Shown here: positions 1 to 64,000 of the stretch, piece after piece
Layout of the letters: every line of letters starts with the position of its first letter
How positions within the stretch are numbered: the stretch's first letter is position 1
Assembly (NCBI GenBank): GCA_015709675.1
Contig: CP054182.1
Span: 558,001-622,000, forward strand
Reading direction: 5' to 3'
Origin: Ignavibacteriales bacterium
GTDB taxonomy: Bacteria > Bacteroidota > Ignavibacteria > Ignavibacteriales > Ignavibacteriaceae
DNA length: 64,000 nucleotides
Made by a program: the position numbers and the translations under genes
The notes under the pieces: generated by a model
Database searches by the model: none
What the model was told of the DNA's origin: nothing
The model's input: the letters and a program-made list of their open reading frames with translations, nothing else

Positions 1-620
1 GACGGTGTGATACCTGCGAAGGTGACGGTTTTATCAAGGTAGAGATGCAATTCCTTGCCGACCTGTATCTGGAGTGTGAAGACTGCAAAGGCACCCGTTA
101 TAAAAAAGAAGTGCGTGATATTACCTACAAAGGAAAAAATCTTGTTGACGTGCTGAACATGACGGCGGATGAGGCAATCGAATTTTTTGAGGGACACTCC
201 AAAATCGTCCGGCTTATCCGGCTGCTTTCTGATGTGGGACTCGGATATATAAAGCTCGGGCAGCCCTCCAATACCCTCTCTGGCGGAGAGGCACAGCGTA
301 TCAAACTTGCACTGCATCTTGCCGCACAGCGGGAAGGGCAGCATACCTTCTTCATCTTTGACGAACCCACGACGGGGCTTCATTTTGATGATATATCCAA
401 GCTGCTTAACTGTTTTAACATGCTGCTGGATAACGGCAACTCCGTTCTGATTATCGAACATAACCTGGATGTGATCAAATGCGCGGATTACATAATTGAC
501 ATGGGTCCGGAGGCAGGTGACAAGGGAGGCGAAGTAGTAGCCACCGGAACCCCGGAAGAAATCGCGCAAATCCCCGCCAGCCACACAGGTTTTTACCTGA
601 AGGATTATTTGGGAATGTAA
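1..620 (+). CDS. uvrA: Excinuclease ABC subunit A, C-terminal part (truncated by window edge)
   Basis: The reading frame is open from base 3, so the gene starts upstream of the window. UvrA is the damage-sensing ATPase of nucleotide excision repair; it acts with UvrB and UvrC on DNA. Visible are the two CxxC halves of the C-terminal zinc module (CDTC at the edge, CEDC about 18 residues later), the ABC signature [12 protein letters not shown], Walker [13 protein letters not shown] and the switch His in IIEHN. The remaining ~206 residues end in a normal UvrA C-terminus (GxYLKxYL). UvrA paralogues are common in this group, so which copy it is cannot be told from the fragment. Confidence 0.95.
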
Positions 621-655
621 CCATTTTAACAACAATTAAAACAAACAACGACATC

Positions 656-719
656 GTAGAGACAGGGCATGCCCTGTCTCTACCGCATGCCCTGTCTCTA
701 CCACACACCCCGTCTCTAT
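656..719. repeat. REP-like palindromic array 1 (3' flank of the RAYT remnant)
   Basis: A perfect 28-bp palindrome (656-683, arms GTAGAGACAGGGC... and its complement) is followed by two 18-bp half-units, CGCATGCCCTGTCTCTAC at 684-701 and a diverged copy at 702-719. The same unit recurs in two more arrays at 1003-1102 and 1445-1573. The array ends at the stop codon of the transposase remnant (716-718). Confidence 0.9.
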
Positions 720-1414
720 TCGGATTTGTAGAATTTATCTTCCTGCCAGCGGAGAGGATTATTTTGTATATAATCGGAGATGGTTTGAAAGGATTTTTCA
801 TCACGGATGATGTGATCATAAAAACGGGTTTGCCATTCAAATGTAAATGCCAAACGGCGGGCGTGTCTGGTAACAGCCGATTTGTAAGATCCGACAATAG
901 ATGATATGGAATTATTTCCAATATGTTAAAATCGTTGTTGACCAATGGTTTGAATTGGTTTTCCGCCGGATTGGATTTTGTTGGATGATTCGTTGGATGA
1001 TTGTAGAGACAGGGCATGCCCTGTCTCTACCGCATGCCCTGTCTCTACCGCATGCCCTGTCTCTACCGCATGCCCTGTCTCTACCACATGCCCTGTCTCT
1101 ACGGTTCCCGCATTACCAACCCCAATATCGTTATTGTTGGTGTTTTTGGTAATAATCAATATGCCGTGTATATGATTGGGCATTACGACAAACGCGCCTA
1201 AATCTGCGTTTCGCGCGTGTTGTGGTATTTGATGCCATAGTATATCCGCAATTACTCCCGTGTGGGATAATTGCATTGCCCCATCAACAATTTCACCAAA
1301 ATAATGTTTCCTGTTTTGTGTGCAGATGGTTATAAAATACGCACCCGCCCACCGGTAATCCCATTGTTGTAACCGGGTTGATGGTATCCGGTATTTGTTT
1401 TTGTATTTGTTCAT
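716..1414 (-). pseudogene. REP-associated tyrosine transposase (RAYT/Y1_Tnp), interrupted by an in-frame stop and carrying an internal REP array
   Basis: RAYTs are single-strand HUH-type transposases related to IS200/IS605 TnpA and are linked to REP palindromes. Reading from ATG 1414 on the minus strand gives a typical start (RLQQWDYRWAGAYFITICT), then the HUH motif in VVMPNHIHGILII, then a low-complexity stretch of VETGHA repeats encoded by REP units at 1003-1102. The frame meets TAA at 926-928. Directly after it, in the same frame, the family continues (HIGNNSISSIVGSYKSAVTR, with the probable catalytic Tyr in GSYK) and runs through FEWQTRFYDHIIR and YIQNNPLRW to TAG at 716-718. One nonsense codon therefore separates the HUH motif from the Tyr, so the protein is probably inactive unless the stop is read through or is a sequencing error. 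The longer ORF to 1471 starts inside repeat DNA. Confidence 0.85.
1003..1102. repeat. REP-like array 2, inside the RAYT reading frame (18-bp period)
   Basis: A perfect 28-bp palindrome at 1003-1030 is followed by four 18-bp units starting at 1031, 1049, 1067 and 1085. Because 18 is a multiple of three, every unit adds six residues (VETGHA) to the transposase without shifting its frame. Confidence 0.9.
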
Positions 1415-1444
1415 TTTATGGTTGTAATTGTTGTGGTTATTGTG

Positions 1445-1573
1445 GTAGAGACAGGGCATGCCCTGTCTCAACGCATGCCCTGTCTCAACGCATGCCCCGT
1501 CTCAACGCATGCCCTGTCTCTACGCATGCCCTGTCTCTACGCATGCCCTGTCTCTACGCATGCCCTGTCTCTG
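1445..1573. repeat. REP-like array 3, upstream of the RAYT (17-bp period)
   Basis: A 28-bp near-palindrome at 1445-1472 is followed by units of GCATGCCCTGTCTC(A/T)AC starting at 1473, 1490, 1507, 1524, 1541 and 1558. The period here is 17 bp, one base shorter than in the arrays inside and downstream of the gene. The array fills the gap between the transposase start and the stop codon of the hydrolase gene at 1598. Confidence 0.9.
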
Positions 1574-1597
1574 TGGATATCCCCACCATAAAAATCG

Positions 1598-2995
1598 TTA
1601 TCGTTTTAATATCCAATCTCTCATTATTTGCAATGCCTCCTCTGAAAATGTTTCCTCAATTACTGCGTACTCAGACGGTGCGCCGGTTTTGGCTGTCTGG
1701 AATAAATGATTCAGCCCTTTGAATTCCATCACTTTGAAATTTTTATTTCCTGCTTTTGTTAACGCGGCTTCTATTGCTGAAAGATTTTCCTTTGGCGGCA
1801 CCTGCAAATCCAATTCACCGTTCAGCGCCAGAACCGGTTTAGTTATCTTTGCAAAATCATCAGCAGGGTTATAAACCAGGAAAAAACGGAACCAGTCCGT
1901 CCTCAATATCCGTATCTGCTGCTCAATCATCTGTTCGCTGAATTCTGGCTTTTTTCTTTCCTCTTCGCTTAATGTTGCCAGATATTCATCAAATACTTTG
2001 CGCAGTTTTTGCTCTGCTTCAGTTGTGTCCTTTGTGCCGGAGACTGCCTCAAAGAGTTTCCGGTTCATCTCAAGTTCTTTTTTAATTTCATCTTCTGAGA
2101 CACCATTGGCGCGGGAAATAAGTTCACTCTGCAATAGAATAATATCCCGGCCATTCATTCCTGGCCCGGCCAGTGTAACAAGAAAATCCATTTCTTCTGA
2201 GCGCGCGCCTACTATCGCCCCGATCAGTCCTCCTTCACTGTGACCAACCAATCCGGTTTTGTTTTTGTTTACTTCCTTCCGGGATTCAAGATAGCGCAGA
2301 GCCGACTCAGCATCGGTGGCAAAATCCAATGACGTGGCTGTGCTGTGGTCACCGCCTGATTTTGCAATACCCCTGTCATCATACCGCAAAACAGCAATGC
2401 CATTACGGCTCAGGTAATCCGCAATGATCAAAAATGGTTTATGCCCCAGCAGAGACTCATCTCTGTCCTGACCGCCCGAACCGCTTACCAATATCACTGC
2501 CGGGAATGGTCCTTTGCCTTCCGGTATGGTTAACGTACCGGCCAGTGTTATGCCAGCATCGGGATTTTCAAACGTTACATCCTCCTGTATATACGGGAAT
2601 GGGGGCTGCGGGGTCTGAGGCCGTTTCGGCATTTCCACTTTATCAATCCGGCTTATCAGCAGCGGAAAGTCCATTCCCCCTTGTGACCAGTTGCCAAAAA
2701 TGGTTCCGTCTTTTGGGTCGTATGTCCCGTTAAACTCTGCCGCCAGCGCTTTAAGTTCAACACGCAGTTTATTGTTTTCGAATGTTGTTTTGGTGGTTGG
2801 TATTCCCATGGCTCCCTGGTCGGGACTATCCATGGTGGTGGTAATCATTCCGTCATCCGATGTTTTAAAGTGGAAAACAATACGAAGTTTTGCCGCACCC
2901 ACATCAAGCACCCCCTGCCACATGCCGTCAAGGCGCGTCTCCTGCGCGGAAAGCATTGCTGACAGAAGAACTATATATAATAATATCCGTTTCAC
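1598..2995 (-). CDS. Secreted alpha/beta-fold hydrolase (serine esterase/aminopeptidase type)
   Basis: A 465-residue protein with an N-terminal signal peptide (MKRILLYIVLLSAMLSAQ), so probably periplasmic or exported. A ~110-residue beta-rich N-terminal domain precedes the hydrolase fold. The nucleophile elbow is GHSEGG (Ser about 253); the acid and base are probably in NGELDLQVP and GLNHLF, and LVSGSGGQDRDE supplies the oxyanion region. Substrate is not predictable; peptidases and esterases share this architecture. The start is GTG at 2995, with AAGGAG eight bases upstream; an ATG nearer the ribosome-binding site is in another frame. It follows the phosphatase gene by 32 bp on the same strand and is probably co-transcribed. 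Confidence 0.85.
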   Translation of the reverse strand: MKRILLYIVLLSAMLSAQETRLDGMWQGVLDVGAAKLRIVFHFKTSDDGMITTTMDSPDQGAMGIPTTKTTFENNKLRVELKALAAEFNGTYDPKDGTIFGNWSQGGMDFPLLISRIDKVEMPKRPQTPQPPFPYIQEDVTFENPDAGITLAGTLTIPEGKGPFPAVILVSGSGGQDRDESLLGHKPFLIIADYLSRNGIAVLRYDDRGIAKSGGDHSTATSLDFATDAESALRYLESRKEVNKNKTGLVGHSEGGLIGAIVGARSEEMDFLVTLAGPGMNGRDIILLQSELISRANGVSEDEIKKELEMNRKLFEAVSGTKDTTEAEQKLRKVFDEYLATLSEEERKKPEFSEQMIEQQIRILRTDWFRFFLVYNPADDFAKITKPVLALNGELDLQVPPKENLSAIEAALTKAGNKNFKVMEFKGLNHLFQTAKTGAPSEYAVIEETFSEEALQIMRDWILKR

Positions 2996-3027
2996 TGTTC
3001 ATCTCCTTATTTTATTTACAAATAACA

Positions 3028-5190
3028 TTACTTCATCAGTATCATCTTGCCGGTCAGGGTTTTACCCCTGGCGGCAATCTGATACATATATACTCCGGAT
3101 GAAAGTTCGCCTGCATCAAACGGAACCGAATGGTAGCCGGCCTCCATTACTCCTGAAACAAGTTCCCTCACTTTCCTTCCGCTGATATCATACACAGCCG
3201 CCGAAACCTCACCGCTCAGCGGAAGCGCAAAACGGATAACCGTTGAAGGATTAAACGGGTTTGGATAATTACCGAGAAGTTCAAACTTCTCAGGCGCGGC
3301 ATTGTTAAGCACAACCGGCCCGTAGTATGAGTAGGAACCGTCAAAATCAATCTGTTTTAAGCGGTACCTCATTGTGCCGGAGACCGCCATTTCAGTATAC
3401 TGATATTCTCTGGATTCGGTAGTTGTTCCCGCACCTCGTATATATCCGGTCTGCTCCCAGGCAGTTCCATCTGTTGAACGCTCTACGGCAAATCCGGCAT
3501 TATTCTGCTCCGTTGCTGTTGACCAGCGAAGCACTGCCTTTCCTCCGTTTATGCTGCCGGTAAATGAAGTAAGTTCAACCGGTATCGGTTCTGAATTTGT
3601 GACAGTATGTGTTGCAAAAACAATACCTGTTTCGTCAACCAGACTAAGCCGTACTGAATCGCCGCCAAAAACCTCAACCTTGCCGAATGCATTATTAAAT
3701 ACCTGCGTGGTAATTCCCTGCCCGCCCTTATTCCATATATGTACTCCGAAAGCTGAAAGCAGAGCTACCAGCTTGGAGTTTGTTATATCCAGCCCCCCTG
3801 CCATTATCTCCGGAAAACCGGCATTAGTGCCGTCATCAATAGCCGCGGTGTGGGAGTCTCCGCTAAGCACAATCACATTTTTAATCTGATTGTTATTTAC
3901 AAAATTCAGCACCGTATCCAAATCTTCCGGAAAGCCAACCCATTTATCAGCAAGCTCCATCGCCGCAAAAATACCGCGAGTCCCCGGCGGAAGTTCCTGC
4001 AACCCGAGGATGGAATCCTGCAGTGTTATACCCATTTGTATTCCCTGTAACTGACCTTTATTAAACGGAACCGAACTCAATATAAATTTCCATTTAGCCG
4101 TGCTGTTCAGAAGCCCGTTCAAAAACCAGGTCAGCTGCGACTCCCCGGTGCCAGGTGCATTATCCCTGCCAAGTATTGAATGTCCCGCGGGAGGAGTAAA
4201 CTCCCACAAACCTGTTGTTGTATTTTTGTTTATGGAATTCAGATTGGACGAGCGCTGTGCCCGCAAATCAAGTGCAAAAATCTCAACATTGCCGTAGGTG
4301 AATTTATGATAGATACCGCGCGACTCATTCACAAGAGGATATCCCGGCATATTCTCCTTATATCCGGTTATACTGTTGGTGCGTGCTCCGGCAGGATTGG
4401 TAAATTCAAATTTATAAAAATCATTGCTGAGCGGATTCGGTTTCCATGGAATAAAAAAACTTGAAGTCAATGCCCCGGAGTTGTCATTCATGAAATCATG
4501 ATCGTCATATATATAATCAACCGGCATCATGCTAATGAGTGTATCCATCAGATAGTTTTTGTCATACTTCACATGGTATGCCCCCTGCACTAATTGCATA
4601 TTTCCCGCAAAGAAATTGGGGTTAAAAGGGAGATTATCCGTGGTGTCCGGATATCCAAAATCACCTAACTGTAAAAAGAACCGGGGATTATGCTGAACTA
4701 TCTGCCTGAAAATAGTACCGGGCGGTGTGCCTGAAGGAAGAAAGTTGCCGCTGTTAAGGCAGGAACCGAAAGCGAAGGTGAAGTTCTGACTCGTGCCGGG
4801 AACGGGGAAGGTTGAAAAACTCCGCTGCACGTTGTCAGGCGCACCATTGATAATTTTAACCCGGTAGTAATATCTGGTATCGGGCTGAAGTCCCTCTATC
4901 TCAACGATGCCGCGCATATATCTTAAACTATTGACGGAAACCGTGTTGGTTGTCAGGACAGAAGTGAAAGCAGGGTCAGTCGAAAGTTCAATATAAAAAT
5001 CTCCCGGTTCGGTAAGCCGTGCCCAGAATCGGGCTTTGGTATGAGTAACACCCCCTGTCACAACGCTGTTCGCAAGAGCGGGAATACTCCCCTCTGAAAC
5101 ATTCCTTCGTGTATTGCTTTCCTGAGCCACCGGCTGCAGGAACGCTGCAGCCAGGATGAGCGGAAGAATCCGCAGTAATACATTTCTCAT
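3028..5190 (-). CDS. PhoD-like metallophosphatase with T9SS C-terminal sorting module
   Basis: 720 residues. Signal peptide (MRNVLLRILPLILAAAFLQP), a fibronectin-like N-terminal domain (ARFWARLTEPGDFYIELSTD) as in PhoD phosphatases, then metal-binding motifs FAFGSCLN, LQLGDFGYPD, YDDHDFMNDNSG and GDSHTAAIDDG. This suits a Ca/Fe-dependent phosphodiesterase/alkaline phosphatase exported to the cell surface. The C-terminus has an adhesin-like segment (PVELTSF...) and the sorting module YPNPFNPST ending in KMILMK, recognised by the type IX secretion system. ATG at 5190 has AAAAGG upstream. The gene lies 40 bp downstream of the carboxypeptidase gene on the same strand. Confidence 0.88.
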   Translation of the reverse strand: MRNVLLRILPLILAAAFLQPVAQESNTRRNVSEGSIPALANSVVTGGVTHTKARFWARLTEPGDFYIELSTDPAFTSVLTTNTVSVNSLRYMRGIVEIEGLQPDTRYYYRVKIINGAPDNVQRSFSTFPVPGTSQNFTFAFGSCLNSGNFLPSGTPPGTIFRQIVQHNPRFFLQLGDFGYPDTTDNLPFNPNFFAGNMQLVQGAYHVKYDKNYLMDTLISMMPVDYIYDDHDFMNDNSGALTSSFFIPWKPNPLSNDFYKFEFTNPAGARTNSITGYKENMPGYPLVNESRGIYHKFTYGNVEIFALDLRAQRSSNLNSINKNTTTGLWEFTPPAGHSILGRDNAPGTGESQLTWFLNGLLNSTAKWKFILSSVPFNKGQLQGIQMGITLQDSILGLQELPPGTRGIFAAMELADKWVGFPEDLDTVLNFVNNNQIKNVIVLSGDSHTAAIDDGTNAGFPEIMAGGLDITNSKLVALLSAFGVHIWNKGGQGITTQVFNNAFGKVEVFGGDSVRLSLVDETGIVFATHTVTNSEPIPVELTSFTGSINGGKAVLRWSTATEQNNAGFAVERSTDGTAWEQTGYIRGAGTTTESREYQYTEMAVSGTMRYRLKQIDFDGSYSYYGPVVLNNAAPEKFELLGNYPNPFNPSTVIRFALPLSGEVSAAVYDISGRKVRELVSGVMEAGYHSVPFDAGELSSGVYMYQIAARGKTLTGKMILMK

Positions 5191-5230
5191 ACCTTTTGCC
5201 TTCTTTTTGTAATCTGTTTATCTACGTTCG

Positions 5231-7918
5231 TTATCTCATCAGAATCATTTTTTTAACGGCAAGCGAGCTGCCTGAGGTTAATTTATATATATACACGCCT
5301 GAAGCCAGTCCGCCGGAGTTAAACGGCACCGAGTGATAACCTGCTTCCATTTTGCCTTCAATCAGTTTTTTAATCTCGTTCCCGTTCACATCATAGACAA
5401 TCAGCGATACACTGCCTGCTTCCGGCAGACTGAACCGGATGGATGTTTCCGGATTAAACGGATTGGGATAGTTACCAAGAAGCTCAAACTTCTCCGGTGC
5501 GGATGCACTCAGGGTAACAGGTCCGTAATATGAGAAGGGGCCGTTATAGTCAATCTGTTTTAAGCGGTAATGTATCGTTCCGCCGGCAACAGGTTCTGTG
5601 AACTGATATTCCTTTTGTTCCGTGGTTGTTCCCGCACCGCGTATATAACCTGCCTGTTCCCAGGCAATTCCGTCTGACGAGCGTTCTACTGCAAATCCGG
5701 CGTTATTTTGTTCGGTTGCGGTTGTCCATCTCAGCAGTGCGTTGCCGCCGTTGTTTACCGCAGTAAATGAAGTAAGTTCAACCGGAACTATTCCGTAGTA
5801 GTATATACCAATATCATCAAGATACCAGCCGTCACGCACCTGAGAAGCGTCAGTTTTCAACTGAAATCTGATAAGGATATTCTGATTAGCAAACTGCTGC
5901 AAACTCATCTCCTCATCAAGCCATGAAGATGCTGTTCCGTCATAGATGGGAGTACCTGCCGGAATCTGTGTTCCGCTTCCTGATGCCGGTTTTGTATATT
6001 TACCTGTGAGTGCGGTCCAGGTACTGCCGTTATTTGTGCTGACCTGCACAATGGCACAATCCCATCTGGTTTCTATATCATAACGTGTTTTAAATGTTAA
6101 CACAGGGTAAGATATCCCCTCAAGAGAAACTGGTGCGGATGACTGCAGCGTAACCGTTGCGCTGTTTGCATAACTGCCTGTGCGGCTGTCGGTGTAGGAA
6201 TTGGGAGCAGAATAAAACAGCGAGGTGGTCGCTTCCCACTTCGGCGAGGTGCCCGGTGTGGCAGTAATGGTCCATAACTGTGCCGGATTATTCGTGGTAT
6301 CGTTATATACAAACACCGGTGTTCCTATTCTGAATGATGCGGAATCTTTTATCGTATATGTGCCCGCTCCCTGCCCCATAAACAAATCCAAATAGATTTT
6401 ACCCCTGTAGTCAACCGGCGCTGTCGGCAGCACAGTTATTCCAACTCCCGTTTCGGCAGTACCTCCTGGGGGAATTGCAGACATAAAGGTTGGTATGCCG
6501 CTCACAGAAATGTTCGGATCATTACTATGATAATAGTAGCCCCACGACTGTGTGAGTTCAGAAAGTCCGGTATTCTTTATCGTTCCGGTCAGTTCAACGC
6601 CGGAGCCGGGATTCAGATACTGCGGTGTAAAGTAATAATTTGAAAGCTGCGGATATCCGCCTGCTATCCATGCAAGATACAAATTAGGCCGTATGTTCTG
6701 CTGGGCAAGAGGAATAATTCTGCTCTGGGATGGCCAGAATCCGTCTCCGTCACCGCCGACCTCAAACACAAAACCAAACACTTTTGGTTTTTGTGTCTGC
6801 TCTCCGTACATCCAGTCGCGCCCGGTGCCGTTTGAATTATACGCAAGAGTCTGATAACTGGTGCCGTAGGTATATCCGTTGTGCTGCGCCATGGAAGCGG
6901 CGAAATCGCGGTACTGATTTGAGTCCGGCGTAAGCGCGTTCGTATATCCCCACGGATATATAATTGAGTTGTTATATGAGTGATAGTTAATATAAGACTT
7001 AAACCCTTTTGCAATTGCAAGGTCGCGTATCACCCTTGTTTCCGGTTCGGAAAACGCCGAGGGTCCGCGGTAGGTTTCTGACGACGGGGTACCGCTTGAA
7101 CCGATATTATCATAAGCCCACATATAACCATAATTGCGGTTCAGGTCAACTCCGTAAACCGTACTACCCTGAGCGTAACGGTTCTTGCGCCACATCCCTC
7201 CTCCGTTTGGCGAATTTATCCGGTTCCATTCGTAACCGTCCGGATTAACCACCGGCACAAAATACATCTCCCGGTTATCCACCAGATATTTCACCTCCGG
7301 ATTAGTGTTATAGTTCTCCAGCAGATAATACATATAATAGATAACGGTGGCCATTGCCTGGGGTTCCCGTGCGTGAATGAGTGCATCATAGAGCACCCTT
7401 GGCTCCGGTTCTTCAAGATTCGGGTTGTCGGAAATCTTTACCGCCCAGATCGTCCGCCCCTCTACCGAGGTTCCGATCGAAAATTTCTGGGTAATCAGAT
7501 TGGGGAACTGTGCAAACAGCGTATCTAACTGGGAAACCACCTCTGCAAAGGTATAATAGCCCCCCATGCTGCCATATCCGAACCCGGTGACTCCGAAAGC
7601 ATTCCGGCTTTGGGCAAGCTGTTCTGCTTTTTCCGCCTCAGTCATCGCCGGACGGGCATCGTAGTACTGCTTCCAATCCGGAATCAGCACCGAATAGCCA
7701 ATACCGTTTTGGCTGAGCAGTTCCGCTTCGTCCATGCTGACAAACAGCTCTGCCGAGAGAGATTCTTTATCAATATGAGTGTGCTCTGTTTCTATGCCAA
7801 GGGCGGCAATTTTGCGTAAATCTTCATGAGAAGTCAGTGATACTGATATGAGCTGATACTGCTGTGCCTGGAGGGGGAGCATCAGTGCGAGCAGGATGAG
7901 GTAAATTTTCCGGATCAT
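5231..7918 (-). CDS. M14 zinc carboxypeptidase, surface-secreted (T9SS tail)
   Basis: About 895 residues from ATG 7918. That start is chosen because it directly precedes the signal peptide (MIRKIYLILLALMLPLQAQ) and has AAAAGG seven bases upstream; an in-frame ATG at 7945 falls in a candidate promoter. Catalytic M14 features are the zinc motif HAREPQ (His about 182, Glu about 185), NPDGYEWNR, DLNRNYGY, the third zinc ligand in YINYHSYNN and the catalytic Glu in FVFEVGGDGDGF. A beta-sandwich resembling MAM/immune-inhibitor-A domains follows (RWDCAIVQVSTNNGS), then the PVELTSF module and YPNPFNPET ending KKMILMR. It probably digests extracellular peptides. First gene of a three-gene minus-strand set. 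Confidence 0.92.
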   Translation of the reverse strand: MIRKIYLILLALMLPLQAQQYQLISVSLTSHEDLRKIAALGIETEHTHIDKESLSAELFVSMDEAELLSQNGIGYSVLIPDWKQYYDARPAMTEAEKAEQLAQSRNAFGVTGFGYGSMGGYYTFAEVVSQLDTLFAQFPNLITQKFSIGTSVEGRTIWAVKISDNPNLEEPEPRVLYDALIHAREPQAMATVIYYMYYLLENYNTNPEVKYLVDNREMYFVPVVNPDGYEWNRINSPNGGGMWRKNRYAQGSTVYGVDLNRNYGYMWAYDNIGSSGTPSSETYRGPSAFSEPETRVIRDLAIAKGFKSYINYHSYNNSIIYPWGYTNALTPDSNQYRDFAASMAQHNGYTYGTSYQTLAYNSNGTGRDWMYGEQTQKPKVFGFVFEVGGDGDGFWPSQSRIIPLAQQNIRPNLYLAWIAGGYPQLSNYYFTPQYLNPGSGVELTGTIKNTGLSELTQSWGYYYHSNDPNISVSGIPTFMSAIPPGGTAETGVGITVLPTAPVDYRGKIYLDLFMGQGAGTYTIKDSASFRIGTPVFVYNDTTNNPAQLWTITATPGTSPKWEATTSLFYSAPNSYTDSRTGSYANSATVTLQSSAPVSLEGISYPVLTFKTRYDIETRWDCAIVQVSTNNGSTWTALTGKYTKPASGSGTQIPAGTPIYDGTASSWLDEEMSLQQFANQNILIRFQLKTDASQVRDGWYLDDIGIYYYGIVPVELTSFTAVNNGGNALLRWTTATEQNNAGFAVERSSDGIAWEQAGYIRGAGTTTEQKEYQFTEPVAGGTIHYRLKQIDYNGPFSYYGPVTLSASAPEKFELLGNYPNPFNPETSIRFSLPEAGSVSLIVYDVNGNEIKKLIEGKMEAGYHSVPFNSGGLASGVYIYKLTSGSSLAVKKMILMR

Positions 7919-7942
7919 GGATATGCCTTTTGTTACATGGGT

Positions 7943-7950
7943 CAAAAATA
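7943..7950 (-). promoter_or_regulatory. Candidate -7 box (TATTTTTG) of the carboxypeptidase operon
   Basis: On the minus strand TATTTTTG matches the Bacteroidota consensus TAnnTTTG and lies 24 bases before ATG 7918. No clear TTG -33 element is visible, so this rests on the -7 box alone. Confidence 0.4.
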
Positions 7951-8089
7951 AGGAGAATTAAGAAAATACTCCTCCTTCTCCCCCTTTTATTTCCCCCCCT
8001 GCCGGATTTTCCTTAATTTTATTCTTTAGAAATCCGATTCTTAAAGAACTGTTTAACATCCGCAGACAAAAAAAGGAGCCGCCAAATCT

Positions 8090-8542
8090 ATGCTGCCAGA
8101 AGAACGCCCCCTGATTGAAAAAGAATTAAAGATGCTCGGTATCATCCACGTAGCCATGATGGGGGGAATATTTATTTTCGCCCTGATTATAACGCTTGTT
8201 GATGTTTTCCGCGAGGGGCCGCCCCCTGTTCCTCAATCATTCCCTGTTTTTCAGATTCTGGTTCCGGTTTACGGGCTGATGATGATTATTGCAGGCAACC
8301 TGGTATATAAAAAACTCATTTCCTCCATTCCTTCTGAGATTTCGATTCAGGAAAAGATGATGAAGTACCGCACCTTCAGTCTGGTGCAGTATGCCATGCT
8401 GGAAAGCGCCGCGCTGTTTTCTCTTGTGGTTTTCTTTCTGACAAAGGATTTACTCAGTTTTATTGTTGCAGGTGTTATTCTTCTTGCGTTCTTTTTTTCA
8501 CGTCCTTCAACGGAAAAATGTTCTGCTGATCTCCGTCTTTGA
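8090..8542 (+). CDS. Hypothetical four-helix membrane protein
   Basis: 150 residues, not recognised. A short charged N-terminus (PEERPLIEKELKML) leads into hydrophobic segments near residues 16-38, 52-75, 95-117 and 120-138, consistent with four membrane helices with both ends inside. ATG 8090 is preceded by AAAAAAAGGAG about ten bases upstream, a strong ribosome-binding site. The dipeptidase gene follows 15 bp later, so the two are probably one transcript. Confidence 0.7.
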   Translation: MLPEERPLIEKELKMLGIIHVAMMGGIFIFALIITLVDVFREGPPPVPQSFPVFQILVPVYGLMMIIAGNLVYKKLISSIPSEISIQEKMMKYRTFSLVQYAMLESAALFSLVVFFLTKDLLSFIVAGVILLAFFFSRPSTEKCSADLRL

Positions 8543-8557
8543 TATAAAGGTGTAATC

Positions 8558-9190
8558 ATGAAACTGCTCGTCATTTGTATGATGTTAACATTCTCCGCCG
8601 CCGCACAGTCGGCGCAGGATGAAATTGTTCCCGTCAAAGACCTTATCCCCGATATTGTCTTTGATATACGATACGCCACGGTAAACAACTTTACCGCGCA
8701 GAAATTATATACAACAAACGAAGCGTATCTTTCGCTTGGCGCTGTAACTCGTCTGAAATTAGTTCACGACAGCCTGAAAAATATCACTTCGTTTAACGGT
8801 ACAAACTATCCCGCCGGGCTTGGTCTTAAAATATTCGACGGCTACCGCCCCCGCTCGGTACAGTATCTGATGTTTGAGATTTTCCCCAATCCCATTTTTG
8901 TCGCAGACCCGGCCAGCGGTTCAGTGCATAACCGCGGCGGAGCGGTGGATTTATCTCTTGTGGATATGGCAACCGGTAATGAGCTTCAGATGCCGACGGA
9001 GTTTGACTGGTTCGGACCTGAGGCAGATCACGGATATATGAACCTTCCCGCTAACGTTATCGCCAACCGTCAGCTTCTGCGTGATATGATGGTTAACGTG
9101 GGAGGCTTTACCTTATATATGGCTGAATGGTGGCATTACTCCGCACCGGGAGCAAGCACCCTTCCCCTTTTAGACTTTCAGATGAAGTGA
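8558..9190 (+). CDS. ddpX: D-alanyl-D-alanine dipeptidase, VanX/DdpX type (M15D)
   Basis: A zinc dipeptidase that cleaves D-Ala-D-Ala, used in cell-wall turnover or, in glycopeptide-resistance clusters, to remove the vancomycin target. 210 residues with a signal peptide (MKLLVICMMLTFSAAAQSA), implying a periplasmic turnover role. Zinc ligands are visible in SVHNRGGAVDL (His124, Asp131) and EWWHY (His193, with catalytic Glu190); FDGYRPRSVQ is the usual substrate-binding Arg segment. No vanA/vanH-like genes are nearby, so resistance is not implied. The stop codon is followed ten bases later by the next start, whose AGGAGG lies directly after it. Confidence 0.92.
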   Translation: MKLLVICMMLTFSAAAQSAQDEIVPVKDLIPDIVFDIRYATVNNFTAQKLYTTNEAYLSLGAVTRLKLVHDSLKNITSFNGTNYPAGLGLKIFDGYRPRSVQYLMFEIFPNPIFVADPASGSVHNRGGAVDLSLVDMATGNELQMPTEFDWFGPEADHGYMNLPANVIANRQLLRDMMVNVGGFTLYMAEWWHYSAPGASTLPLLDFQMK

Positions 9191-9200
9191 GGAGGATGAA

Positions 9201-11480
9201 ATGAAGCAGATGATCTTCTTACTCATTACCGTATCCCTTTTTGCCCAGCAGGAGTTCCGCGTTAACACCACCACGGACAGCACACAGCGCCAGCCCGCAA
9301 TTGCCGCGGATGGATCAGGAAATTATGCCGTTGTCTGGAAATCAGAAGCCGGCGCGACCTTCACCGGCAAAAGTGACATATATATTCAATTCTTTACTTC
9401 CGCGGATCAGAAATCCGGAGCTGAACAGCGGGTGAACACCACACTCCCCGGTGAGCAGGAGAAACCCGTTATCGCAATGAACGCTTCCGGTACCGCTGTT
9501 GTGGTCTGGAGTTCGTATACCGGCACCGCGAACAGTTATGATATATACGGGCGTCTTTATGTGAATAACCTCCCCGCGGGAGATGAATTTCTTATTAATA
9601 CAACTACTCTTCATACGCAGACTAATCCCTCCGCGGCTTTTGCCAATGATGGTTCCGGCTTTACCGTTGCCTGGGACAGCTGGTATCAGGATGGCGGTGA
9701 CCGCGGTATCTTCGCCCAGCGATTTCAGATTAACGGAACCAGTGCCGTTAAGTCCGGATCAGAATTCCAGGTAAACGCTGCTGCTGCATACAGCCAGGCT
9801 CGTCCTGCAGTCCGCTATCTTGCTGACGGCAGGATTCTTTTCATCTGGGAGTCTTTCCGTCCCGCGCCCCCGTCACCGGCGGGATATGATATATACGGAC
9901 GGATTTTTTCAGCCGATGGTTCGAATCCCGGCAGTGAATTCATGCTTAACACCTACACTACTGACTATCAGTGGTTTGGCGATCTTACCGTGCTGGATGA
10001 CGGCTCATTTGCGGCAGTCTGGTGCAGCTGGGAACAGGACGGCGATGACGGAGGTATCTATTATCAGCGCTTTAATTCTGACGGCACAAAACGGGGCGGT
10101 GAATTCCGCATTAATAAAAGTACTGCTTATTACCAGTGGCTCCCGAAGATCAGAAAAATAAGCGGAGAGAAATTCGCCGTTATCTGGTCAAGCTGGAAAC
10201 AGGACGGTAACCGCGAGGGTGTATATACTACTTTTATAGATGAACAGGAAAACCGCTACACGCTCGAAGCCCCGGTTAACCTGACAACGGAATCATTCCA
10301 GTGGGAGCCCGATTTTCAGGTGAGCTCCGCCGGTGAAATAATCGCTGTCTGGAGCTCATATAGCAATGCATCCGGATATGATATCATTGCGCGCAGATTT
10401 ACCCCTCCGCAGCCGGAAGGCGTGGTTAACCCAACCGGATATCTGCATACATCGGGAACAACCACCGGATCGTTTCTTGTGCAAGCAGTCAGTTCCGCGC
10501 AAATGACCGGCCATACCTATGAAGTATCGTTTGATACAACTATTAATAAAGATTCCCTGTATGCTACTATTAAGGATCTGAACACATCGCAGACCAAACT
10601 GCAGAACTTTCCTCTCAACCGGGGAGCAAATATCGTATATACTACTCCGGTCTTTGACGGAATAGCCGTTGAGTTTAATCCGGTGTACCGTCTTTCCCTC
10701 GATGTGCAGGGTTCTTACTTTCGCAATAATTCCGGTTCTACCGTATCGTTCACAGCAGGACTCCCTGCTGCCGGCAGCCGTATGCTTGCCCCGATTGATG
10801 TGGCTGTGGTCTGGGGTGTAACCGATACTCTTGCTAACGGTTCCTATGCTGTTCCCCTTGATACCGCACTCGGGCTTAATGGCGTCAGAGAGATTGTTAC
10901 TCCTTTTTATGCAGTCAATCTGATGACCGGAAACCGCCTGACCATGCTGGTTCGTGAACCAAACACATCCAAGAATAAAAAATGGAACCTTGGCGAGGAA
11001 ATTATTTTCATAACACCGCCCCCATATCAGGTAACAGCATTTAACACCCACGCGCAGATTGCATCATCAGCTCCGGCGGGTAATGTAGTTCTGCCAACAA
11101 CCGGCGATACTGTATTTGTCTTAACAAAACGCCCGGTTACACCCAATGATAAATTTACCTTTACCGCTTCTCCGGCTTCTGTGGTAGCAGGCGGGGTTGC
11201 CAATCCATATATACCAGAGTCACCGGTACTCAGCCAGAACTACCCGAATCCGTTTAATCCGGAGACCACTATCAGTTTCACACTGCCAAAATCAGGCAGG
11301 GCTGTACTTACTGTTTATTCAGTTCTGGGTGAACAGATTGCTGTTCTGGTTAACGAAGTAAAAGATGCCGGTACTTACCGGATTCCTTTTAACGCAAAAA
11401 ACTTTGCCTCCGGAGTGTATATTTACTCACTCCGTTTTGAAAACGTGGTGCTGGCAAATAAAATGCTTTACCTCCGATGA
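9201..11480 (+). CDS. Secreted beta-repeat protein with T9SS tail
   Basis: 759 residues. Signal peptide MKQMIFLLITVSLFAQ, then about seven repeats of ~50 residues with the pattern F.VVWxSW..DG...GIYYQRF...G...G.EF.VNT, giving a beta-propeller-like fold seen in large surface proteins. A central region (about 420-650) has no recognised fold. The C-terminus contains NYPNPFNPETTISFTLP and ends ANKMLYLR, a type IX sorting module. Function is unknown; adhesion or substrate binding is plausible. ATG 9201 has AGGAGG four to nine bases upstream, and translation is probably coupled to the dipeptidase gene. Confidence 0.8.
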   Translation: MKQMIFLLITVSLFAQQEFRVNTTTDSTQRQPAIAADGSGNYAVVWKSEAGATFTGKSDIYIQFFTSADQKSGAEQRVNTTLPGEQEKPVIAMNASGTAVVVWSSYTGTANSYDIYGRLYVNNLPAGDEFLINTTTLHTQTNPSAAFANDGSGFTVAWDSWYQDGGDRGIFAQRFQINGTSAVKSGSEFQVNAAAAYSQARPAVRYLADGRILFIWESFRPAPPSPAGYDIYGRIFSADGSNPGSEFMLNTYTTDYQWFGDLTVLDDGSFAAVWCSWEQDGDDGGIYYQRFNSDGTKRGGEFRINKSTAYYQWLPKIRKISGEKFAVIWSSWKQDGNREGVYTTFIDEQENRYTLEAPVNLTTESFQWEPDFQVSSAGEIIAVWSSYSNASGYDIIARRFTPPQPEGVVNPTGYLHTSGTTTGSFLVQAVSSAQMTGHTYEVSFDTTINKDSLYATIKDLNTSQTKLQNFPLNRGANIVYTTPVFDGIAVEFNPVYRLSLDVQGSYFRNNSGSTVSFTAGLPAAGSRMLAPIDVAVVWGVTDTLANGSYAVPLDTALGLNGVREIVTPFYAVNLMTGNRLTMLVREPNTSKNKKWNLGEEIIFITPPPYQVTAFNTHAQIASSAPAGNVVLPTTGDTVFVLTKRPVTPNDKFTFTASPASVVAGGVANPYIPESPVLSQNYPNPFNPETTISFTLPKSGRAVLTVYSVLGEQIAVLVNEVKDAGTYRIPFNAKNFASGVYIYSLRFENVVLANKMLYLR

Positions 11481-12008
11481 AGTATGAAATATGAATTATG
11501 AAGTATGAATTTTTTTAATATCCACCGGCTTCAGCCCAAAAGTCTGCGGTGTTCAATGCGTCTTTGTTGTCCTTGGCTTTAACTAGGCAATCTCGCGCAA
11601 AGACGTAAAGAAAATTCAAATTAATTTCCGGCCCCCTTCTCCTTTCCAAGGAGAAGGGTTGGGGATGAGGTTATTTGCAGAATATAATAAAACCGTGTTA
11701 AAACAAATTTCCAACTCCCTTCTCCTTTCTAAGAAGAAGGGTTAGGAATGAGGTTATTTGCAGAATATACAAAAGCCGTGTTAACAGAAATTTTCCAACC
11801 CCCTTCTCCTTTCAAGGAAGAAGAGTTGGGGATGAGGTTCTTTGACGAATATATTAAACCGGTATAACCAAAATTTTTCGGCCCCCTTCTCCTTTCCAAG
11901 GAGAAGGGCTGGGGATGAGGTTCTTCTGCTATACATAAGATAAGACTCTAAACTATCTTTATTACTAATTGCTAACTAATAACTACTAATTAAAATTTTG
12001 GATCAACT
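11481..12008. repeat. Gene-free interval with four tandem ~83-bp repeats carrying hairpins
   Basis: Copies begin near 11632, 11715, 11799 and 11882 (spacing 83, 84, 83). Each contains CCCTTCTCCTT - short loop - AAGGAGAAGGG, an 11-bp inverted repeat best preserved in copies 1 and 4, followed by a TTGGGGATGAGG segment. Before them are AT-rich GAAGTATGAATTATGAAG units and a CGCAAAGACG motif; after them are CTAATTACTAATT-type units up to the next gene. No ORF or RNA gene is seen. Confidence 0.85.
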
Positions 12009-13325
12009 TTGAAACGCTACATTTTTCTCTTAGTAATACTATTAACTGCGGCGGCATTTGCTCAGCCCAAACTAAAATCCGGCCCCATGGTCGGCTACTC
12101 TGAAATGCGTGAGGTCGGACTCTGGGTGCAGACCACCGAGGCCGCCGATGTGCTTATCGAATACTGGGAGCAGGGCCAGCAGGGAAAGAAATTCCGCACC
12201 GATAAGTTCACCACTACCCGGCATAAACACTTCACCGCAAAGCTGATTGCAGATAACGTAGAGCCCGGCAAAAAATATGACTATGCTCTGTATATAAATA
12301 ATAAAAAGGTAAGCATCAGTTATCCGCTCACATTCCAGACCCAGAAACTCTGGCAGTGGCGTGAAGATCCGCCGCCAGTCACATTTGTAATTGCAAGCTG
12401 TATGTATATCAACGAGGAGGTATATGACCGTCCCGGCAAACCATACGGCTCTGACTATGAAATCCTTGACGCGCTTTACAAAACCAAGCCGGATTTCATG
12501 CTGTGGATGGGCGACAATATCTACCTCCGCGAAGTTGACTGGAACAGCCGCACCGGTATATACAAACGATACTCCCACATGAGAGCGCTCCCTCAGCTAC
12601 AGCCCCTGATGGGCTCAGTTCACCACTACGCCACCTGGGATGATCATGACTTCGGCCCGAATAATGCCGACAACAGCTTCACCCACAAGGATAAAACTCT
12701 TGAGGCGTTTCAGGATTTCTGGGTAAACCCCTCATTCGGTATCAACGGCAAGCCGGGTATTACCACCCGCTTCGAATGGGCGGATCTTGAGTTCTTCCTG
12801 CTTGACAACCGCTACTATCGCAGCCAGAATGAGCGCGTAACAGGAAAGCGCCAGATGTTCGGCGATGAGCAGATTGAATGGCTCATTGACGCACTTAAAA
12901 ACAGCTTTGCACCGTTTAAGATTGTTGTTGCGGGAGGACAGATACTCAATCCTGTAGCCAAATGGGAAAGCTATTCTATCTTTCCGGAGGAAAAACAGAA
13001 ACTGCTCAGTTTAATCGAAAAGGAAAAGATTCCGGGAGTTATCTTCTTCAGCGGTGATATACATTCATCGGAGATAACCCGGCTTGAGCGCGAAGGCACA
13101 TATCCTCTGTATGAGTTTACCGTGTCATCCCTGACCGCCGGAGTATCAAAACCAAAGCCGGAGAACAATACCGCCCGTTTTGGAATTGAAAACCTTGCTG
13201 AACACAACTTCGGTCACTTCACCGTGACTGGTCCGCGCAAAGACCGTGTTCTTGAAATGAAACTGATTCTTAAAGACGGCACCGTTGCAAGAACCTTCAC
13301 GCTTAAAGCAAGCGAGCTTCGATAA
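12009..13325 (+). CDS. PhoD-like alkaline phosphatase/phosphodiesterase
   Basis: 438 residues, signal peptide MKRYIFLLVILLTAAAFAQ, short fibronectin-like N-domain (REVGLWVQTTEAADVLIEYW), then the PhoD metallophosphatase core: IASCMYINE, MLWMGDNIYLREVDW, TWDDHDFGPNNADNS, FFSGDIHSSEI. It hydrolyses phosphate esters outside the cytoplasm. Unlike the PhoD-like protein at 3028-5190 it has no sorting tail, so it is probably periplasmic. The start is TTG at 12009, which is where the signal peptide begins. It stands alone between repeat-rich intervals. Confidence 0.88.
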   Translation: MKRYIFLLVILLTAAAFAQPKLKSGPMVGYSEMREVGLWVQTTEAADVLIEYWEQGQQGKKFRTDKFTTTRHKHFTAKLIADNVEPGKKYDYALYINNKKVSISYPLTFQTQKLWQWREDPPPVTFVIASCMYINEEVYDRPGKPYGSDYEILDALYKTKPDFMLWMGDNIYLREVDWNSRTGIYKRYSHMRALPQLQPLMGSVHHYATWDDHDFGPNNADNSFTHKDKTLEAFQDFWVNPSFGINGKPGITTRFEWADLEFFLLDNRYYRSQNERVTGKRQMFGDEQIEWLIDALKNSFAPFKIVVAGGQILNPVAKWESYSIFPEEKQKLLSLIEKEKIPGVIFFSGDIHSSEITRLEREGTYPLYEFTVSSLTAGVSKPKPENNTARFGIENLAEHNFGHFTVTGPRKDRVLEMKLILKDGTVARTFTLKASELR

Positions 13326-13471
13326 TTAGTAGTTAGGAATTAGTAATGCCTAAATTCAATCCCGAGGGGATGGAATCTTTATAGAAAACGGTAACAAACA
13401 CATACCGTAACCCCGCAAGGGTTACATTATAATTTGTACTGAAATGAAATTAATGAAACTGAGCTTAATGA
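13326..13471. repeat. Short intergenic repeat with hairpin
   Basis: Contains an AATTAGTAGTTAGGAATTAG unit, a CCCGAGGGGATGGAAT segment and the inverted repeat GTAACCC (13407-13413) / GGGTTAC (13419-13425). There is no U-run after the hairpin, so it is not called a terminator. Confidence 0.5.
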
Positions 13472-15301
13472 ATGTCCCTTATTAAAATTTTTAACGTTCT
13501 CTTCTTTGTCGCGGTTGGCGCCAACATACTGCTCGCACAAAATGTTGAACCCGCCGCAACGGTCGGAGGGAGCGCCATTACCAGGGAATATTTTGAAAAC
13601 CGTTTTAAACTTTCTCCGCAGTTAACGCGTCTTCCCGGGGTTACGGCTGAAAAGGAGCGTTATAATTTTCTCTATACCCTGATCGCCGAAAAACTCTGGT
13701 CACGCCACGCATCCGAAATGGGTCTTGATACTGCCGCCCACATGCGGCGGAACTTTCTTCCGCTGGAGCGAATGTATATACGGGACGCACTCTGGCAGCA
13801 GGAAATCGCTTCCAACGTGACGGTAACACCGGTTGAAATACTGCAGACCTTCTCCAAAATACGTTATTCGTTAATAACAAAATTTGTTTTTACATCTGAT
13901 TCTGTTGAGGCTATTTCCTTTTACTATCGTCTGAGCACCGGTGAGCCGATAGACTCCCTTCTTCGCGGCAGGCCTGAAGCTGATTTTCAGAGCGACGGTT
14001 TTGAAATTGCATATACCAGGAGTAATGATGCCGCTTTGGAAGAAAAGCTTTATACCCTGAAAAATCCGGGTGACGTCCTGAAACCTCATAAAGATAAAGA
14101 AGGATGGTTTGTTTTTCAGCTGCTTGGCATCAAAGATAATATATCCGCGGAAAACACTGCTGAAAAAATGCAGAAAACCGCCAAAGACCTGATCACTTCT
14201 ATTAAAACTGATTCAGTCTATCAGGCGTTTTATAAAAAATTCTTCCCGGGCATCTCCGTTGAGTCTGATGGTGATCTCTTCTGGTCTCTTCATGCCAAAG
14301 TTATCTATATCATGACCCGCGACTCATCAAAGCGGAAAGATAACCGCTACTCAGTAGGTATGGAGTATCTTGACGAACTTGAGAAATCCTTCGGAGCTGA
14401 TTCACTCCGGCTTCCGTTTCTTACACTCGGTAAAAGAACGGTTCCCTTTTCTGATTTTCTTACCTGGTTTCTCTTTGAACGCTTCTCCGTTTCAACACTT
14501 GATCCCCGGACTATCGGTGCATTCATGCAGGATCGCGTTAAATTCATCATTGAGCAGGATCTTCTTTACCATGAAGGCCTCCGGCGCGGTCTGGATAAAA
14601 ATCCGCGGGTTCATGAAGAAATTACTATGTGGAAAGAATATTATCTTGCCATGAAAGCGAGGGAACTTTACACTGATTCCATCACAATAAGCGGGGATGA
14701 TGTGCAGGAATATTACCATGATATATCATCAAATCCGCAAACATCCGTAAAGGTAGCGCTTGCACAGTTAATTACCGATTCGCTTGAGGTGGTTCAGTCT
14801 GTTCTTGATGCGGTAAAAAATTCGATGGATTTTGTCTCTGTTATTCAGAATCTGGAGAAAAAAGGCTCAGGCGATGCACTGATTAATGACCTGGCAGAAG
14901 CGGAGTCTCTCGGTGACGTCGGGTACGTAGCAAAAGTTCTTAATAAAGGAGATGTTTACGGTCCCCTCCGCATTAAAGAACGGTATATATTATTTAAGGT
15001 TCTTGATAAACAGGCAGATACCATTCCCCCCGCCGGATTTGATGAGGTGAAAGAAAAACTGACTCCTGCTGTTCTTAAGAAAAAACGTGACTCCGCTCTT
15101 GACAAACAAACTGCCGCTCTTGCTGACCGGTATGGTGTTCAAATAAATGAGTCATACATGAATTCTGCAGATGTGGAAAATCTGAAAATGTTCATCTTCC
15201 GCTTCATGGGTTTTGGCGGACGCATTGCCGCTTTTCCGGTCACACCGCCATACTCCAGATGGACTGATGAATGGAAACAAAAACCGCAGTCTCTGCCTTA
15301 G
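13472..15301 (+). CDS. SurA-like periplasmic peptidyl-prolyl isomerase/chaperone
   Basis: 609 residues with signal peptide (MSLIKIFNVLFFVAVGANILLAQ). The N-terminal helical part (SAITREYFENRFKL, then many charged helices) resembles SurA/PpiD chaperone regions. A parvulin-like domain lies near residues 420-515 (VALAQLITDSLEVVQSVLDA ... SLGDVGYVAKV ... YGPLRIKERYILFKVLDKQ). A weaker, possibly degenerate parvulin-like segment lies around 125-225. Such proteins fold outer-membrane and secreted proteins, which fits the many exported products nearby. The ATG has only a weak ribosome-binding site. Confidence 0.75.
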   Translation: MSLIKIFNVLFFVAVGANILLAQNVEPAATVGGSAITREYFENRFKLSPQLTRLPGVTAEKERYNFLYTLIAEKLWSRHASEMGLDTAAHMRRNFLPLERMYIRDALWQQEIASNVTVTPVEILQTFSKIRYSLITKFVFTSDSVEAISFYYRLSTGEPIDSLLRGRPEADFQSDGFEIAYTRSNDAALEEKLYTLKNPGDVLKPHKDKEGWFVFQLLGIKDNISAENTAEKMQKTAKDLITSIKTDSVYQAFYKKFFPGISVESDGDLFWSLHAKVIYIMTRDSSKRKDNRYSVGMEYLDELEKSFGADSLRLPFLTLGKRTVPFSDFLTWFLFERFSVSTLDPRTIGAFMQDRVKFIIEQDLLYHEGLRRGLDKNPRVHEEITMWKEYYLAMKARELYTDSITISGDDVQEYYHDISSNPQTSVKVALAQLITDSLEVVQSVLDAVKNSMDFVSVIQNLEKKGSGDALINDLAEAESLGDVGYVAKVLNKGDVYGPLRIKERYILFKVLDKQADTIPPAGFDEVKEKLTPAVLKKKRDSALDKQTAALADRYGVQINESYMNSADVENLKMFIFRFMGFGGRIAAFPVTPPYSRWTDEWKQKPQSLP

Positions 15302-15317
15302 TCAAAAAAGAGCCATT

Positions 15318-15923
15318 ATGCCGGCAGTAAAGAATAACGATATACCCAAAACAACCCATCTGTTTATCAAGAACATGGTTTGTCCCCGCTGCATAAAAGT
15401 AATCCGTGATGAGTTTACCGGGCTTGGTCTTGATATCAGAAGCATAAATCTGGGTGAGGTGGTTGTGAGTGGCAACATCTCCTCTGACGAAATGAACCGG
15501 GTGCAGAAAGTGCTTGAGGAAAACGGCTTTGAACTGCTTGAGGACAAACGCGCGCGGCTTATTGAGCAGATAAAACTCGAAATTATTCAAATGGTTAACG
15601 AAGACCACACCGAAGGACGTGAGTCACTCACTGCCCGGCTGAAAAAGGCAGTAAATCAGGACTACGTATATATAAGCACTCTTTTTTCATCGGTTGAAAA
15701 TATCACCATTGAGCAGTTTTATATACTTCAAAAAATAGAAAAAGTTAAGGAACTGCTAAAATACAACGAACTTTCCCTGAGCGAAATTGCCTGGCGGCTT
15801 GGCTATAGCAGCGTTCAGCATCTTTCCTCCCAGTTCCGCAAGGTAACAGGGCTCACCCCGACACAGTTTAAATCCGCCGGAATGCGCTCCGGAGCAGGGG
15901 GGCACCACGATCATACCTCATAA
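15318..15923 (+). CDS. Heavy-metal-associated (HMA) domain fused to AraC-type DNA-binding domain, probable copper regulator
   Basis: About 201 residues. Residues ~12-80 form an HMA fold with a CPRC metal site (residues 22-25), as in CopZ. Residues ~100-195 form an AraC/XylS double helix-turn-helix, the second one in LSEIAWRLGYSSVQHLSSQF followed by TGLTPTQFK. It probably senses copper through the CxxC and controls the copZ-copA genes immediately downstream. ATG 15318 is chosen because it is preceded by AAAAAAGAG and begins the HMA fold; a longer frame to 15213 overlaps the previous gene. Its lack of the usual AraC sensor domain makes the arrangement compact. Confidence 0.85.
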   Translation: MPAVKNNDIPKTTHLFIKNMVCPRCIKVIRDEFTGLGLDIRSINLGEVVVSGNISSDEMNRVQKVLEENGFELLEDKRARLIEQIKLEIIQMVNEDHTEGRESLTARLKKAVNQDYVYISTLFSSVENITIEQFYILQKIEKVKELLKYNELSLSEIAWRLGYSSVQHLSSQFRKVTGLTPTQFKSAGMRSGAGGHHDHTS

Positions 15924-15976
15924 TAAAGTATAACTCTTTCCTAAAAATCTGTAACTCCGGCCCCTTCCCCCCTGCG

Positions 15977-15984
15977 TAATTTTG
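15977..15984 (+). promoter_or_regulatory. Candidate -7 box (TAATTTTG) upstream of copZ
   Basis: TAATTTTG fits the TAnnTTTG consensus, 27 bases before the copZ ATG, inside the only spacer of the copper cassette. The upstream element is unclear. It would allow copZ-copA to be switched separately from the regulator. Confidence 0.45.
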
Positions 15985-16011
15985 TATCACACAAATAAAG
16001 GATTACGTACC

Positions 16012-16236
16012 ATGAAAACACTTGAATTCACCATCGAAGGAATGTCCTGCGGCCACTGCGTTATGGCTGTCAAAAAAGAACTCAGCGCGCTGGTTGGCGT
16101 TACGGTTAATGAGGTTGTTATCGGACGGGCAAAGGTCACCGCTGATGAAACCAAAGCCGGAGCCGAAAAGCTCACTCAGGCAATTGAAGAGGCCGGTTAC
16201 TCGGTTTCAGCAGTAAAGCAAGAAGAATCAAAATGA
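16012..16236 (+). CDS. copZ: Copper chaperone CopZ-like HMA protein
   Basis: 74 residues, a single ferredoxin-like HMA domain with GMSCGHCV (CxxC) near residues 11-18, the copper-binding loop. It carries Cu(I) in the cytoplasm to the P-type ATPase. ATG 16012 is preceded by AAAGGA; an upstream in-frame ATG lies near the promoter and is not favoured. The stop codon overlaps the ATG of copA (ATGA at 16233), so the two are translationally coupled. Confidence 0.9.
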
Positions 16237-18461
16237 ACGCGGAAATAAAAACCCCAACAACCCTTTCCTTCCCCGTTGAGGGAATGACCTGCGCGAGCTG
16301 CGTTGCACGGGTTGAGAAAGTAATAAAAAAACTCGACGGCGTTGAATCCGTCTCCGTTAACCTTGCCACTGAAAAAGTTACCCTTAAGGCAGATACTTCC
16401 ATGGTTTCTCCTGAAAAGATAGCTGAAGCAGTTGAAGGCGCGGGATACAAGCTCCTTCTCCCTGAACCGGAGGGCTCCTCAGCGGAGAACTCCGGCAACG
16501 CCCCGGCTGAAAATAGCCATCTGAAAAAAACCGCGCGGGAGTTTTATATCTCTGCCGCAATCTCCCTTCCCGTAATGCTGCTGAGCATGGGGATGATGAT
16601 TGAAGGCGTGCAGGAATATATACCGCTCGGTTTTGAGCAGATGAATATGATATTCCTCCTGCTCACCACCTACGTTATCCTGGTACCGGGCAGCCGCTTT
16701 TTAACCGCTGCCGTTAAAGCCGCGCGCCACCTCACAGCGGATATGAATACCCTTGTGGCCGTTGGCACCTGGTCTGCGTATATATACAGCGCCGTTGGCG
16801 TCATTTTTCCCGAGTGGCTGGGACTGCATCATGCCGAACATCTCTACTTTGATACCACCGTGGTCATTATCACGCTCATCCTGATGGGTAAACTGCTTGA
16901 AGCCCGCGCAAAGAAACGCACCGGAGATGCAATCCGCAAACTGATGGGGCTTCAGCCCGATAAAGCAATAGTTATTGAAGAAGGTGAAGAGCGCGAGGTC
17001 CCGGTGAAATCGCTGGTTACCGGAGACGTAATTCGTATCCGTCCCGGAGAGCGGATTCCTGTTGACGGCATTATTGAATCAGGTTCAGCTTCGGTTGATG
17101 AATCCATGATCACCGGTGAAAGTATTCCCGTTGATAAAACCCCCGGCGAAAATGTCTCCGGCGGAACGGTAAACCTCACCGGCAGTTTCACCTTTCGTGC
17201 AACTGCAGTCGGGAGTGATACGGTTATTGCCCGTATTATCAGACTGGTTGAAGATGCACAGGGCTCAAAGGCACCTATTCAGGCTCTGGCTGATAAGATT
17301 GCTGCTGTTTTTGTTCCGGTTGTGATTTCTATTGCACTGATATCATTTATGGTCTGGTATTTCATTCTTGGCGTACCCTTCAGTGACGCGCTTATATACT
17401 TTATCGCAGTTCTGATTATTGCCTGCCCCTGTGCTATGGGACTGGCAACTCCTACCGCCATTATGGCCGGCACCGGACGCGGAGCGCAGCAGGGCATTCT
17501 TATCAAAAACGCCGAAAGTCTTGAGCGTGCGCATAAAGTAACCGCCGTGGTATTTGACAAAACCGGAACGGTTACCGAAGGAAAACCGTCTGTAACTGAT
17601 ATATATACCCATGATTCCTTTGAGGAAACGGAAGTTCTGCGGCTTGCCGCTTCAGTTGAAAATCTTTCGGAGCATCCTCTCAGCCGTGCTGTAACAGCTT
17701 ACGCGCAGAGCAGAGGACTGACAATCCTTCCGGCGGAGAATTTCCGCTCCGTAACCGGTGAGGGCGTTTACGGGATGGTGAACGGTAAAGAAATTTATGC
17801 CGGAAAACCATCGACATCCCTTCAGGAGAAAGCCGCCGGACTGGAACAGCAATGGTCATCGGAAGGAAAAACCGTGATTGCTGTATATATAAACGGAGTG
17901 TCTGCGGGATTGATTGCAGCGGCGGATACCATGAAGCCGCATATTCCGGAAGTAATTGCTTCACTGCATCACCGCGGCATAAAAACGATTATGATGACAG
18001 GGGATAACCGGCATACGGCAGAGGCAATCGCCGCAAAAGCCGGCATACAGCAGTTTTTTTCAGGTATGAAGCCGGAAGAAAAAGCGCTTCAGATAAAAAA
18101 CCTGCAGGAACAGGGTGAAACCGTGGCGATGGCCGGTGACGGCATTAACGATGCGCCTGCTCTTGCTCAGGCGGATGTAAGCATTGCTCTCGGCACAGGA
18201 ACGGATATCGCAATGGAAACGGCCGATATTACTCTGACGGGAGGAAACCTTGGCGGTGTATATAAAGCCATTGTTCTCTCGGATAAAACCATCCGTACCA
18301 TACGGCAGAATCTTTTCTGGGCGTATATATATAATACTATCGGCATCCCAGTCGCGGCTCTCGGACTGCTAAATCCGATGTTCGCGGCATTCGCCATGGC
18401 AATGAGCTCCGTAAGCGTTATCAGCAACTCCCTGCGGCTGAGGAAGGCGGAATTAAGCTAA
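16233..18461 (+). CDS. copA: Copper-exporting P1B-type ATPase
   Basis: 742 residues. One N-terminal HMA domain (GMTCASC, Cys20 and Cys23), then a P1B ATPase: actuator motif TGES, transmembrane copper site CPC in [11 protein letters not shown] (about 396), phosphorylation site DKTGTVTEG (about 441), the P1B-specific HPLSRAV and hinge [10 protein letters not shown] (about 635). It pumps Cu(I) out of the cytoplasm. Length is normal for a single-HMA CopA. Its position behind copZ and the HMA-AraC regulator makes copper rather than zinc or cadmium the likely ion, which CPC also supports. Confidence 0.96.
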
Positions 18462-18508
18462 AAATGCCGGTTCCGGCTGCTGCTGATTATCGCCGGGCCC
18501 GGCATTTT
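18461..18508 (+). terminator. Hairpin after copA, probable transcription terminator
   Basis: Perfect 10-bp arms AAAATGCCGG (18461-18470) and CCGGCATTTT (18499-18508) enclose a GC-rich loop that can itself pair (CCGGC/GCCGG). The A/T ends give a short U-run after the stem on the plus strand. It begins at the last base of the copA stop codon. Confidence 0.7.
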
Positions 18509-18876
18509 ACCGTAAATTAAATCCTTTTTTCTCCCGCAGATTTCGCAGATAATCGCAGAAAACTTCGCGGAAATCTGCGTGATCTGCGGGAAACTTCCTG
18601 GTCCTCTTTATTTTCCTTCAAATGACACTGCCGTTAAACAAGACATCTTATCGTCTAAAGTTCCTTTTTCTCCTGCAAATTTCGCGGATTATCGCAAAAA
18701 TTCCGCGGAAATCTGCGTAATCTGCGGGAAACTTCCTGGTCCCCTTTGTTGTGATTTCCTATCAAATTTCACAGATTATCGCAGAGAAAACAGGAAAACC
18801 CACCTCACAATAAAAACTTTTGTTCTCCGGATAAAAAGTTCCTTTTATATTTTAGCTGTATAATTTTGAGGACTCT
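18509..18876. repeat. Gene-free interval of CGCAGATT / ATCTGCG-type repeats
   Basis: Two to three imperfect copies of a ~130-bp unit built from TTTCGCAGATAATCGCAGAA, CGCGGAAATCTGCGT and GATCTGCGGGAAACTTCCTG, near 18530-18605, 18670-18745 and 18765-18790. The same vocabulary recurs at 39190-39230, 46195-46575, 49795-49925 and 57195-57560. No gene seen. Confidence 0.75.
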
Positions 18877-19254
18877 ATGACAGAAAACGACATTTCTTAT
18901 AAAATAAGAGGTTCCATCTATAAAGTGTTCAATACATTGGGCCCCGGCCTGTTGGAATCCGCTTATGAAGCCGCTTTGTATTATGAACTGACAACTGTTG
19001 GATTGAAAGTCAGGTCTCAGGTAGAGCTTCCATTAATTTACGGGGATAAAAAACTTGAAGCCGGATATAGAATAGATTTACTTGTGGAAGATAAAGTGAT
19101 AATTGAAATAAAATCCGTAGAGAATCTGGCGGAAGTACATCACAAGCAGTTGGTTACCTACCTTAAGCTTTCAGGAAAAAAACTTGGAATATTGGTAAAT
19201 TTTAACTGCGTTGATATAAACACATCTATTTATAGAAAGGCCAATGGATTGTAG
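18877..19254 (+). CDS. GxxExxY family protein
   Basis: 125 residues. The family motif GxxExxY is at residues 24-30 (GLLESAY). The following alternation of D and ExK motifs (YRIDLLVEDKVIIEIKSVE) is like the nuclease-type core of PD-(D/E)xK folds, so a nucleic-acid role has been suspected for the family, but no function is established to my knowledge. ATG 18877 has GAGG six bases upstream. It stands alone between two repeat-rich stretches, and such genes often sit in variable parts of genomes. Confidence 0.88.
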   Translation: MTENDISYKIRGSIYKVFNTLGPGLLESAYEAALYYELTTVGLKVRSQVELPLIYGDKKLEAGYRIDLLVEDKVIIEIKSVENLAEVHHKQLVTYLKLSGKKLGILVNFNCVDINTSIYRKANGL

Positions 19255-19261
19255 TTTTTAT

Positions 19262-19490
19262 GAGTGCGAATTACTGCCCTATCGAGAGTTCCTCATATAT
19301 CTTCAGAAAACCCTTCCCTTAAAAGGGGCGGTCTCCGGCTCCGCTCGGACACCGGGTTTTGAAAACTCATTCTTTTAGTCGGTCTCCGGGCCGGTCCCAG
19401 TGTTGGTCTCCTCGACTCCGCTCGGAGACCGGAGTGAAAACGAGAGCGGAATCCCGAGCCGGTCCCCGCTCCGACGTGTCGGAGGGGGGG
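19262..19490. repeat. GC-rich palindromic repeats after the methyltransferase gene
   Basis: Several copies of GGTCTCC with the inverse GGAGACC (for example 19405-19411 and 19424-19430) and a hairpin CTCCGAC / GTCGGAG (19470-19485) just 3' of the methyltransferase stop. They differ from the RAYT-linked palindrome family and have no protein partner in the window. Confidence 0.6.
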
Positions 19491-20288
19491 CTACTTCCTC
19501 AGTACCACAAACATTGATTCACACTCCGGACCGGAACTTAACGGAGGTGCCGGGACGGTTATATCTCCAAGAAAATCTATTGACTCAAATGCACCTGATA
19601 GCTCAAACAGCATCTTAAACTCCTGTGCCAGATACCACCGGTGAAAACTTTTGCTCTCCGAGGTGACCATTTTCCTGTGCTTCTGCTTAATATCCAGCCG
19701 TGTTGTTACGTTCCATACCTGCGTAACCGGATCATATTCATCCTCCGGCAGCCCGAAGAGTATATCCACTTCCGTATCCCCCTCTCTCATGGTCCAGGTA
19801 TTCGGAAGATTATCAGGAAAGAAAAACTTCGGGTGAGTCCCTTCAATGATATATACTCCCCCTTTCACCATTACGTTTGAGACCGCTCGAAGGTGAGTCA
19901 CCATTCCCTCGTTGGTTAATATATGTGATATACTTTCAAGCGGATTTGAGACAATAAGCGCTTTTTCTTTTATGTGGAAATCCGTCATATCTTCGGCATA
20001 ATACTGTATCTCAACTCCCGCTTCCTTATCTTTGCTCCGGGCATATTCAATCATGGATTCTGATAAATCCAGCCCGACAGCCTTCCACCCCTGCTCCGCA
20101 AATGTTCGCGCCTGATTTGCCGGTCCGCATGCCACTTCCAGAAATACCTTCTCATAGTTCCAGATGTTCTCAACTTTAGCGAAATTATTAAAACACCAGA
20201 TCAGAAAATTATACTCGTCCTGATGATCCCTGTCAGAAAAAGCAATATCATACGCATGAGCAAAGCGGTAGAAGTCTTTATTGGCCAT
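19491..20288 (-). CDS. Class I SAM-dependent methyltransferase
   Basis: 265 residues. Rossmann-like methyltransferase: motif I FLEVACGPANQARTFAEQG, motif II acidic end in AVGLDLSESM, and a downstream acidic loop YAEDMTDF. The C-terminal half (FHRWYLAQEFKMLFELSGAF) resembles small-molecule methyltransferases of the UbiE/methyltransferase-25 group. Substrate unknown. ATG 20288 is the first plausible start; its ribosome-binding site is weak. No pathway partners adjoin it. Confidence 0.8.
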   Translation of the reverse strand: MANKDFYRFAHAYDIAFSDRDHQDEYNFLIWCFNNFAKVENIWNYEKVFLEVACGPANQARTFAEQGWKAVGLDLSESMIEYARSKDKEAGVEIQYYAEDMTDFHIKEKALIVSNPLESISHILTNEGMVTHLRAVSNVMVKGGVYIIEGTHPKFFFPDNLPNTWTMREGDTEVDILFGLPEDEYDPVTQVWNVTTRLDIKQKHRKMVTSESKSFHRWYLAQEFKMLFELSGAFESIDFLGDITVPAPPLSSGPECESMFVVLRK

Positions 20289-20392
20289 AAATCCGTGTAT
20301 ATCAGTAAATCAAAACAACAACGGATGTAAAAATAAGAAAAAGCTATGAGCCCTAAGACCAGCTCTGTTCGATCCTGGAATATTTCTTTTCC

Positions 20393-20815
20393 TCACCCCG
20401 CCCCGTTTACCAGTTTATATGCCTTTGCAACAGCCCGGATCAGAGCAGCGTTTATCTGCCTGCTCTCTGTTATTCTTACGTAATGAACATACTTCTTCTT
20501 TGATGCCTGAAAGATTTTTGTTATCCAGGGGTCATCCATTTTTGTATCAAGTGAGAACCAGACATCCAGAAACTTCCTGCGGGGGGAGATGACCAGAAAT
20601 GACCTTCTGCTTTGAGAATAGAGTGTCACCGATTTCGTTGTCGCTGTTACAATCGTTCTCATTTTCTGCTCAACCCGGTCAAGCAGTATCAGATAAAGAA
20701 CAAATACCTGCTCCTCTTTTCCGCTGAAAAGCTGCTGCGGATCCACATTTTCACAGATATGGCTCTGGCTTGTTTTGGCAAATTCTTTACTGCACCTGGG
20801 GCACTTCCAGAACAT
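20393..20815 (-). CDS. DUF5655-type protein with N-terminal zinc ribbon
   Basis: 140 residues. The N-terminus holds a CxxC...C pattern (CPRCSKEF, SHIC), probably a zinc ribbon. The rest (FLVISPRRKFLDVWFSL, YVHYVRI, INAALIRAVAKAY) matches the DUF5655 pattern of a small alpha/beta domain of unknown function. ATG 20815 is preceded by GGAGACT, a good ribosome-binding site. It lies divergently from tkt. Confidence 0.75.
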   Translation of the reverse strand: MFWKCPRCSKEFAKTSQSHICENVDPQQLFSGKEEQVFVLYLILLDRVEQKMRTIVTATTKSVTLYSQSRRSFLVISPRRKFLDVWFSLDTKMDDPWITKIFQASKKKYVHYVRITESRQINAALIRAVAKAYKLVNGAG

Positions 20816-20929
20816 AGTCTCCTTTCACCGGTTCTGCTGCCGGAACTGTTTTAACTCGGAATTTCTCGCAAAATCACTGTATATTTAAAGCTAATTTACC
20901 AATATTTTAATTTTTCAGACGGAGCTTAT

Positions 20930-22939
20930 TTGGAAAGTACACCGGCTCAATTGGATAATCTGGCAGTTAACACCATCCGCTTTCTTGCTGCAGAAGGAGT
21001 TCAGAAAGCCAATTCCGGACATCCCGGAATGCCCATGGGATGCGCCCCCATAGCATATTATCTCTATGCTAAGGAAATGAAGCATAACCCCGCCAACCCA
21101 AAATGGCTTAACCGCGACCGCTTTGTCCTTTCAGCCGGACATGGCAGTATGCTGCTTTACAGCATTCTCCACCTTACCGGATACAACCTCCCGATGGAAC
21201 AGCTTAAACAGTTCCGGCAGTGGAATTCCATAACCCCCGGACACCCTGAATTTGGCGTTACCGACGGCGTGGAAACCACCACCGGCCCGCTCGGCCAGGG
21301 TTTTGCAAACGCTGTGGGCATGGCAATGGCTCAGGCTCATCTTGCCGCTATGTTTAACAAACCCGATATAAAACTGCTTGACCATTATATATACGGCATC
21401 TGCAGTGACGGCGATCTGATGGAGGGTGTTTCTCATGAAGCTGCTTCACTGGCAGGTCATCTGAAACTCGGTAAAATCATTTTCTTTTATGATGATAACG
21501 GCATCACCATTGACGGTGAAACGCATCTTGCTTTCTCAGAAAATATTGAACTCCGCTTTAAGGCATACGGCTGGCACACCGAACATATCAGTGATGTGAA
21601 TGACTTCGGCCAGATTGAATCAGCTCTTAAAAAATGCCAGGCACAGGATAAACCCTCGCTCATTATTACCAAAACCCACATCGGCTATGGCAGTCCCAAT
21701 AAGCAGGATACTGAATCCGCTCACGGCTCCCCGCTCGGTACCGATGAAATTAAACTCACCAAGCAGAATCTTGGCTGGCCGTATAAAGAAGAGTTTTATA
21801 TACCAGAAGAAGTATCCGCGCTTTTTTCATCGCTTAAAAAGAAATATGAAGAGCATGAAAAGAAGTGGAACGTGATGCTCTCCCAGTACCGGGTGAACTA
21901 CCCGCAGGAGGCTGAACTGTTTGAAAAAGTAATGAGCGGCAGCCACGGCACGGACTGGATGAACGACCTTCCCGTATATAAAGATGACGGCAAAAAGCTC
22001 GCCACACGCCAGGCCTCAGGCAACGCCATTAACGCAATTGCAAAAAAGCTCCCCGCGCTTTTCGGCGGCTCGGCTGATCTTGCCCCATCGAACAATACCA
22101 TGATGAAGGGGGAAAGCGGTTTTTCAAAAGATAACTATGCGGGCAGAAATCTTCATTTCGGCATCCGCGAACATGCCATGGGCTCACTCATGAACGGCAT
22201 GGCTTATTATGGCGGACTGATTGTGTACGGCGGCACCTTTCTGCAGTTTTCCGATTATCTCCGCCCTGTGCTCCGCCTTGCGGCTCTCAGCCACATCAAG
22301 AATATATATATATTTACTCATGACAGCATCGGTCTCGGCGAGGACGGCCCGACCCACCAGCCGGTTGAGCACCTTGCATCACTGCGCGCTATTCCGGGAG
22401 TAACGGTTATCCGCCCCGGTGACGCAAATGAAACCTCTGCCGCGTGGAAAGCCGCCATCCTTCATAAAGGAGGTCCGGTGTGCCTTATCCTTTCACGCCA
22501 GGGAATGCAGATTCTCGATCAGGAGATCTACCCCAAAGCAGACAATCTGCTTAAGGGAGCATATATACTGAAAGATACCTCCGGAAAACCGGATGTTATT
22601 CTGCTTGCCAGCGGCTCTGAAGTCGGTCTGGCGCTGGATTCTCTCGCCTCTCTTGAAAAGGAAGGCATTAAAGCCAGAGTGGTTAGTTTCCCCTGCTGGG
22701 AGTTTTTCGAGAAGCAGGATCAGCAATATAAAGATACCGTGCTTCCTCCCGACGTGAAGAACCGCATCGTTATTGAGGCGGGTATCTCTATGGGCTGGTC
22801 TAAGTATGCAGGAGATAAGGGTGAATTTATCACCATTGAAAAATTCGGCGCGTCAGCTCCCGAGAAAGTGCTTATGAAAGAATATGGCTTCGCGGTTGAA
22901 AATGTTGTTGCAAAAGCTAAAAAACTTACCGGTAAATAA
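20930..22939 (+). CDS. tkt: Transketolase
   Basis: 669 residues, normal for a full-length transketolase: a thiamine-diphosphate enzyme that moves two-carbon units between sugar phosphates in the non-oxidative pentose phosphate pathway. Visible are the N-terminal substrate His (ANSGHPGMPMG), ThDP motif (GDGDLMEG-like CSDGDLMEGVSHE through YDDN), the glutamate region FGIREHAMG and the C-terminal domain. The start is TTG at 20930, with GGAG six to nine bases upstream and no better ATG. A small Cys-rich ORF and an RNase H-like gene follow on the same strand. Confidence 0.97.
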   Translation: MESTPAQLDNLAVNTIRFLAAEGVQKANSGHPGMPMGCAPIAYYLYAKEMKHNPANPKWLNRDRFVLSAGHGSMLLYSILHLTGYNLPMEQLKQFRQWNSITPGHPEFGVTDGVETTTGPLGQGFANAVGMAMAQAHLAAMFNKPDIKLLDHYIYGICSDGDLMEGVSHEAASLAGHLKLGKIIFFYDDNGITIDGETHLAFSENIELRFKAYGWHTEHISDVNDFGQIESALKKCQAQDKPSLIITKTHIGYGSPNKQDTESAHGSPLGTDEIKLTKQNLGWPYKEEFYIPEEVSALFSSLKKKYEEHEKKWNVMLSQYRVNYPQEAELFEKVMSGSHGTDWMNDLPVYKDDGKKLATRQASGNAINAIAKKLPALFGGSADLAPSNNTMMKGESGFSKDNYAGRNLHFGIREHAMGSLMNGMAYYGGLIVYGGTFLQFSDYLRPVLRLAALSHIKNIYIFTHDSIGLGEDGPTHQPVEHLASLRAIPGVTVIRPGDANETSAAWKAAILHKGGPVCLILSRQGMQILDQEIYPKADNLLKGAYILKDTSGKPDVILLASGSEVGLALDSLASLEKEGIKARVVSFPCWEFFEKQDQQYKDTVLPPDVKNRIVIEAGISMGWSKYAGDKGEFITIEKFGASAPEKVLMKEYGFAVENVVAKAKKLTGK

Positions 22940-22990
22940 CACAATGCGTTTTATTCTGCCCGCGGATGTTTTTTTCATTGTTTCTGGGAA

Positions 22991-23155
22991 ATGAGCAAGT
23001 TCCGTAAGAATTTTTCTGAAAAAAAGTGGAATAAGTGCTGCGGCAGCATGTGCAAAGACTGCGATATATATAATGCCTACAGGGAGGAATTTGGCAAAAA
23101 AGAAGGCGAAAAAAAATTCCTTAAGGACCATGCCAGAATGTCCGGGAAGAAATAA
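22991..23155 (+). CDS. Small Cys-rich protein (54 residues)
   Basis: Reads MSKFRKNFSEKKWNKCCGSM then CKDCDIYNAYREEF and a Lys-rich tail. Four cysteines in a CCxxxCxxC arrangement suggest a zinc knuckle or Fe-S ligand set; the many lysines suggest nucleic-acid or acidic-partner contact. The ribosome-binding site is poor (GGGAA directly before ATG), but the stop codon lies two bases before the ATG of the RNase H-like gene, as expected for coupled genes. Not recognised as a known family. Confidence 0.6.
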   Translation: MSKFRKNFSEKKWNKCCGSMCKDCDIYNAYREEFGKKEGEKKFLKDHARMSGKK

Positions 23156-23157
23156 TT

Positions 23158-23895
23158 ATGAAATATAGTAACGAACATGAAATACGGCGCGGTGCGGAAA
23201 TATGCATCCACGCCCTTAACAAAAACGGGTTCTCAGCTTTTCTGCTGGGAGACTCGCTGCGGGAGTATAGTATTAAAATCGGACTGGTTGCAGAACAGCC
23301 GCTCGGCAATATTATCGTTTATTACAGCCCTAAAAAGAAGAAATATTCTCTGGTTACTTCCGAGCTGAATTTTCCGGGTATCTCGGAAAAAGTAAACGAT
23401 CTCTGCCTTCCGCTGCTTAATTCTGTTCTTTCATTTGAGTCACCACAGCTTGAAGAACCCGCCCACATGGCCCGGATTCCGGAACTCTATGTTGACGGCT
23501 CCTACCGCAACGGGCAGACCTCGTATGCTTTTGCACTCGTGCAGGAAAATCAGGTTACTCACTCGGCCAACGGACTTATGACTGCTGAGGATGCGAACGG
23601 CACCCATCAGATTGCAGGTGAACTAGAAGCTATCATTCAGGGTCTTGAGTGGTGCAAAAAACATCAGATACGGGAAGTACGTATCTGCCACGACCTTATC
23701 AATTCACAGAAATGGGCTACCGGTGAGTTTAAGGCCAATAATCCTGTTACCAGAAGGTATGTATCGTATATACAGCATACTCCGGTGCATATCCGCTGGA
23801 AAAAAGTGCTTGCCCACTCCGGAGTTCACTTTAACGAACTGGTTGACCGGCTTGCCTCCGAAGCATTTGCTGACAGCAGCAAAAAAGGTGCCTGA
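23158..23895 (+). CDS. RNase H-like protein with unknown N-terminal domain
   Basis: 245 residues. Residues ~110-242 are an RNase H fold: ELYVDGSYRNG (first Asp), AGELEAIIQGL (Glu), ICHDLINSQKW (second Asp) and HSGVHFNELVDRLASEA (His and last Asp), so the catalytic set appears complete for cutting RNA in RNA-DNA hybrids. Residues 1-105 are an alpha/beta domain I do not recognise; it is not the usual caulimovirus-like hybrid-binding domain. GGGAAGAAA precedes ATG 23158. It sits between the Cys-rich ORF and hflX, all on the plus strand. Confidence 0.8.
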   Translation: MKYSNEHEIRRGAEICIHALNKNGFSAFLLGDSLREYSIKIGLVAEQPLGNIIVYYSPKKKKYSLVTSELNFPGISEKVNDLCLPLLNSVLSFESPQLEEPAHMARIPELYVDGSYRNGQTSYAFALVQENQVTHSANGLMTAEDANGTHQIAGELEAIIQGLEWCKKHQIREVRICHDLINSQKWATGEFKANNPVTRRYVSYIQHTPVHIRWKKVLAHSGVHFNELVDRLASEAFADSSKKGA

Positions 23896-23924
23896 CTATA
23901 ACCCTCTGATACCTACACACCATC

Positions 23925-25187
23925 ATGATTGAACTGCAGAAAGATCCGTTTGAAAAGGCTGTCCTTGTTGCGCTGAAAACCTCCCGGGTTACGCGCGATA
24001 CCGTGGACGAACATCTTGACGAACTTGAGGAGCTTGCTTTAACTGCCGGAGCTGTTGCGGTTAAGAAATTCATTCAGGACCGCAGTGGTTATGACTCCGC
24101 GTACTTTATCGGTACCGGAAAAGTAGAAGAGATTAAACAGTATGTTGAAGATAACAACATTAATCTGGTAATTTTTGATGATGATCTCTCCCCCGTTCAG
24201 CTGCGTAATCTTGAAAAGGCGATTAATAAAAAAATAGTTGACCGCAGCGCTCTTATTCTGGATATCTTTGCAAAACATGCCAGCACTAACGAAGCTAAAA
24301 CGCAGGTTGAACTCGCACAGCTTCTTTACTATCTGCCGCGCCTTACCCGTCAATGGACTCACCTTTCCAAGCAGTATGCAGGCGTGGGAACCAAAGGCCC
24401 CGGTGAAACGCAGATTGAAACCGACCGCCGGCTTGTCCGTGACCGTATAGCCATGCTTCGGCAGCGGCTTAAAAAAATCGAAGGCCAACGTGAAACGCAG
24501 ACAGCGCGCCGCAAGGAACTGCTTCGTATATCACTAGTCGGATATACCAATGCGGGCAAATCCACCCTTTTTAACCTTCTTACCGGAGCCGGCATTCTTG
24601 CTGAAGATAAACTCTTCGCCACGCTTGACTCCACCACCCGCACGCTGCAGCTTGAAAACAGCGTTAACGCTATCATCAGCGATACGGTCGGATTCATCCG
24701 TAAACTGCCGCATCACCTTGTTGCTTCATTCCGCAGTACGCTGCGTGAGGTGCGTGAAGCTGATATTATCCTTCATATCATTGACGCTTCACACCCGTTT
24801 TTTGAAGATCATATTCAGGTGGTGGATGAAACGTTGAAAAGTCTTGAGTGCAATACAAAACCGGTTATAAAAGTCTTTAATAAGATTGACAAGCTGGACA
24901 ACACCGCTGAACTTGAATATATACGGCAGAATTTTGATCTTTCCGTATCACTCTCCGCTGCTACCGGACTCAACGTTCATGCTCTTATTGAAATGATCTC
25001 CTCGCTTGCTACATCCGGATTTGCGGAAGAAACAGTAACACTCCCTATTGAAAAATCTTTTCTTATTGCGCGTATCCGGAATATCGCGGATATCCTGGAA
25101 GAAACATATCTTGATACCGGGGTAACTCTGCGGTACCGCGTGAGCAATGCCAATCTTGAAATTGCAAGGAATATACTCCATGGCTGA
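23925..25187 (+). CDS. hflX: Ribosome-associated GTPase HflX
   Basis: 420 residues. N-terminal HflX domain with the family signature GPGETQIETDRRLVRDRI, then a GTPase: G1 GYTNAGKST (about 205-213), G2 region FATLDSTTRTL, G3 DTVGF, G4 NKID and G5 SAATG. HflX binds 50S/70S ribosomes and rescues or splits stalled ribosomes under stress. ATG 23925 is preceded only by a weak site. The last eight bases overlap the start of the ammonia-lyase gene. Confidence 0.96.
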   Translation: MIELQKDPFEKAVLVALKTSRVTRDTVDEHLDELEELALTAGAVAVKKFIQDRSGYDSAYFIGTGKVEEIKQYVEDNNINLVIFDDDLSPVQLRNLEKAINKKIVDRSALILDIFAKHASTNEAKTQVELAQLLYYLPRLTRQWTHLSKQYAGVGTKGPGETQIETDRRLVRDRIAMLRQRLKKIEGQRETQTARRKELLRISLVGYTNAGKSTLFNLLTGAGILAEDKLFATLDSTTRTLQLENSVNAIISDTVGFIRKLPHHLVASFRSTLREVREADIILHIIDASHPFFEDHIQVVDETLKSLECNTKPVIKVFNKIDKLDNTAELEYIRQNFDLSVSLSAATGLNVHALIEMISSLATSGFAEETVTLPIEKSFLIARIRNIADILEETYLDTGVTLRYRVSNANLEIARNILHG

Positions 25188-26748
25188 CAAGCAGATCCAG
25201 CTTGACGGAAATTCTCTTTCGCTCAGCGACATAGAAAACCTTCTCAAAAAAAATCTTCACGCGGTTCTTACTCCGAAAGCGCTCTCCAAAATGAAAAAAT
25301 CACGCGCGCTGATTGATAAGTGGATGAAGGAAGATAAGGTCATCTATGGTGTCACAACGGGATTCGGAGAGTTCAGCAATGTGAAAATCTCTCCCGATAA
25401 AATAAAAGAGCTTCAGCGAAATCTTATCTTCAGCCACTCAGCCGGAACAGGAAAGCCGCTTCCTCCTAAAATCGTTAAGATCATGATGCTGCTCCGGGTT
25501 AATGCTCTTGCCAAAGGGCACTCAGGCATTCGCCCCGAAACTGCCGAAGCGATGCTGGCAATGATGAACAGCGGCATTATACCTGTTGTTCCCTCTCAGG
25601 GCTCTGTTGGCTCTAGCGGTGACCTGGTTCAGCTTTCCCATCTGGTTCTTTCGCTGCTTGGCGAGGGCACTGCATATCTTATTAATGAACCGCTCTATAC
25701 CTTTCAGAAACATACCAAGCCCGCTCCTTCTAAAAAGTATCTTAAGTCCGCGGGCATTACTCCGGTTATTCTTGATGCCAAAGAGGGGCTTGCCCTGATC
25801 AACGGAACCCAGATGATGACCTCCTTCGGGGCATATATATCAATCCGCGCGCAAAAACTTAAAAAAGTTGCTGATATTGCCGCCGCACTTTCACATGAAG
25901 CGCTCCGCGGAACCGACCGGGCTTACGATGAACGGATTCATAATCTGCGCCCGTATAAGGGACAGAAAGATACCGCGCGGAATATGCTTTCTCTCATACA
26001 GGACAGCGAAATCCGCTCCTCGCATCTAACCGGTGATACCCGTGTGCAGGATGCCTATTCTCTCCGCTGTGTGCCCCAGATTCACGGCGCCTCGCGTGAT
26101 GCCATTGATTACGTGAGTAATATTATCACAACGGAAATTAATTCAGCCAACGATAATCCCCTCATCTTTGCTGATGAAAGTGATCATCTTGAAGGTGGAA
26201 ACTTTCACGGGCAGCCGGTTGCTCTTGCTATGGATTATATGGCAATTGCGCTTTCTGAATTTGCCAATGTATCTGAGCGCCGGATAGAAAGGATGGTTAA
26301 TGGTGCGCTCAGCTTCGGGCTTCCCCGCTTCCTTACTAAAGACGGAGGTCTTAACAGCGGCATGATGATTGCCCAGTATACCGCTGCTTCTCTGGTTTCC
26401 GAAAATAAAGTACTTGCCCATCCGGCAAGTGTGGATTCAATTCCCACTTCTGCAAATCAGGAAGATCATAACTCCATGGGCTCAATTGCCGCGCAGAAGT
26501 GTTATAAGATTCTTAAGAATCTGGAAAATGTTCTTACCATCGAAATACTCACCGCCTGCCAGGCAATTGATTTTCTGAAACCTCTTTCCTGCGGCAAAGG
26601 CACTGGCGCTGCGTACAACTTCATCCGTGAACGCATCCCTCATCTTGATAAAGACCGCATCCTGCATGACGATATCGCTAAAGCGCTGCAGTATATAAAG
26701 GATGACTCCCTTCTCGCCTCTGTTGAATCAGTTGTTACACTTCAGTAA
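25180..26748 (+). CDS. hutH: Aromatic amino acid ammonia-lyase, histidine ammonia-lyase type
   Basis: 522 residues from ATG 25180, chosen for AAGGA eight to twelve bases upstream. The family makes the MIO cofactor from an Ala-Ser-Gly loop and removes ammonia from His, Tyr or Phe. Visible are YGVTTGFG, RNLIFSHSAG (the Ser-His pair suits His or Tyr rather than Phe as substrate), NSANDNPLI and QEDHNSMGS. The MIO loop reads GSVGSSGDLVQL: residues 145-147 are Ser-Ser-Gly, not the usual Ala-Ser-Gly. No hutU, hutI or hutG adjoins it, so the pathway is uncertain and hutH is a family name here. It overlaps hflX by eight bases. Confidence 0.85.
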   Translation: MADKQIQLDGNSLSLSDIENLLKKNLHAVLTPKALSKMKKSRALIDKWMKEDKVIYGVTTGFGEFSNVKISPDKIKELQRNLIFSHSAGTGKPLPPKIVKIMMLLRVNALAKGHSGIRPETAEAMLAMMNSGIIPVVPSQGSVGSSGDLVQLSHLVLSLLGEGTAYLINEPLYTFQKHTKPAPSKKYLKSAGITPVILDAKEGLALINGTQMMTSFGAYISIRAQKLKKVADIAAALSHEALRGTDRAYDERIHNLRPYKGQKDTARNMLSLIQDSEIRSSHLTGDTRVQDAYSLRCVPQIHGASRDAIDYVSNIITTEINSANDNPLIFADESDHLEGGNFHGQPVALAMDYMAIALSEFANVSERRIERMVNGALSFGLPRFLTKDGGLNSGMMIAQYTAASLVSENKVLAHPASVDSIPTSANQEDHNSMGSIAAQKCYKILKNLENVLTIEILTACQAIDFLKPLSCGKGTGAAYNFIRERIPHLDKDRILHDDIAKALQYIKDDSLLASVESVVTLQ

Positions 26749-26759
26749 AGGAAATTTCA

Positions 26760-27251
26760 ATGAGCAAGTTCAAAGAGTCTCTGCAGTCAGGTCATCATAA
26801 AAAATTCGCTGATATGTGCGGAACGTGGAAAGGCACATCACGCACCTGGTTTGAGCCGGACAAACTGGCGGATGAGTCTCAGGTGCAGGGGAAGATCTAT
26901 CAGGTGCTTGGCGGATTGTTTGTAATGCATGAATATACTTCTTCGCTTCAGGGGAAGGAGCATTCAGGGATCATGATTATCGGGGCATCGTTTCCTGAAG
27001 AAAAATTTCAGACTGCATGGATTGACAGTTTTCACAACGGAACCAGCATCCTGTTTTCAGAAGGGAAACTTGAGGATGGTGTATATTCTGTACTGGGCAG
27101 TTATGCGACAGGTTCCCCCGGTATCCGCTGGGGCTGGCGCACCGCTTTTGAGCAGCCTGATTCCGATACCTTAATAATGACAATGTTTAACATTCCGCCC
27201 GGAGAAAAAGAAGCTAAAGCAGTTGAATTTACTTATAAGCGGATAAAATAG
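26760..27251 (+). CDS. DUF1579 family protein
   Basis: 163 residues, cytoplasmic by lack of a signal peptide. The DUF1579 pattern is visible: an early GTWKGTSRTWFEP, then LGGLFVMHEYTSSLQG and IIGASFPEEKFQTAWIDS, giving a lipocalin-like beta-barrel of unknown function. AAAGGA six bases before ATG 26760 is a good ribosome-binding site, and the gene begins eleven bases after the ammonia-lyase stop, so the two are probably co-transcribed. Confidence 0.85.
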   Translation: MSKFKESLQSGHHKKFADMCGTWKGTSRTWFEPDKLADESQVQGKIYQVLGGLFVMHEYTSSLQGKEHSGIMIIGASFPEEKFQTAWIDSFHNGTSILFSEGKLEDGVYSVLGSYATGSPGIRWGWRTAFEQPDSDTLIMTMFNIPPGEKEAKAVEFTYKRIK

Positions 27252-27378
27252 CGTTTAATAGTCCGTAACTGACCTGGGGTGGAGAAAACCGCTGAGGATA
27301 TTTTAGTGAGCCTTGCCGCTTAATGCTGTTTTCTTTGTGAAAGTTTCCCCTCTCCCATTCTCAATAATCAATTATTTT

Positions 27379-27579
27379 TTAATCTTTGAAAGTCGCGGCG
27401 TCATATACTGACCAGATATGAATAATCCAGCCAAGAAACAGAAACCAGAGCACTGAAGCAAGGACAAACTGAATAGCAGCTTTAATCAGTCTCCCCTGCA
27501 GCAGCTGCCCAAGTCCCGGAATAAAGAAACTTGCAAGCGCCGCAATAACATTACCCGTCGAACCTCTGCCCTGACTCAT
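27379..27579 (-). CDS. Small TM2-like membrane protein
   Basis: 66 residues with two hydrophobic segments, ~10-28 (containing ASFFIPGLGQLLQG, typical of the first turn of TM2-like proteins) and ~33-57. It is probably an inner-membrane hairpin protein of unknown role. AAAGGAGAG precedes the ATG at 27579, an excellent ribosome-binding site, which supports this short ORF. Monocistronic. Confidence 0.75.
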   Translation of the reverse strand: MSQGRGSTGNVIAALASFFIPGLGQLLQGRLIKAAIQFVLASVLWFLFLGWIIHIWSVYDAATFKD

Positions 27580-27729
27580 CTCTCTCCTTTGTAATTTCCT
27601 GTGTATTTAATAATGGTAAACTTTTTTGGTTTTTAGCTTTTTACTCTGAACCGTAATCTAAGTATTTTTATTGTTCATAGTCAATCAAACCCATTCATAA
27701 TTCATAATTCATACTTCATAATTCATAAT

Positions 27730-29199
27730 TCATCCACGCTTATTCTTCAGCGCATGATGATACAGTTCCTTGTATGTTCGCGCGGAATTCTCCCAGGAGA
27801 AATCCTTCAGCATACCGTTAAGGATTATTTTATTCCATAAATCTTTGTCATAATACGCATCCACCGCGCGGCGTACGGTTGAAACCAGCGCGTAGGGAGT
27901 GTAGTCATTGAAGGTGAATCCGGTTCCGTCATAGTTACCGCTATAATAGAGCTCATGCCAGTCCTTCACTGTATCCGCCAGACCGCCGGTCTTGCGGACA
28001 ACGGGAACGGTGCCATATTTCAGACTGTATATCTGATTCAGTCCGCATGGCTCATAGTATGACGGCATCAGGAATATATCAGCGGCCGCCTCAATCAGAT
28101 GAGAAAGATCATTATTAAATCCGATATAACTGAATACTTTCTGCGGATATACATAGGAAAGGGAGCGGAATAAATCTTCAAACTCATCTTCACCGGTACC
28201 GAGCACTGCCCACTGCACATCAAGCTGCATCAGTTCATTAATCCCCCTTGCTATCAGATCAAACCCCTTCTGCGAAACCATTCTGCTCACGATCCCGATC
28301 AGAGGAACATTCTCCCGGTAAGGAAGATGTACCGATTCAAGCAGGAACTTCTTGTTTGCTTCTTTTCCGCTCATGTCTGACAGGGAGTAGTGGAACGGCA
28401 GGTGTTTGTCCGTCGCCGGATTCCACACATGATAATCCACTCCGTTAAGAATTCCCCAGAAGTCGTTAATGCGGTGGCGGAGAACTCCTTCAAGCCCGGC
28501 GCCAAACTCGGAGGTGGTTATTTCGTGAGCGTATGTATAGCTTACGGTATTAATTGCATCAGCATACATCAGTCCCGCTTTCAGAAAACTGATATTGCCC
28601 CATACTTCAATCGAACTATTCTGATAAAACAGCTCCGGCCTGATTTCTGCTTTCTCAACGGTATGTTTGCCAAAACGCCCCTGATAGGCAATATTATGTA
28701 TGGTCATAACCGTGGCAACTCCGTCAAAAAAACGGTCCCAGTTATAATTATCTTTCAGATAAAGCGGAATCAGACCTGTCTGCCAGTCATTGCAGTGAAT
28801 CACATCCGGTTTCCACTGCAGCCGCTGAAGGGATTCCAGCACACCCTTGCAGAGCATAATAAAACGTTCATCCTCATCCCGGTCATTTGTGTAAATGGTT
28901 GAGCGGTTATAGTAATGAGGGCAGTCCAGAAAATAGACATCCACTTCTGAATCGGGCATTATGGAGTGGAAAACATTAACTTTGTGGACGGTTCCGTTAA
29001 CGCGGATCGGCATTTCGCCTATGGGGTAGCAGTAATCAAGATCGTATTTGGAATGGTCAATTGTGGCATATTTTGGCAGGAAAACCTTGACATCAAAACC
29101 CTGTTTTTTAAGAATCTTGGGCAGGGCGCCAAGAACATCCCCAAGTCCCCCGGTTTTTGCGTAAGGAAAAACCTCCGCGGATGCAAACGCAATCCTCAT
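27730..29199 (-). CDS. glgA: Glycogen (starch) synthase, GT5
   Basis: 489 residues. Adds glucose from ADP-glucose to alpha-1,4-glucan. The N-terminal ADP-glucose site KTGGLGDVLGALP and the C-terminal GT-B motif PSYYEPCGLNQIYSLKYGTVPVV with a second KTGGLADTV are intact. Length is normal. No other glycogen genes are beside it. Upstream (29261-29297) lies a minus-strand terminator-like hairpin that would insulate it. Confidence 0.96.
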   Translation of the reverse strand: MRIAFASAEVFPYAKTGGLGDVLGALPKILKKQGFDVKVFLPKYATIDHSKYDLDYCYPIGEMPIRVNGTVHKVNVFHSIMPDSEVDVYFLDCPHYYNRSTIYTNDRDEDERFIMLCKGVLESLQRLQWKPDVIHCNDWQTGLIPLYLKDNYNWDRFFDGVATVMTIHNIAYQGRFGKHTVEKAEIRPELFYQNSSIEVWGNISFLKAGLMYADAINTVSYTYAHEITTSEFGAGLEGVLRHRINDFWGILNGVDYHVWNPATDKHLPFHYSLSDMSGKEANKKFLLESVHLPYRENVPLIGIVSRMVSQKGFDLIARGINELMQLDVQWAVLGTGEDEFEDLFRSLSYVYPQKVFSYIGFNNDLSHLIEAAADIFLMPSYYEPCGLNQIYSLKYGTVPVVRKTGGLADTVKDWHELYYSGNYDGTGFTFNDYTPYALVSTVRRAVDAYYDKDLWNKIILNGMLKDFSWENSARTYKELYHHALKNKRG

Positions 29200-29260
29200 A
29201 ATCTCTTATCCGTCTGACAAAAATTCAAAATAAGGGGCAATTTACAACGGCAGTGGGAGA

Positions 29261-29297
29261 CTAAAAAGCAAAAAAACAGCCGGCCGGTTAAGGCCGG
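29261..29297 (-). terminator. Terminator-like hairpin on the minus strand
   Basis: Arms CCGGCC (29280-29285) and GGCCGG (29292-29297) with loop GGTTAA; read on the minus strand they are followed by CTGTTTTTTTGCTTTTT. It would stop minus-strand transcription about 60 bases before glgA. Nothing gene-like was found in the rest of 29200-29474. Confidence 0.6.
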
Positions 29298-29474
29298 AGA
29301 GGGTGTCTGCCGCGGGCGCCGGACCATATATATTGCCTGTTCCGATGTTCGCCGGCCGGAAAACAAATCAAAAAACCGCTGATACAGTGAATTTTCCGCT
29401 TATTCAGTTCTGCATGATTAGGGGGATACCGGGTTCTATTTTTGCACCGTCAAATATTATTATCAAAGGAACAG

Positions 29475-29939
29475 ATGAAACAGATCAGAATGTATGTGTT
29501 AACCGTAATTTTTTCGACAGCGGTTTTTTTCAGCGGATGCGGCAAGGATCCCGCCCCCTCAGCACCGGCCGAACTGCCTGTCCGGACTGAGGTGCAGTTC
29601 GGTCTCTTTACCGGAAATACGTTTACCGACACCATATATAACAGCGCCGCCCTCTCCGTAACGCTGTTTATCAATAAATCACCCAAGAGCAATCCGGGTC
29701 AGACCATTCCGCTTTTTGACACCACGCTCACCATAACCGACATGAAGCAGCTGCCCGCTCTGGCACAGTCCTTCTTACTCACCAGAAGTTCCGGTGATAT
29801 ATACAGTTCATCGGAGATTCTGCGCGCAGGATATTCATTCCGCTATACGGTTCTGGGATACGTGATGCAGTATGGTACGTTTGAAGAAATTCCGGCCGGA
29901 ACTGTTACCAAAATGGTTACCGTACCTCTTCATCTCTGA
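29475..29939 (+). CDS. Putative lipoprotein, beta-rich
   Basis: 154 residues. ATG 29475 has AAAGGA five bases upstream and begins a lipoprotein signal (MKQIRMYVLTVIFSTAVFFSGC, lipobox FSGC). The mature part is Thr/Ser-rich and beta-like (DTIYNSAALSVTLFINKSP, YSFRYTVLGYVMQYGTFEEI). No family recognised. A longer frame to 29303 is rejected as its codons before the signal show no coding character. Confidence 0.7.
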   Translation: MKQIRMYVLTVIFSTAVFFSGCGKDPAPSAPAELPVRTEVQFGLFTGNTFTDTIYNSAALSVTLFINKSPKSNPGQTIPLFDTTLTITDMKQLPALAQSFLLTRSSGDIYSSSEILRAGYSFRYTVLGYVMQYGTFEEIPAGTVTKMVTVPLHL

Positions 29940-29971
29940 TGAAGTAATTCGTAATCAGGAGGGGACAGATA

Positions 29972-31150
29972 TCAAAGTGTTACCCCTGCGCGCAAAAGAA
30001 CAACCACTGCATTATTCAGTTTTTCTGATGCGCTGCCGGGGTTAATTATATACTGCACATCAGGCTGAATAAAAACCTGTTCACTCAGCGAAATTCTCCA
30101 TGCTAGTTCCAGAATGCTTTCGCTGATGGAATCCTCTGCACCGGCTGAAAAAGTATTCGCGAAACCGAAAGACAGAATATCATCCGGGCGTGCGGCCATA
30201 AGTCCGGCAATAGTTATTCCCCCTCCCAGATACGAAAATGACCGGGCGGATAACCGGGTATTTACCGCACCCTGCAAAAATACCCCTGCCGCAGTGCCAC
30301 CCTGTGATGCATATATATTCTGGTCGGCTATCAGATAGACCGAGGATGTATTCCTGAACCCTTCTGCCTCATCCTCATGTCTTGATGAAGTATGATAGAA
30401 GTACCCTGCTTTAACGGACAAGCCTCCGCCATTTTCCGGTGAAACATAGTGGAGTTCGCTGACAGATGTATATCCGTCCTGTTTTGAAAGTTTCCAGTTA
30501 AGGTTGAAGCGTTTGTTTTCATAATCATCCGGGCATCCGTCATAAATTGCAGTCTGAATATGGAATGATTCGCTTATCCGGTGCTGTACCGCGGCTCCGA
30601 GAGTTGTATGCGGAAATATCGGCATTAAAGCAAGACCCGCAAGGGGAGCCGGTACCCCAAACGTGCTGTTAATGAGCAAACCGGCGTTATCACTGACCAG
30701 AAATTCCTTATTTAAATCCTGCAGGCCGGCGGTTATAATGGTACTGCCGAAACGGTGCTGATACCAGAGTTCGTGGATATATATTAACTTTCCCGCTTCA
30801 ATATTTGAGAGTCCGTGAAAATCCCCCGTCAGGCTTCCGGCGGGAGTTCCCCCTAAGGTCATTGCGGCGTTCACAAAAAATCTGCCCTCTTTCCAGAGAG
30901 ATGCATAATCGGGATTAATCATCAGACGCAGATTTGCCATCCCCAGGTGTTCGTTTCCCTTTTGCAGCCCCCCGCATAAGTTGGAAACAAATTCGTGCGC
31001 ATAGGAGAGCTCATGCTGAAACGCGGAAGGTGCCTCCCCGCTCGTCTGGGGGGAGAGGGGACTTATCATACTTAAAGAAAGAATAATGATGAGATAACCG
31101 GGAAGAAAAGGATGTAATTGGGTAAGTCTGAAAATGAATTTCTTTTTCAT
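29972..31150 (-). CDS. Carbohydrate-selective porin, OprB type
   Basis: 392 residues. Long signal peptide (Lys-rich start, hydrophobic GYLIIILSLSMISPLSPQ). The mature protein alternates in a beta-barrel pattern, with hallmarks of the OprB family: ELWYQHRFGSTIITAGLQD, NSTFGVPAPLAGLALMP, and the C-terminal strands IQPDVQYIINPGS and VVLLRAGVTL. It is an outer-membrane pore for sugars or other small solutes. It faces mfd across a 410-bp gap. Confidence 0.85.
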   Translation of the reverse strand: MKKKFIFRLTQLHPFLPGYLIIILSLSMISPLSPQTSGEAPSAFQHELSYAHEFVSNLCGGLQKGNEHLGMANLRLMINPDYASLWKEGRFFVNAAMTLGGTPAGSLTGDFHGLSNIEAGKLIYIHELWYQHRFGSTIITAGLQDLNKEFLVSDNAGLLINSTFGVPAPLAGLALMPIFPHTTLGAAVQHRISESFHIQTAIYDGCPDDYENKRFNLNWKLSKQDGYTSVSELHYVSPENGGGLSVKAGYFYHTSSRHEDEAEGFRNTSSVYLIADQNIYASQGGTAAGVFLQGAVNTRLSARSFSYLGGGITIAGLMAARPDDILSFGFANTFSAGAEDSISESILELAWRISLSEQVFIQPDVQYIINPGSASEKLNNAVVVLLRAGVTL

Positions 31151-31560
31151 GCAAACTGTCAGGGATATGATTGATGCGGAGAGGGGAGCCGGCTGTTCCG
31201 GATACAGAATATCTGAATCACAACATTTTGCCCTTGTCCTGCCGCGCCGGGTATTTCGAGCCCACAGGCCGGTACGGAGACATTACGAGAGAGGAACCAC
31301 GGGGAAGAGGAAAAAACGGCCATTCTCATCTTAATTATTGTCAGATTTTCTATAACATTTACCTTAAATTTAATTATTATTAAGATTAAATCCAAATAAA
31401 GGGTAGGCGGAAATATTCATTCATTATCTTAAACTTGGAGATTTGTAGCTCATGAGCATCCGTTATTAGCTTTACTTTTTGAAATAGTAACCAGTTTCAC
31501 ATTTCTTACTTCACAATTCATAATTCATCATTAGTTTTGTATCGCATTTTATAGAAATTT
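31151..31560. other. 410-bp intergenic interval between porin and mfd
   Basis: The half next to the porin (31151-31320) is GC-richer, holds no convincing ORF and would be the porin's 5' leader; no riboswitch class was recognised. The half next to mfd is AT-rich with TAATTCATAATTCATC-type units and the candidate mfd promoter. Confidence 0.5.
31532..31539 (+). promoter_or_regulatory. Candidate -7 box (TAGTTTTG) of mfd
   Basis: TAGTTTTG matches TAnnTTTG, 21 bases before the mfd ATG. The -33 element is not clear. Confidence 0.4.
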
Positions 31561-34500
31561 ATGATTCCCGGATTCAGCAAAGCTCTTTCCCCCGTTAAGC
31601 AGATTACCTCTCAAATTGCTCATAAACCGGATAAATTTGTCCGCATATCACCTATGTTTGGTGCAGCACGTTCACTGTTCCTCAGGCAGGCAGCATTACA
31701 GTTTGGTCACATTCTGGTACTGCTTCCCGATGCTCAGGCGGTGGCTGAGTCAGCAACCGAAATGCGGCTTTCAGACCCTGCCCGCCCGGTGATGGAGATT
31801 CCTTCAATTAAACCTGACGAACTGAGAGAAAAAATCACCTCGCTTCAGTCCCTGGAGCGGTGCGTTATCTATGCCGTATATGATATTCTTTTTTCCGGAG
31901 TGCCCGACAAAAAGCATCATGAGGAAAATCTCCTCCGCATCTCCATGGATGATAATCCCGGCTACGAGGGAATGGGTGAATACTTCAATCACTTTGTATA
32001 TACGCGCCAGAAGTTTGTGGAAAACAAAGGCGAATTCTCGCGCCGCGGAGCTATTATTGATTTCTGGTCATGGAGTGAAAACAGCCCAGTGCGCATTGAG
32101 TTTGACGGTGATTTCATCGAGTCCATCCGCTACTTTGATCCTGAATCTCAGCGCTCAACCAGCAATGCAGAAATGGTCACCCTTGCGGGTCCTCTTGATG
32201 AAGATACAAATGTTCCCCTGATTCCATTTACCGAGTATCTTTCTAACCCGCTCATTCTTCTCAGAAGCGAGGAACTTGCACAGGTGCATCCTGATCTGAC
32301 AGTCTCTGATTCTTCACGCCAGACGAGCGTTGTCTTTGATGAAGATACCGATATCCCCGTGGAAACCGTTACGGCAAGCGCGGCGGATCCGATTTCGCAG
32401 CAGGAGTTCAGCATTCTTAAACCCGAGGATATCTTCGGCTCCTTCAGCGGGAAAATCCTTATTGAAGAACCTTTCACCGGAGACCGCATTGAATCCGGCC
32501 TGAAGCCCGCCCCCGCTGTTCACTCGAATTATAAAACCCTTGCTCTTGTTATCAGTGAATATATACAAAAGAATTATTCCGTAGTTATCAGTGCCGAAAA
32601 TGACATTCAGAAAGGACGGCTTGAGGATATCATCACCGGCCTACATGAAGATTTTGAATCGCTGCTTGATGAAGGGAAAATAAAGATTATCACCTGGCCG
32701 GTTAAGGCAGGATTTGTATCACAGGAGGATAACCTTCTGCTGATGACCGATTATGAAATTTTCGGGAAGCCCTACCGCACAAAAGTCAGTTCAAAGCAGC
32801 TTAAGAAAAAAGGAAAGAGCAAAGATCTTTCCACGCTTGTGCTCGGTGACTATGTTGTTCACGAGGATTATGGCATTGCCCGCTATCAGGGACTTGAGAC
32901 CATTAAGATTGGCGACGCAGAGTTTGAAGCAATAAAGCTGATATATAAAAACGGCGGTACCGTTTATGTGAATCTGAACTACCTGAACAAGGTAAAAAAA
33001 TATTCAGCTTCAGAAGGTGCTGTTCCGCAGCTTTCAACCCTCGGCGGCACTGACTGGGTAAGCGCAAAGAAGAAAGCAAAGAAGCGGATCAAAGAAGCCG
33101 CCCGCGAACTGATTCTCCTCTACGCACGCAGAAAAGCATCCAAAGGTTATTCCTTCAGCGCTGATACTATCTGGCAGAACGAACTTGAAGCATCGTTTAT
33201 ATACGAAGATACACCTGACCAGTCCAAAGTCACTGATGAAGTGAAAAACGACATGATGGGGGAAAGCCCGATGGACCGCCTCGTTTGCGGCGATGTTGGC
33301 TTCGGGAAAACGGAAATCGCTGTCCGGGCAGCTTTCAAGGCGGTGCAGGATCAGAAGCAGGTTGCTGTATTGGTCCCCACCACTATTCTGGCCGAGCAGC
33401 ATTTTAACACCTTCCGTGACCGGCTGCAGCAGTTTCCCGTCCGCGTTGAACAGATGAGCCGATTTATGACCAGACAGCAGAATACCGCAGTGGTTAAGGG
33501 ACTCAAAGAAGGTGTTGTTGATATTGTCATAGGAACACACCGCATTCTCTCCAAGGATGTTGAGTTTAAGGATCTCGGTCTGCTCATCATTGATGAAGAG
33601 CACCGTTTCGGCGTTGTGGCAAAGGACAAACTGAAGTTGGTAAAAGCAAATCTGGACACTCTTACACTTACAGCAACCCCCATACCGCGCACACTGAATC
33701 TTTCACTGCTCGGGGCCCGCGATCTGTCACTGGTTACCACGCCCCCTCCGAACCGTCAGCCGATATATACCAAAATTGAGGTCTTTGATATTCACAGGAT
33801 TAAAGAGTGGGTGAATCACGAACTAAGCCGCGGAGGGCAGGTATATATCGTTCACGACCGCGTCCGCTCCATAGAAAACTTTGCCGCCTACCTTTTGCGC
33901 TATATGCCCGAGCTGAAGATAGGCATAGCACACGGTCAGATGAAACCGGCTGACCTTGAGGATGTCATCCATAAATTCCTCAATCGTGAGTATAAAGTCC
34001 TGATCTCAACCAAGATTATCGAAAGCGGTATTGACATCCCTAATGTGAACACCATGATTGTGAACCGGGCAGACCGTTTCGGGCTGGCCGAACTGCACCA
34101 GCTCCGCGGCCGCGTGGGGCGCTCTGACCGGCAGGCGTATGCCTATTTTCTTGTTCCCTCCAAAGAAGCGCTTAATGGCAAGTCGCTTAAACGGCTGCAG
34201 GCCATCGAGGAATATTCGGATATCGGAGCGGGATTCAACCTTGCCATGCGCGATCTTGAAATACGCGGTGCTGGGAACCTGCTCGGCACTGAACAGTCCG
34301 GAACAATCAATGATGTCGGCTTTGATCTATATATAAAGCTGATCAACGAAGCGGTAGAAGAGCTCAAAGCAGAAGAGTTCCGCGAAGTATTTAAAGACCT
34401 GCCTAAGGAGGAGAGGCGGTCAGACCCCGCTGTTGAAACATGGTTTGAAATCGGCATTCCCCATCACTATATGCCGGAGCAGAATGAGCGGTTATATTTT

Positions 34501-34911
34501 TATACCGGACTTTTCTCGGTTAAAACAGAAGAAGAACTGCGCGAGTATGAGCAGGAGTTTATTGACCGTTTCGGCAAGACTCCGGTCATGGTTAACAGGC
34601 TGCTTGCATGCGCGCTGCTAAAGCTGCGAGCATCAGAAGTATTGTTTGAGCGGATTAATATTCAGCGCAAGGTTATTGTAATCACTCTCCCGAAAGGAAA
34701 GGATGAGTTCTACGAGGGACAGTTCACTCTGCTGATGCAGTATGTTAACTCCCTTACCGATGAACGCTGCACCTTTAAGCAGGATAAGGAAATTTTGAAA
34801 CTTATCATTGAAAACCGATTCGAAACCCCCGAGCGCAGCATTGATTTTCTGATGAAGTTTGTCGGCGACACAAAAGCATTGTATTCTCCAAAAACTTCAA
34901 CTGCAGAATAA
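31561..34911 (+). CDS. mfd: Transcription-repair coupling factor
   Basis: 1116 residues, typical Mfd length. It removes RNA polymerase stalled at lesions and recruits UvrA. In order: UvrB-homology N-domain (about 1-300), the RNA-polymerase-interacting domain (DYVVHEDYGIARYQG, about 425), SF2 helicase with Walker A GDVGFGKTE (about 576), DEEH (about 677), TATPIPRTL and QLRGRVGRSDRQAYAYF, then the C-terminal TRCF domain. Complete. It complements uvrA at the window's edge in the same pathway although the genes are 31 kb apart. Confidence 0.97.
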   Translation: MIPGFSKALSPVKQITSQIAHKPDKFVRISPMFGAARSLFLRQAALQFGHILVLLPDAQAVAESATEMRLSDPARPVMEIPSIKPDELREKITSLQSLERCVIYAVYDILFSGVPDKKHHEENLLRISMDDNPGYEGMGEYFNHFVYTRQKFVENKGEFSRRGAIIDFWSWSENSPVRIEFDGDFIESIRYFDPESQRSTSNAEMVTLAGPLDEDTNVPLIPFTEYLSNPLILLRSEELAQVHPDLTVSDSSRQTSVVFDEDTDIPVETVTASAADPISQQEFSILKPEDIFGSFSGKILIEEPFTGDRIESGLKPAPAVHSNYKTLALVISEYIQKNYSVVISAENDIQKGRLEDIITGLHEDFESLLDEGKIKIITWPVKAGFVSQEDNLLLMTDYEIFGKPYRTKVSSKQLKKKGKSKDLSTLVLGDYVVHEDYGIARYQGLETIKIGDAEFEAIKLIYKNGGTVYVNLNYLNKVKKYSASEGAVPQLSTLGGTDWVSAKKKAKKRIKEAARELILLYARRKASKGYSFSADTIWQNELEASFIYEDTPDQSKVTDEVKNDMMGESPMDRLVCGDVGFGKTEIAVRAAFKAVQDQKQVAVLVPTTILAEQHFNTFRDRLQQFPVRVEQMSRFMTRQQNTAVVKGLKEGVVDIVIGTHRILSKDVEFKDLGLLIIDEEHRFGVVAKDKLKLVKANLDTLTLTATPIPRTLNLSLLGARDLSLVTTPPPNRQPIYTKIEVFDIHRIKEWVNHELSRGGQVYIVHDRVRSIENFAAYLLRYMPELKIGIAHGQMKPADLEDVIHKFLNREYKVLISTKIIESGIDIPNVNTMIVNRADRFGLAELHQLRGRVGRSDRQAYAYFLVPSKEALNGKSLKRLQAIEEYSDIGAGFNLAMRDLEIRGAGNLLGTEQSGTINDVGFDLYIKLINEAVEELKAEEFREVFKDLPKEERRSDPAVETWFEIGIPHHYMPEQNERLYFYTGLFSVKTEEELREYEQEFIDRFGKTPVMVNRLLACALLKLRASEVLFERINIQRKVIVITLPKGKDEFYEGQFTLLMQYVNSLTDERCTFKQDKEILKLIIENRFETPERSIDFLMKFVGDTKALYSPKTSTAE

Positions 34912-34913
34912 AA

Positions 34914-34942
34914 TTGTTTTTACTGCCATTAATTTATATTTG
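34914..34942 (+). promoter_or_regulatory. Bacteroidota-type promoter (TTG-N18-TATATTTG)
   Basis: TTG at 34914-34916 and TATATTTG at 34935-34942 are separated by 18 bases, close to the consensus TTG-N19-TAnnTTTG. It lies 29 bases before the ATG of the unrecognised gene, so that gene has its own promoter despite following mfd closely. Confidence 0.6.
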
Positions 34943-34971
34943 ATTTCAACTATGAACTACACCGGAGCATA

Positions 34972-36189
34972 ATGACCGAGGAAATGAAGCGTGCAGTTTT
35001 AACTGCAATTGTACCAAGCGGAGCATTTAATAACTGGAATGAAGAAACTATTAACCTGTATCTTGAAGAGTTCAGGAATAAAGGAGCAGAAATTCCGAAG
35101 AATATTGACAAAGACCTTATTAAGGAGCATATACTAAACTGGGTGGAATGGTTTGATGATGACCTGACCCTGTTTAAGAGATACAACAAACTGTTTGAAT
35201 CAACCAGAGTAAAAGTTATCAGTTTGTCTGAATTGGGAGAAGCGGGTGAAAAGATCTTACGGGCCACGGGCAAAAAGTTTGTGCCGGTTCCCTACGACCC
35301 TGTATCTGCCGGAACATGGGAAGAGCCTGCATTAGTATACGCCGAGGAGTTAAAAGAGCACTATGAGTTTTGGTTTGCCATAAAAGGGAACAAGGAAGTT
35401 TCGCACGCAATTGAGGGAAATGAACTAAGCAACGAAATCCGGACTCAATTAATCGAACAGGTTAAATTGAAGAATCTTGATTTTAAGCATCTTGACAAAA
35501 TTGTGGTAAAGTATTTCAGCAGTTCAAGAATCATTAACATCGTAAAGATTGATAAAAATGAGGAGCGTATTTCCTTTGCCACAGATATTCCCGCGGTTTC
35601 CAATCCCGAAATTGAAAACAGTAAAAAAACGCGCGCTGAAGAAAGAATATACTATGTTCAGGATAAAATTATTGATCATCTCGGTCTGAAAGAAGAGCGA
35701 AATGAATTAAAATCCGACTGGAGCAGGGGTGTGCTGGTTAATCAGGAAACCGTTAAAAACATCACAAAACTGGCAACTGATGAGGTTTTAATTATCCCTC
35801 ACAAACATGAAAGAAGCTTCGAAGAAATTGACGGGCTGAGTGAAAAAAACATAAACATCGGAAGCAGTTTAACGCTAAACGCAGTCAAAAGAGCAGCTAA
35901 ACAATATTTTGATAAAGAGGGGACCTTCAGGAATTTCTTTAATGAGTATTCACATTTTGACCTGTCTGAGGGGAGAATTGAACAGGAAGTTTCCGCAATT
36001 GAGGATATTCAGCTCTCAGCAAAAGGATTTTATATCTGCCTGCTTGATGAAGAGGGACATATAGAGGTTAACAGAATTGATGTGAATTCTACTCTGGCTG
36101 TTCTGAAAGTTACAACCGCAAAAGGGGGCAAAAGAGTAGAAGCAGTAACCAGACAACTGAACGCGATATTTTCAAAACAAATTTCCTGA
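34972..36189 (+). CDS. Unrecognised 405-residue protein, AT-richer than its neighbours
   Basis: No family recognised. The protein is charged and soluble, without signal peptide or membrane helices, and looks mainly alpha/beta: an N-terminal helical part (residues 1-130, with LKRYNKLFESTRVKV), a middle alpha/beta part (YEFWFAIKGNKEVSHAIEG, VKYFSSSRIINIVKIDK) and a C-terminal part (IGSSLTLNAVKRAAKQYF, GFYICLLDEEGHIEVNRIDV). Codon use is more AT-rich than around it, and the TATATA hexamer frequent in other genes is absent, suggesting recent arrival. ATG has GGAG seven bases upstream. It sits alone between mfd and lpdA with its own promoter and a REP palindrome right after the stop. Confidence 0.75.
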   Translation: MTEEMKRAVLTAIVPSGAFNNWNEETINLYLEEFRNKGAEIPKNIDKDLIKEHILNWVEWFDDDLTLFKRYNKLFESTRVKVISLSELGEAGEKILRATGKKFVPVPYDPVSAGTWEEPALVYAEELKEHYEFWFAIKGNKEVSHAIEGNELSNEIRTQLIEQVKLKNLDFKHLDKIVVKYFSSSRIINIVKIDKNEERISFATDIPAVSNPEIENSKKTRAEERIYYVQDKIIDHLGLKEERNELKSDWSRGVLVNQETVKNITKLATDEVLIIPHKHERSFEEIDGLSEKNINIGSSLTLNAVKRAAKQYFDKEGTFRNFFNEYSHFDLSEGRIEQEVSAIEDIQLSAKGFYICLLDEEGHIEVNRIDVNSTLAVLKVTTAKGGKRVEAVTRQLNAIFSKQIS

Positions 36190-36193
36190 TTTA

Positions 36194-36221
36194 GTAGAGA
36201 CGATGCATGCATCGTCTCTAC
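36194..36221. repeat. Solitary REP palindrome, same family as the RAYT arrays
   Basis: A perfect 28-bp palindrome: ends GTAGAGAC/GTCTCTAC as in the arrays at 656-1573, but the centre is GATGCATGCATC. It lies five bases after the stop of the unrecognised gene and 16 bases before the 3' end of lpdA, in a convergent gap. Confidence 0.8.
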
Positions 36222-36236
36222 AAATCATAATATATA

Positions 36237-37652
36237 TTACCCGCGTTTGGGGCGGTAAAAATGGGATGACTGTCCGAAAAATACTTCGGCCGCTTCCATC
36301 ACCGTTTCGGACAATGTCGGATGCGGATGGATCGTCAGTTTCATATCTTCAACATTTGCACCCATTTCAATAGCCAGCGTACCTTCGGCAATCAGTTCGC
36401 CCGCACCCGGTCCGCAGATGCCAACACCAATCACACGCTGATCTTCCGAACGGACAATCAGTTTTGTAACACCGTCAAATCTGTCTAATGTGGTCGCACG
36501 TCCTGATGCCGCCCAGGGGAATTTTGCAACTTCATGCTTAATGCCCAGTTCACGCGCCTGAGTTTCAGTTAATCCAGCCCATGCAATTTCAGGATCGGTA
36601 AACACTACGGCCGGGATAGCAAGGGGAGCGAACTCAGCTTTGTGTCCGTTAATCACTTCAACCGCAACACGCGCTTCGTGTGATGCTTTGTGGGCCAGCA
36701 TCGGCTCACCGGCTATATCACCGATAGCGAATATATTAGGATCGGCTGTGCGGCACTGTTTGTCAATTTCAATCCAGCCGCGTGGTGTTACCTTTACTTT
36801 GGTGTTTTCAAGGCCAAGTCCGGCGGTAACCGGTTTTCTTCCTATTGAAACAAGTACGTGGCTATATACGGTTTCTGTTTCGGTTCCATCCTGCGCCTGA
36901 ATTTTAACAGCCAGACCGTTCTCAACTTCGCGGATACCAAGCACCTTGCTGTTGAGCATAATTTTTTCAAACTTCTTATCAAGCATCTTTGCAAGATGCG
37001 CAACCAGATCACGGTCAGCGCCGGGGAGAAGTCCGCCGGTCATTTCAACCACAGAAACCTTTGCGCCAAGCGCCTGATAGACGGAACCAAGTTCAAGCCC
37101 TATATATCCTCCGCCGACAACCAGAAGTGACTCCGGAATCTCTGGTAAATCAAGCGCTGAGGTTGAGTTCAACAAACGCTTGCTGTTAATCTCAAATGCC
37201 GGTATAGTAGCAATAACCGAACCTGTCGCAATGATGCAATTATCAAACTGCACTTCTTCAGTTCCCCCTTCTGCTTTTGCCACAGAAAGAGTATTGGAGC
37301 CGATGAACTGCGCGCGCCCCTGTATATAATTAATTTTTCTCTGCTTTGAAAGCACGCCGAGCCCTCCGGTCATTTTTCCGACCACGCTGGATTTCCAGTT
37401 CCGCAGCTTCTCAAGATTGATAACCGGCGGCTGAAACTCAACTCCCCAGTGTGCTGATTCTTTTGATTCATTAATCAGCTTTGCCACATGCAGCAGCGCT
37501 TTGGAGGGGATGCATCCCCGGTAGAGACACACTCCGCCCGGATTCTTTTCCATATCAATAAGCGTGACCTGCATTCCCAGGTCAGCAGCGTAAAATGCGG
37601 CAGCGTATCCGCCCGGACCCGCGCCAATAACCGTTAACTGTGCTTTTGTCAT
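36237..37652 (-). CDS. lpdA: Dihydrolipoyl dehydrogenase
   Basis: 471 residues. E3 flavoprotein that reoxidises dihydrolipoamide of 2-oxoacid dehydrogenases and glycine cleavage. FAD motif GAGPGGYAAAF (10-20), redox disulfide CLYRGC (Cys42, Cys47), NAD motif GGGYIGLELGSV, second FAD site FAIGDIAGEPMLAHKA and C-terminal catalytic HPHPTLSE. The redox loop is a little unusual (LYRG rather than LNVG) but the cysteines are spaced normally. No E1/E2 genes adjoin it. Confidence 0.95.
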   Translation of the reverse strand: MTKAQLTVIGAGPGGYAAAFYAADLGMQVTLIDMEKNPGGVCLYRGCIPSKALLHVAKLINESKESAHWGVEFQPPVINLEKLRNWKSSVVGKMTGGLGVLSKQRKINYIQGRAQFIGSNTLSVAKAEGGTEEVQFDNCIIATGSVIATIPAFEINSKRLLNSTSALDLPEIPESLLVVGGGYIGLELGSVYQALGAKVSVVEMTGGLLPGADRDLVAHLAKMLDKKFEKIMLNSKVLGIREVENGLAVKIQAQDGTETETVYSHVLVSIGRKPVTAGLGLENTKVKVTPRGWIEIDKQCRTADPNIFAIGDIAGEPMLAHKASHEARVAVEVINGHKAEFAPLAIPAVVFTDPEIAWAGLTETQARELGIKHEVAKFPWAASGRATTLDRFDGVTKLIVRSEDQRVIGVGICGPGAGELIAEGTLAIEMGANVEDMKLTIHPHPTLSETVMEAAEVFFGQSSHFYRPKRG

Positions 37653-37709
37653 ATATATCTTTTGCTTTGTAAATTAATCATTCTCTCTGAGTATATATAG
37701 ATGTTCCTG

Positions 37710-38987
37710 TTACCCGATAATGCTGAAGCCGGTATATTTCTGCAGCGGCTTTGGTATCACAACGGTGCCTTCGGGAGTCTGGCAGTTTTCCAGCAGCGAA
37801 ACCATCAGGCGGCTGGTGGCAAGCCCGGATCCGTTCAGCGTGTGTATATATTCCAGCTTCTTGTTTTCTTCCCTGCGGTATTTAATATTCGCTCTGCGCG
37901 CCTGGAATGCTTCAAAGTTTGAGCAGGAAGAGGCCTCAAGCCATTTCTGCTCGGCGGGTGACCATACTTCTATGTCATAACACTTGGCAGCGGAGAAACT
38001 CAGGTCTCCGGTGCAGAGCATCAGAATCCGGTAGGGGACTCTCAGCGCCTGCAGGATATCTTCGGCATCTTTTACCAGTTTTTCAAGCTCGTCATATGAT
38101 GTATCGGGATGGGCAAACTTCACCATTTCAACTTTGTTGAACTGATGCACGCGAAGGAAGCCCTTGGAGTCTTTTCCATACGAACCCGCTTCACGGCGGA
38201 AGCAGGCTGAGTATCCTGCATACTTAACTGGTAAATCTTTTTCCGCAAGAACTTCATCTCTATATATATTGGTAATCGGTACTTCGGCGGTGGGGATAGG
38301 GTAGAGCCCGTCCTTTTCGATGAAGTACATATCCTCTTCCATCTTTGGAATCTGGCCGGTGCCTTTCATGGAGTCGCGGTTCACAAGGAACGGAGGGAAA
38401 ATCTCTTCGTACCCGTGATCGTTAATGTGCATATCCAGGAAGAAGTTAATAAGCGCGCGTTCAAGCGTTGCCCCTTTTCCCTTATAAACCGGGAAACCGG
38501 AGCCGGTGACTTTCGCGCCCCGTTCAAAATCAAGGATATTCAGTTTTTTGCCAAGCTGAATATGGTCAAGCGGAGTGAATTCGTTTTCAAACTTGAATCC
38601 CTCCGGCAGCCATCTTCTCACCTCCACATTTTCCTCAGCCGACATACCAACCGGAACCGACTCATGCGGCAGGTTAGGTATATATGCCAGGATGTTGTTG
38701 ATCGCTTCTTCGATTTCGGCTACACGTTTGTCCTTGGCGGTAATCTCATCGGAGACCCCTTTCATTTCAGCCAGCAGGGCGGAGGTGTCTTCACCGGCCT
38801 TTTTCATCTGGGGGATTTTAGCCGAGGCCTGATTCTTTTTGGCTTTCAGTTCCTCCACGGCAAAGATGAGGGAGCGGCGTTCTTCGTCCAGGGTGAGGAT
38901 TTCACCGATGCGGTCCTTTTCCTTCTTTGCGGCAAGGCCTTTTCTTACAAAATCGGGGTTTTCACGTATGAGTTTAATATCGAGCAT
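37710..38987 (-). CDS. serS: Seryl-tRNA synthetase
   Basis: 425 residues from ATG 38987 (MLDIKLIRENPDFVRKGL, the canonical start); the frame continues upstream to 39023 without family similarity. Charges tRNA-Ser. An N-terminal coiled-coil arm (about 28-100) and class II motifs are present: motif 2 around RREAGSYGKDSKGFLRVHQF and motif 3 NGSGLATSRLMVSLLEN; the serine-binding ASSCSNFEAFQARR is intact. Confidence 0.97.
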   Translation of the reverse strand: MLDIKLIRENPDFVRKGLAAKKEKDRIGEILTLDEERRSLIFAVEELKAKKNQASAKIPQMKKAGEDTSALLAEMKGVSDEITAKDKRVAEIEEAINNILAYIPNLPHESVPVGMSAEENVEVRRWLPEGFKFENEFTPLDHIQLGKKLNILDFERGAKVTGSGFPVYKGKGATLERALINFFLDMHINDHGYEEIFPPFLVNRDSMKGTGQIPKMEEDMYFIEKDGLYPIPTAEVPITNIYRDEVLAEKDLPVKYAGYSACFRREAGSYGKDSKGFLRVHQFNKVEMVKFAHPDTSYDELEKLVKDAEDILQALRVPYRILMLCTGDLSFSAAKCYDIEVWSPAEQKWLEASSCSNFEAFQARRANIKYRREENKKLEYIHTLNGSGLATSRLMVSLLENCQTPEGTVVIPKPLQKYTGFSIIG

Positions 38988-39343
38988 TGGGTCTTTAAGT
39001 AAAATTGCAAAAATGAAGCCCAAATTTAACGATGAAGTATGAATTATGGATTATGAAGTATGAATTTTGGGGTATTTATAGCTTTTTGCGGCTTTACAGC
39101 TACGGAGTTGGCTTCTGGAATTTCGGTCTGTAGCCCTTTGCGTATTATCATCTTTACGCAAACCCTTCCGGGGACACTGCTCTTAAAATTCAGCGTAAAT
39201 CTGCGGAATCTGCGGGAAACCCTTTGCGCGGGGTGTTGGGGCTTTCAGGAGGGGAGCGTTCATGCGTCAGAAAAAACAACCATTAAATTTCGTTTTTCAC
39301 CTTCTCTTTCATAATTTTCCCATCATTTTTTCCGGGCTCAATT
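38988..39343. repeat. Gene-free interval with dispersed repeat units
   Basis: Contains AAGTATGAATTATGGATTATG units (39029-39066) and a GCGTAAATCTGCGGAATCTG / GGGAAACCCTTTGCGCG segment (39191-39232) of the same family as 18530-18790. No ORF with coding character and no clear promoter. Confidence 0.65.
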
Positions 39344-41359
39344 ATGACCAGACCTGAAGCGCAGCTGCTTCTAAAACAGCGTTTTGGAATACCCTCTTTT
39401 TACGACCGTCAGTGGGAAGCTGTCAGCCGTGTCCTTAAAGGTGAACGTGTCCTTCTGATCGAAAAAACCGGCTTCGGCAAATCACTCTGTTTTCAGTTTC
39501 CAGCAACGGTTTTTAGCGGAACCACAGTGATATTTTCCCCGCTTATTGCCCTGATGCGTGATCAGGTGAAAAAACTCTCTTCACTGGGCATTTCCGCGAG
39601 GTGTATCAACAGCGAACAGACAGAGGAAGAAAATACCGATATTATCCGGGAGGCAAAAGAAGGGAAAATTAAAATCCTTTACATAGCTCCGGAGCGTCAG
39701 GAAAACAGCGAGTGGATTGAAGCCGCGGTCAATATGAATCTTTCCATGGTGGTGGTTGATGAAGCACATTGTATATCCGTATGGGGACATGATTTCCGCC
39801 CCGCTTTCCGGCGTATTATCAATCTGGTTAAACTGCTGCCCCCGGGGCTTCCGGTTCTTGCGGTGACTGCTACTGCAACAAAGCGGGTTGAAAAAGATAT
39901 CGCCGAACAGATCGGCGGTAACCTGACTATCCTGCGCGGTAATCTCCTCCGGGATAACTTTAAACTGTTCGTTGTGCCTGTTTCATCCGATGACGAAAAA
40001 ATGATCTGGCTCGGCAAGAATATCGAAAAAATGCCCGGCACGGGAATTATATATACGGGTACCCGCACCGATACCGATCTTTATACCAAATGGCTTGAGC
40101 GCTGCGGAGTTTCAGTAAGAGGATATAATGCAGGACTTGATGCAGAGTCCCGCGTGGAAATTGAAAACGGGCTGATGTCAAACCGGTGGAAGTGCATTGT
40201 TTCCACTAACGCGCTCGGCATGGGTATAGACAAGCCGGATATACGGTTTATCATTCACACCCAGATGCCGCAGTCTCCGGTGCATTACTATCAGGAAATA
40301 GGAAGAGCCGGACGGGATGGTGAAACCTCATATATAATGCTCTTCCACGGCCCGGATGACCGCCGGCTGCCCGAATCATTTATAGAAAACGCCCGCCCGT
40401 CTGTTCAGAAGTACCAGAAAGTCATTCATGCACTTGAACAGGAAATGCTTACCGAAACGGATATCCTCCGCAAAGTGAATCTGAAACTCAATCAGATACG
40501 GGTGATTAAAGCTGACCTGATTGATCAGGGAATTATCCGTGAAGTGCAGTTCGGCAAGCAGAAAATGTATGAGTTGACTGGAAAATCAACCAAAATAGAC
40601 ACCACGTCCTTTGATGAACTCCGTAAAACCAAAATGCAGGATCTTGACCAGATGACCGCATATATACAAACCGGGGAAAGCCGCATGAAATTCCTGTGTG
40701 ACTATCTGGGGGACAGCTATGATCACAACTACACTAATTGCGACAACACCGGAGAAAGGAAAGTACGTGTGCAGGTTACTCCTGAGTGGACTGAAAAACT
40801 TGCTGATTTCAAACTGAATTGCTTTCCGGTAATTGAAATCGAATTAAAAACCTCTAATCTGGTAAGCGGAGTTGCTGCTTCATTTTACGGCTTTTCTCAG
40901 GTTGGTAGTGTTCTCCACCGCTGCAAATATGAGCAGGGGGGAGAGTTCCCTGATTTTCTTGTGGAGATGTTCACCCGTGCGGTTAAGCAGCAGTTTGCCG
41001 GTACCCGTTTTGATCTTATTCTTTATGTTCCCCCGTCTAATCATGGTGATCTGGTGAAATCTTTTGCTGTGAGGGCTGGTTCAGCACTCCGGATTCCTGT
41101 TTATCATGAACTGGTTAAAACCCGCGTCACACAGCAGCAGAAAATCTTTGAAAGCGCAAAACTGAAGTCTGAAAATGTAAAAGATGCCTTTACTCTCATA
41201 GCGCCCGGACTGGTAAAAGGAAAGAAAATCCTGCTGATAGATGATATATACGACAGCGGCGCTACCGTAAAGGAGATCGGAAAAATGCTTACCCTGCAGG
41301 GGGCTGAACTTATTGCCCCGGCGGTTATTGCCAAAACGGTCGGGGGAGATACCCTCTAA
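39344..41359 (+). CDS. RecQ-family helicase fused to a C-terminal phosphoribosyltransferase domain
   Basis: 671 residues. Residues ~1-350 are an SF2 RecQ helicase: Walker A KTGFGKS (41-47; GF replaces the usual GG), DEAH (139-142) in VVVDEAHCISVWGHDFRP, TATAT and motif VI QEIGRAGRDG (317-326). The RecQ zinc region is degenerate (only CDYLG and NCDN remain of four cysteines), and no HRDC domain is seen. Residues ~510-671 resemble a ComF/type I phosphoribosyltransferase, with the PRPP loop ILLIDDIYDSGAT (about 629-641). A DprA-like gene starts 40 bp later. Fusion plus neighbour suggest a DNA-conflict or defence role rather than routine repair (inference). Start ATG 39344 lacks a strong ribosome-binding site. 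Confidence 0.85.
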   Translation: MTRPEAQLLLKQRFGIPSFYDRQWEAVSRVLKGERVLLIEKTGFGKSLCFQFPATVFSGTTVIFSPLIALMRDQVKKLSSLGISARCINSEQTEEENTDIIREAKEGKIKILYIAPERQENSEWIEAAVNMNLSMVVVDEAHCISVWGHDFRPAFRRIINLVKLLPPGLPVLAVTATATKRVEKDIAEQIGGNLTILRGNLLRDNFKLFVVPVSSDDEKMIWLGKNIEKMPGTGIIYTGTRTDTDLYTKWLERCGVSVRGYNAGLDAESRVEIENGLMSNRWKCIVSTNALGMGIDKPDIRFIIHTQMPQSPVHYYQEIGRAGRDGETSYIMLFHGPDDRRLPESFIENARPSVQKYQKVIHALEQEMLTETDILRKVNLKLNQIRVIKADLIDQGIIREVQFGKQKMYELTGKSTKIDTTSFDELRKTKMQDLDQMTAYIQTGESRMKFLCDYLGDSYDHNYTNCDNTGERKVRVQVTPEWTEKLADFKLNCFPVIEIELKTSNLVSGVAASFYGFSQVGSVLHRCKYEQGGEFPDFLVEMFTRAVKQQFAGTRFDLILYVPPSNHGDLVKSFAVRAGSALRIPVYHELVKTRVTQQQKIFESAKLKSENVKDAFTLIAPGLVKGKKILLIDDIYDSGATVKEIGKMLTLQGAELIAPAVIAKTVGGDTL

Positions 41360-41399
41360 TTCACTATATTGCTCCCAATAATTTTTAATACCTGAACCG

Positions 41400-42323
41400 A
41401 TGAAAGAAGCTCCTTACTGGATAGCCATTGCACACCTCCCCAGGTGGGGTTATCTTAAAACAAACTCGCTGATCGTGCAATTCCATCATGAAAAAAAGAT
41501 CGGGATTGAGGAGTTCTTTGCGCTCTCCCCGGAGGAATGGCGCGCTGATTTTGGTCTGGATGAAAAACAAATCCTCGATCTCCGACAGGCAAAGGAGGAG
41601 CTTCCCGCTAATGCATTTCTTGCCGAAGCGTTTTTCAGCCAGGGTTATGAAATCATACCCATCACTTCGCCGGAATACTCAAAAACACTGAAGGCCAATC
41701 TTAAACTCAACCATGCACCGGCGGTGTTATATATAAAGGGAAATAAACAGATCTTCAGTGAAAAGTCCATTGCTGTTGTTGGCTCCCGTGATGCATCAGA
41801 AAAGGCACTGCAGTTTACTGATAACATCGCAAAAATTGCCGCCAAAGAATTCAGGGTAGTGGTCAGCGGATTTGCAAAAGGAGTGGATAAACAGGCGCTT
41901 GACTCATCAATCCTTCACAAGGGACAAAGCATTATCGTTCTGCCACAGGGCATTATGACCTTTGCATCCGGATTTAAGCAGTACTATAAACAGATTATTG
42001 ACGGTGATGTGCTGGTTGTGAGCACGTTCTTTCCCAAGGCCCCATGGCGTTCTGAACTGGCTATGGCACGCAATCCTATTATATACGGTTTTGCGGAGGA
42101 GATATATGTTGCTGAGTCGGCTGCCAAAGGGGGAACCTGGTCAGGAGTTACAGACGGATTACGCAAAGGCAGAGTTGTCTACGTCCGCCAGCCCGAAGCC
42201 GGTGAAACAAACGCCAACCATCTCCTTATCGAAAAAGGAGCAATACCTGTTTCCTTTGACGGTGTGCCCATGAAACCTCTTCCCCAAAAAGATACCGGTC
42301 CGGTTCAGGAGAAGATGTTTTAG
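41400..42323 (+). CDS. DprA/Smf-like Rossmann-fold protein
   Basis: 307 residues. A short N-terminal helical domain (about 30-85) precedes a DprA-type Rossmann domain: IAVVGSRDAS (124-133), VVSGFAKGVDKQALDSS (154-170), IIVLPQGI, ELAMARNPIIYGFAEEIYVAES and the Lys-Gly-Gly-Thr turn in AAKGGTWSGV. It lacks a clear C-terminal winged helix. Canonical DprA loads RecA on incoming single-stranded DNA; this divergent, partnered form is more likely a component of a two-gene system with the preceding helicase-PRTase. Not named dprA for that reason. Confidence 0.85.
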   Translation: MKEAPYWIAIAHLPRWGYLKTNSLIVQFHHEKKIGIEEFFALSPEEWRADFGLDEKQILDLRQAKEELPANAFLAEAFFSQGYEIIPITSPEYSKTLKANLKLNHAPAVLYIKGNKQIFSEKSIAVVGSRDASEKALQFTDNIAKIAAKEFRVVVSGFAKGVDKQALDSSILHKGQSIIVLPQGIMTFASGFKQYYKQIIDGDVLVVSTFFPKAPWRSELAMARNPIIYGFAEEIYVAESAAKGGTWSGVTDGLRKGRVVYVRQPEAGETNANHLLIEKGAIPVSFDGVPMKPLPQKDTGPVQEKMF

Positions 42324-42504
42324 AAAATATCCCTTCCGCCCCTTAATTCTTTGCTTGTTCCCCTTTACATCTTAACCCTTTTACGCGGAATCACCCCGTA
42401 ACAGAGAATTACTCTGCGGACTTTGCGCGAACCTTTGCTTACTTTGCGTTAAATCTTTCCCCTGCTCTGAATTTTCCCGGATACTGACATTTCAGCCATT
42501 GTGA

Positions 42505-42530
42505 CAGGTTATAACAGGTCACGACCTGTC
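42505..42530. repeat. Inverted repeat ACAGGTC-AC-GACCTGT at the end of the epimerase gene
   Basis: Seven-base arms at 42514-42529, preceded by a partial GACAGGT. It lies directly 3' of the epimerase stop (42532) in the convergent gap with the DprA-like gene. A longer relative is at 62963-62982. Confidence 0.55.
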
Positions 42531-42531
42531 A

Positions 42532-43446
42532 TTACTTGTTCAACAGATTCCGCAGCGCCCCGTCTATTTCCGGATAACGGAATTTATATCCTGCATTCAA
42601 TATTGCTTTCGGTATCACTTTCTGGCTGGCAAGGGCCACGGCTGCTCCTTCGCCAAGTATAACCCGCAGGACAAATCCCGGTACGGGAAACAGCGAAGGC
42701 CTTCTCATTACCCTGCCAAGTGCAGAGGCAAACTCCTTCATCCGCAGCGGCTGAGGAGCGGCACCGTTATATGGACCGCGCATTCCGGGATGATCAATTG
42801 CGTATATAAACATTGCGGCAATATCCTCAGCGTGAATCCACGGGAACCACTGCCTGCCTGTGCCAAGCGGTCCCCCCACAAAAAGCTGAAACGGCAGCAG
42901 CAGTTTTTTCAGGGCTCCGTCTTCGGTGGAAAGCACTACACCAGTTCTTATCTGTACTGACCGCACTCCGGCCTCCTCTGACCGGGCAGCTTCCTTCTCC
43001 CATTGAACACATACATCTGCAAGAAAACTATCAGCCGGCTTCACATCTTCGGTCAGTTCCCTCTCACCCGGATCACCGTAATAACCCACCGCTGAGGAGC
43101 AGACAAACACTTCCGGTTTTTTCTTCAGATTTTTCATGGCTTCAACCAGCGCGCGGGTAGAGCCGATGCGGCTGTCATAAATTTCCTGTTTGTAAGCCTC
43201 ATTCCACTTTTTACCGGCAACATTAGCTCCGGCAAGATGAATAACTGCATCCATCCCTTCCAGATCGGCTGTGTAGTCGGCATCATTACCCCGCCACTTC
43301 AGATAGCCCGCCGCGCCTGGAATCTTCTTTTTAGCTGATTCCGGATTCCGCGAAAAAAGATACACCTGATCCCCGCGCTGGCTGAACATCGTAAAAAGGA
43401 TATTCCCGATGAGACCGGTTCCGCCTGTTATAACTATCTTTTTCAT
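42532..43446 (-). CDS. TIGR01777-type NAD-dependent epimerase/dehydratase (YfcH-like)
   Basis: 304 residues. Extended SDR with NAD motif TGGTGLIG (7-14), VIHLAGANVAGKKW, SSAVGYYGDPGERELTE, and the C-terminal DUF1731 segment (LRMKEFASALGRVMRRPSLFPVPGFVLR). Members are usually linked to envelope or division roles but the reaction is not known. Divergent from the next gene with a 67-bp gap. Confidence 0.9.
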   Translation of the reverse strand: MKKIVITGGTGLIGNILFTMFSQRGDQVYLFSRNPESAKKKIPGAAGYLKWRGNDADYTADLEGMDAVIHLAGANVAGKKWNEAYKQEIYDSRIGSTRALVEAMKNLKKKPEVFVCSSAVGYYGDPGERELTEDVKPADSFLADVCVQWEKEAARSEEAGVRSVQIRTGVVLSTEDGALKKLLLPFQLFVGGPLGTGRQWFPWIHAEDIAAMFIYAIDHPGMRGPYNGAAPQPLRMKEFASALGRVMRRPSLFPVPGFVLRVILGEGAAVALASQKVIPKAILNAGYKFRYPEIDGALRNLLNK

Positions 43447-43513
43447 TTTCTTTTATCCGTTTTCCTGACAATACTTTAATTTGCACACTTAACTTAAATC
43501 ATACTCCGGTAAT

Positions 43514-44644
43514 TTGGAAAAAACTTCTCGCCTTGCTTTCATAGACCTTCACCGCGGACTGGTGCTTCTGCTGATGATTGAGGTCCATGTGTTTAACGCG
43601 TTCCTGCTGCAGTCCTACCGTCCATCCGGATGGTTCATGATTCTGAACTTCATCAACGGACTGGTTGCGCCGTCTTTCCTGTTTATTTCCGGCTTTGCAT
43701 TTATCCTTGCAAGCCAAAAAAAGATAAAAGAGTTCCGCACCTTCGGATGGCAGTTTTACCGGCAGGTCGGGCGAATACTGCTTATCCTGCTGGCCGGCTA
43801 CAGTCTTCATCTGCCGTATTTCAACCTGAGCAAGACGCTGCAAAAATCAACCCCGGAGCAGTGGCGTCATTTGTTTGCCATAGACGTTCTGCAGTGTATT
43901 GCCGTTTCTCTGCTTCTGCTCTTTTTGCTCCGGCTGGTGATAACCAATGACCGAGTATTTAAGTATATAACGGCATTCTTCACCCTGGCATTTATCCTTC
44001 CCGCGCCTCAGATCTGGGTGACGGATTTCAGCGGCATGCTTCATCCCGCGCTTGCCGCGTATATGAACAAAATGGGGGGTTCGTTGTTTCCTCTCTTCCC
44101 CTGGTCAGGGTTTCTTTTTCTCGGAGCGTTTCTTTCCATCATCTTCAGTGAATTCAGGCAGAAAGGCGAAGAGGCAAAATACTTCGGCGCGATGTTATAT
44201 ACCGGAATTATTTTTGTGCTTGCCGGTTCGCTGCTGTATATAGAAGAGTCTCCCCTGCATATGGCAATGATGAAGCCGGAGATCACCTTCTTCTTTCTGC
44301 GGGCAGGATATATATTCCTGATTTTCTACGCGTGCTGGCTTTTTGCTAAACAGGGGGAGAGGCCGGCTGTCAGGATTCTTTCCGGATTCGGAAAAGAATC
44401 ACTGCTGGTTTACTGGCTGCATCTGCAGGTTATCTACCGGAAGATTGGCGGGGAGAGTCTGAACGGCAGTTTTAAATATACTCTGAACGTCATGGAATCC
44501 ATAGCCGCAACCATACTTCTTGCGGCACTCATGTGGGGTGCTGCTTACGGCTGGTCTGCACTCAAGCAGAACTATCCAAAGGCGTTTCAGTACGGAACCC
44601 CGGCTGCAGTCGCGGCTCTAATCATTTTTTATATATCAACGTAA
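43514..44644 (+). CDS. DUF1624/heparan-alpha-glucosaminide N-acetyltransferase-like membrane protein
   Basis: 376 residues with about ten hydrophobic helices. The N-terminus RLAFIDLHRGLVLLLMIEVH carries the D-x-x-R-G pattern of DUF1624/acyltransferase-3-like enzymes, with His in helix 1 as the probable catalytic residue, and FISGFAFILASQKK follows. Such proteins transfer acyl groups across the membrane, perhaps to surface polysaccharides; substrate unknown. The start is TTG 43514, since no ATG precedes the conserved segment. Confidence 0.75.
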   Translation: MEKTSRLAFIDLHRGLVLLLMIEVHVFNAFLLQSYRPSGWFMILNFINGLVAPSFLFISGFAFILASQKKIKEFRTFGWQFYRQVGRILLILLAGYSLHLPYFNLSKTLQKSTPEQWRHLFAIDVLQCIAVSLLLLFLLRLVITNDRVFKYITAFFTLAFILPAPQIWVTDFSGMLHPALAAYMNKMGGSLFPLFPWSGFLFLGAFLSIIFSEFRQKGEEAKYFGAMLYTGIIFVLAGSLLYIEESPLHMAMMKPEITFFFLRAGYIFLIFYACWLFAKQGERPAVRILSGFGKESLLVYWLHLQVIYRKIGGESLNGSFKYTLNVMESIAATILLAALMWGAAYGWSALKQNYPKAFQYGTPAAVAALIIFYIST

Positions 44645-44664
44645 CATAACCACGTACAATTATC

Positions 44665-45483
44665 ATGAACAATACCGTTTTAATCACCGGCGGAGCAATG
44701 GGCATAGGCCTGGCAACCGCTAAACGATTTCTCAAAAAAGGGGATACTGTTATCCTGTGGGATATCAACAGTACCGCACTCGAAAAAGCCGCCTCTGAAC
44801 TTGCTCCCCTTGGCAAAATCTACTCATTTTCCTGTGATGTTACAAAAAAGGATGAAGTCTATGAAACCGCACGCAAAACCCTGGAAGCCGCGGGCCGTGT
44901 GGATATTCTGGTGAATAACGCCGGATGGGTAATCGGCGGAGATTTCCTTGAACGGAGCGATGAGGAGTGGGAGAAAACCATTGCAATTAATTTTACATCG
45001 CTGATATATACAACGCGCGCTTTTCTGCCAGGTATGTATGAGCGCAACCGCGGTCATGTGGTTAATATCTCATCAGCTTCAAGTACGCTAGGTGTTGCCG
45101 GACTTGCGGTGTATGCCGGTACCAAATGGGCGGTGCACGGCTTTACCGAATCCCTCCGTTTTGAAGCTTACAATGCAGGCAAGACCGGTGTTAAGTTTTC
45201 GACCGTTCACCCGAGCTATATTGCAACCGGACTTTTTGAAGGAGCCGAACTCGGTTTCCCCGCTAAATATATAGCGCCACTGATTAAAAGCCACGATGTT
45301 ATAGCAAAAGCGATTGTTGAAGATGCTGTGGGCAAAGGAAGGTATTCCCCCAAGCGTCCCATAACCGTGCATCTGAATCCCCGCCTGCGGGCACTGCTGC
45401 CGGATTCATGGTTTCAGCGGCTGATTATTCTGCTGGGCATTCATAACAGCATGAAATCATGGAAAGGAAGAAACAGGAACTGA
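44665..45483 (+). CDS. Short-chain dehydrogenase/reductase
   Basis: 272 residues. Classical SDR: cofactor motif TGGAMGIG (8-15), NNAG (84-87), catalytic Ser near 139, Tyr150 and Lys154 in YAGTK. The acidic residue in LWDINS (Asp33) favours NAD over NADP. The C-terminal extension (LRALLPDSWFQRLIILLGIH) may touch the membrane. Substrate unknown. The end overlaps trpF by 25 bp, so the two are translationally linked. Confidence 0.88.
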   Translation: MNNTVLITGGAMGIGLATAKRFLKKGDTVILWDINSTALEKAASELAPLGKIYSFSCDVTKKDEVYETARKTLEAAGRVDILVNNAGWVIGGDFLERSDEEWEKTIAINFTSLIYTTRAFLPGMYERNRGHVVNISSASSTLGVAGLAVYAGTKWAVHGFTESLRFEAYNAGKTGVKFSTVHPSYIATGLFEGAELGFPAKYIAPLIKSHDVIAKAIVEDAVGKGRYSPKRPITVHLNPRLRALLPDSWFQRLIILLGIHNSMKSWKGRNRN

Positions 45484-46124
45484 TTCCGCGCGTAAAAATC
45501 TGCTGTATCTCTTCACCAGAGGAAGCAGCACTTGCAGTTAAATACGGAGCTTCAGCTCTGGGTCTGGTGTCGGAAATGCCGAGCGGTCCGGGAGTAATCA
45601 GTCTGGAGCTTATCGCAGAGATTGCCGGCGGGGTTCCTCCGGGGGTTTCAACATTCCTGCTTTCCAGCAAAACCAGTACTGAGGAAATCCTTGCCCAGCA
45701 ACAAATCTGCCGATGCAGCACAATTCAGTTAACTGATTATACAGCAGCGGAAGTGCATCACGAATTGCGGCGCGCTTTGCCAGGGATAAAAATCGTACAG
45801 GTGATTCATGTAACAGGGGAGGAGTCCATATATACTGCGCAAAAATATGCGGAGACCGCTGATGCCCTGCTGCTTGACTCAGGCAATACCAATCTTGCGG
45901 TAAAGGAGCTCGGCGGCACAGGCAGAACGCATGACTGGTCACTCAGCCGCCGCATCAGGGAGACGGTTTCCAAACCCTTATTTTTAGCCGGCGGACTCCG
46001 CCCGGAAAACGTACGCCAGGCCATTACCACAGTTTCCCCTTACGGATTAGACCTCTGCAGCGGGGTCAGAACAAACGGCTCACTTGATGAGGAAAAGTTA
46101 GCACAGTTTATAGCTGCTGTTTAA
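45459..46124 (+). CDS. trpF: Phosphoribosylanthranilate isomerase
   Basis: 221 residues, a (beta/alpha)8 barrel that isomerises N-(5'-phosphoribosyl)anthranilate in tryptophan synthesis. VKICCI holds the catalytic Cys15, LLLDS the catalytic Asp140; GGTGRTHDWSL and LAGGLRPENV then LDLCSGVRTNG form the phosphate-binding end (the usual DVSSGVE is changed to DLCSGVR). It is separate from any other trp gene in the window and overlaps an SDR gene, so an alternative role as a paralogue is possible. Confidence 0.85.
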   Translation: MERKKQELIPRVKICCISSPEEAALAVKYGASALGLVSEMPSGPGVISLELIAEIAGGVPPGVSTFLLSSKTSTEEILAQQQICRCSTIQLTDYTAAEVHHELRRALPGIKIVQVIHVTGEESIYTAQKYAETADALLLDSGNTNLAVKELGGTGRTHDWSLSRRIRETVSKPLFLAGGLRPENVRQAITTVSPYGLDLCSGVRTNGSLDEEKLAQFIAAV

Positions 46125-46653
46125 GCTGCTTTAATCTATATATATTCTCCAAGACTCATTCTCCCCAACACCTAGCGCTAAGACAGCTAAGACGCAAAGA
46201 GATTTCCCGCAGATCACGCAGATTAACGCAGAGTTTTAAACCAGCGCCCCAATTGTCCGCCGGAAAATCTCGTGCAAAGCTATAAGGCCGCCAGGAGCTT
46301 TCCGATCCGTTTAAATCAGCGCTGCTTGCATCCGTAAAATCTGCGTGCGTTTGCAGAGCCGAACCCCGCGCTTAGCCGCAAAGAGATTTCCCGCAGATCA
46401 CGCAGATTAACGCAGAGTTTTAAACCAGCGTCCAAATTGTCCACAGGAAAATCTCGTGCAAAGCTATAAGGCCGCCAGGAGCTTTCCGATCCGCGCTAAT
46501 CAGCGCTGCTTGCATCCGTAAAATCCGCGTGCGTTTGCAGAGCCAAACCCCGCGCTTTGACGCCAAGCCGCAAAGGGCTCCCTCCTGTGCATTGTAAATT
46601 ATTCATTGTACATTGCTCCTCCCCATTACTAATTACTAACTGCTAATTACTAA
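46125..46653. repeat. Gene-free interval with a 184-bp tandem duplication
   Basis: Two near-identical copies starting at about 46194 and 46378 (period 184 bp), each containing AAAGAGATTTCCCGCAGATC, CACGCAGATTAACGCAGAG, AAGCTATAAGGCCGCCAGGA and GCTTGCATCCGTAAAATC. They are followed by TGTAAATTATTCATTGTACA and CTAATTACTAATTATT units. No ORF or RNA gene recognised. Confidence 0.85.
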
Positions 46654-49600
46654 TTATTTAAGAATGATCATCTTTTTGACGTTTCTGTAGCTGCCGGTCT
46701 CAAGAGAATAAAGATATATACCTCCGCCGACACTCTGACCAGCGGAATTTCTCCCGTTCCAGACGAGTGTGTGGTGCCCGGGTTTCAGAATTCCTTTATG
46801 CAATGTAACCACGAGCTCACCAAGCAGGTTATACACTTTAACAGAAACAACCGTTTCTTCCGGAATGCCAAACTTAATGGTGGTTTCAGGATTAAACGGA
46901 TTCGGGTAGTTCTGCTCAAGCGAATATTCAACGGGAATATCATTGAGCATTACTTCCGTCTCGCCGATGATTCTCTCTGTTCCGTCATAATCACTCTGCC
47001 GTAGTATATATCGGACCGATCGCGCACCGGATGAAGGAAGATCACCGTCAAAAAATGAATACATAAAGGGGGTCAGGGCTGTGCCGCGGCCGGACACCAT
47101 TCCAATGATTTCTTCATGATCACCCGCGATGCGCACCAGAGTAAACCGGGCATTGTTTACCTCCGATGCCACATGCCAGAAAAGTTGTACTCCGCCAGAG
47201 TCCACAACCGCACTGAACGAAGTAAGTTCAACCGGCACCAGCCCGCTTTCATCAAACGGATTTATAATCGGATGAATAGTATCATTCGGTTCAAGACAAA
47301 GCAGGGCTGTATAGTTGCTCACCAGATTATTCTCAACCGCTTTGCTTACGATGCCTGCGGTATCAGTAGGGGTGTTTGCAAACATATACTTCAGTTCTTC
47401 ATTCCCGATCATTGTTGGAATGATGTTCACCTTAAGCGTTGTATCAAAATAGGGCGTATACGCCATGCTTTTCTGAAACACCTGTGAACTTCCCGTAAAC
47501 CGGGCTGTTATGTTAGCTGTAATCTGGCTTGAGACTTCCATCTGTCCCATGTAGATAACAGGCTGATCGGGGTTATAAAGGAAATTATTAACCGGCTTAA
47601 CTGAAATAAGCGAGTCATTAGGCCCGTCAAAAGTAAAATGTAAACTAAGACTGTCAACCATTGGTTTGGTGCCTGGCGCAAGCAGATTGTTAATAGTTGT
47701 CCAGTCAGTTATATGAGATTCAAAATGAGCTCCGTACGTTCTTGCGGCAAGCCGGTGCATCAGATAACCGCTGCCGTAAAACTCTTTATCATCTGCATAA
47801 TAAGCAGGCGGAATAACCTCAACCCCGTCAAGCAGATTAACAGATTTAACAGATAACCTCTCGGTGGTAAGAGGGGTCAGAAATTCGTTTATCCACTCTT
47901 CGGTGCCGCTTCCGTTAACCAGAGAGTCAGAGTTCGAATAGACAAGCAGACGGGTTGTGGTATCACCAAGTGCCGCGTTGCGCAGCGTATAAAGCAGGTC
48001 CTTCAGCAGATAATTAACTTCAATTGCAGAAGAATTAAGCCCAAGCATCGGAATAGCCATCATTTTTCTCAGCGAAGCATCATCATTAAAAGGCCAGATA
48101 CCGGTGACCACAAGCAGTCCGCCGTTGCCCATTCTTTTTGATATTACCATTGCATCACCGGTACTGTTCACTAATTCTTTTTTAACCGTTGAATCATTGA
48201 ACGATAAGAAATACCCTCCATTCCGGTCATGTACCGGCGGAAAACCCCAGCTTATGTTACCATCTTCAGTTCTGAATAAAGTAACAGCATTGTTGGTATT
48301 ATAAGCAACTCCCAAAGTTGGTATATAATATTTTGCGAGTTTTTCATGCCAGAGTCTGTTCCGGTCATAGTAGGTAAGAAACCTTCCTCCCGCAAGAAAA
48401 ACAGAATCCAGCCGGACCCGAATTTGCTGTGCCTCATTGTCGGTTAATACATCTTCAAAACCATGATTATACGCGGCAACAGCATCCGCCCAGGTGAGAT
48501 GATTCAATGCATCCGGTAAATAACTGAAATACATAATATCTGCTACCGAATCAATACCCGGATAACTCCAGATACTTTTCGCCTTAGGGTCACCATACAA
48601 AACTCTGCTGCGCGAGCTTACAAATACAGAGTCACCAAAATCACTGTTCACAAACCTGTTAAGCAGCGAGTCAACTTCATCAGGCATGTATGTAACCCAG
48701 TTTTCGGTAAGCTCTTTTATTTTTCCCGCACCGGAAACAAATAATCTGAACTGGTCATTGGCGGCAAGAGAAGATTTAATTGAGGCCTTAAGTCTGGGAA
48801 TTATCAAATAAGAATGTTTCGAAAAATCACCGCTCAGATCAATTCCTATAGCTGTCTTTACTGGCAGCCGTGGAAAACTGTCCACCCCCATCACTTGCCA
48901 GGGGATAAACCCAAACTGAAAAAAGTTGCCTTTATCCGGCAGATTGTTGTTATCAAAAAATGCGCCGTTGCTAAAAGAAGTACCGTACTTAATCCGGAAC
49001 GAACTAAGAGCTTTTACATTTTGCACCGTGTAGCGCTGATATATATAACCCATCGTGTCAGCGAGCGGATTAAATACCGCCTCTGGAATTTCAGGTATGC
49101 CGGGCGTACCCCACTGAGGCAGACGCTGTCTGAAAAGAAGGTCTGCGGGAAGCGTAGCTCCTCCGGAAGCAGTCAGATATTTAAGCGGCAGTTCGGCGAA
49201 GGCATTTGCAGAGTCCCACCGGGTCGGGATGATGATATTCATCTTAATTTTTCGGGTATGGCCTGAGATAAGCGGATAAATTTTTAATTCATACTGATTA
49301 CCACGCTTGGTCAGAAAGGCCGGGTCACGCTTCATGGCAACAATACTGTCATAAATTCCGCGGGCAGTCCAGGTGTCCAGTATTATTCCCTTCATAACAT
49401 CGCTGCCCACCCAAAGCCAGAGGTCATTAACGACCGCTCCTTCAGGAAGCTCAAATCTGTGGATAATTTCAACACTATTTATACCAGGGAAGACTCCGTT
49501 ATCAGTGTATTCGAGGTATAATGACTGTTCGGTGTAGGCGCCATGAGGTTCAGCAACAATGACAAGGTTTTTTATGTATCCTGGTTTTTGCTGGGTGGTA

Positions 49601-49695
49601 TTAGGCACACGGGTGACGAGAGTGTTATCTGCATGAAGGTGTAGCGAAGTAAGCAAAAAAACACTAATAACAATGAGCACAATTCGCGTGGTCAT
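46654..49695 (-). CDS. Large secreted VIT/VWA-like protein with T9SS tail
   Basis: 1013 residues. Signal peptide MTTRIVLIVISVFLLTSLHLHA. Residues ~45-170 match a VIT domain (VEIIHRFELPEGAVVNDLWL, then the WTARGIYDSIVAMKRDPAFL cleavage-type segment), as in inter-alpha-trypsin-inhibitor-like proteins. The next region begins like a VWA domain (AIGIDLSGDFSKH) but the metal site DxSxS is changed to DLSGD. After a long unassigned stretch come PVELTSF and NYPNPFNPETTIKFGIP, ending VKKMIILK: type IX export and surface anchoring. Probably adhesive or structural. Minus-strand single gene. Confidence 0.78.
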   Translation of the reverse strand: MTTRIVLIVISVFLLTSLHLHADNTLVTRVPNTTQQKPGYIKNLVIVAEPHGAYTEQSLYLEYTDNGVFPGINSVEIIHRFELPEGAVVNDLWLWVGSDVMKGIILDTWTARGIYDSIVAMKRDPAFLTKRGNQYELKIYPLISGHTRKIKMNIIIPTRWDSANAFAELPLKYLTASGGATLPADLLFRQRLPQWGTPGIPEIPEAVFNPLADTMGYIYQRYTVQNVKALSSFRIKYGTSFSNGAFFDNNNLPDKGNFFQFGFIPWQVMGVDSFPRLPVKTAIGIDLSGDFSKHSYLIIPRLKASIKSSLAANDQFRLFVSGAGKIKELTENWVTYMPDEVDSLLNRFVNSDFGDSVFVSSRSRVLYGDPKAKSIWSYPGIDSVADIMYFSYLPDALNHLTWADAVAAYNHGFEDVLTDNEAQQIRVRLDSVFLAGGRFLTYYDRNRLWHEKLAKYYIPTLGVAYNTNNAVTLFRTEDGNISWGFPPVHDRNGGYFLSFNDSTVKKELVNSTGDAMVISKRMGNGGLLVVTGIWPFNDDASLRKMMAIPMLGLNSSAIEVNYLLKDLLYTLRNAALGDTTTRLLVYSNSDSLVNGSGTEEWINEFLTPLTTERLSVKSVNLLDGVEVIPPAYYADDKEFYGSGYLMHRLAARTYGAHFESHITDWTTINNLLAPGTKPMVDSLSLHFTFDGPNDSLISVKPVNNFLYNPDQPVIYMGQMEVSSQITANITARFTGSSQVFQKSMAYTPYFDTTLKVNIIPTMIGNEELKYMFANTPTDTAGIVSKAVENNLVSNYTALLCLEPNDTIHPIINPFDESGLVPVELTSFSAVVDSGGVQLFWHVASEVNNARFTLVRIAGDHEEIIGMVSGRGTALTPFMYSFFDGDLPSSGARSVRYILRQSDYDGTERIIGETEVMLNDIPVEYSLEQNYPNPFNPETTIKFGIPEETVVSVKVYNLLGELVVTLHKGILKPGHHTLVWNGRNSAGQSVGGGIYLYSLETGSYRNVKKMIILK

Positions 49696-49995
49696 AGTAT
49701 TAACTTTCTAATAGGTCCCTGAAGCAGAGCAACTAAAAAATCTGCTTTACAAATTTAAGAATAAAAATTAAAAAAACAGGAGTCCTCAGCATCTCGCGCA
49801 AAGAGGCAAAACCGCAAAGAGGTTTCGCAAAGAATTTTCCGATCCGTGAAAATCAGCGCTCCTTGCATCCGTAGAATCCGGGTGCCGTTACAGAACCGAA
49901 CCTCACGCAAAGCCGCAAAGGGCTCCCTCGTGTACATTGTAAATTATTCATTGTACATTGCTCCCCATTACTAATTACTAACTGCTAATTACTAA
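49696..49995. repeat. Gene-free interval with promoter box and dispersed repeats
   Basis: Next to the VIT gene is a TAnnTTTG-type box (49750-49757, minus). The rest holds CGCAAAGAGGCAAAACCGCA, AATCAGCGCTCCTTGCATCC and TTATTCATTGTACATTG units like those at 46195-46650, then CTAATTACTAATT. Confidence 0.6.
49750..49757 (-). promoter_or_regulatory. Candidate -7 box (TAAATTTG) for the VIT-domain gene
   Basis: On the minus strand TAAATTTG fits TAnnTTTG, 54 bases before the ATG at 49695. No TTG is found at the right upstream spacing. Confidence 0.35.
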
Positions 49996-51723
49996 TTATT
50001 TAAGAATGATCATCTTCCTGCTCTGTGTATATACACCGGCAGCAGAAGTTACGGTGATCCGGTACAGATATGTTCCGCTGGCAAGCCCGCTGCCGTTAAA
50101 GCTAATCTGATAACTGCCTGCCTCCTGAATTTCATTCACCAGTGCGGCAACTTCTTCTCCGGTTGTATTATAGATTTTTAGCTGAACTATTCCTGATGAA
50201 GGCAGGGTATAGCTGATCATAGTCACAGGATTAAACGGATTAGGGAAGTTCTGTTTAAGCTCAAATGATGCTGGCGCACCGGCGGACACATACAGTTCTC
50301 CCGAATAACTGAAACTGCCGTCCGAGTCAACCTGTTTGAGGCGGTAGATATAGCCCTGATTGGCTCTGCTGTTATTGTCCCTGTATATATACTGCTTTGG
50401 TGAATTGCTGTTGCCGTGACCAGGTACAAAATCAATATTCTCCCAATTGCGGTTTTGTAGAGACGGTGCATGCATTGTTTCTACAGCAGACGCGCGTTCA
50501 ATTTCAAAGCCGTAGTTGTTCACTTCTGTTGCAGTCGCCCAGCGCAGTTCCACCCCGCCCGAAACCCGCTTTGCGGAAAATGAGGTTAGCTCAACGGGGA
50601 GGGGGTTATCAGTGTCGGTAAATTTTGCAATTCTGTTTGCTGTGTTGCCGCCCGCAGATGTGAATGCCCCTCCAACATACATTTCTCCCGCCGTAGTATT
50701 TAAAGCAAGCGCAAAAACAGATGAACCAGTACCCGTTCCAACTGTTGACCAGGTTCCACCTGAAAATTTTTTCATTGTTGTATTAGTACCCGCGTATATA
50801 TCATTTCCTGAGACTTTTATTGCGTAAACAACATCATCGGGTCCGGTTCCTAAGGATGACCAGGATGAACCATTCCACTTTGATATATAACCTGAAAAAC
50901 TCCCGCCGGCATAAATGTCACTGCCTGATATTTCAATGGCATTTACCGTTCCCCCAAGACCCGAACCCAAAGCAGACCAAGAGGTGCCGTTCCACCTTGC
51001 AACATAATCCGCATTAATCCCGCCAGCCTGAGTAAAATTTCCACCAGCATAGATAATTCCTTCTGATGCTGCAATAGTATTAACCTCTTCATTTGTACCG
51101 GTTCCAAGTGCAGACCAAGCTGATCCATTCCATTTGGCAATACGGCTTGCTGAGTTTCCTCCTGCCGTAGAAAAAGTTCCACCTGCATACAAATCACCTC
51201 CATCCACCACCAGGGCATTTACTTCTCCATTAACTCCGCTTCCAATAGCGGACCACGCTTCTCCGTTCCATTGTGCTATGTTCGCAATAATACTATTACC
51301 CCCCGCCTCACTAAATATTCCTCCGGCAATGATTTTACCGTCATAGTAAGCAAGTGCATTCACCGTATTATTAACGCCAACTCCAAGAGAGGAAAATACG
51401 GAACCGTTCCATTTTACAATATTATTAACAGTACTTCCTCCCGCACTTTGAAATTTACCTCCAATATAAACATCGCTGCCAATAACAAGTACGGCGTTTA
51501 CTCTAATACCAGAGCCGCCTGATACACCATTATAATCACCTTGCACCAATGCACTCCACGTTATCGCTTCAGTTTCATTTGGTGTGTTTGCGTATTTAAT
51601 GCGGGGATTTTCAGAAGTGTTTGTAACTGCGGGTACAGTATTATCCTGACTGCCGGCTTTTTGTGGAAAGAGGGTAACGGCAGAAAAAATTACAGCGAAC
51701 AGAACCGGCAACATGAATTTCAT
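49996..51723 (-). CDS. Secreted beta-propeller repeat protein with T9SS tail and an in-frame REP insertion
   Basis: 575 residues. GGAGGAAAC directly precedes the ATG at 51723; signal peptide MKFMLPVLFAVIFSAVTLFP. Residues ~60-370 are about seven repeats of ~45 residues built on VNALAVDGGDLYAGGTF, STAGGNSASRIAKWNGSAWS, a kelch-like propeller. Then comes PVELTSFSAKRVSGGVELRW, followed by an insertion VETMHAPSLQNR encoded by a REP palindrome (50457-50484) that is absent from the equivalent position in the sister proteins, and finally NFPNPFNPVTMISYTLP ending RKMIILK. Likely a surface-exposed binding protein. Confidence 0.82.
   Translation of the reverse strand: MKFMLPVLFAVIFSAVTLFPQKAGSQDNTVPAVTNTSENPRIKYANTPNETEAITWSALVQGDYNGVSGGSGIRVNAVLVIGSDVYIGGKFQSAGGSTVNNIVKWNGSVFSSLGVGVNNTVNALAYYDGKIIAGGIFSEAGGNSIIANIAQWNGEAWSAIGSGVNGEVNALVVDGGDLYAGGTFSTAGGNSASRIAKWNGSAWSALGTGTNEEVNTIAASEGIIYAGGNFTQAGGINADYVARWNGTSWSALGSGLGGTVNAIEISGSDIYAGGSFSGYISKWNGSSWSSLGTGPDDVVYAIKVSGNDIYAGTNTTMKKFSGGTWSTVGTGTGSSVFALALNTTAGEMYVGGAFTSAGGNTANRIAKFTDTDNPLPVELTSFSAKRVSGGVELRWATATEVNNYGFEIERASAVETMHAPSLQNRNWENIDFVPGHGNSNSPKQYIYRDNNSRANQGYIYRLKQVDSDGSFSYSGELYVSAGAPASFELKQNFPNPFNPVTMISYTLPSSGIVQLKIYNTTGEEVAALVNEIQEAGSYQISFNGSGLASGTYLYRITVTSAAGVYTQSRKMIILK
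50457..50484. repeat. REP palindrome inside a coding sequence
   Basis: A 28-bp near-perfect palindrome, ends GTAGAGAC / GTTTCTAC, centre GGTGCATGCATT, of the RAYT-linked family. It adds VETMHAPSL-type residues to the T9SS protein without breaking the frame. Confidence 0.8.
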
Positions 51724-52126
51724 GTTTCCTCCAATTTGGTTGATGTTGGAAATTTATTTACCGGAAGGAGTCAGAGTTTCCCGCTGGGCCCCATCTATCA
51801 GAGCAACCTCAGCACAGCCGTGTGCGAAAAAAATTTGGTTGACGACCAATCCGGTCCCCGCAAAAATAGATAGTTCGCCGCAAAAGGACAAATAAAATTT
51901 ATAAAAATTGAGACGTTTAATAATAGCGGCATTAGTAAAAAAGCTCTCGCAAAGCCGCAAATAAACCAGGAAAAATTTAACGCAAAGGAGGTAAAGTCAG
52001 ACGCAAAGCCCCGCAGAGTTTTAGATCGCCATTTACTCATTTCTGATTACTAACTCCTAATTACAAATAACTAATTATATTATTTTGCTAATTTGTTATT
52101 ATTAATCTGACTAAAATTGGCTGAAT
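51724..52126. other. 403-bp intergenic interval; GC-rich leader of the propeller gene
   Basis: 51754-51880 is GC-richer and lies just 5' of the propeller gene on the minus strand, so it may be a structured leader or a remnant; no riboswitch class was recognised. A CGCAAAGCCCCGCAGAG-type repeat and AT-rich CTAATTATATTATT units fill the rest before the ATPase gene. Confidence 0.45.
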
Positions 52127-53251
52127 ATGCTTGAAATAGAACGCCAGCTTCATACTATTGCCAGCAGGTATCTTGGTTCCCGGCGGGTTCTGGTACTTCT
52201 CGGTCCGCGGGGAGCGGGGAAGTCTCACCTTCTCCGGCTTTGGGCAGATGAACGGGAGTATGAGGCGCTATTCCTTAACGGTGAAGACCTTCGTGTGCAG
52301 GAACTGCTTGACCCGGCAAACTCCGGCCGGTTCATGACCATGCTTGGCAGCAGCCGTTTCTTTATCCTTGATGAAGCCCGCAAGATTCCCGATATAACCG
52401 AAACGGTGCTGCGCCTGCTGGATGATGCCGAGGCAGTTAAGATTATCCTTGCCGCTTCCTCTTCCGATGCGTTTGGTGATGACCCCGATGATCCGCTCCG
52501 CGGACAAAAATATACCTTCCACCTTTTTCCCCTGGCTGAAAAAGAACTTCCTCCCGGTGATCAGAGCGCTCCTCTTATGGAACGGCTTATCTACGGCTGT
52601 TACCCCGCGCTCTTTTCCCTGACAGGCCCAAAAGAGAAAGAGGACTATCTCCGCTCCGTGGTGAATGACTGCATATATAAAGATATTCCCGCTGCCGAAG
52701 GGATACGCGTATCAGAAAAAATCGGGCGGCTGATGCTGCTTCTGGCTGAACGTGCCGGAAATGAACTGAGTATGAATGAACTGGGGAAGGAGCTTTCCAT
52801 CAGCAAAAACACCGCTGAAAAGTATCTTGAGGTGCTCAGCCGTCTCTTTATTATCCATCCGGTTGCGCCTTATGCCGAAGCGGGGAAACGGCACCTTGCC
52901 GGGCAGCGGCGCTGGTACTTTCTTGATAACGGGCTCCGCAATTCCCTGCTGAATAATTTTTCTGCTGCCGATAAACGGGATGATATATATATCCTCTGGG
53001 AAAACTACCTTATTTCTCAGCGTCTCAAGCAGCAGAGAAATCAGCGCCGTGCAGTTACAAATTATTTCCTGCGCACTTATGACGGACTAAGCATTCCCTG
53101 GCTGGAAGACTCCGGCGGAAAGCTGACCGGATATAAATTCACTCTTCGCTCCGCAAAAAAGAAATCTCCCGCGGCATGGCACAAAGCCCTGCCTCAGGCA
53201 TCGTTCCGTGTGATTACGCCGTCAAACTACAAAGAGTGGCTCGTGGAATAA
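52127..53251 (+). CDS. AAA_14/DUF4143 ATPase (short form)
   Basis: 374 residues. P-loop LLGPRGAGKSHLL (about 25-37), Walker B FFILDEARKI, then the DUF4143-type C-terminal half with a winged-helix segment (NELSMNELGKELSISKNTAEKYL) and a closing domain that is usually nuclease-like but here lacks an obvious ExK site. These ATPases are widespread, are suspected of DNA-linked or toxin-like roles, and have no settled function. It points toward a second member of the family, end to end. The ATG has a weak ribosome-binding site. Confidence 0.85.
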   Translation: MLEIERQLHTIASRYLGSRRVLVLLGPRGAGKSHLLRLWADEREYEALFLNGEDLRVQELLDPANSGRFMTMLGSSRFFILDEARKIPDITETVLRLLDDAEAVKIILAASSSDAFGDDPDDPLRGQKYTFHLFPLAEKELPPGDQSAPLMERLIYGCYPALFSLTGPKEKEDYLRSVVNDCIYKDIPAAEGIRVSEKIGRLMLLLAERAGNELSMNELGKELSISKNTAEKYLEVLSRLFIIHPVAPYAEAGKRHLAGQRRWYFLDNGLRNSLLNNFSAADKRDDIYILWENYLISQRLKQQRNQRRAVTNYFLRTYDGLSIPWLEDSGGKLTGYKFTLRSAKKKSPAAWHKALPQASFRVITPSNYKEWLVE

Positions 53252-53441
53252 TTAGGAATTAGTAATGAGTAATTAGTAATGAAAGGTGAGTTTAATCTGC
53301 GATATACATATTAATGTATAATTTACAATGAACACTTTACAATGGGGAGCACTTTTAGTGCTTTATCTAATTCTGCAAATGTTTTCCTTATGTAACATAC
53401 AGCCGGGTTACAGCGGATGTACAAACCCCCGATTTTTATAC
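53252..53441. repeat. Convergent gap between the two ATPase genes, with repeat units
   Basis: AATTAGGAATTAGTAATGAG (53250-53280) and ATAATTTACAATGAACACTT (53318-53345) units of the dispersed AT-rich families. No clear terminator hairpin. Confidence 0.5.
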
Positions 53442-54788
53442 CTATCGGGAGTCTGCCCATCGTAAATAATTGCGCAACTCTCCGGCAAGAAACAGAGGAA
53501 GATTCAGCAGCCGGAAACTTTTACCTGCCGGCGTGGTTACTTTTGTATCTGAAAATTCTCCTGAATAAAATCTGACCGCCAGATCATGCGGAGCCTCCTC
53601 CATAAACTGATGCAGCGAACGCAGCTTGCCGGACGGACCGGATTTCACTTCAACCGGAATTAGTCTGCCTTCATCAGGAAATATATAATCTACCTCAGCC
53701 TGCGATGATTTTTTCTCCCTGGTCCAGAATCCCAGTGTGCTTAATGCGCTTCTTTCGGGAGCAATCATTTCCTGGCCTGTCATGTGTTCAACCGCTTTTC
53801 CTCCATATATATGATGTAAATCCGGTGAAAAGAGTATATCCTTCTGTATTCCCAGAAAATAATTCATAAGCCCGGTATCCAAAAGCTGCAGTTTAGGTTT
53901 TTTTCTGAGATTTGGCATCAGCGGAAGTGAGGCAGCCGGGTTCGGATATATCAATGAAATAAAAAATGCCTTCTCCAGAGTTCTAAGTGCCTCGCCAATC
54001 TCCCGTGAATTGTATGATGAATTGCCAAATCCTTCAAACGTGATTCTGCTTCCTGCCACAGCAAAAGATGATCGTATAACATGACGCAAAATCTCCGTTT
54101 TTGAAGGCGAGTGTGCATATTTTTCAACATCATCAATGTAGGAAATAATCAGACTGTCATAAACCGGTTTAAGCTTTACCAAATCTCTTTCTGCTGCGTA
54201 AGAGGCAACTATTTCGGGCATTCCACCTATCAGCAGATAAATGGTATATAAATTATTCAATTTTGGGATTACATAATCACGGATAGGAATCTCTTTAAGC
54301 TCCTCAAGAGCTGATGTTTCCCCAAGCGCTCCCAGAAATTCCGCAAATGAAACAGGACGAAGCACCATATACTCAACTCTTCCGACCGGAAAGCTTACAT
54401 TCTTAGTAAAGAGACTTTCCAGCATTGAGCCTGCTGCAATGATGTGAATATCAGGAGCATTCTCATAGAAATACCGGAGCATTCTAAGCGCTTCGGGTAC
54501 CTGCTGAATTTCGTCAATAAAGATGAGAGTTCGCCTGGTTCTGTCATATTGCTGATTTTTAACAAAGAACATTCCTTTTATCAAATCCTCAATGGTCTTG
54601 AAGGTTGAAAACAGTTCTTTGTCCCGTACTGACTCCAGATTAAAGTAGAGGTACGTTTCATAATTACGGGAGAATTGTTTGACAACCGTTGTTTTGCCAA
54701 CCTGCCGGGCTCCGCGAATTACAAGTGGCTTTCTATCCGGTTTTTTAGACCATGCCTTAAGGTCAGACAGAATAGCTCTTTCAAACAT
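53442..54788 (-). CDS. AAA_14/DUF4143 ATPase (long form) with upstream direct repeats
   Basis: 448 residues, full architecture. AAA_14: RGARQVGKTTVVKQFSR (P-loop, about 22-38), Walker B TLIFIDEIQQVPEALRMLRY, sensor IIAAGSMLES. DUF4143 half: winged helix region (SKTEILRHVIRSSFAVAG), LQLLDTGLMNYFLG, and a nuclease-like end SSQAEVDYIFPDEGRLIPVE followed by VKSGPSGK (E-x-K core of PD-(D/E)xK type). Not the same subtype as the 52127 gene, which lacks that core. Upstream are a promoter box and five 32-bp repeats, indicating dedicated control. Confidence 0.9.
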   Translation of the reverse strand: MFERAILSDLKAWSKKPDRKPLVIRGARQVGKTTVVKQFSRNYETYLYFNLESVRDKELFSTFKTIEDLIKGMFFVKNQQYDRTRRTLIFIDEIQQVPEALRMLRYFYENAPDIHIIAAGSMLESLFTKNVSFPVGRVEYMVLRPVSFAEFLGALGETSALEELKEIPIRDYVIPKLNNLYTIYLLIGGMPEIVASYAAERDLVKLKPVYDSLIISYIDDVEKYAHSPSKTEILRHVIRSSFAVAGSRITFEGFGNSSYNSREIGEALRTLEKAFFISLIYPNPAASLPLMPNLRKKPKLQLLDTGLMNYFLGIQKDILFSPDLHHIYGGKAVEHMTGQEMIAPERSALSTLGFWTREKKSSQAEVDYIFPDEGRLIPVEVKSGPSGKLRSLHQFMEEAPHDLAVRFYSGEFSDTKVTTPAGKSFRLLNLPLFLAGELRNYLRWADSR

Positions 54789-54810
54789 TAGAAATCCTTT
54801 AAATATGGTC

Positions 54811-54818
54811 CAAAGTTA
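54811..54818 (-). promoter_or_regulatory. Promoter box (TAACTTTG) of the long DUF4143 ATPase
   Basis: On the minus strand TAACTTTG matches TAnnTTTG and lies 22 bases from the ATG at 54788. Nineteen bases upstream is CTG, which belongs to the first direct repeat, so the repeat array overlaps the -33 position of this promoter. Confidence 0.55.
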
Positions 54819-54827
54819 CAAATAATC

Positions 54828-54978
54828 TGCACAAAGTCAGGGCATTTTTGCCTCAAGCTTGCACAAAGTCAGGGCATTTTTGGTAAAAATTTGCACAAAG
54901 GAAGGGCAATTTTGGTTTTAACCTGCACAAAGGAAGGGCAATTTGGGGTAAGTTCTGCACAAAGTAAGGGCATTTGCC
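54828..54978. repeat. Five direct repeats, exact 32-bp period (iteron-like operator array)
   Basis: TGCACAAAG starts at 54828, 54860, 54892, 54924 and 54956, each 32 bases apart. The conserved part is TGCACAAAGTCAGGGCATTT (variants GA for TC and AATT for ATTT), about 20-23 bases, followed by about ten variable bases. A 32-bp step is close to three helical turns, so all copies face the same side of the DNA. Confidence 0.92.
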
Positions 54979-55227
54979 TGAGAGGGGGCCGAAATTGAGG
55001 ATTTTTTGGGGTTTTTATAAACCGGCAGAAACCCGGGTTAAGGGGGTCTCTGCCTTAAAGAGAAACTATATCAGAGGGAACTTCTCTGCAGGTCTAAGTC
55101 CTGTACGATCCTCTGATGGTGAATTCATTGTGAATCAAACCTACATTGTAAATAGTACATTGTTCATTGTACATTGATATATATCCCCCATTACTAATTA
55201 CTAACTCCTCATTACTAATTGTTTTTT
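54979..55227. other. Rest of the interval between the ATPase and rhodanese genes
   Basis: No convincing ORF. The part nearest the rhodanese gene contains TGTAAATAGTACATTGTTCA and CATTACTAATTACTAACTCC units of the dispersed repeat families. Confidence 0.5.
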
Positions 55228-55572
55228 TTATCTTCCGCTTTCGGTTTTACCGTGCCAGCGGCCGATTCCTGTTGCAAGGTTATAGACATTCTCAAAGCCC
55301 ATCTGCTTCATGAATTTGGTTGCCTGTCCGCTTCTGCTTCCGCTCTGGCAGTAAACATAGTAGGTCTTTGATTTGTCCAGCTTTTCAATTTTTTCCTTAA
55401 AGCTGCGGTCATAAATATCAATCAGTTTTGAGCCGGGTATCCGGATTGCCTGATACTCTTCTTTGGTGCGGACGTCAATCAGAACGCCGTTTTTATCGCT
55501 GTTTAATTTTTCTTCGAATGATTTAGAATCCAGATTATTAGAGGAACCTCCTCCGAATAAAGAACCGAACAT
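55228..55572 (-). CDS. Single-domain rhodanese-like sulfurtransferase
   Basis: 114 residues. Rhodanese fold with VLIDVRTKEEY, the catalytic loop YCQSGSRSG (Cys75) and the end GFENVYNLATGIGRWHG. Transfers sulfur from a persulfide, or acts as a sulfur carrier; substrate unknown. AGGAGATAC precedes the ATG at 55572. The N-terminal GSLFGGGSSNN stretch is a short flexible lead, not a signal peptide. Confidence 0.9.
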   Translation of the reverse strand: MFGSLFGGGSSNNLDSKSFEEKLNSDKNGVLIDVRTKEEYQAIRIPGSKLIDIYDRSFKEKIEKLDKSKTYYVYCQSGSRSGQATKFMKQMGFENVYNLATGIGRWHGKTESGR

Positions 55573-55658
55573 GTATCTCCTGTTATTAATGAATTTTCAG
55601 TCTCGTATGATGCAGTCGGCTGATTGTGGATTCATTCTTTCTCTGCCGGGACTTTCGG

Positions 55659-57101
55659 CTATTTGAGCAGCATTATTTTAAGGGTCTTCGTGCTGTTTTG
55701 TGTCCTTAAAGCTGCAAAATATGTCCCCGAGGGAAGGTTTTCCGCATTAAACCGGATGTTCGTTGTACCCGCCTCCGCCTCTCCTCTGAAGAGAACCTTT
55801 ACCTGCTCGCCGGCAAGATTATAAACCGAAAGAGTAACAAAGCTTTTCTGACCGAGAGTAATCCCCACGGTGGTTTCCGGGTTAAAAGGATTCGGGTACG
55901 CTGACAGAGTAAATAGCCCCGGTGCGGTAATATCTTCCTCTGCTGAAGAGGGGGCCGGAGGGAAAAAATATTCCAGAAGAAAATCTATATTCGCGCGCCA
56001 GAGTCCCCAGCTGTGCCCCTCCGGCAGTTCACTCCAGATCAGTTCATTCCCCTTTGCGGTCATCTGATCACGGAAGTTCCGCATATTGGTAAAGAGGGAC
56101 TCATACGTGCCCCATACCGCCGCAAACTTCACCGGCTTAAAAGGAGCGTTGATAAAAAGATTATATACTTCATAGCTGTTGGGCCAGAACGCACCGGAGT
56201 GAAGTCCGCAGAGGCCAAACACTTCCGGGTAGTGGAATGATATATATCCGGAGATATTGCCGCCGAAGGAGTCCCCCGCGGTCATGCGTTTGTTTGCCTG
56301 CGCCTGAGTGCGGTACTGGGCATCTATATAGGGGACAAGCTGCTGTGCAAAGAACTCTGCATACTGCGCCCGTTTGCTGCCTGCGTATTCATCGTTCCGG
56401 TTATTGGGCCTTACAAAAACCCCGACCAGCGGTTCTATTTTTCCCGCGGCAGTAAGGTTATCCATCACATGTACCGCTGAGGCAAGATCTATATATTCAA
56501 ATCCGTCATGGAAATAAGCTGCCTGATAGCGTTTCTGCGGGTTATCTCCGTATCCCGGCGGCAGGTAGATCTTTATCTGGAACGTGCCGGCGCCGTTTGA
56601 AGCCGTTAACTGTGTTGTGAGCACTGTTCCGTGCGGGATGGCGCTGTTATAGATAATCTCCGGCGGCTGTATATATCCCGGCATGGCAAGCTCCGAGTTC
56701 GGCCCGAACCCGCCGGTCACGGTTCTTGGATTATGCGGATCAAGTATCCATGATGACCCGTTACGGACATATTTGTAATCAAGCCGTGCATTATTTTCAA
56801 ATGCTTTTTTGTAGTAGTAAAGCGTGGAACTGCTCACCCGGGTCATGGTATAACCTGGTGACCACCCGTTAAAATCACCCGCTATCTGTATGGTGTTTGC
56901 CGTTCCCCGGTAGATAAAAACCGCGGTATCATTTTCAATGTAGGGTAACTGGCCGCTGTTGGCAGTCATAAAGGAATCAATTGATGCATCGCGCACGGAT
57001 GAGGGGGCTATATTAAGATAGGTAATCCATTTGCTGAACTGCTGCTGCGCTGAAATCTGGCTGGCGGCAAGCAAAACAAAAAGTAATAGTTTTTGTTTCA
57101 A
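55659..57101 (-). CDS. Esterase (enterochelin-esterase-like) with early-set domain and T9SS tail
   Basis: About 480 residues. Start taken as TTG 57101 because the signal peptide (KQKLLLFVLLAASQISAQ) begins there; a GTG at 57137 is the alternative. An E-set/CBM48-like N-domain (IQIAGDFNGWSPGYTM) precedes an alpha/beta esterase of the Fes family: YFHDGFEYIDLA, nucleophile GDSFGGNISG, acid near VWGTYESLF and base His in LPEGHSWGLWR. The C-terminus has AYPNPFNPETTVGITLG and ends TLKIMLLK. It probably cleaves esters outside the cell, for example of siderophores or polysaccharides. Confidence 0.85.
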   Translation of the reverse strand: MKQKLLLFVLLAASQISAQQQFSKWITYLNIAPSSVRDASIDSFMTANSGQLPYIENDTAVFIYRGTANTIQIAGDFNGWSPGYTMTRVSSSTLYYYKKAFENNARLDYKYVRNGSSWILDPHNPRTVTGGFGPNSELAMPGYIQPPEIIYNSAIPHGTVLTTQLTASNGAGTFQIKIYLPPGYGDNPQKRYQAAYFHDGFEYIDLASAVHVMDNLTAAGKIEPLVGVFVRPNNRNDEYAGSKRAQYAEFFAQQLVPYIDAQYRTQAQANKRMTAGDSFGGNISGYISFHYPEVFGLCGLHSGAFWPNSYEVYNLFINAPFKPVKFAAVWGTYESLFTNMRNFRDQMTAKGNELIWSELPEGHSWGLWRANIDFLLEYFFPPAPSSAEEDITAPGLFTLSAYPNPFNPETTVGITLGQKSFVTLSVYNLAGEQVKVLFRGEAEAGTTNIRFNAENLPSGTYFAALRTQNSTKTLKIMLLK

Positions 57102-57745
57102 GTAATTTCTCTGTAAATGATATACAAACTTAACCACTTTTCCCTTCCGGTTTCAGATGGTACTCAGAATTCCCCCGGTAAGGCAAAAGTTCGCGCTAAG
57201 CCGCAAAGAATTTCCCGCAGATTTCGCAGATTAACGCAGAGAAATATTTCACATAAAACAAACCGTATTCTTCAGCCCCCTCTTTTTCCGAACAGATTAT
57301 TACTTTTGCACATACATCATAACTCACAAAACAGAAAATAACACAAGATCCGCCAATGACGGAAAGAGAGGGGGTTTGGGGGTGAGTCATGTAATCCACG
57401 TCCCGCGCAAAAAACTTTCCCACAGATTTCGCAGATGACCGCAGACAGTTTCCGATCCGTGAAAATCAGCGCTGCGAAGCATCCGTAAAATCCGCGTGCG
57501 ATTGCTGGGTCGAACCTCAAGCAAAACCACAAATAGCTTTCCCGCAGATTTCGCAGATGAGCACGGAAATCCGCAATTCATACTTCATACCTCATAATTC
57601 ATACTTCCTTTGTGCGGTTGCAGTACCAAAATTCTCTCTATGCGGTAAAATTACAAATCTCTTATCTCCAAAAAATAATTCATAATTCAACCTTCATACT
57701 TCTTAATTCAGGAAGTATCTTTAGGGAAATGAAATTAAAGAATTT
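57102..57745. repeat. Long gene-free interval of intergenic repeats
   Basis: Two copies of the TTTCCCGCAGATTTCGCAGA family (57209-57242, 57537-57560), a CACAGATTTCGCAGATGACC variant at 57420, a GTGAAAATCAGCGCTGCGAA / CATCCGTAAAATCCGCGTGC segment at 57460-57500, and runs of TAATTCATACTTCATACCTC units (57575-57715). No coding capacity accepted. Confidence 0.75.
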
Positions 57746-58714
57746 TTGAAATCCATACTCATCATCCGGTTCAGCTCTCTCGGTGATATCCTCCTCACCA
57801 CACCGCTGCTGAGGGTGCTTAGGAAAAAGTACCCGGATGCTCAGGCAGACTATGTCGTAAAGCCGGAATACGCCTCCCTGATCTCGGGTTCTCCTTATAT
57901 AAACCGGGTTATCCGTTTCAGTAAAGAGACAGCCAGTGATCTGAAGCAGCAGATTGCCGCCGCCGGATATGATATGATAATTGACCTGCAGAACAACCCG
58001 AGAAGCAGAAGACTAACCTCAGGACTTTCAGCGCCCGTTCACCGGTTTAAAAAACATAGTCTTAAAAAATGGCTTCTGGTAAACTTTAAATTAAACCGGC
58101 TTGACGGACTGCCCCCCATTCCTGAACGGTATATCTTCTCAGTACCCGGACTTGAGCCGGATGAACAGGGTCTGGAATTCCGGTTCACCCCCGTTGATGT
58201 CCCGCTCGAAAGAGGTAAGAAATATATCGCCGTTGCACCCGGCTCCAGGCATTTCACAAAAATGTGGGGGGAGAACCGCTTTATTGAGCTAAATAGAGCG
58301 TTGGTGCGTGACGGTTTTACGCCTGTTTTGCTTGGCGGTAAGGACGATTTCCCTCTATGCTGCAGAATAGCCAATGCAGTTCCTGAGTCGGTGAATCTCT
58401 CCGGCGATCACCCCATTGAGTATGCAGCCACTGCTCTTACTTATTGCCGGGCTGCGGTGTGCAATGATTCCGGTCTGATGCATCTTTCCTGTTCGGTGCA
58501 AGTTCCGGTTTTAGTATTTTTCGGTAGTACAGTCCGTCACTTCGGATTTATCCCTTATAAAAACAAATCGGTTATCATGGAAAACAACACGCTTGCATGC
58601 AGGCCCTGCTCTCATATTGGACGCGCCTCCTGTCCCAAAGGGCATTTTCTGTGTATGACTGAGTTGAAGCCCTCCGACGCGCTCGCTCACCTGAAACATC
58701 TCGCAGAGGCATAA
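57746..58714 (+). CDS. Glycosyltransferase family 9, probable ADP-heptose:LPS heptosyltransferase
   Basis: 322 residues. Builds the inner core of lipopolysaccharide at the inner membrane. Family marks: RFSSLGDILLTTPLLRVLRK, VAPGSRHFTKMWGENRFIEL, CRAAVCNDSGLMHLSCSVQV and the end LACRPCSHIGRASCPKGHFL typical of WaaF/WaaC-like enzymes. The start is TTG 57746. Its TAA stop overlaps the ATG of the Kdo transferase gene (TAATG), so the two core-oligosaccharide genes are coupled. Confidence 0.92.
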   Translation: MKSILIIRFSSLGDILLTTPLLRVLRKKYPDAQADYVVKPEYASLISGSPYINRVIRFSKETASDLKQQIAAAGYDMIIDLQNNPRSRRLTSGLSAPVHRFKKHSLKKWLLVNFKLNRLDGLPPIPERYIFSVPGLEPDEQGLEFRFTPVDVPLERGKKYIAVAPGSRHFTKMWGENRFIELNRALVRDGFTPVLLGGKDDFPLCCRIANAVPESVNLSGDHPIEYAATALTYCRAAVCNDSGLMHLSCSVQVPVLVFFGSTVRHFGFIPYKNKSVIMENNTLACRPCSHIGRASCPKGHFLCMTELKPSDALAHLKHLAEA

Positions 58715-60003
58715 TGCAGGCAGTTTACCGGATTATCTATAATCTTCTCATTCCCGTTATCTATCTTCTTTTTAACGCGGCAGCGCTGTTCAATAAAAAG
58801 ATCAGAAAAGGGCAGAAGGGGAGAAAACGTTTGTTTGAAGAACTGATTCTTAATTCCGCACGGCTGGATAAAACCCGCCCCCTGCTCTGGTTCCACTCCG
58901 CGTCACTCGGGGAGTTTGAACAGGCAAAACCAATCATCGAAGAACTGCGGAAACAGAATATCTATAATATCCTGGTGACCTTCTTTTCTCCTTCCGGATA
59001 TGACAACTCCAGGAAATATAAATTCGCCGATCTGATTTCATATATACCGTTCGACACCGCCTCATCTGCTGAGCGCTTTATTACCATGACTCGTCCCGCG
59101 CTGGCGGTTATTATGCGCTATGACTTCTGGCCGAATCATATCTGGGAACTCTCCCGCCGGAATATCCCTATTCTGATTGCTGATGCAACCATGAAGGACG
59201 GAAGCAAGCGGGGGATGCCGGGGCTCAGGTCATTTCATGCCGCTCTGTTCAGAAATTTCACAAGAATTCTTACGGTTTCAGAGCGGGACCGTGAGAACTT
59301 CCGCCGCTTCGGATGCACGGATAAGCAGCTTGCCCTCGGCGGTGATACCCGCTTCGACCGCGTATATATGCGTTCCCTCGGAGCAAAAGAGCAGAATATC
59401 CTCCGCCCCGAAATCACCGCGGGGAAAAAAGTAATCGTCCTTGGCAGTTCATGGGAGGAAGATGAAGAAGTAATGATACCCGCTCTCCTTAAATTGCTCA
59501 AATATCATCATGATCTTTTTATTATTATTGCACCTCACGAGCCCGCAATAGAGCACCTCGAAAAGCTTGAAGCTGATTTCACCGGACACACCACCATCCG
59601 GTTCAGCCGTCAGAACAGTTATGCCGGTGAACGTATTCTGCTTATTGACGGCATCGGACTTCTGCTCACGCTTTACAGTTACGCTGATATCACGTTTGTC
59701 GGCGGGAGCTTTAAGAGCAATGTTCACAACGTTCTTGAAGCCGCGGTTTACAGCGTGCCGGTGCTTTACGGTCCGAAGATATATAACTCCCAGGAAGCCG
59801 GGCGCCTTGCCTCTTCCGGCGGAGGCATCATCATCCGCACAAAGAAGGATGCATATATACAACTGAGCCGCCTCCTTAATAACGACGCGGCAAGAAAGGA
59901 AAGAGGCCGGGCAGCGGGTGAGTTTGTGCAGTCAAATCTCGGGGCAACGAGCAATATTATTTCTGCCATCGGGGAAATACTTAATAAGAATTATGAAGTA
60001 TGA
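58714..60003 (+). CDS. waaA: 3-deoxy-D-manno-octulosonic acid (Kdo) transferase
   Basis: 429 residues, GT30. Adds Kdo to lipid IV-A. One N-terminal membrane-proximal helix (IIYNLLIPVIYLLFNAAALF), then WFHSASLGEFEQAKPIIEEL (catalytic Glu), VTFFSPSGYDNSRKY, ADATMKDGSKR and GGSFKSNVHNVLEAAVYSVP. Complete length. Coupled to the upstream heptosyltransferase gene, which confirms a lipopolysaccharide-bearing cell. Confidence 0.95.
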   Translation: MQAVYRIIYNLLIPVIYLLFNAAALFNKKIRKGQKGRKRLFEELILNSARLDKTRPLLWFHSASLGEFEQAKPIIEELRKQNIYNILVTFFSPSGYDNSRKYKFADLISYIPFDTASSAERFITMTRPALAVIMRYDFWPNHIWELSRRNIPILIADATMKDGSKRGMPGLRSFHAALFRNFTRILTVSERDRENFRRFGCTDKQLALGGDTRFDRVYMRSLGAKEQNILRPEITAGKKVIVLGSSWEEDEEVMIPALLKLLKYHHDLFIIIAPHEPAIEHLEKLEADFTGHTTIRFSRQNSYAGERILLIDGIGLLLTLYSYADITFVGGSFKSNVHNVLEAAVYSVPVLYGPKIYNSQEAGRLASSGGGIIIRTKKDAYIQLSRLLNNDAARKERGRAAGEFVQSNLGATSNIISAIGEILNKNYEV

Positions 60004-60620
60004 AGTATGAATTATGAATTGTGAATGATTTAAGAGTTTGCGGCTTTTAACTAAAATACTGCGGCAAATAAACACAATCAACTGGCTTATAAACAGAATA
60101 ACCTGCCTTTTTCCCCAATCTCCGGCCGCTGCCAGTTCTGCTCCTTACAGCTTTTTACTTCGATAAGGTATGAGCCTACTGCTCATTATGTATCCTGTTA
60201 TTGTCTTATTTGAAACGTATTCCGGATTATTTATGCAATTCATGCGGATTTTTGATGCCAGAAACGCTGATTATTCGATTATAATCAGGTTTTTATGATA
60301 AACGGCAAAACTTCAGTACAAGAGAAACTTGCTTTCTTTATATTATTTTGTAAATTTATGAAGAGGATTTCCGGCATCTGCCGTTTAACGGCAAATGAGC
60401 ATTCCGGTTTCTGGCTTAAGAGGGCATTTTGAGTCAGACAGGAAGTGTTTTTTGCCTTAGTCCCCGCTTGATCGCCTCCGTGGCTCCGCGGTTACAGTAA
60501 TTGTACAGCGAATGCAATAAAAACTCCCGGCATTTTTATGCTCGTTCAACGTGTGTAATTTTTTTGTTTATCTGTTCGCGTCCTTTATTTGGCAAAGGAA
60601 CGACTAATAGAAGAAGTCTC
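60004..60620. other. 617-bp intergenic interval before the TPR protein
   Basis: Starts with GAAGTATGAATTATGAATTG repeat units, then unremarkable sequence with a small inverted repeat TGCCGTTTAACGGCA (60380-60394). The frame open from 60501 has no family similarity before ATG 60621. No promoter of the expected type is clear. Confidence 0.5.
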
Positions 60621-61928
60621 ATGAACACTCATACCCAGGATAGTGATTTCGTTCATCAGCTTAAAACCCTCTCAAGAGAAGGAAAGCATGATGATATCAT
60701 CCGGATGGTCTCCCCAGTCTGGAATAACGGCGCAACCGACCCGTGGACGGGCTACTACTATGCAGTCTCCCTGAACCGGAAGGGGAATACCAGGAAGGCC
60801 TACGATATCGCCTCCTCAATTCTTCACAGCCACCCCGATTTTGAAGATATCATTTCCCCCTATCTTTACTCCTGCTACAAGGTGATGATAGAACCGTTCC
60901 GCGAGGCCGGCTCTTCACCTGATCTTGCGCAGCTTGAAGAAACCGTTCAAAGGCTGCTTAAAATTTCCGAACAGCGCCCCACTGAGTTTTTCCGGACCAA
61001 ATCCATTCTCTGCCTTGCCAGTATATATATACGCCATGCCGAGGCGGATAAAGCGCTTGAGTATCTTGAGCTGATCAATCCTTTTACGCTTGATAAAGAG
61101 CACTATAAGTTCGAAAATCAGCGGCATAAAGAAGTGGTGCTCCAATCAGACTTTGAAAAGTTTTACGGCTTTAAGGCAAAAGCATACGAGATGAAAAAGG
61201 AGTGGGAAAACTGCCTTCTCATCTGTGAAGAAGCGCTTAAGCAGGGAGTTACCGATATCTGGATCCGGCGCAGGCTGGCTCTCTCCAAAATCAATACCGG
61301 CAAAGTGCAGGAGGGGCTTGATGAACTGAAAGAACTTTCGCGTCTTAAAAAAGAGTGGTATATACTCATTGATATCGCCGAAACCAGTTACGCTGCCGGC
61401 AAAAATGATGAGGCCCTTGAATATGCAGTCACCGGTCTGATGAGAGGGTGCGGCGGAAGCCATGATGAGTTTATCGTCCGCGGACTTTCTCTGGTATCAC
61501 AAATCCTCCGTTCCGTCGGAAAACATGAAAACGCCGCGCTTCACGATGCGTATGAAGTGCATGTCCGCCTTTCAAAGGGAATGCCTGTCTCTGATGAACT
61601 TTCACTCTCTGCTGCTTCGGCAGGATATCCGGCAAATGAAGAGTGTGATATAACCGGTCTTCTCAGGAAGCTGAACAGTCTCTGGTTTAACATTCTCGGC
61701 ATCAACGATGAAATTAAAGCCGGAGCTGTCTCAAAAATCCCCGACGGAAAGAAATACGGCTTTATTAAAGGGGAAGATGGTGTGGATTATTTCTTTCTCT
61801 TCTCAGAGTTTTTTGACAATCCAAACCGCCTGAAACCCGGCCTTAAAGTGATGTTTCAGGGACGTCACGGCTACGACCCCGTCAAAAAGCGTAAAACCAT
61901 CGAAGCACTCAAGATTAAGGTTTTATAA
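60621..61928 (+). CDS. TPR-repeat protein with C-terminal cold-shock-like domain
   Basis: 435 residues from ATG 60621. Residues ~5-340 are helical hairpins with TPR character (WTGYYYAVSLNRKGNTRKAY, ALEYLELINP, CLLICEEALKQG, ILIDIAETSYAAGKNDEALE). Residues ~365-435 look like a cold-shock/OB domain: AGAVSKIPDGKKYGFIKGED, DYFFLFSEFF, LKPGLKVMFQG, ending in an Ala-Leu-Lys-Ile strand. The domain order suggests an RNA-binding adaptor, with TPRs holding a protein partner. A GAAGAAG weak site precedes the ATG. An upstream in-frame ATG at 60501 has no coding support. Confidence 0.8.
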   Translation: MNTHTQDSDFVHQLKTLSREGKHDDIIRMVSPVWNNGATDPWTGYYYAVSLNRKGNTRKAYDIASSILHSHPDFEDIISPYLYSCYKVMIEPFREAGSSPDLAQLEETVQRLLKISEQRPTEFFRTKSILCLASIYIRHAEADKALEYLELINPFTLDKEHYKFENQRHKEVVLQSDFEKFYGFKAKAYEMKKEWENCLLICEEALKQGVTDIWIRRRLALSKINTGKVQEGLDELKELSRLKKEWYILIDIAETSYAAGKNDEALEYAVTGLMRGCGGSHDEFIVRGLSLVSQILRSVGKHENAALHDAYEVHVRLSKGMPVSDELSLSAASAGYPANEECDITGLLRKLNSLWFNILGINDEIKAGAVSKIPDGKKYGFIKGEDGVDYFFLFSEFFDNPNRLKPGLKVMFQGRHGYDPVKKRKTIEALKIKVL

Positions 61929-62048
61929 CAATCCCCATTATTGCGGACTGGTGAAAATCGTGACAGTTCACCTTTCCGCATCTTGCTTTCTTCCTCCTTT
62001 TTAAGTAAGATTACTGCCATTCTTTTTATTATTGGATAAGCAGAAACC

Positions 62049-62636
62049 ATGAGCACCGTTTTAACCCGTAATACCTTCTTCGTTAAAGAACATCCCGCCG
62101 TTTTTAAGGCAGCCAAATTCTACGATATATACAACCCCGACAGCGGCGAAATGATTATGACCTGCCGCGAGCAGAACCTCAGCTTACTCACCAAATTTTT
62201 CCGCTTTTCTGATGCCAGACGCATGACTCCGTTCCATCTTCAGGTAGAAGATAACAGAGGCAACCGTGTTGTAAGTGTTAAGAGGGGTGTCTCCCTGTTT
62301 GTTTCAACCGTTGAAGTCTTTGACGGCAAAGATGTGCTGATCGGGCGCTTCAGACAAAAGTTCTTTTCCATCGGGGGGCGTTTTGAATTGTTTGACGCGC
62401 AGGATAATCATGTCCTCACCCTGCAGGGGAAGTTTACCAGCTGGGAGTTTAAACTGCTGCGTGACGGGATTGAGTTTGCAACCATATCAAAGCAGTGGGC
62501 CGGTCTGGCAAAAGAGCTGTTCACTAGCGCCGATAATTACATGATCCAGATAAGCGACCGCATTCCGCCAGAAAGCCCCCTCCGCCCGCTGATAATAGCA
62601 GCTGCGATGTGTATTGATTTGGTTTTTAAAGAATAG
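62049..62636 (+). CDS. LURP-one/phospholipid-scramblase-like (Tubby-fold) protein
   Basis: 195 residues, no signal peptide. Beta-rich: FYDIYNPDSGEMIMTCREQN, FHLQVEDNRGNRVVSVKRGV, VEVFDGKDVLIGRFRQKFFS and a C-terminal helix (SPLRPLIIAAAMCIDLVFKE), matching bacterial relatives of plant LURP-one and scramblases. The central KQWAGLAKELFTSADNYMIQ is the family signature. Function unknown. Confidence 0.85.
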   Translation: MSTVLTRNTFFVKEHPAVFKAAKFYDIYNPDSGEMIMTCREQNLSLLTKFFRFSDARRMTPFHLQVEDNRGNRVVSVKRGVSLFVSTVEVFDGKDVLIGRFRQKFFSIGGRFELFDAQDNHVLTLQGKFTSWEFKLLRDGIEFATISKQWAGLAKELFTSADNYMIQISDRIPPESPLRPLIIAAAMCIDLVFKE

Positions 62637-62996
62637 AAAGACAATGTACAGTTTACAATGTACAATGAACAATTTTTATCCGTGAGCTGATTCGTGCATT
62701 CGTGGCAAGTTGCTAAAGGACATTAAGGACACTAACGTTAAGAAGAACTGCCAAGGACTTAACACTTCGTGTAATTCGTGTTCTTAAATTCGAGTAATTC
62801 GTGTTACTGTATTTTTAACTTATGCTTCGCGATATTTAACACGAATTAACACTAATTGTTTCACGAATTCTCACGAATGATAAAATCATTCTTCGTGTAA
62901 TTCGTGTTCTTAAATTCGTGCAATTCGTGTTACTGTGTTTGTGGCAAACGGTTGACCCGTAAGGACAGGTCGCGACCTGTCCCTACAGTCTGAAAT
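62637..62996. repeat. Gene-free interval with CACGAATTA-type repeats and a palindrome
   Basis: Contains TGTACAGTTTACAATGTACA at 62644, then several copies of TTCGTGTAATTCGTGTTCTT in both orientations (62768-62930), and a perfect palindrome at 62963-62982. No ORF. Confidence 0.75.
62963..62982. repeat. Perfect palindrome GGACAGGTCGCGACCTGTCC at the end of leuS
   Basis: Twenty-base perfect palindrome 14 bases from the leuS stop (minus strand). It shares ACAGGTC/GACCTGT arms with 42514-42529. Lacking a U-run, it is a repeat or bidirectional signal rather than a simple terminator. Confidence 0.7.
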
Positions 62997-64000
62997 TTAC
63001 TTCACTACAATATTCAGAATCTTCCCCTTCACAAAAATTTCCTTTACTATTTCTTTACCCGCGATGAACTTTGCCACGCGCTCGTCTGCTTTTGATACTG
63101 ATTTCACTTCTTCCTCAGCAGCATCTACAGCAAAGGGAATGGTTGCGCGCAGTTTTCCGTTTACCTGTACCGCATAAAGTATAGTATCCTCAGCAATGGC
63201 ACTCTCGTCCACCTGAGACCAAACCGGTTTCTGGAATAAAGAAGTATCATTGCCGATCATTGCCCATGCTTCCTCCCCAAAATGCGGAGCAAGGGGAGCC
63301 AGCATCTGTATATACCGCTCAAGTGTGTATTTGCGCAGTTCCGGTGATACTCCGCCGAGCGCTTCTTTGATCTCGTTCAGCAGTTCCATTAAAGAAGCAA
63401 TTGCCGTGTTAAACCGGAAGTGCTCAAGCTCAACTTCATATTTTTTAAGAGTCTGGTTCAGCTTGCGGTATATATTCTTTTCAGTCCCCTGAAGCTGTGT
63501 TATATCAAACTTAGCCGGAGCTGATATACTCTTAACTGAATCAGCGTGTTCGGAGACCATGTCAAACGAACGCTGCAGGAACCGGTCGGTACCGGTTATG
63601 CCTTTGTCGCTCCAGTCGCCTCCCATATCGTAGGGACCCATGAACATCAGATACATTCTGAAAACATCAGAGCCGTATTTCACGATGAACTCATCCGGGT
63701 TCACCACGTTCCCTTTGGACTTTGACATTTTCGCGCCGTTATTGGTAATGGTTCCCTGATGCCGCAGCGTCTGGAACGGCTCATCGGAATTAGTCATCCC
63801 GATATCACGCAAAAACTTATGAATGAATCGGGCATACAGCAGATGCATGGTTGCATGCTCTGCTCCGCCGACATACATATCAACCGGAGCCCATTTGTTG
63901 CCAAGCTCCGTGTTAAATGCCTTATCTGAAAACTTCGGATCAAGATAGCGGAAGTAATACCAGGAGGAATCCACAAAAGTATCCATGGTATCCGGATCGC
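62997..64000 (-). CDS. leuS: Leucyl-tRNA synthetase, C-terminal part (truncated by window edge)
   Basis: The frame is open to the window's last base, so the N-terminal catalytic half lies beyond 64000. The visible ~334 residues begin DPDTMDTFVDSSWYYFRYLD, include the class I signature KMSKS (in NGAKMSKSKGNVVNPDEF), the anticodon-binding helices and the C-terminal domain ending KGKILNIVVK. Charges tRNA-Leu. Nothing unusual in the part seen. Confidence 0.96.
   Translation of the reverse strand, partial: DPDTMDTFVDSSWYYFRYLDPKFSDKAFNTELGNKWAPVDMYVGGAEHATMHLLYARFIHKFLRDIGMTNSDEPFQTLRHQGTITNNGAKMSKSKGNVVNPDEFIVKYGSDVFRMYLMFMGPYDMGGDWSDKGITGTDRFLQRSFDMVSEHADSVKSISAPAKFDITQLQGTEKNIYRKLNQTLKKYEVELEHFRFNTAIASLMELLNEIKEALGGVSPELRKYTLERYIQMLAPLAPHFGEEAWAMIGNDTSLFQKPVWSQVDESAIAEDTILYAVQVNGKLRATIPFAVDAAEEEVKSVSKADERVAKFIAGKEIVKEIFVKGKILNIVVK

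What the first reader, a model, noticed from the sequence alone, without database searches (positions are those of the whole stretch)
54811..54978. Five 32-bp iterons overlapping the promoter of a DUF4143 ATPase
Copies start at 54828, 54860, 54892, 54924 and 54956, with no drift in spacing. About 20 conserved bases alternate with about ten free ones. The nearest copy covers the expected -33 position of a TAACTTTG promoter 22 bases from the ATPase start. The 32-bp step (about three turns) suits side-by-side binding of one protein on one face. Conserved spacing with variable spacers argues for function. These ATPases have no agreed role; a dedicated iteron array suggests autoregulation or a DNA-locus function.
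Basis: partly seen in the sequence, partly recalled or inferred. Interest (0 to 1): 0.8.

Follow-up and report, generated by a model that had tools for sequence, protein, structure and literature searches.

The report
ATPase gene with private repeat array
A widespread bacterial ATPase-nuclease, suspected of fighting viruses, often carries in front of its gene a short array of repeated DNA words; each copy of the gene has its own word, and the word changes together with DNA-reading parts of the protein, so the protein most likely sits on and controls its own switch.

Summary
Confirmed: five 32-bp repeats at 54828-54978 upstream of a DUF4143 ATPase gene (53442-54788, minus strand). With up to 2 mismatches the repeat occurs nowhere else in the 4.2-Mb genome. 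It is one case of a rule. Of 79 homologues from several phyla, 72 have a best repeat of score >=11 at 32-33 bp or twice that. In a mixed set of 64 DUF4143 genes, 32 have a 31-33-bp repeat, against 0 of 69 neighbouring ORFs. Words are private to each gene. Across 87 protein/array pairs, repeat bases covary with two protein segments: the start of the predicted winged-helix recognition helix (260-264) and the hairpin before the nuclease Asp (359-363). Only one pair, residue 360 with motif position 13, exceeds both nulls: Lys/Arg/His goes with C, Asn/Ser/Thr with T; 7 of 7 held-out genes with arrays agree. The ATPase is the likely reader; cis-autoregulation is the likeliest use, not shown. The family is PADLOC's unvalidated defence candidate PDC-S01. 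The residue-360 rule does not carry over to distant subfamilies; no binding was measured.

The parts
53442..54788 (-). DUF4143 ATPase gene (P0001, 448 aa): AAA+/STAND-like ATPase, winged helix, PD-(D/E)XK nuclease-like domain
   Evidence: Pfam AAA_14 4.1e-30 and DUF4143 4.2e-18; PADLOC PDC-S01 4e-174; AlphaFold2 mean pLDDT 92.5
54828..54844 (-). iteron 1 conserved block (nearest the gene)
   Evidence: read on the minus strand it fits the family motif
54860..54876 (-). iteron 2 conserved block
54892..54908 (-). iteron 3 conserved block
54924..54940 (-). iteron 4 conserved block
54956..54972 (-). iteron 5 conserved block
54811..54818 (-). TAACTTTG, a TAnnTTTG (-7 type) promoter-like element
   Evidence: TAnnTTTG within 75 bp of the ATG in 40 of 87 homologues, shuffle expectation 5.0. 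That TAnnTTTG is the Bacteroidota -7 element is recalled knowledge
54690..54713 (-). Walker A codons (GARQVGKT, residues 26-33)
   Evidence: G26, R28, Q29, G31, K32 and T33 invariant in A2
53997..54011 (-). codons 260-264, start of the predicted recognition helix (261-273); 260, 261, 262 and 264 covary with motif positions 18-21
53694..53720 (-). codons 357-365, hairpin before the nuclease Asp; residues 359, 360, 361 and 363 covary with motif positions 10-13
53643..53690 (-). nuclease motif D367...E380-x-K382
   Evidence: D367 and K382 invariant and E380 at 90% or more among 76 aligned proteins
52127..53251 (+). second, convergent DUF4143 ATPase gene; no 31-34-bp repeat at its start (score 6), a weak palindrome (10.5), and no match to my nuclease-motif pattern
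   Evidence: domains; repeats; nuclease pattern

Best explanation
The array is a private operator read by the ATPase itself. Each protomer probably recognises one ~20-bp bipartite word: the winged-helix recognition helix reads the right part (motif positions 18-21) and the hairpin next to the nuclease active site reads the left part (positions 10-13). Head-to-tail copies at three helical turns (32-33 bp) would let two to six protomers line up on one face of the DNA over the promoter and start region and hold down their own transcription. Word and protein have diverged together, so paralogues in one genome do not cross-regulate. Shown by computation: the arrays, their step, their privacy, their near-confinement to the gene's own upstream region, and the covariation. 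Inferred: direct binding, repression, protomer stoichiometry, and release by a trigger such as infection.
For: Subfamily: 72 of 79 homologues have a best repeat of score >=11, at step 33 (62), 66 (5), 65 (3), 32 (1) or 64 (1). Mixed DUF4143 set: step 31-33 score >=11 in 32 of 64 against 0 of 69 neighbouring ORFs and 0.2% of 640 shuffles. Own-motif 19-mers (<=2 mismatches): 195 in the upstream 300 bp against 2 in the rest of 87 loci. Privacy: 0 of 548 ordered same-genome pairs share the 16-mer. Covariation (87 genes): residue 360 with motif 13 has z 10.6; permutation maximum 7.7, neighbour-swap maximum 9.0 (60 draws each); of the top 20 pairs 8 fall in the two reading segments, neighbour-swap null mean 1.1, maximum 4. 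Residue 360 ranks first of 359 columns for motif 13 among pairs >=55% identical. Sisters L083/L085 (88% identical) differ inside the two segments only at 360 and 361; motif 13 is T in 3 of 3 against C in 3 of 3 copies. Held out: 7 of 7 genes with arrays obey the rule. TAnnTTTG in 40 of 87 against 5.0 expected; in 17 of the 40 it starts 19-22 bp after motif position 10 of the last repeat.
Against: No binding or expression data. Only the 360-13 pair exceeds both null maxima; 361-11 (7.65) is just under the permutation maximum (7.74), pairs outside the two segments score as high as 7.3 (99-15) and 6.6 (77-19), and the two segments were named after seeing the ranking. The 361-11 link is not significant among pairs >=60% identical. 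In split halves the selected columns beat entropy-matched random ones modestly (0.566 vs 0.507) and equal whole-protein nearest neighbours (0.567). The residue-360 rule fails in distant subfamilies: of 16 Lys/Arg/His genes, 2 C, 8 T, 6 A, register uncertain. Many DUF4143 genes have no such array: in the ten-genome set 20 of 61 have a 31-34-bp repeat (controls 2 of 91), 13 of 53 once genes shared with the subfamily set are left out; in the class set 5 of 50 (controls 2 of 149). Held-out L346 has a related gene and no array.
Confidence: 0.68

Rival explanations
1. The array is read by the ATPase but serves a DNA-locus function: a parking or assembly site (like an origin or centromere) where the ATPase-nuclease is stored or oligomerises, with regulation a side effect.
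For: The fold over residues 1-313 resembles archaeal ATPases 2qen and 2fna and STAND NTPases, with Cdc6/Orc1 lower. Iteron-like direct repeats. The nuclease triad is conserved.
Against: Own-motif sites lie at the gene's own start and rarely elsewhere in the loci (195 vs 2), and a TAnnTTTG element follows the array more often than chance, which favours a promoter role.
Confidence: 0.2
2. The array is one end of a small mobile element and the ATPase-nuclease is its recombinase; the repeats are transposase-type binding sites.
For: AAA+ plus PD-(D/E)XK is also found in TnsC/TnsA pairs (recalled; TnsC is among the Foldseek hits). COG1373 is listed among genes shared across genera in PMC10782964 (passages). 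L097 has a second three-copy array 3' of the gene.
Against: Own-motif sites outside the upstream region in only 1 of 87 loci. Target duplications and empty sites were not looked for.
Confidence: 0.05
3. An unlinked host regulator binds the arrays and the covariation reflects shared ancestry only.
For: Arrays and proteins are inherited together: motif identity rises with protein identity, from 0.58-0.60 below 55% to 0.80 above 70%. No tree-aware test was run.
Against: A host regulator would not have a private word per gene (0 of 548 shared). The 360-13 pair exceeds the neighbour-swap null and the top pairs are enriched in two structurally sensible segments.
Confidence: 0.05
4. The repeats are a chance or slippage tandem repeat without function.
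For: Simple tandem repeats do occur near other genes of this genome (L018).
Against: Conserved 32-33-bp step with unrelated letters across homologues, absent in 69 control ORFs.
Confidence: 0.02

Closest known systems
PADLOC phage-defence candidate PDC-S01 (AAA_14-DUF4143 ATPase, COG1373)
   Same: The window protein matches its HMM at 4e-174; ATPase fused to PD-(D/E)XK (PMC12988326, passages).
   Different: The passages seen on PDC-S01 mention no promoter array; defence activity is unvalidated there and untested here. That COG1373 is the same family is recalled.
C-box operators of restriction-modification controller proteins (recalled; e.g. Kpn2I, PMC6237814, search listing only)
   Same: Works like: a defence gene controlled by sites at its own start.
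RptR, repressor of a phage-defence island (PMC12255303, search listing only)
   Same: A regulator tied to defence genes.
   Different: A dedicated repressor, according to the title and abstract start seen; here no separate regulator is needed.
Iteron/initiator systems (plasmid Rep, archaeal Cdc6/Orc1-ORB; recalled)
   Same: AAA+ or winged-helix protein with direct repeats near its own gene; repeat step a whole number of helical turns.
   Different: No Rep gene among the six ORFs scanned; nuclease domain; each of several chromosomal paralogues has its own sites.
Phage repressor/operator immunity regions (recalled)
   Same: Repressor and operators diverge together into non-cross-reacting specificities.
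   Different: Different fold and enzyme; no phage context seen here.
Archaeal ATPases PABY2304 (2qen) and SSO1545 (2fna), STAND NTPases (NLRs, CED-4)
   Same: Fold of about residues 1-313: Z 16.0 and 14.8 for the two archaeal ATPases, 14.5 for NLR RPP1 and CED-4.
   Different: The aligned part leaves out the DUF4143 domain; no DNA-operator role is known to me for these.

Membership tests
AAA_14-DUF4143 ATPase (PF13173 + PF13635) | Both domains above the curated cut-off in one protein | tested here: met
   104.9 and 66 bits against cut-offs 27 and 28.1
PADLOC PDC-S01 | Match to a PDC-S01 HMM | tested here: met
   PDLC04788, 4e-174, residues 1-445
PADLOC PDC-S01 | Protects cells against phage | not testable with these tools
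   Validation pending for most such candidates according to PMC12988326 (passages)
Autoregulatory operator | Gene product binds repeats at its own promoter | tested here: inconclusive
   Covariation supports it; no binding assay possible
Iteron-controlled replicon | Replication initiator gene and replicon beside the iterons | tested here: not met
   The window lies inside a 4.2-Mb single contig; the six ORFs scanned around the array have no Rep domain
Restriction-modification system with C protein | Methyltransferase or separate C protein gene beside the boxes | tested here: not met
   None among the six ORFs scanned
CRISPR array | Repeats of about 23-50 bp separated by unique spacers of similar length (recalled) | tested here: not met
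   Conserved block about 17-20 bp in a 32-bp unit, leaving 12-15 bp
DNA transposon with terminal binding sites | Binding sites at both ends of the element | tested here: not met
   Own-motif sites outside the upstream 300 bp in 1 of 87 loci, and none at the window's gene
STAND NTPase | NB-ARC/STAND core followed by a winged helix | tested here: inconclusive
   VIA-align Z 14.5 to RPP1 and CED-4 over residues 1-331; signature motifs not examined

The most novel reading that the evidence does not exclude
The PD-(D/E)XK nuclease domain reads its own gene's array with the hairpin beside its active site, so that a single-gene defence ATPase uses one DNA-recognition module both as operator-binding repressor and as site-directed nuclease: bound to the private array it is held silent and stored, and loss of the array's hold (for example when infection disturbs host DNA or transcription) releases an active, oligomerising nuclease. 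The co-diversifying word would then act as a self tag that keeps the many paralogues in one genome independent, in the manner of immunity groups.
Probability: 0.22. Interest if true: 0.92.

Novelty: new variant of a known kind. Interest (0 to 1): 0.8.

Why it matters
[quoted passage not shown] A private operator read by the protein itself gives the family a testable handle: a natural DNA ligand for members that carry an array, a predicted specificity code (residues 359-361 and 260-264 in this subfamily), and a way to ask what induces it. If reading by the nuclease domain is right, it also shows where that domain lies on DNA.

Tried and rejected
Dispersed repeat or regulon: rejected, with up to 2 mismatches the repeat occurs only in this array; six spaced-pair hits elsewhere with 2-3 mismatches, control one, lack the AGGGCA block. 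Transposon end: two own-motif sites outside the upstream region in 87 loci, both in L097. Chance: rejected against neighbouring ORFs and shuffles. Shared word among paralogues: rejected (one of the 50 words is an artefact of a run of unread bases).

Covariation in the palindrome class: half-sites were collected (85 genes; 49, 30 of them listed as one group), but no covariation was computed because centre types and register are mixed. The residue-360 rule was applied to 46 genes outside the training set: 26 had fewer than two sites by this subfamily's motif and the other 20 mostly do not follow it; 18 of the 20 are only 36-47% identical to the training set. Solved structures by sequence: none at E <= 0.01. 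The fold searches mostly tested residues 1-331, so they say little on the DUF4143 domain. Nuclease pattern against array: 124 of 163 genes with the pattern and 5 of 12 without it have an array or palindrome; weak, not used. The first pattern across relatives had a wrong gap length and its zero result means nothing.

Literature: 'DUF4143' in 1 paper, 'COG1373' in 7, PF13635/PF13173 in 1, 'PDC-S01' in 3. I saw passages of PMC4406477, PMC10782964, PMC12988326 and PMC13356809; none of these passages mentions promoter repeats. Of the other hits, and of searches, I saw listings only; nothing in them pointed to this array. Absence of a prior description is claimed only for these searches of an open-licence library.

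Full report
OBSERVATION. They lie upstream of a minus-strand gene, 53442-54788, coding a 448-aa protein with AAA_14 (4.1e-30) and DUF4143 (4.2e-18) domains. TAACTTTG lies at 54811-54818, 22 nt before the ATG. In the 4.2-Mb single-contig genome the single repeat has five hits with at most 1 mismatch, all here, and two others with 3 mismatches against four for the reversed control. The spaced TGCACAAAG pair has four exact hits, all here, and six elsewhere with 2-3 mismatches against one for the control; those six lack the AGGGCA block and were not pursued.

A RULE, NOT A ONE-OFF. The genome has 12 DUF4143 matches. By eye most of these genes have short repeats or palindromes against the start codon, each with different letters. 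I then took DUF4143 genes from this genome and its relatives. One search gave 80 matches in 19 of 26 genomes; I fetched 73 (L009-L081; the other 7 are partial or at contig ends), and 64 distinct genes passed my filters (Walker A, acidic motif, length 330 or more), 10 of them from this genome. In the region -150 to +50 of the first ATG, 34 of the 64 have a direct repeat of score 12 or more, and in 29 of the 34 the best step is 32 or 33 bp. A 31-33-bp repeat of score 11 or more occurs in 32 of 64, in 0 of 69 other ORFs of the same loci, and in 0.2% of 640 dinucleotide shuffles. Palindromes of score 9 or more: 44 of 64, against 3 of 69 and 9% of shuffles.

THE WINDOW'S SUBFAMILY. A scan of named genomes confirmed 553 relatives and returned the best 80, mostly Bacteroidota, with others labelled Desulfobacula, Spirochaetales, Treponema, Acidobacteriota, Actinomycetota, Planctomycetota, Aminicenantes, Armatimonadota, Gammaproteobacteria, Clostridium and more (labels as given, mostly MAGs). 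Of the 79 with at least 80 bp upstream, 72 have a best direct repeat of score 11 or more, with step 33 (62), 66 (5), 65 (3), 32 (1) or 64 (1); the other seven (L098, L108, L117, L119, L132, L136, L151) score below 11. Nothing in that test favours a step between 15 and 80. Aligned by rotation, 75 arrays give a consensus close to AAAWTTACCCTnACTTTGTTACAAA. A motif chain that does favour steps of 31-34 bp and their doubles finds two or more sites in 87 of 89 genes, three in 52.

OTHER DUF4143 GENES. In ten genomes reached through those loci, 20 of 61 genes have a 31-34-bp repeat of score 11 or more (controls 2 of 91) and 29 of 62 a palindrome of score 9 or more (controls 12 of 91). Eight of these genes are also in the subfamily set; without them the repeat count is 13 of 53. 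In a class-wide sample 5 of 50 have a 31-34-bp repeat (controls 2 of 149), 25 of 50 a palindrome of score 10.5 or more (controls 9 of 149), 26 of 50 either (controls 10 of 149). So a large part of the wider family, not all of it, carries such sites. The ~450-aa proteins tend to have direct repeats; the ~380-430-aa ones more often have a palindrome near the start codon.

PRIVATE AND LOCAL. Across eight genomes, 50 DUF4143 genes have a repeated 16-mer (one is an artefact of unread bases); in 548 ordered same-genome pairs none is found (up to 2 mismatches) upstream of another DUF4143 gene. Chance would also give about zero (my estimate), so the paralogues' words are simply unrelated. In 87 loci the gene's own 19-mer occurs 195 times in the upstream 300 bp and twice elsewhere, both in L097, where three further repeats lie 3' of the gene.

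WHO READS IT. For 87 genes I compared each protein column with each motif position (mutual information with average-product correction, sequences weighted). The strongest pair is residue 360 (window numbering) with motif position 13, z 10.6. Others in the two segments: 361 with 11 (7.65) and 10 (4.7), 359 with 12 (5.1), 363 with 11 (4.8); 264 with 21 (6.3), 260 with 20 (6.2), 261 with 18 (5.1) and 19 (4.6), 262 with 21 (4.4). High pairs outside them also exist, for example 99 with 15 (7.3), 77 with 19 (6.6), 434 with 3 (5.3). Null maxima over 60 draws each are 7.74 for permutation and 9.0 for swapping among near neighbours, so only the 360-13 pair stands above both on its own. Of the top 20 pairs, 8 lie in 355-364 or 245-268; the neighbour-swap null gives a mean of 1.1 and a maximum of 4. 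I named these two segments after seeing the ranking. In the AlphaFold2 model (mean pLDDT 92.5) residues 261-273 are a helix in a winged-helix layout, and 358-363 link two strands just before Asp367 of the D367-E380-K382 motif (the naming of the winged helix and its recognition helix is my reading of the secondary structure with the STAND-fold matches).

THE RESIDUE-360 RULE. Lys goes with C in 33 of 42 genes, Arg 5 of 6, His 4 of 4; Asn goes with T in 10 of 10, Thr 6 of 8, Ser 5 of 6. This is chemically sensible (Lys/Arg to the G of a C:G pair, Asn to the A of a T:A pair; recalled). Among pairs at least 55% identical, residue 360 ranks first of 359 columns for position 13 (pairs are not independent, so its Fisher values are descriptive). 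Sisters L083 and L085, 88% identical, differ inside the two segments only at 360 (T/K) and 361 (S/T); their arrays differ at position 13 in all three copies (T/C), while consensus positions 3-12 and 14-18 are the same. L098/L099 (80%: N/K, T/C), L086/L087 (92%: N/T, both T) and L118/L122 (89%: R/K, both C) behave as expected at the consensus level. Pairs against the rule exist: L082 has Lys with T. Of eight genes outside the training set, seven have arrays and all seven obey the rule; their nearest training relatives are 55-75% identical. The eighth (L346, Segatella copri plasmid) has no array.

RESULTS AGAINST. The 361-11 link is not significant among pairs at least 60% identical, and 361 is not among the eight best columns for position 11 in close pairs. 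In split-half tests the selected columns (most often 361 and 360) predict the motif better than entropy-matched random ones (0.566 vs 0.507, 39 of 40 splits) but no better than whole-protein nearest neighbours (0.567). In distant subfamilies the rule fails: of 20 genes with two or more sites by this motif, 16 have Lys/Arg/His and only 2 of these have C. The register there is doubtful, but it is a failure as it stands.

PROMOTER. TAnnTTTG lies within 75 bp of the ATG in 40 of 87 genes, 5.0 expected from mononucleotide shuffles. In 17 of the 40 it starts 19-22 bp after motif position 10 of the last repeat, and in 8 it coincides with the repeat. In these the array covers or abuts the promoter, as a repressor site would; in 47 of 87 no such element was found.

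WHAT IT IS. Fold matches over about residues 1-313 are the archaeal ATPases 2qen (Z 16.0) and 2fna (14.8), then NLR and CED-4 STAND NTPases (14.5); Orc/Cdc6 chains come lower. PADLOC's PDC-S01 model matches at 4e-174. PMC12988326 (passages) calls PDC-S01 the fourth most common defence across prokaryotes, with validation pending for most such candidates, and describes it as an ATPase fused to a PD-(D/E)XK domain. PMC13356809 (abstract and passages) finds it among the commonest in rumen genomes. PMC4406477 (one passage) lists a Thermus AAA_14/DUF4143 gene with the value 6.6 in a table of expression changes in the presence of plasmid DNA.

VERDICT. The ATPase most likely binds its own array (my estimate about 0.85) and most likely to regulate itself (0.68 for the whole statement). 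Steps shown by computation: presence, step, privacy, near-confinement, covariation. Steps inferred: binding, cooperativity, repression, any trigger. Works like: autoregulated defence genes and repressor/operator pairs. Membership: DUF4143 and PDC-S01 met by HMM; iteron replicon, C-box restriction system, CRISPR and transposon not met in what was tested.

Noticed in passing
L097:3511-3600: A second array of three repeats with nearly the same word, 3' of the ATPase gene; the only one of 87 loci with own-motif sites outside the upstream region.
   Followed up: partly
window 52127-53251: Convergent second DUF4143 ATPase next to the finding: no 31-34-bp repeat, only a weak palindrome, and a nuclease motif that looks degenerate (YKF in place of ExK).
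   Followed up: partly
genomes of L142 (Legionellales MAG) and L104 (Spirochaetales MAG): 25 and 22 DUF4143 matches in genomes of 1.9 and 3.8 Mb, a high load for one family.
   Followed up: no
L016, first codons of the predicted ORF: The private repeat (33-bp step) runs on into the N-terminal codons, so the true start is probably further downstream.
   Followed up: no
L278, L284, L303, L306, L308: Related DUF4143 genes with a palindromic word of the GGTTGATNATCAACC kind close to the start codon; in the class-wide set six genes have a best direct step of 22 bp instead of 32-33.
   Followed up: no
L018, about 200-310 nt upstream of the gene: A separate 9-bp-unit tandem repeat (AAGGACAGC-like), unlike the 32-bp arrays.
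   Followed up: no
L173-L190 (mostly one genus, g98): A subfamily about 37% identical to the window protein; several members have a weak 33-bp pair with AAATTGCCTTGTA.
   Followed up: no
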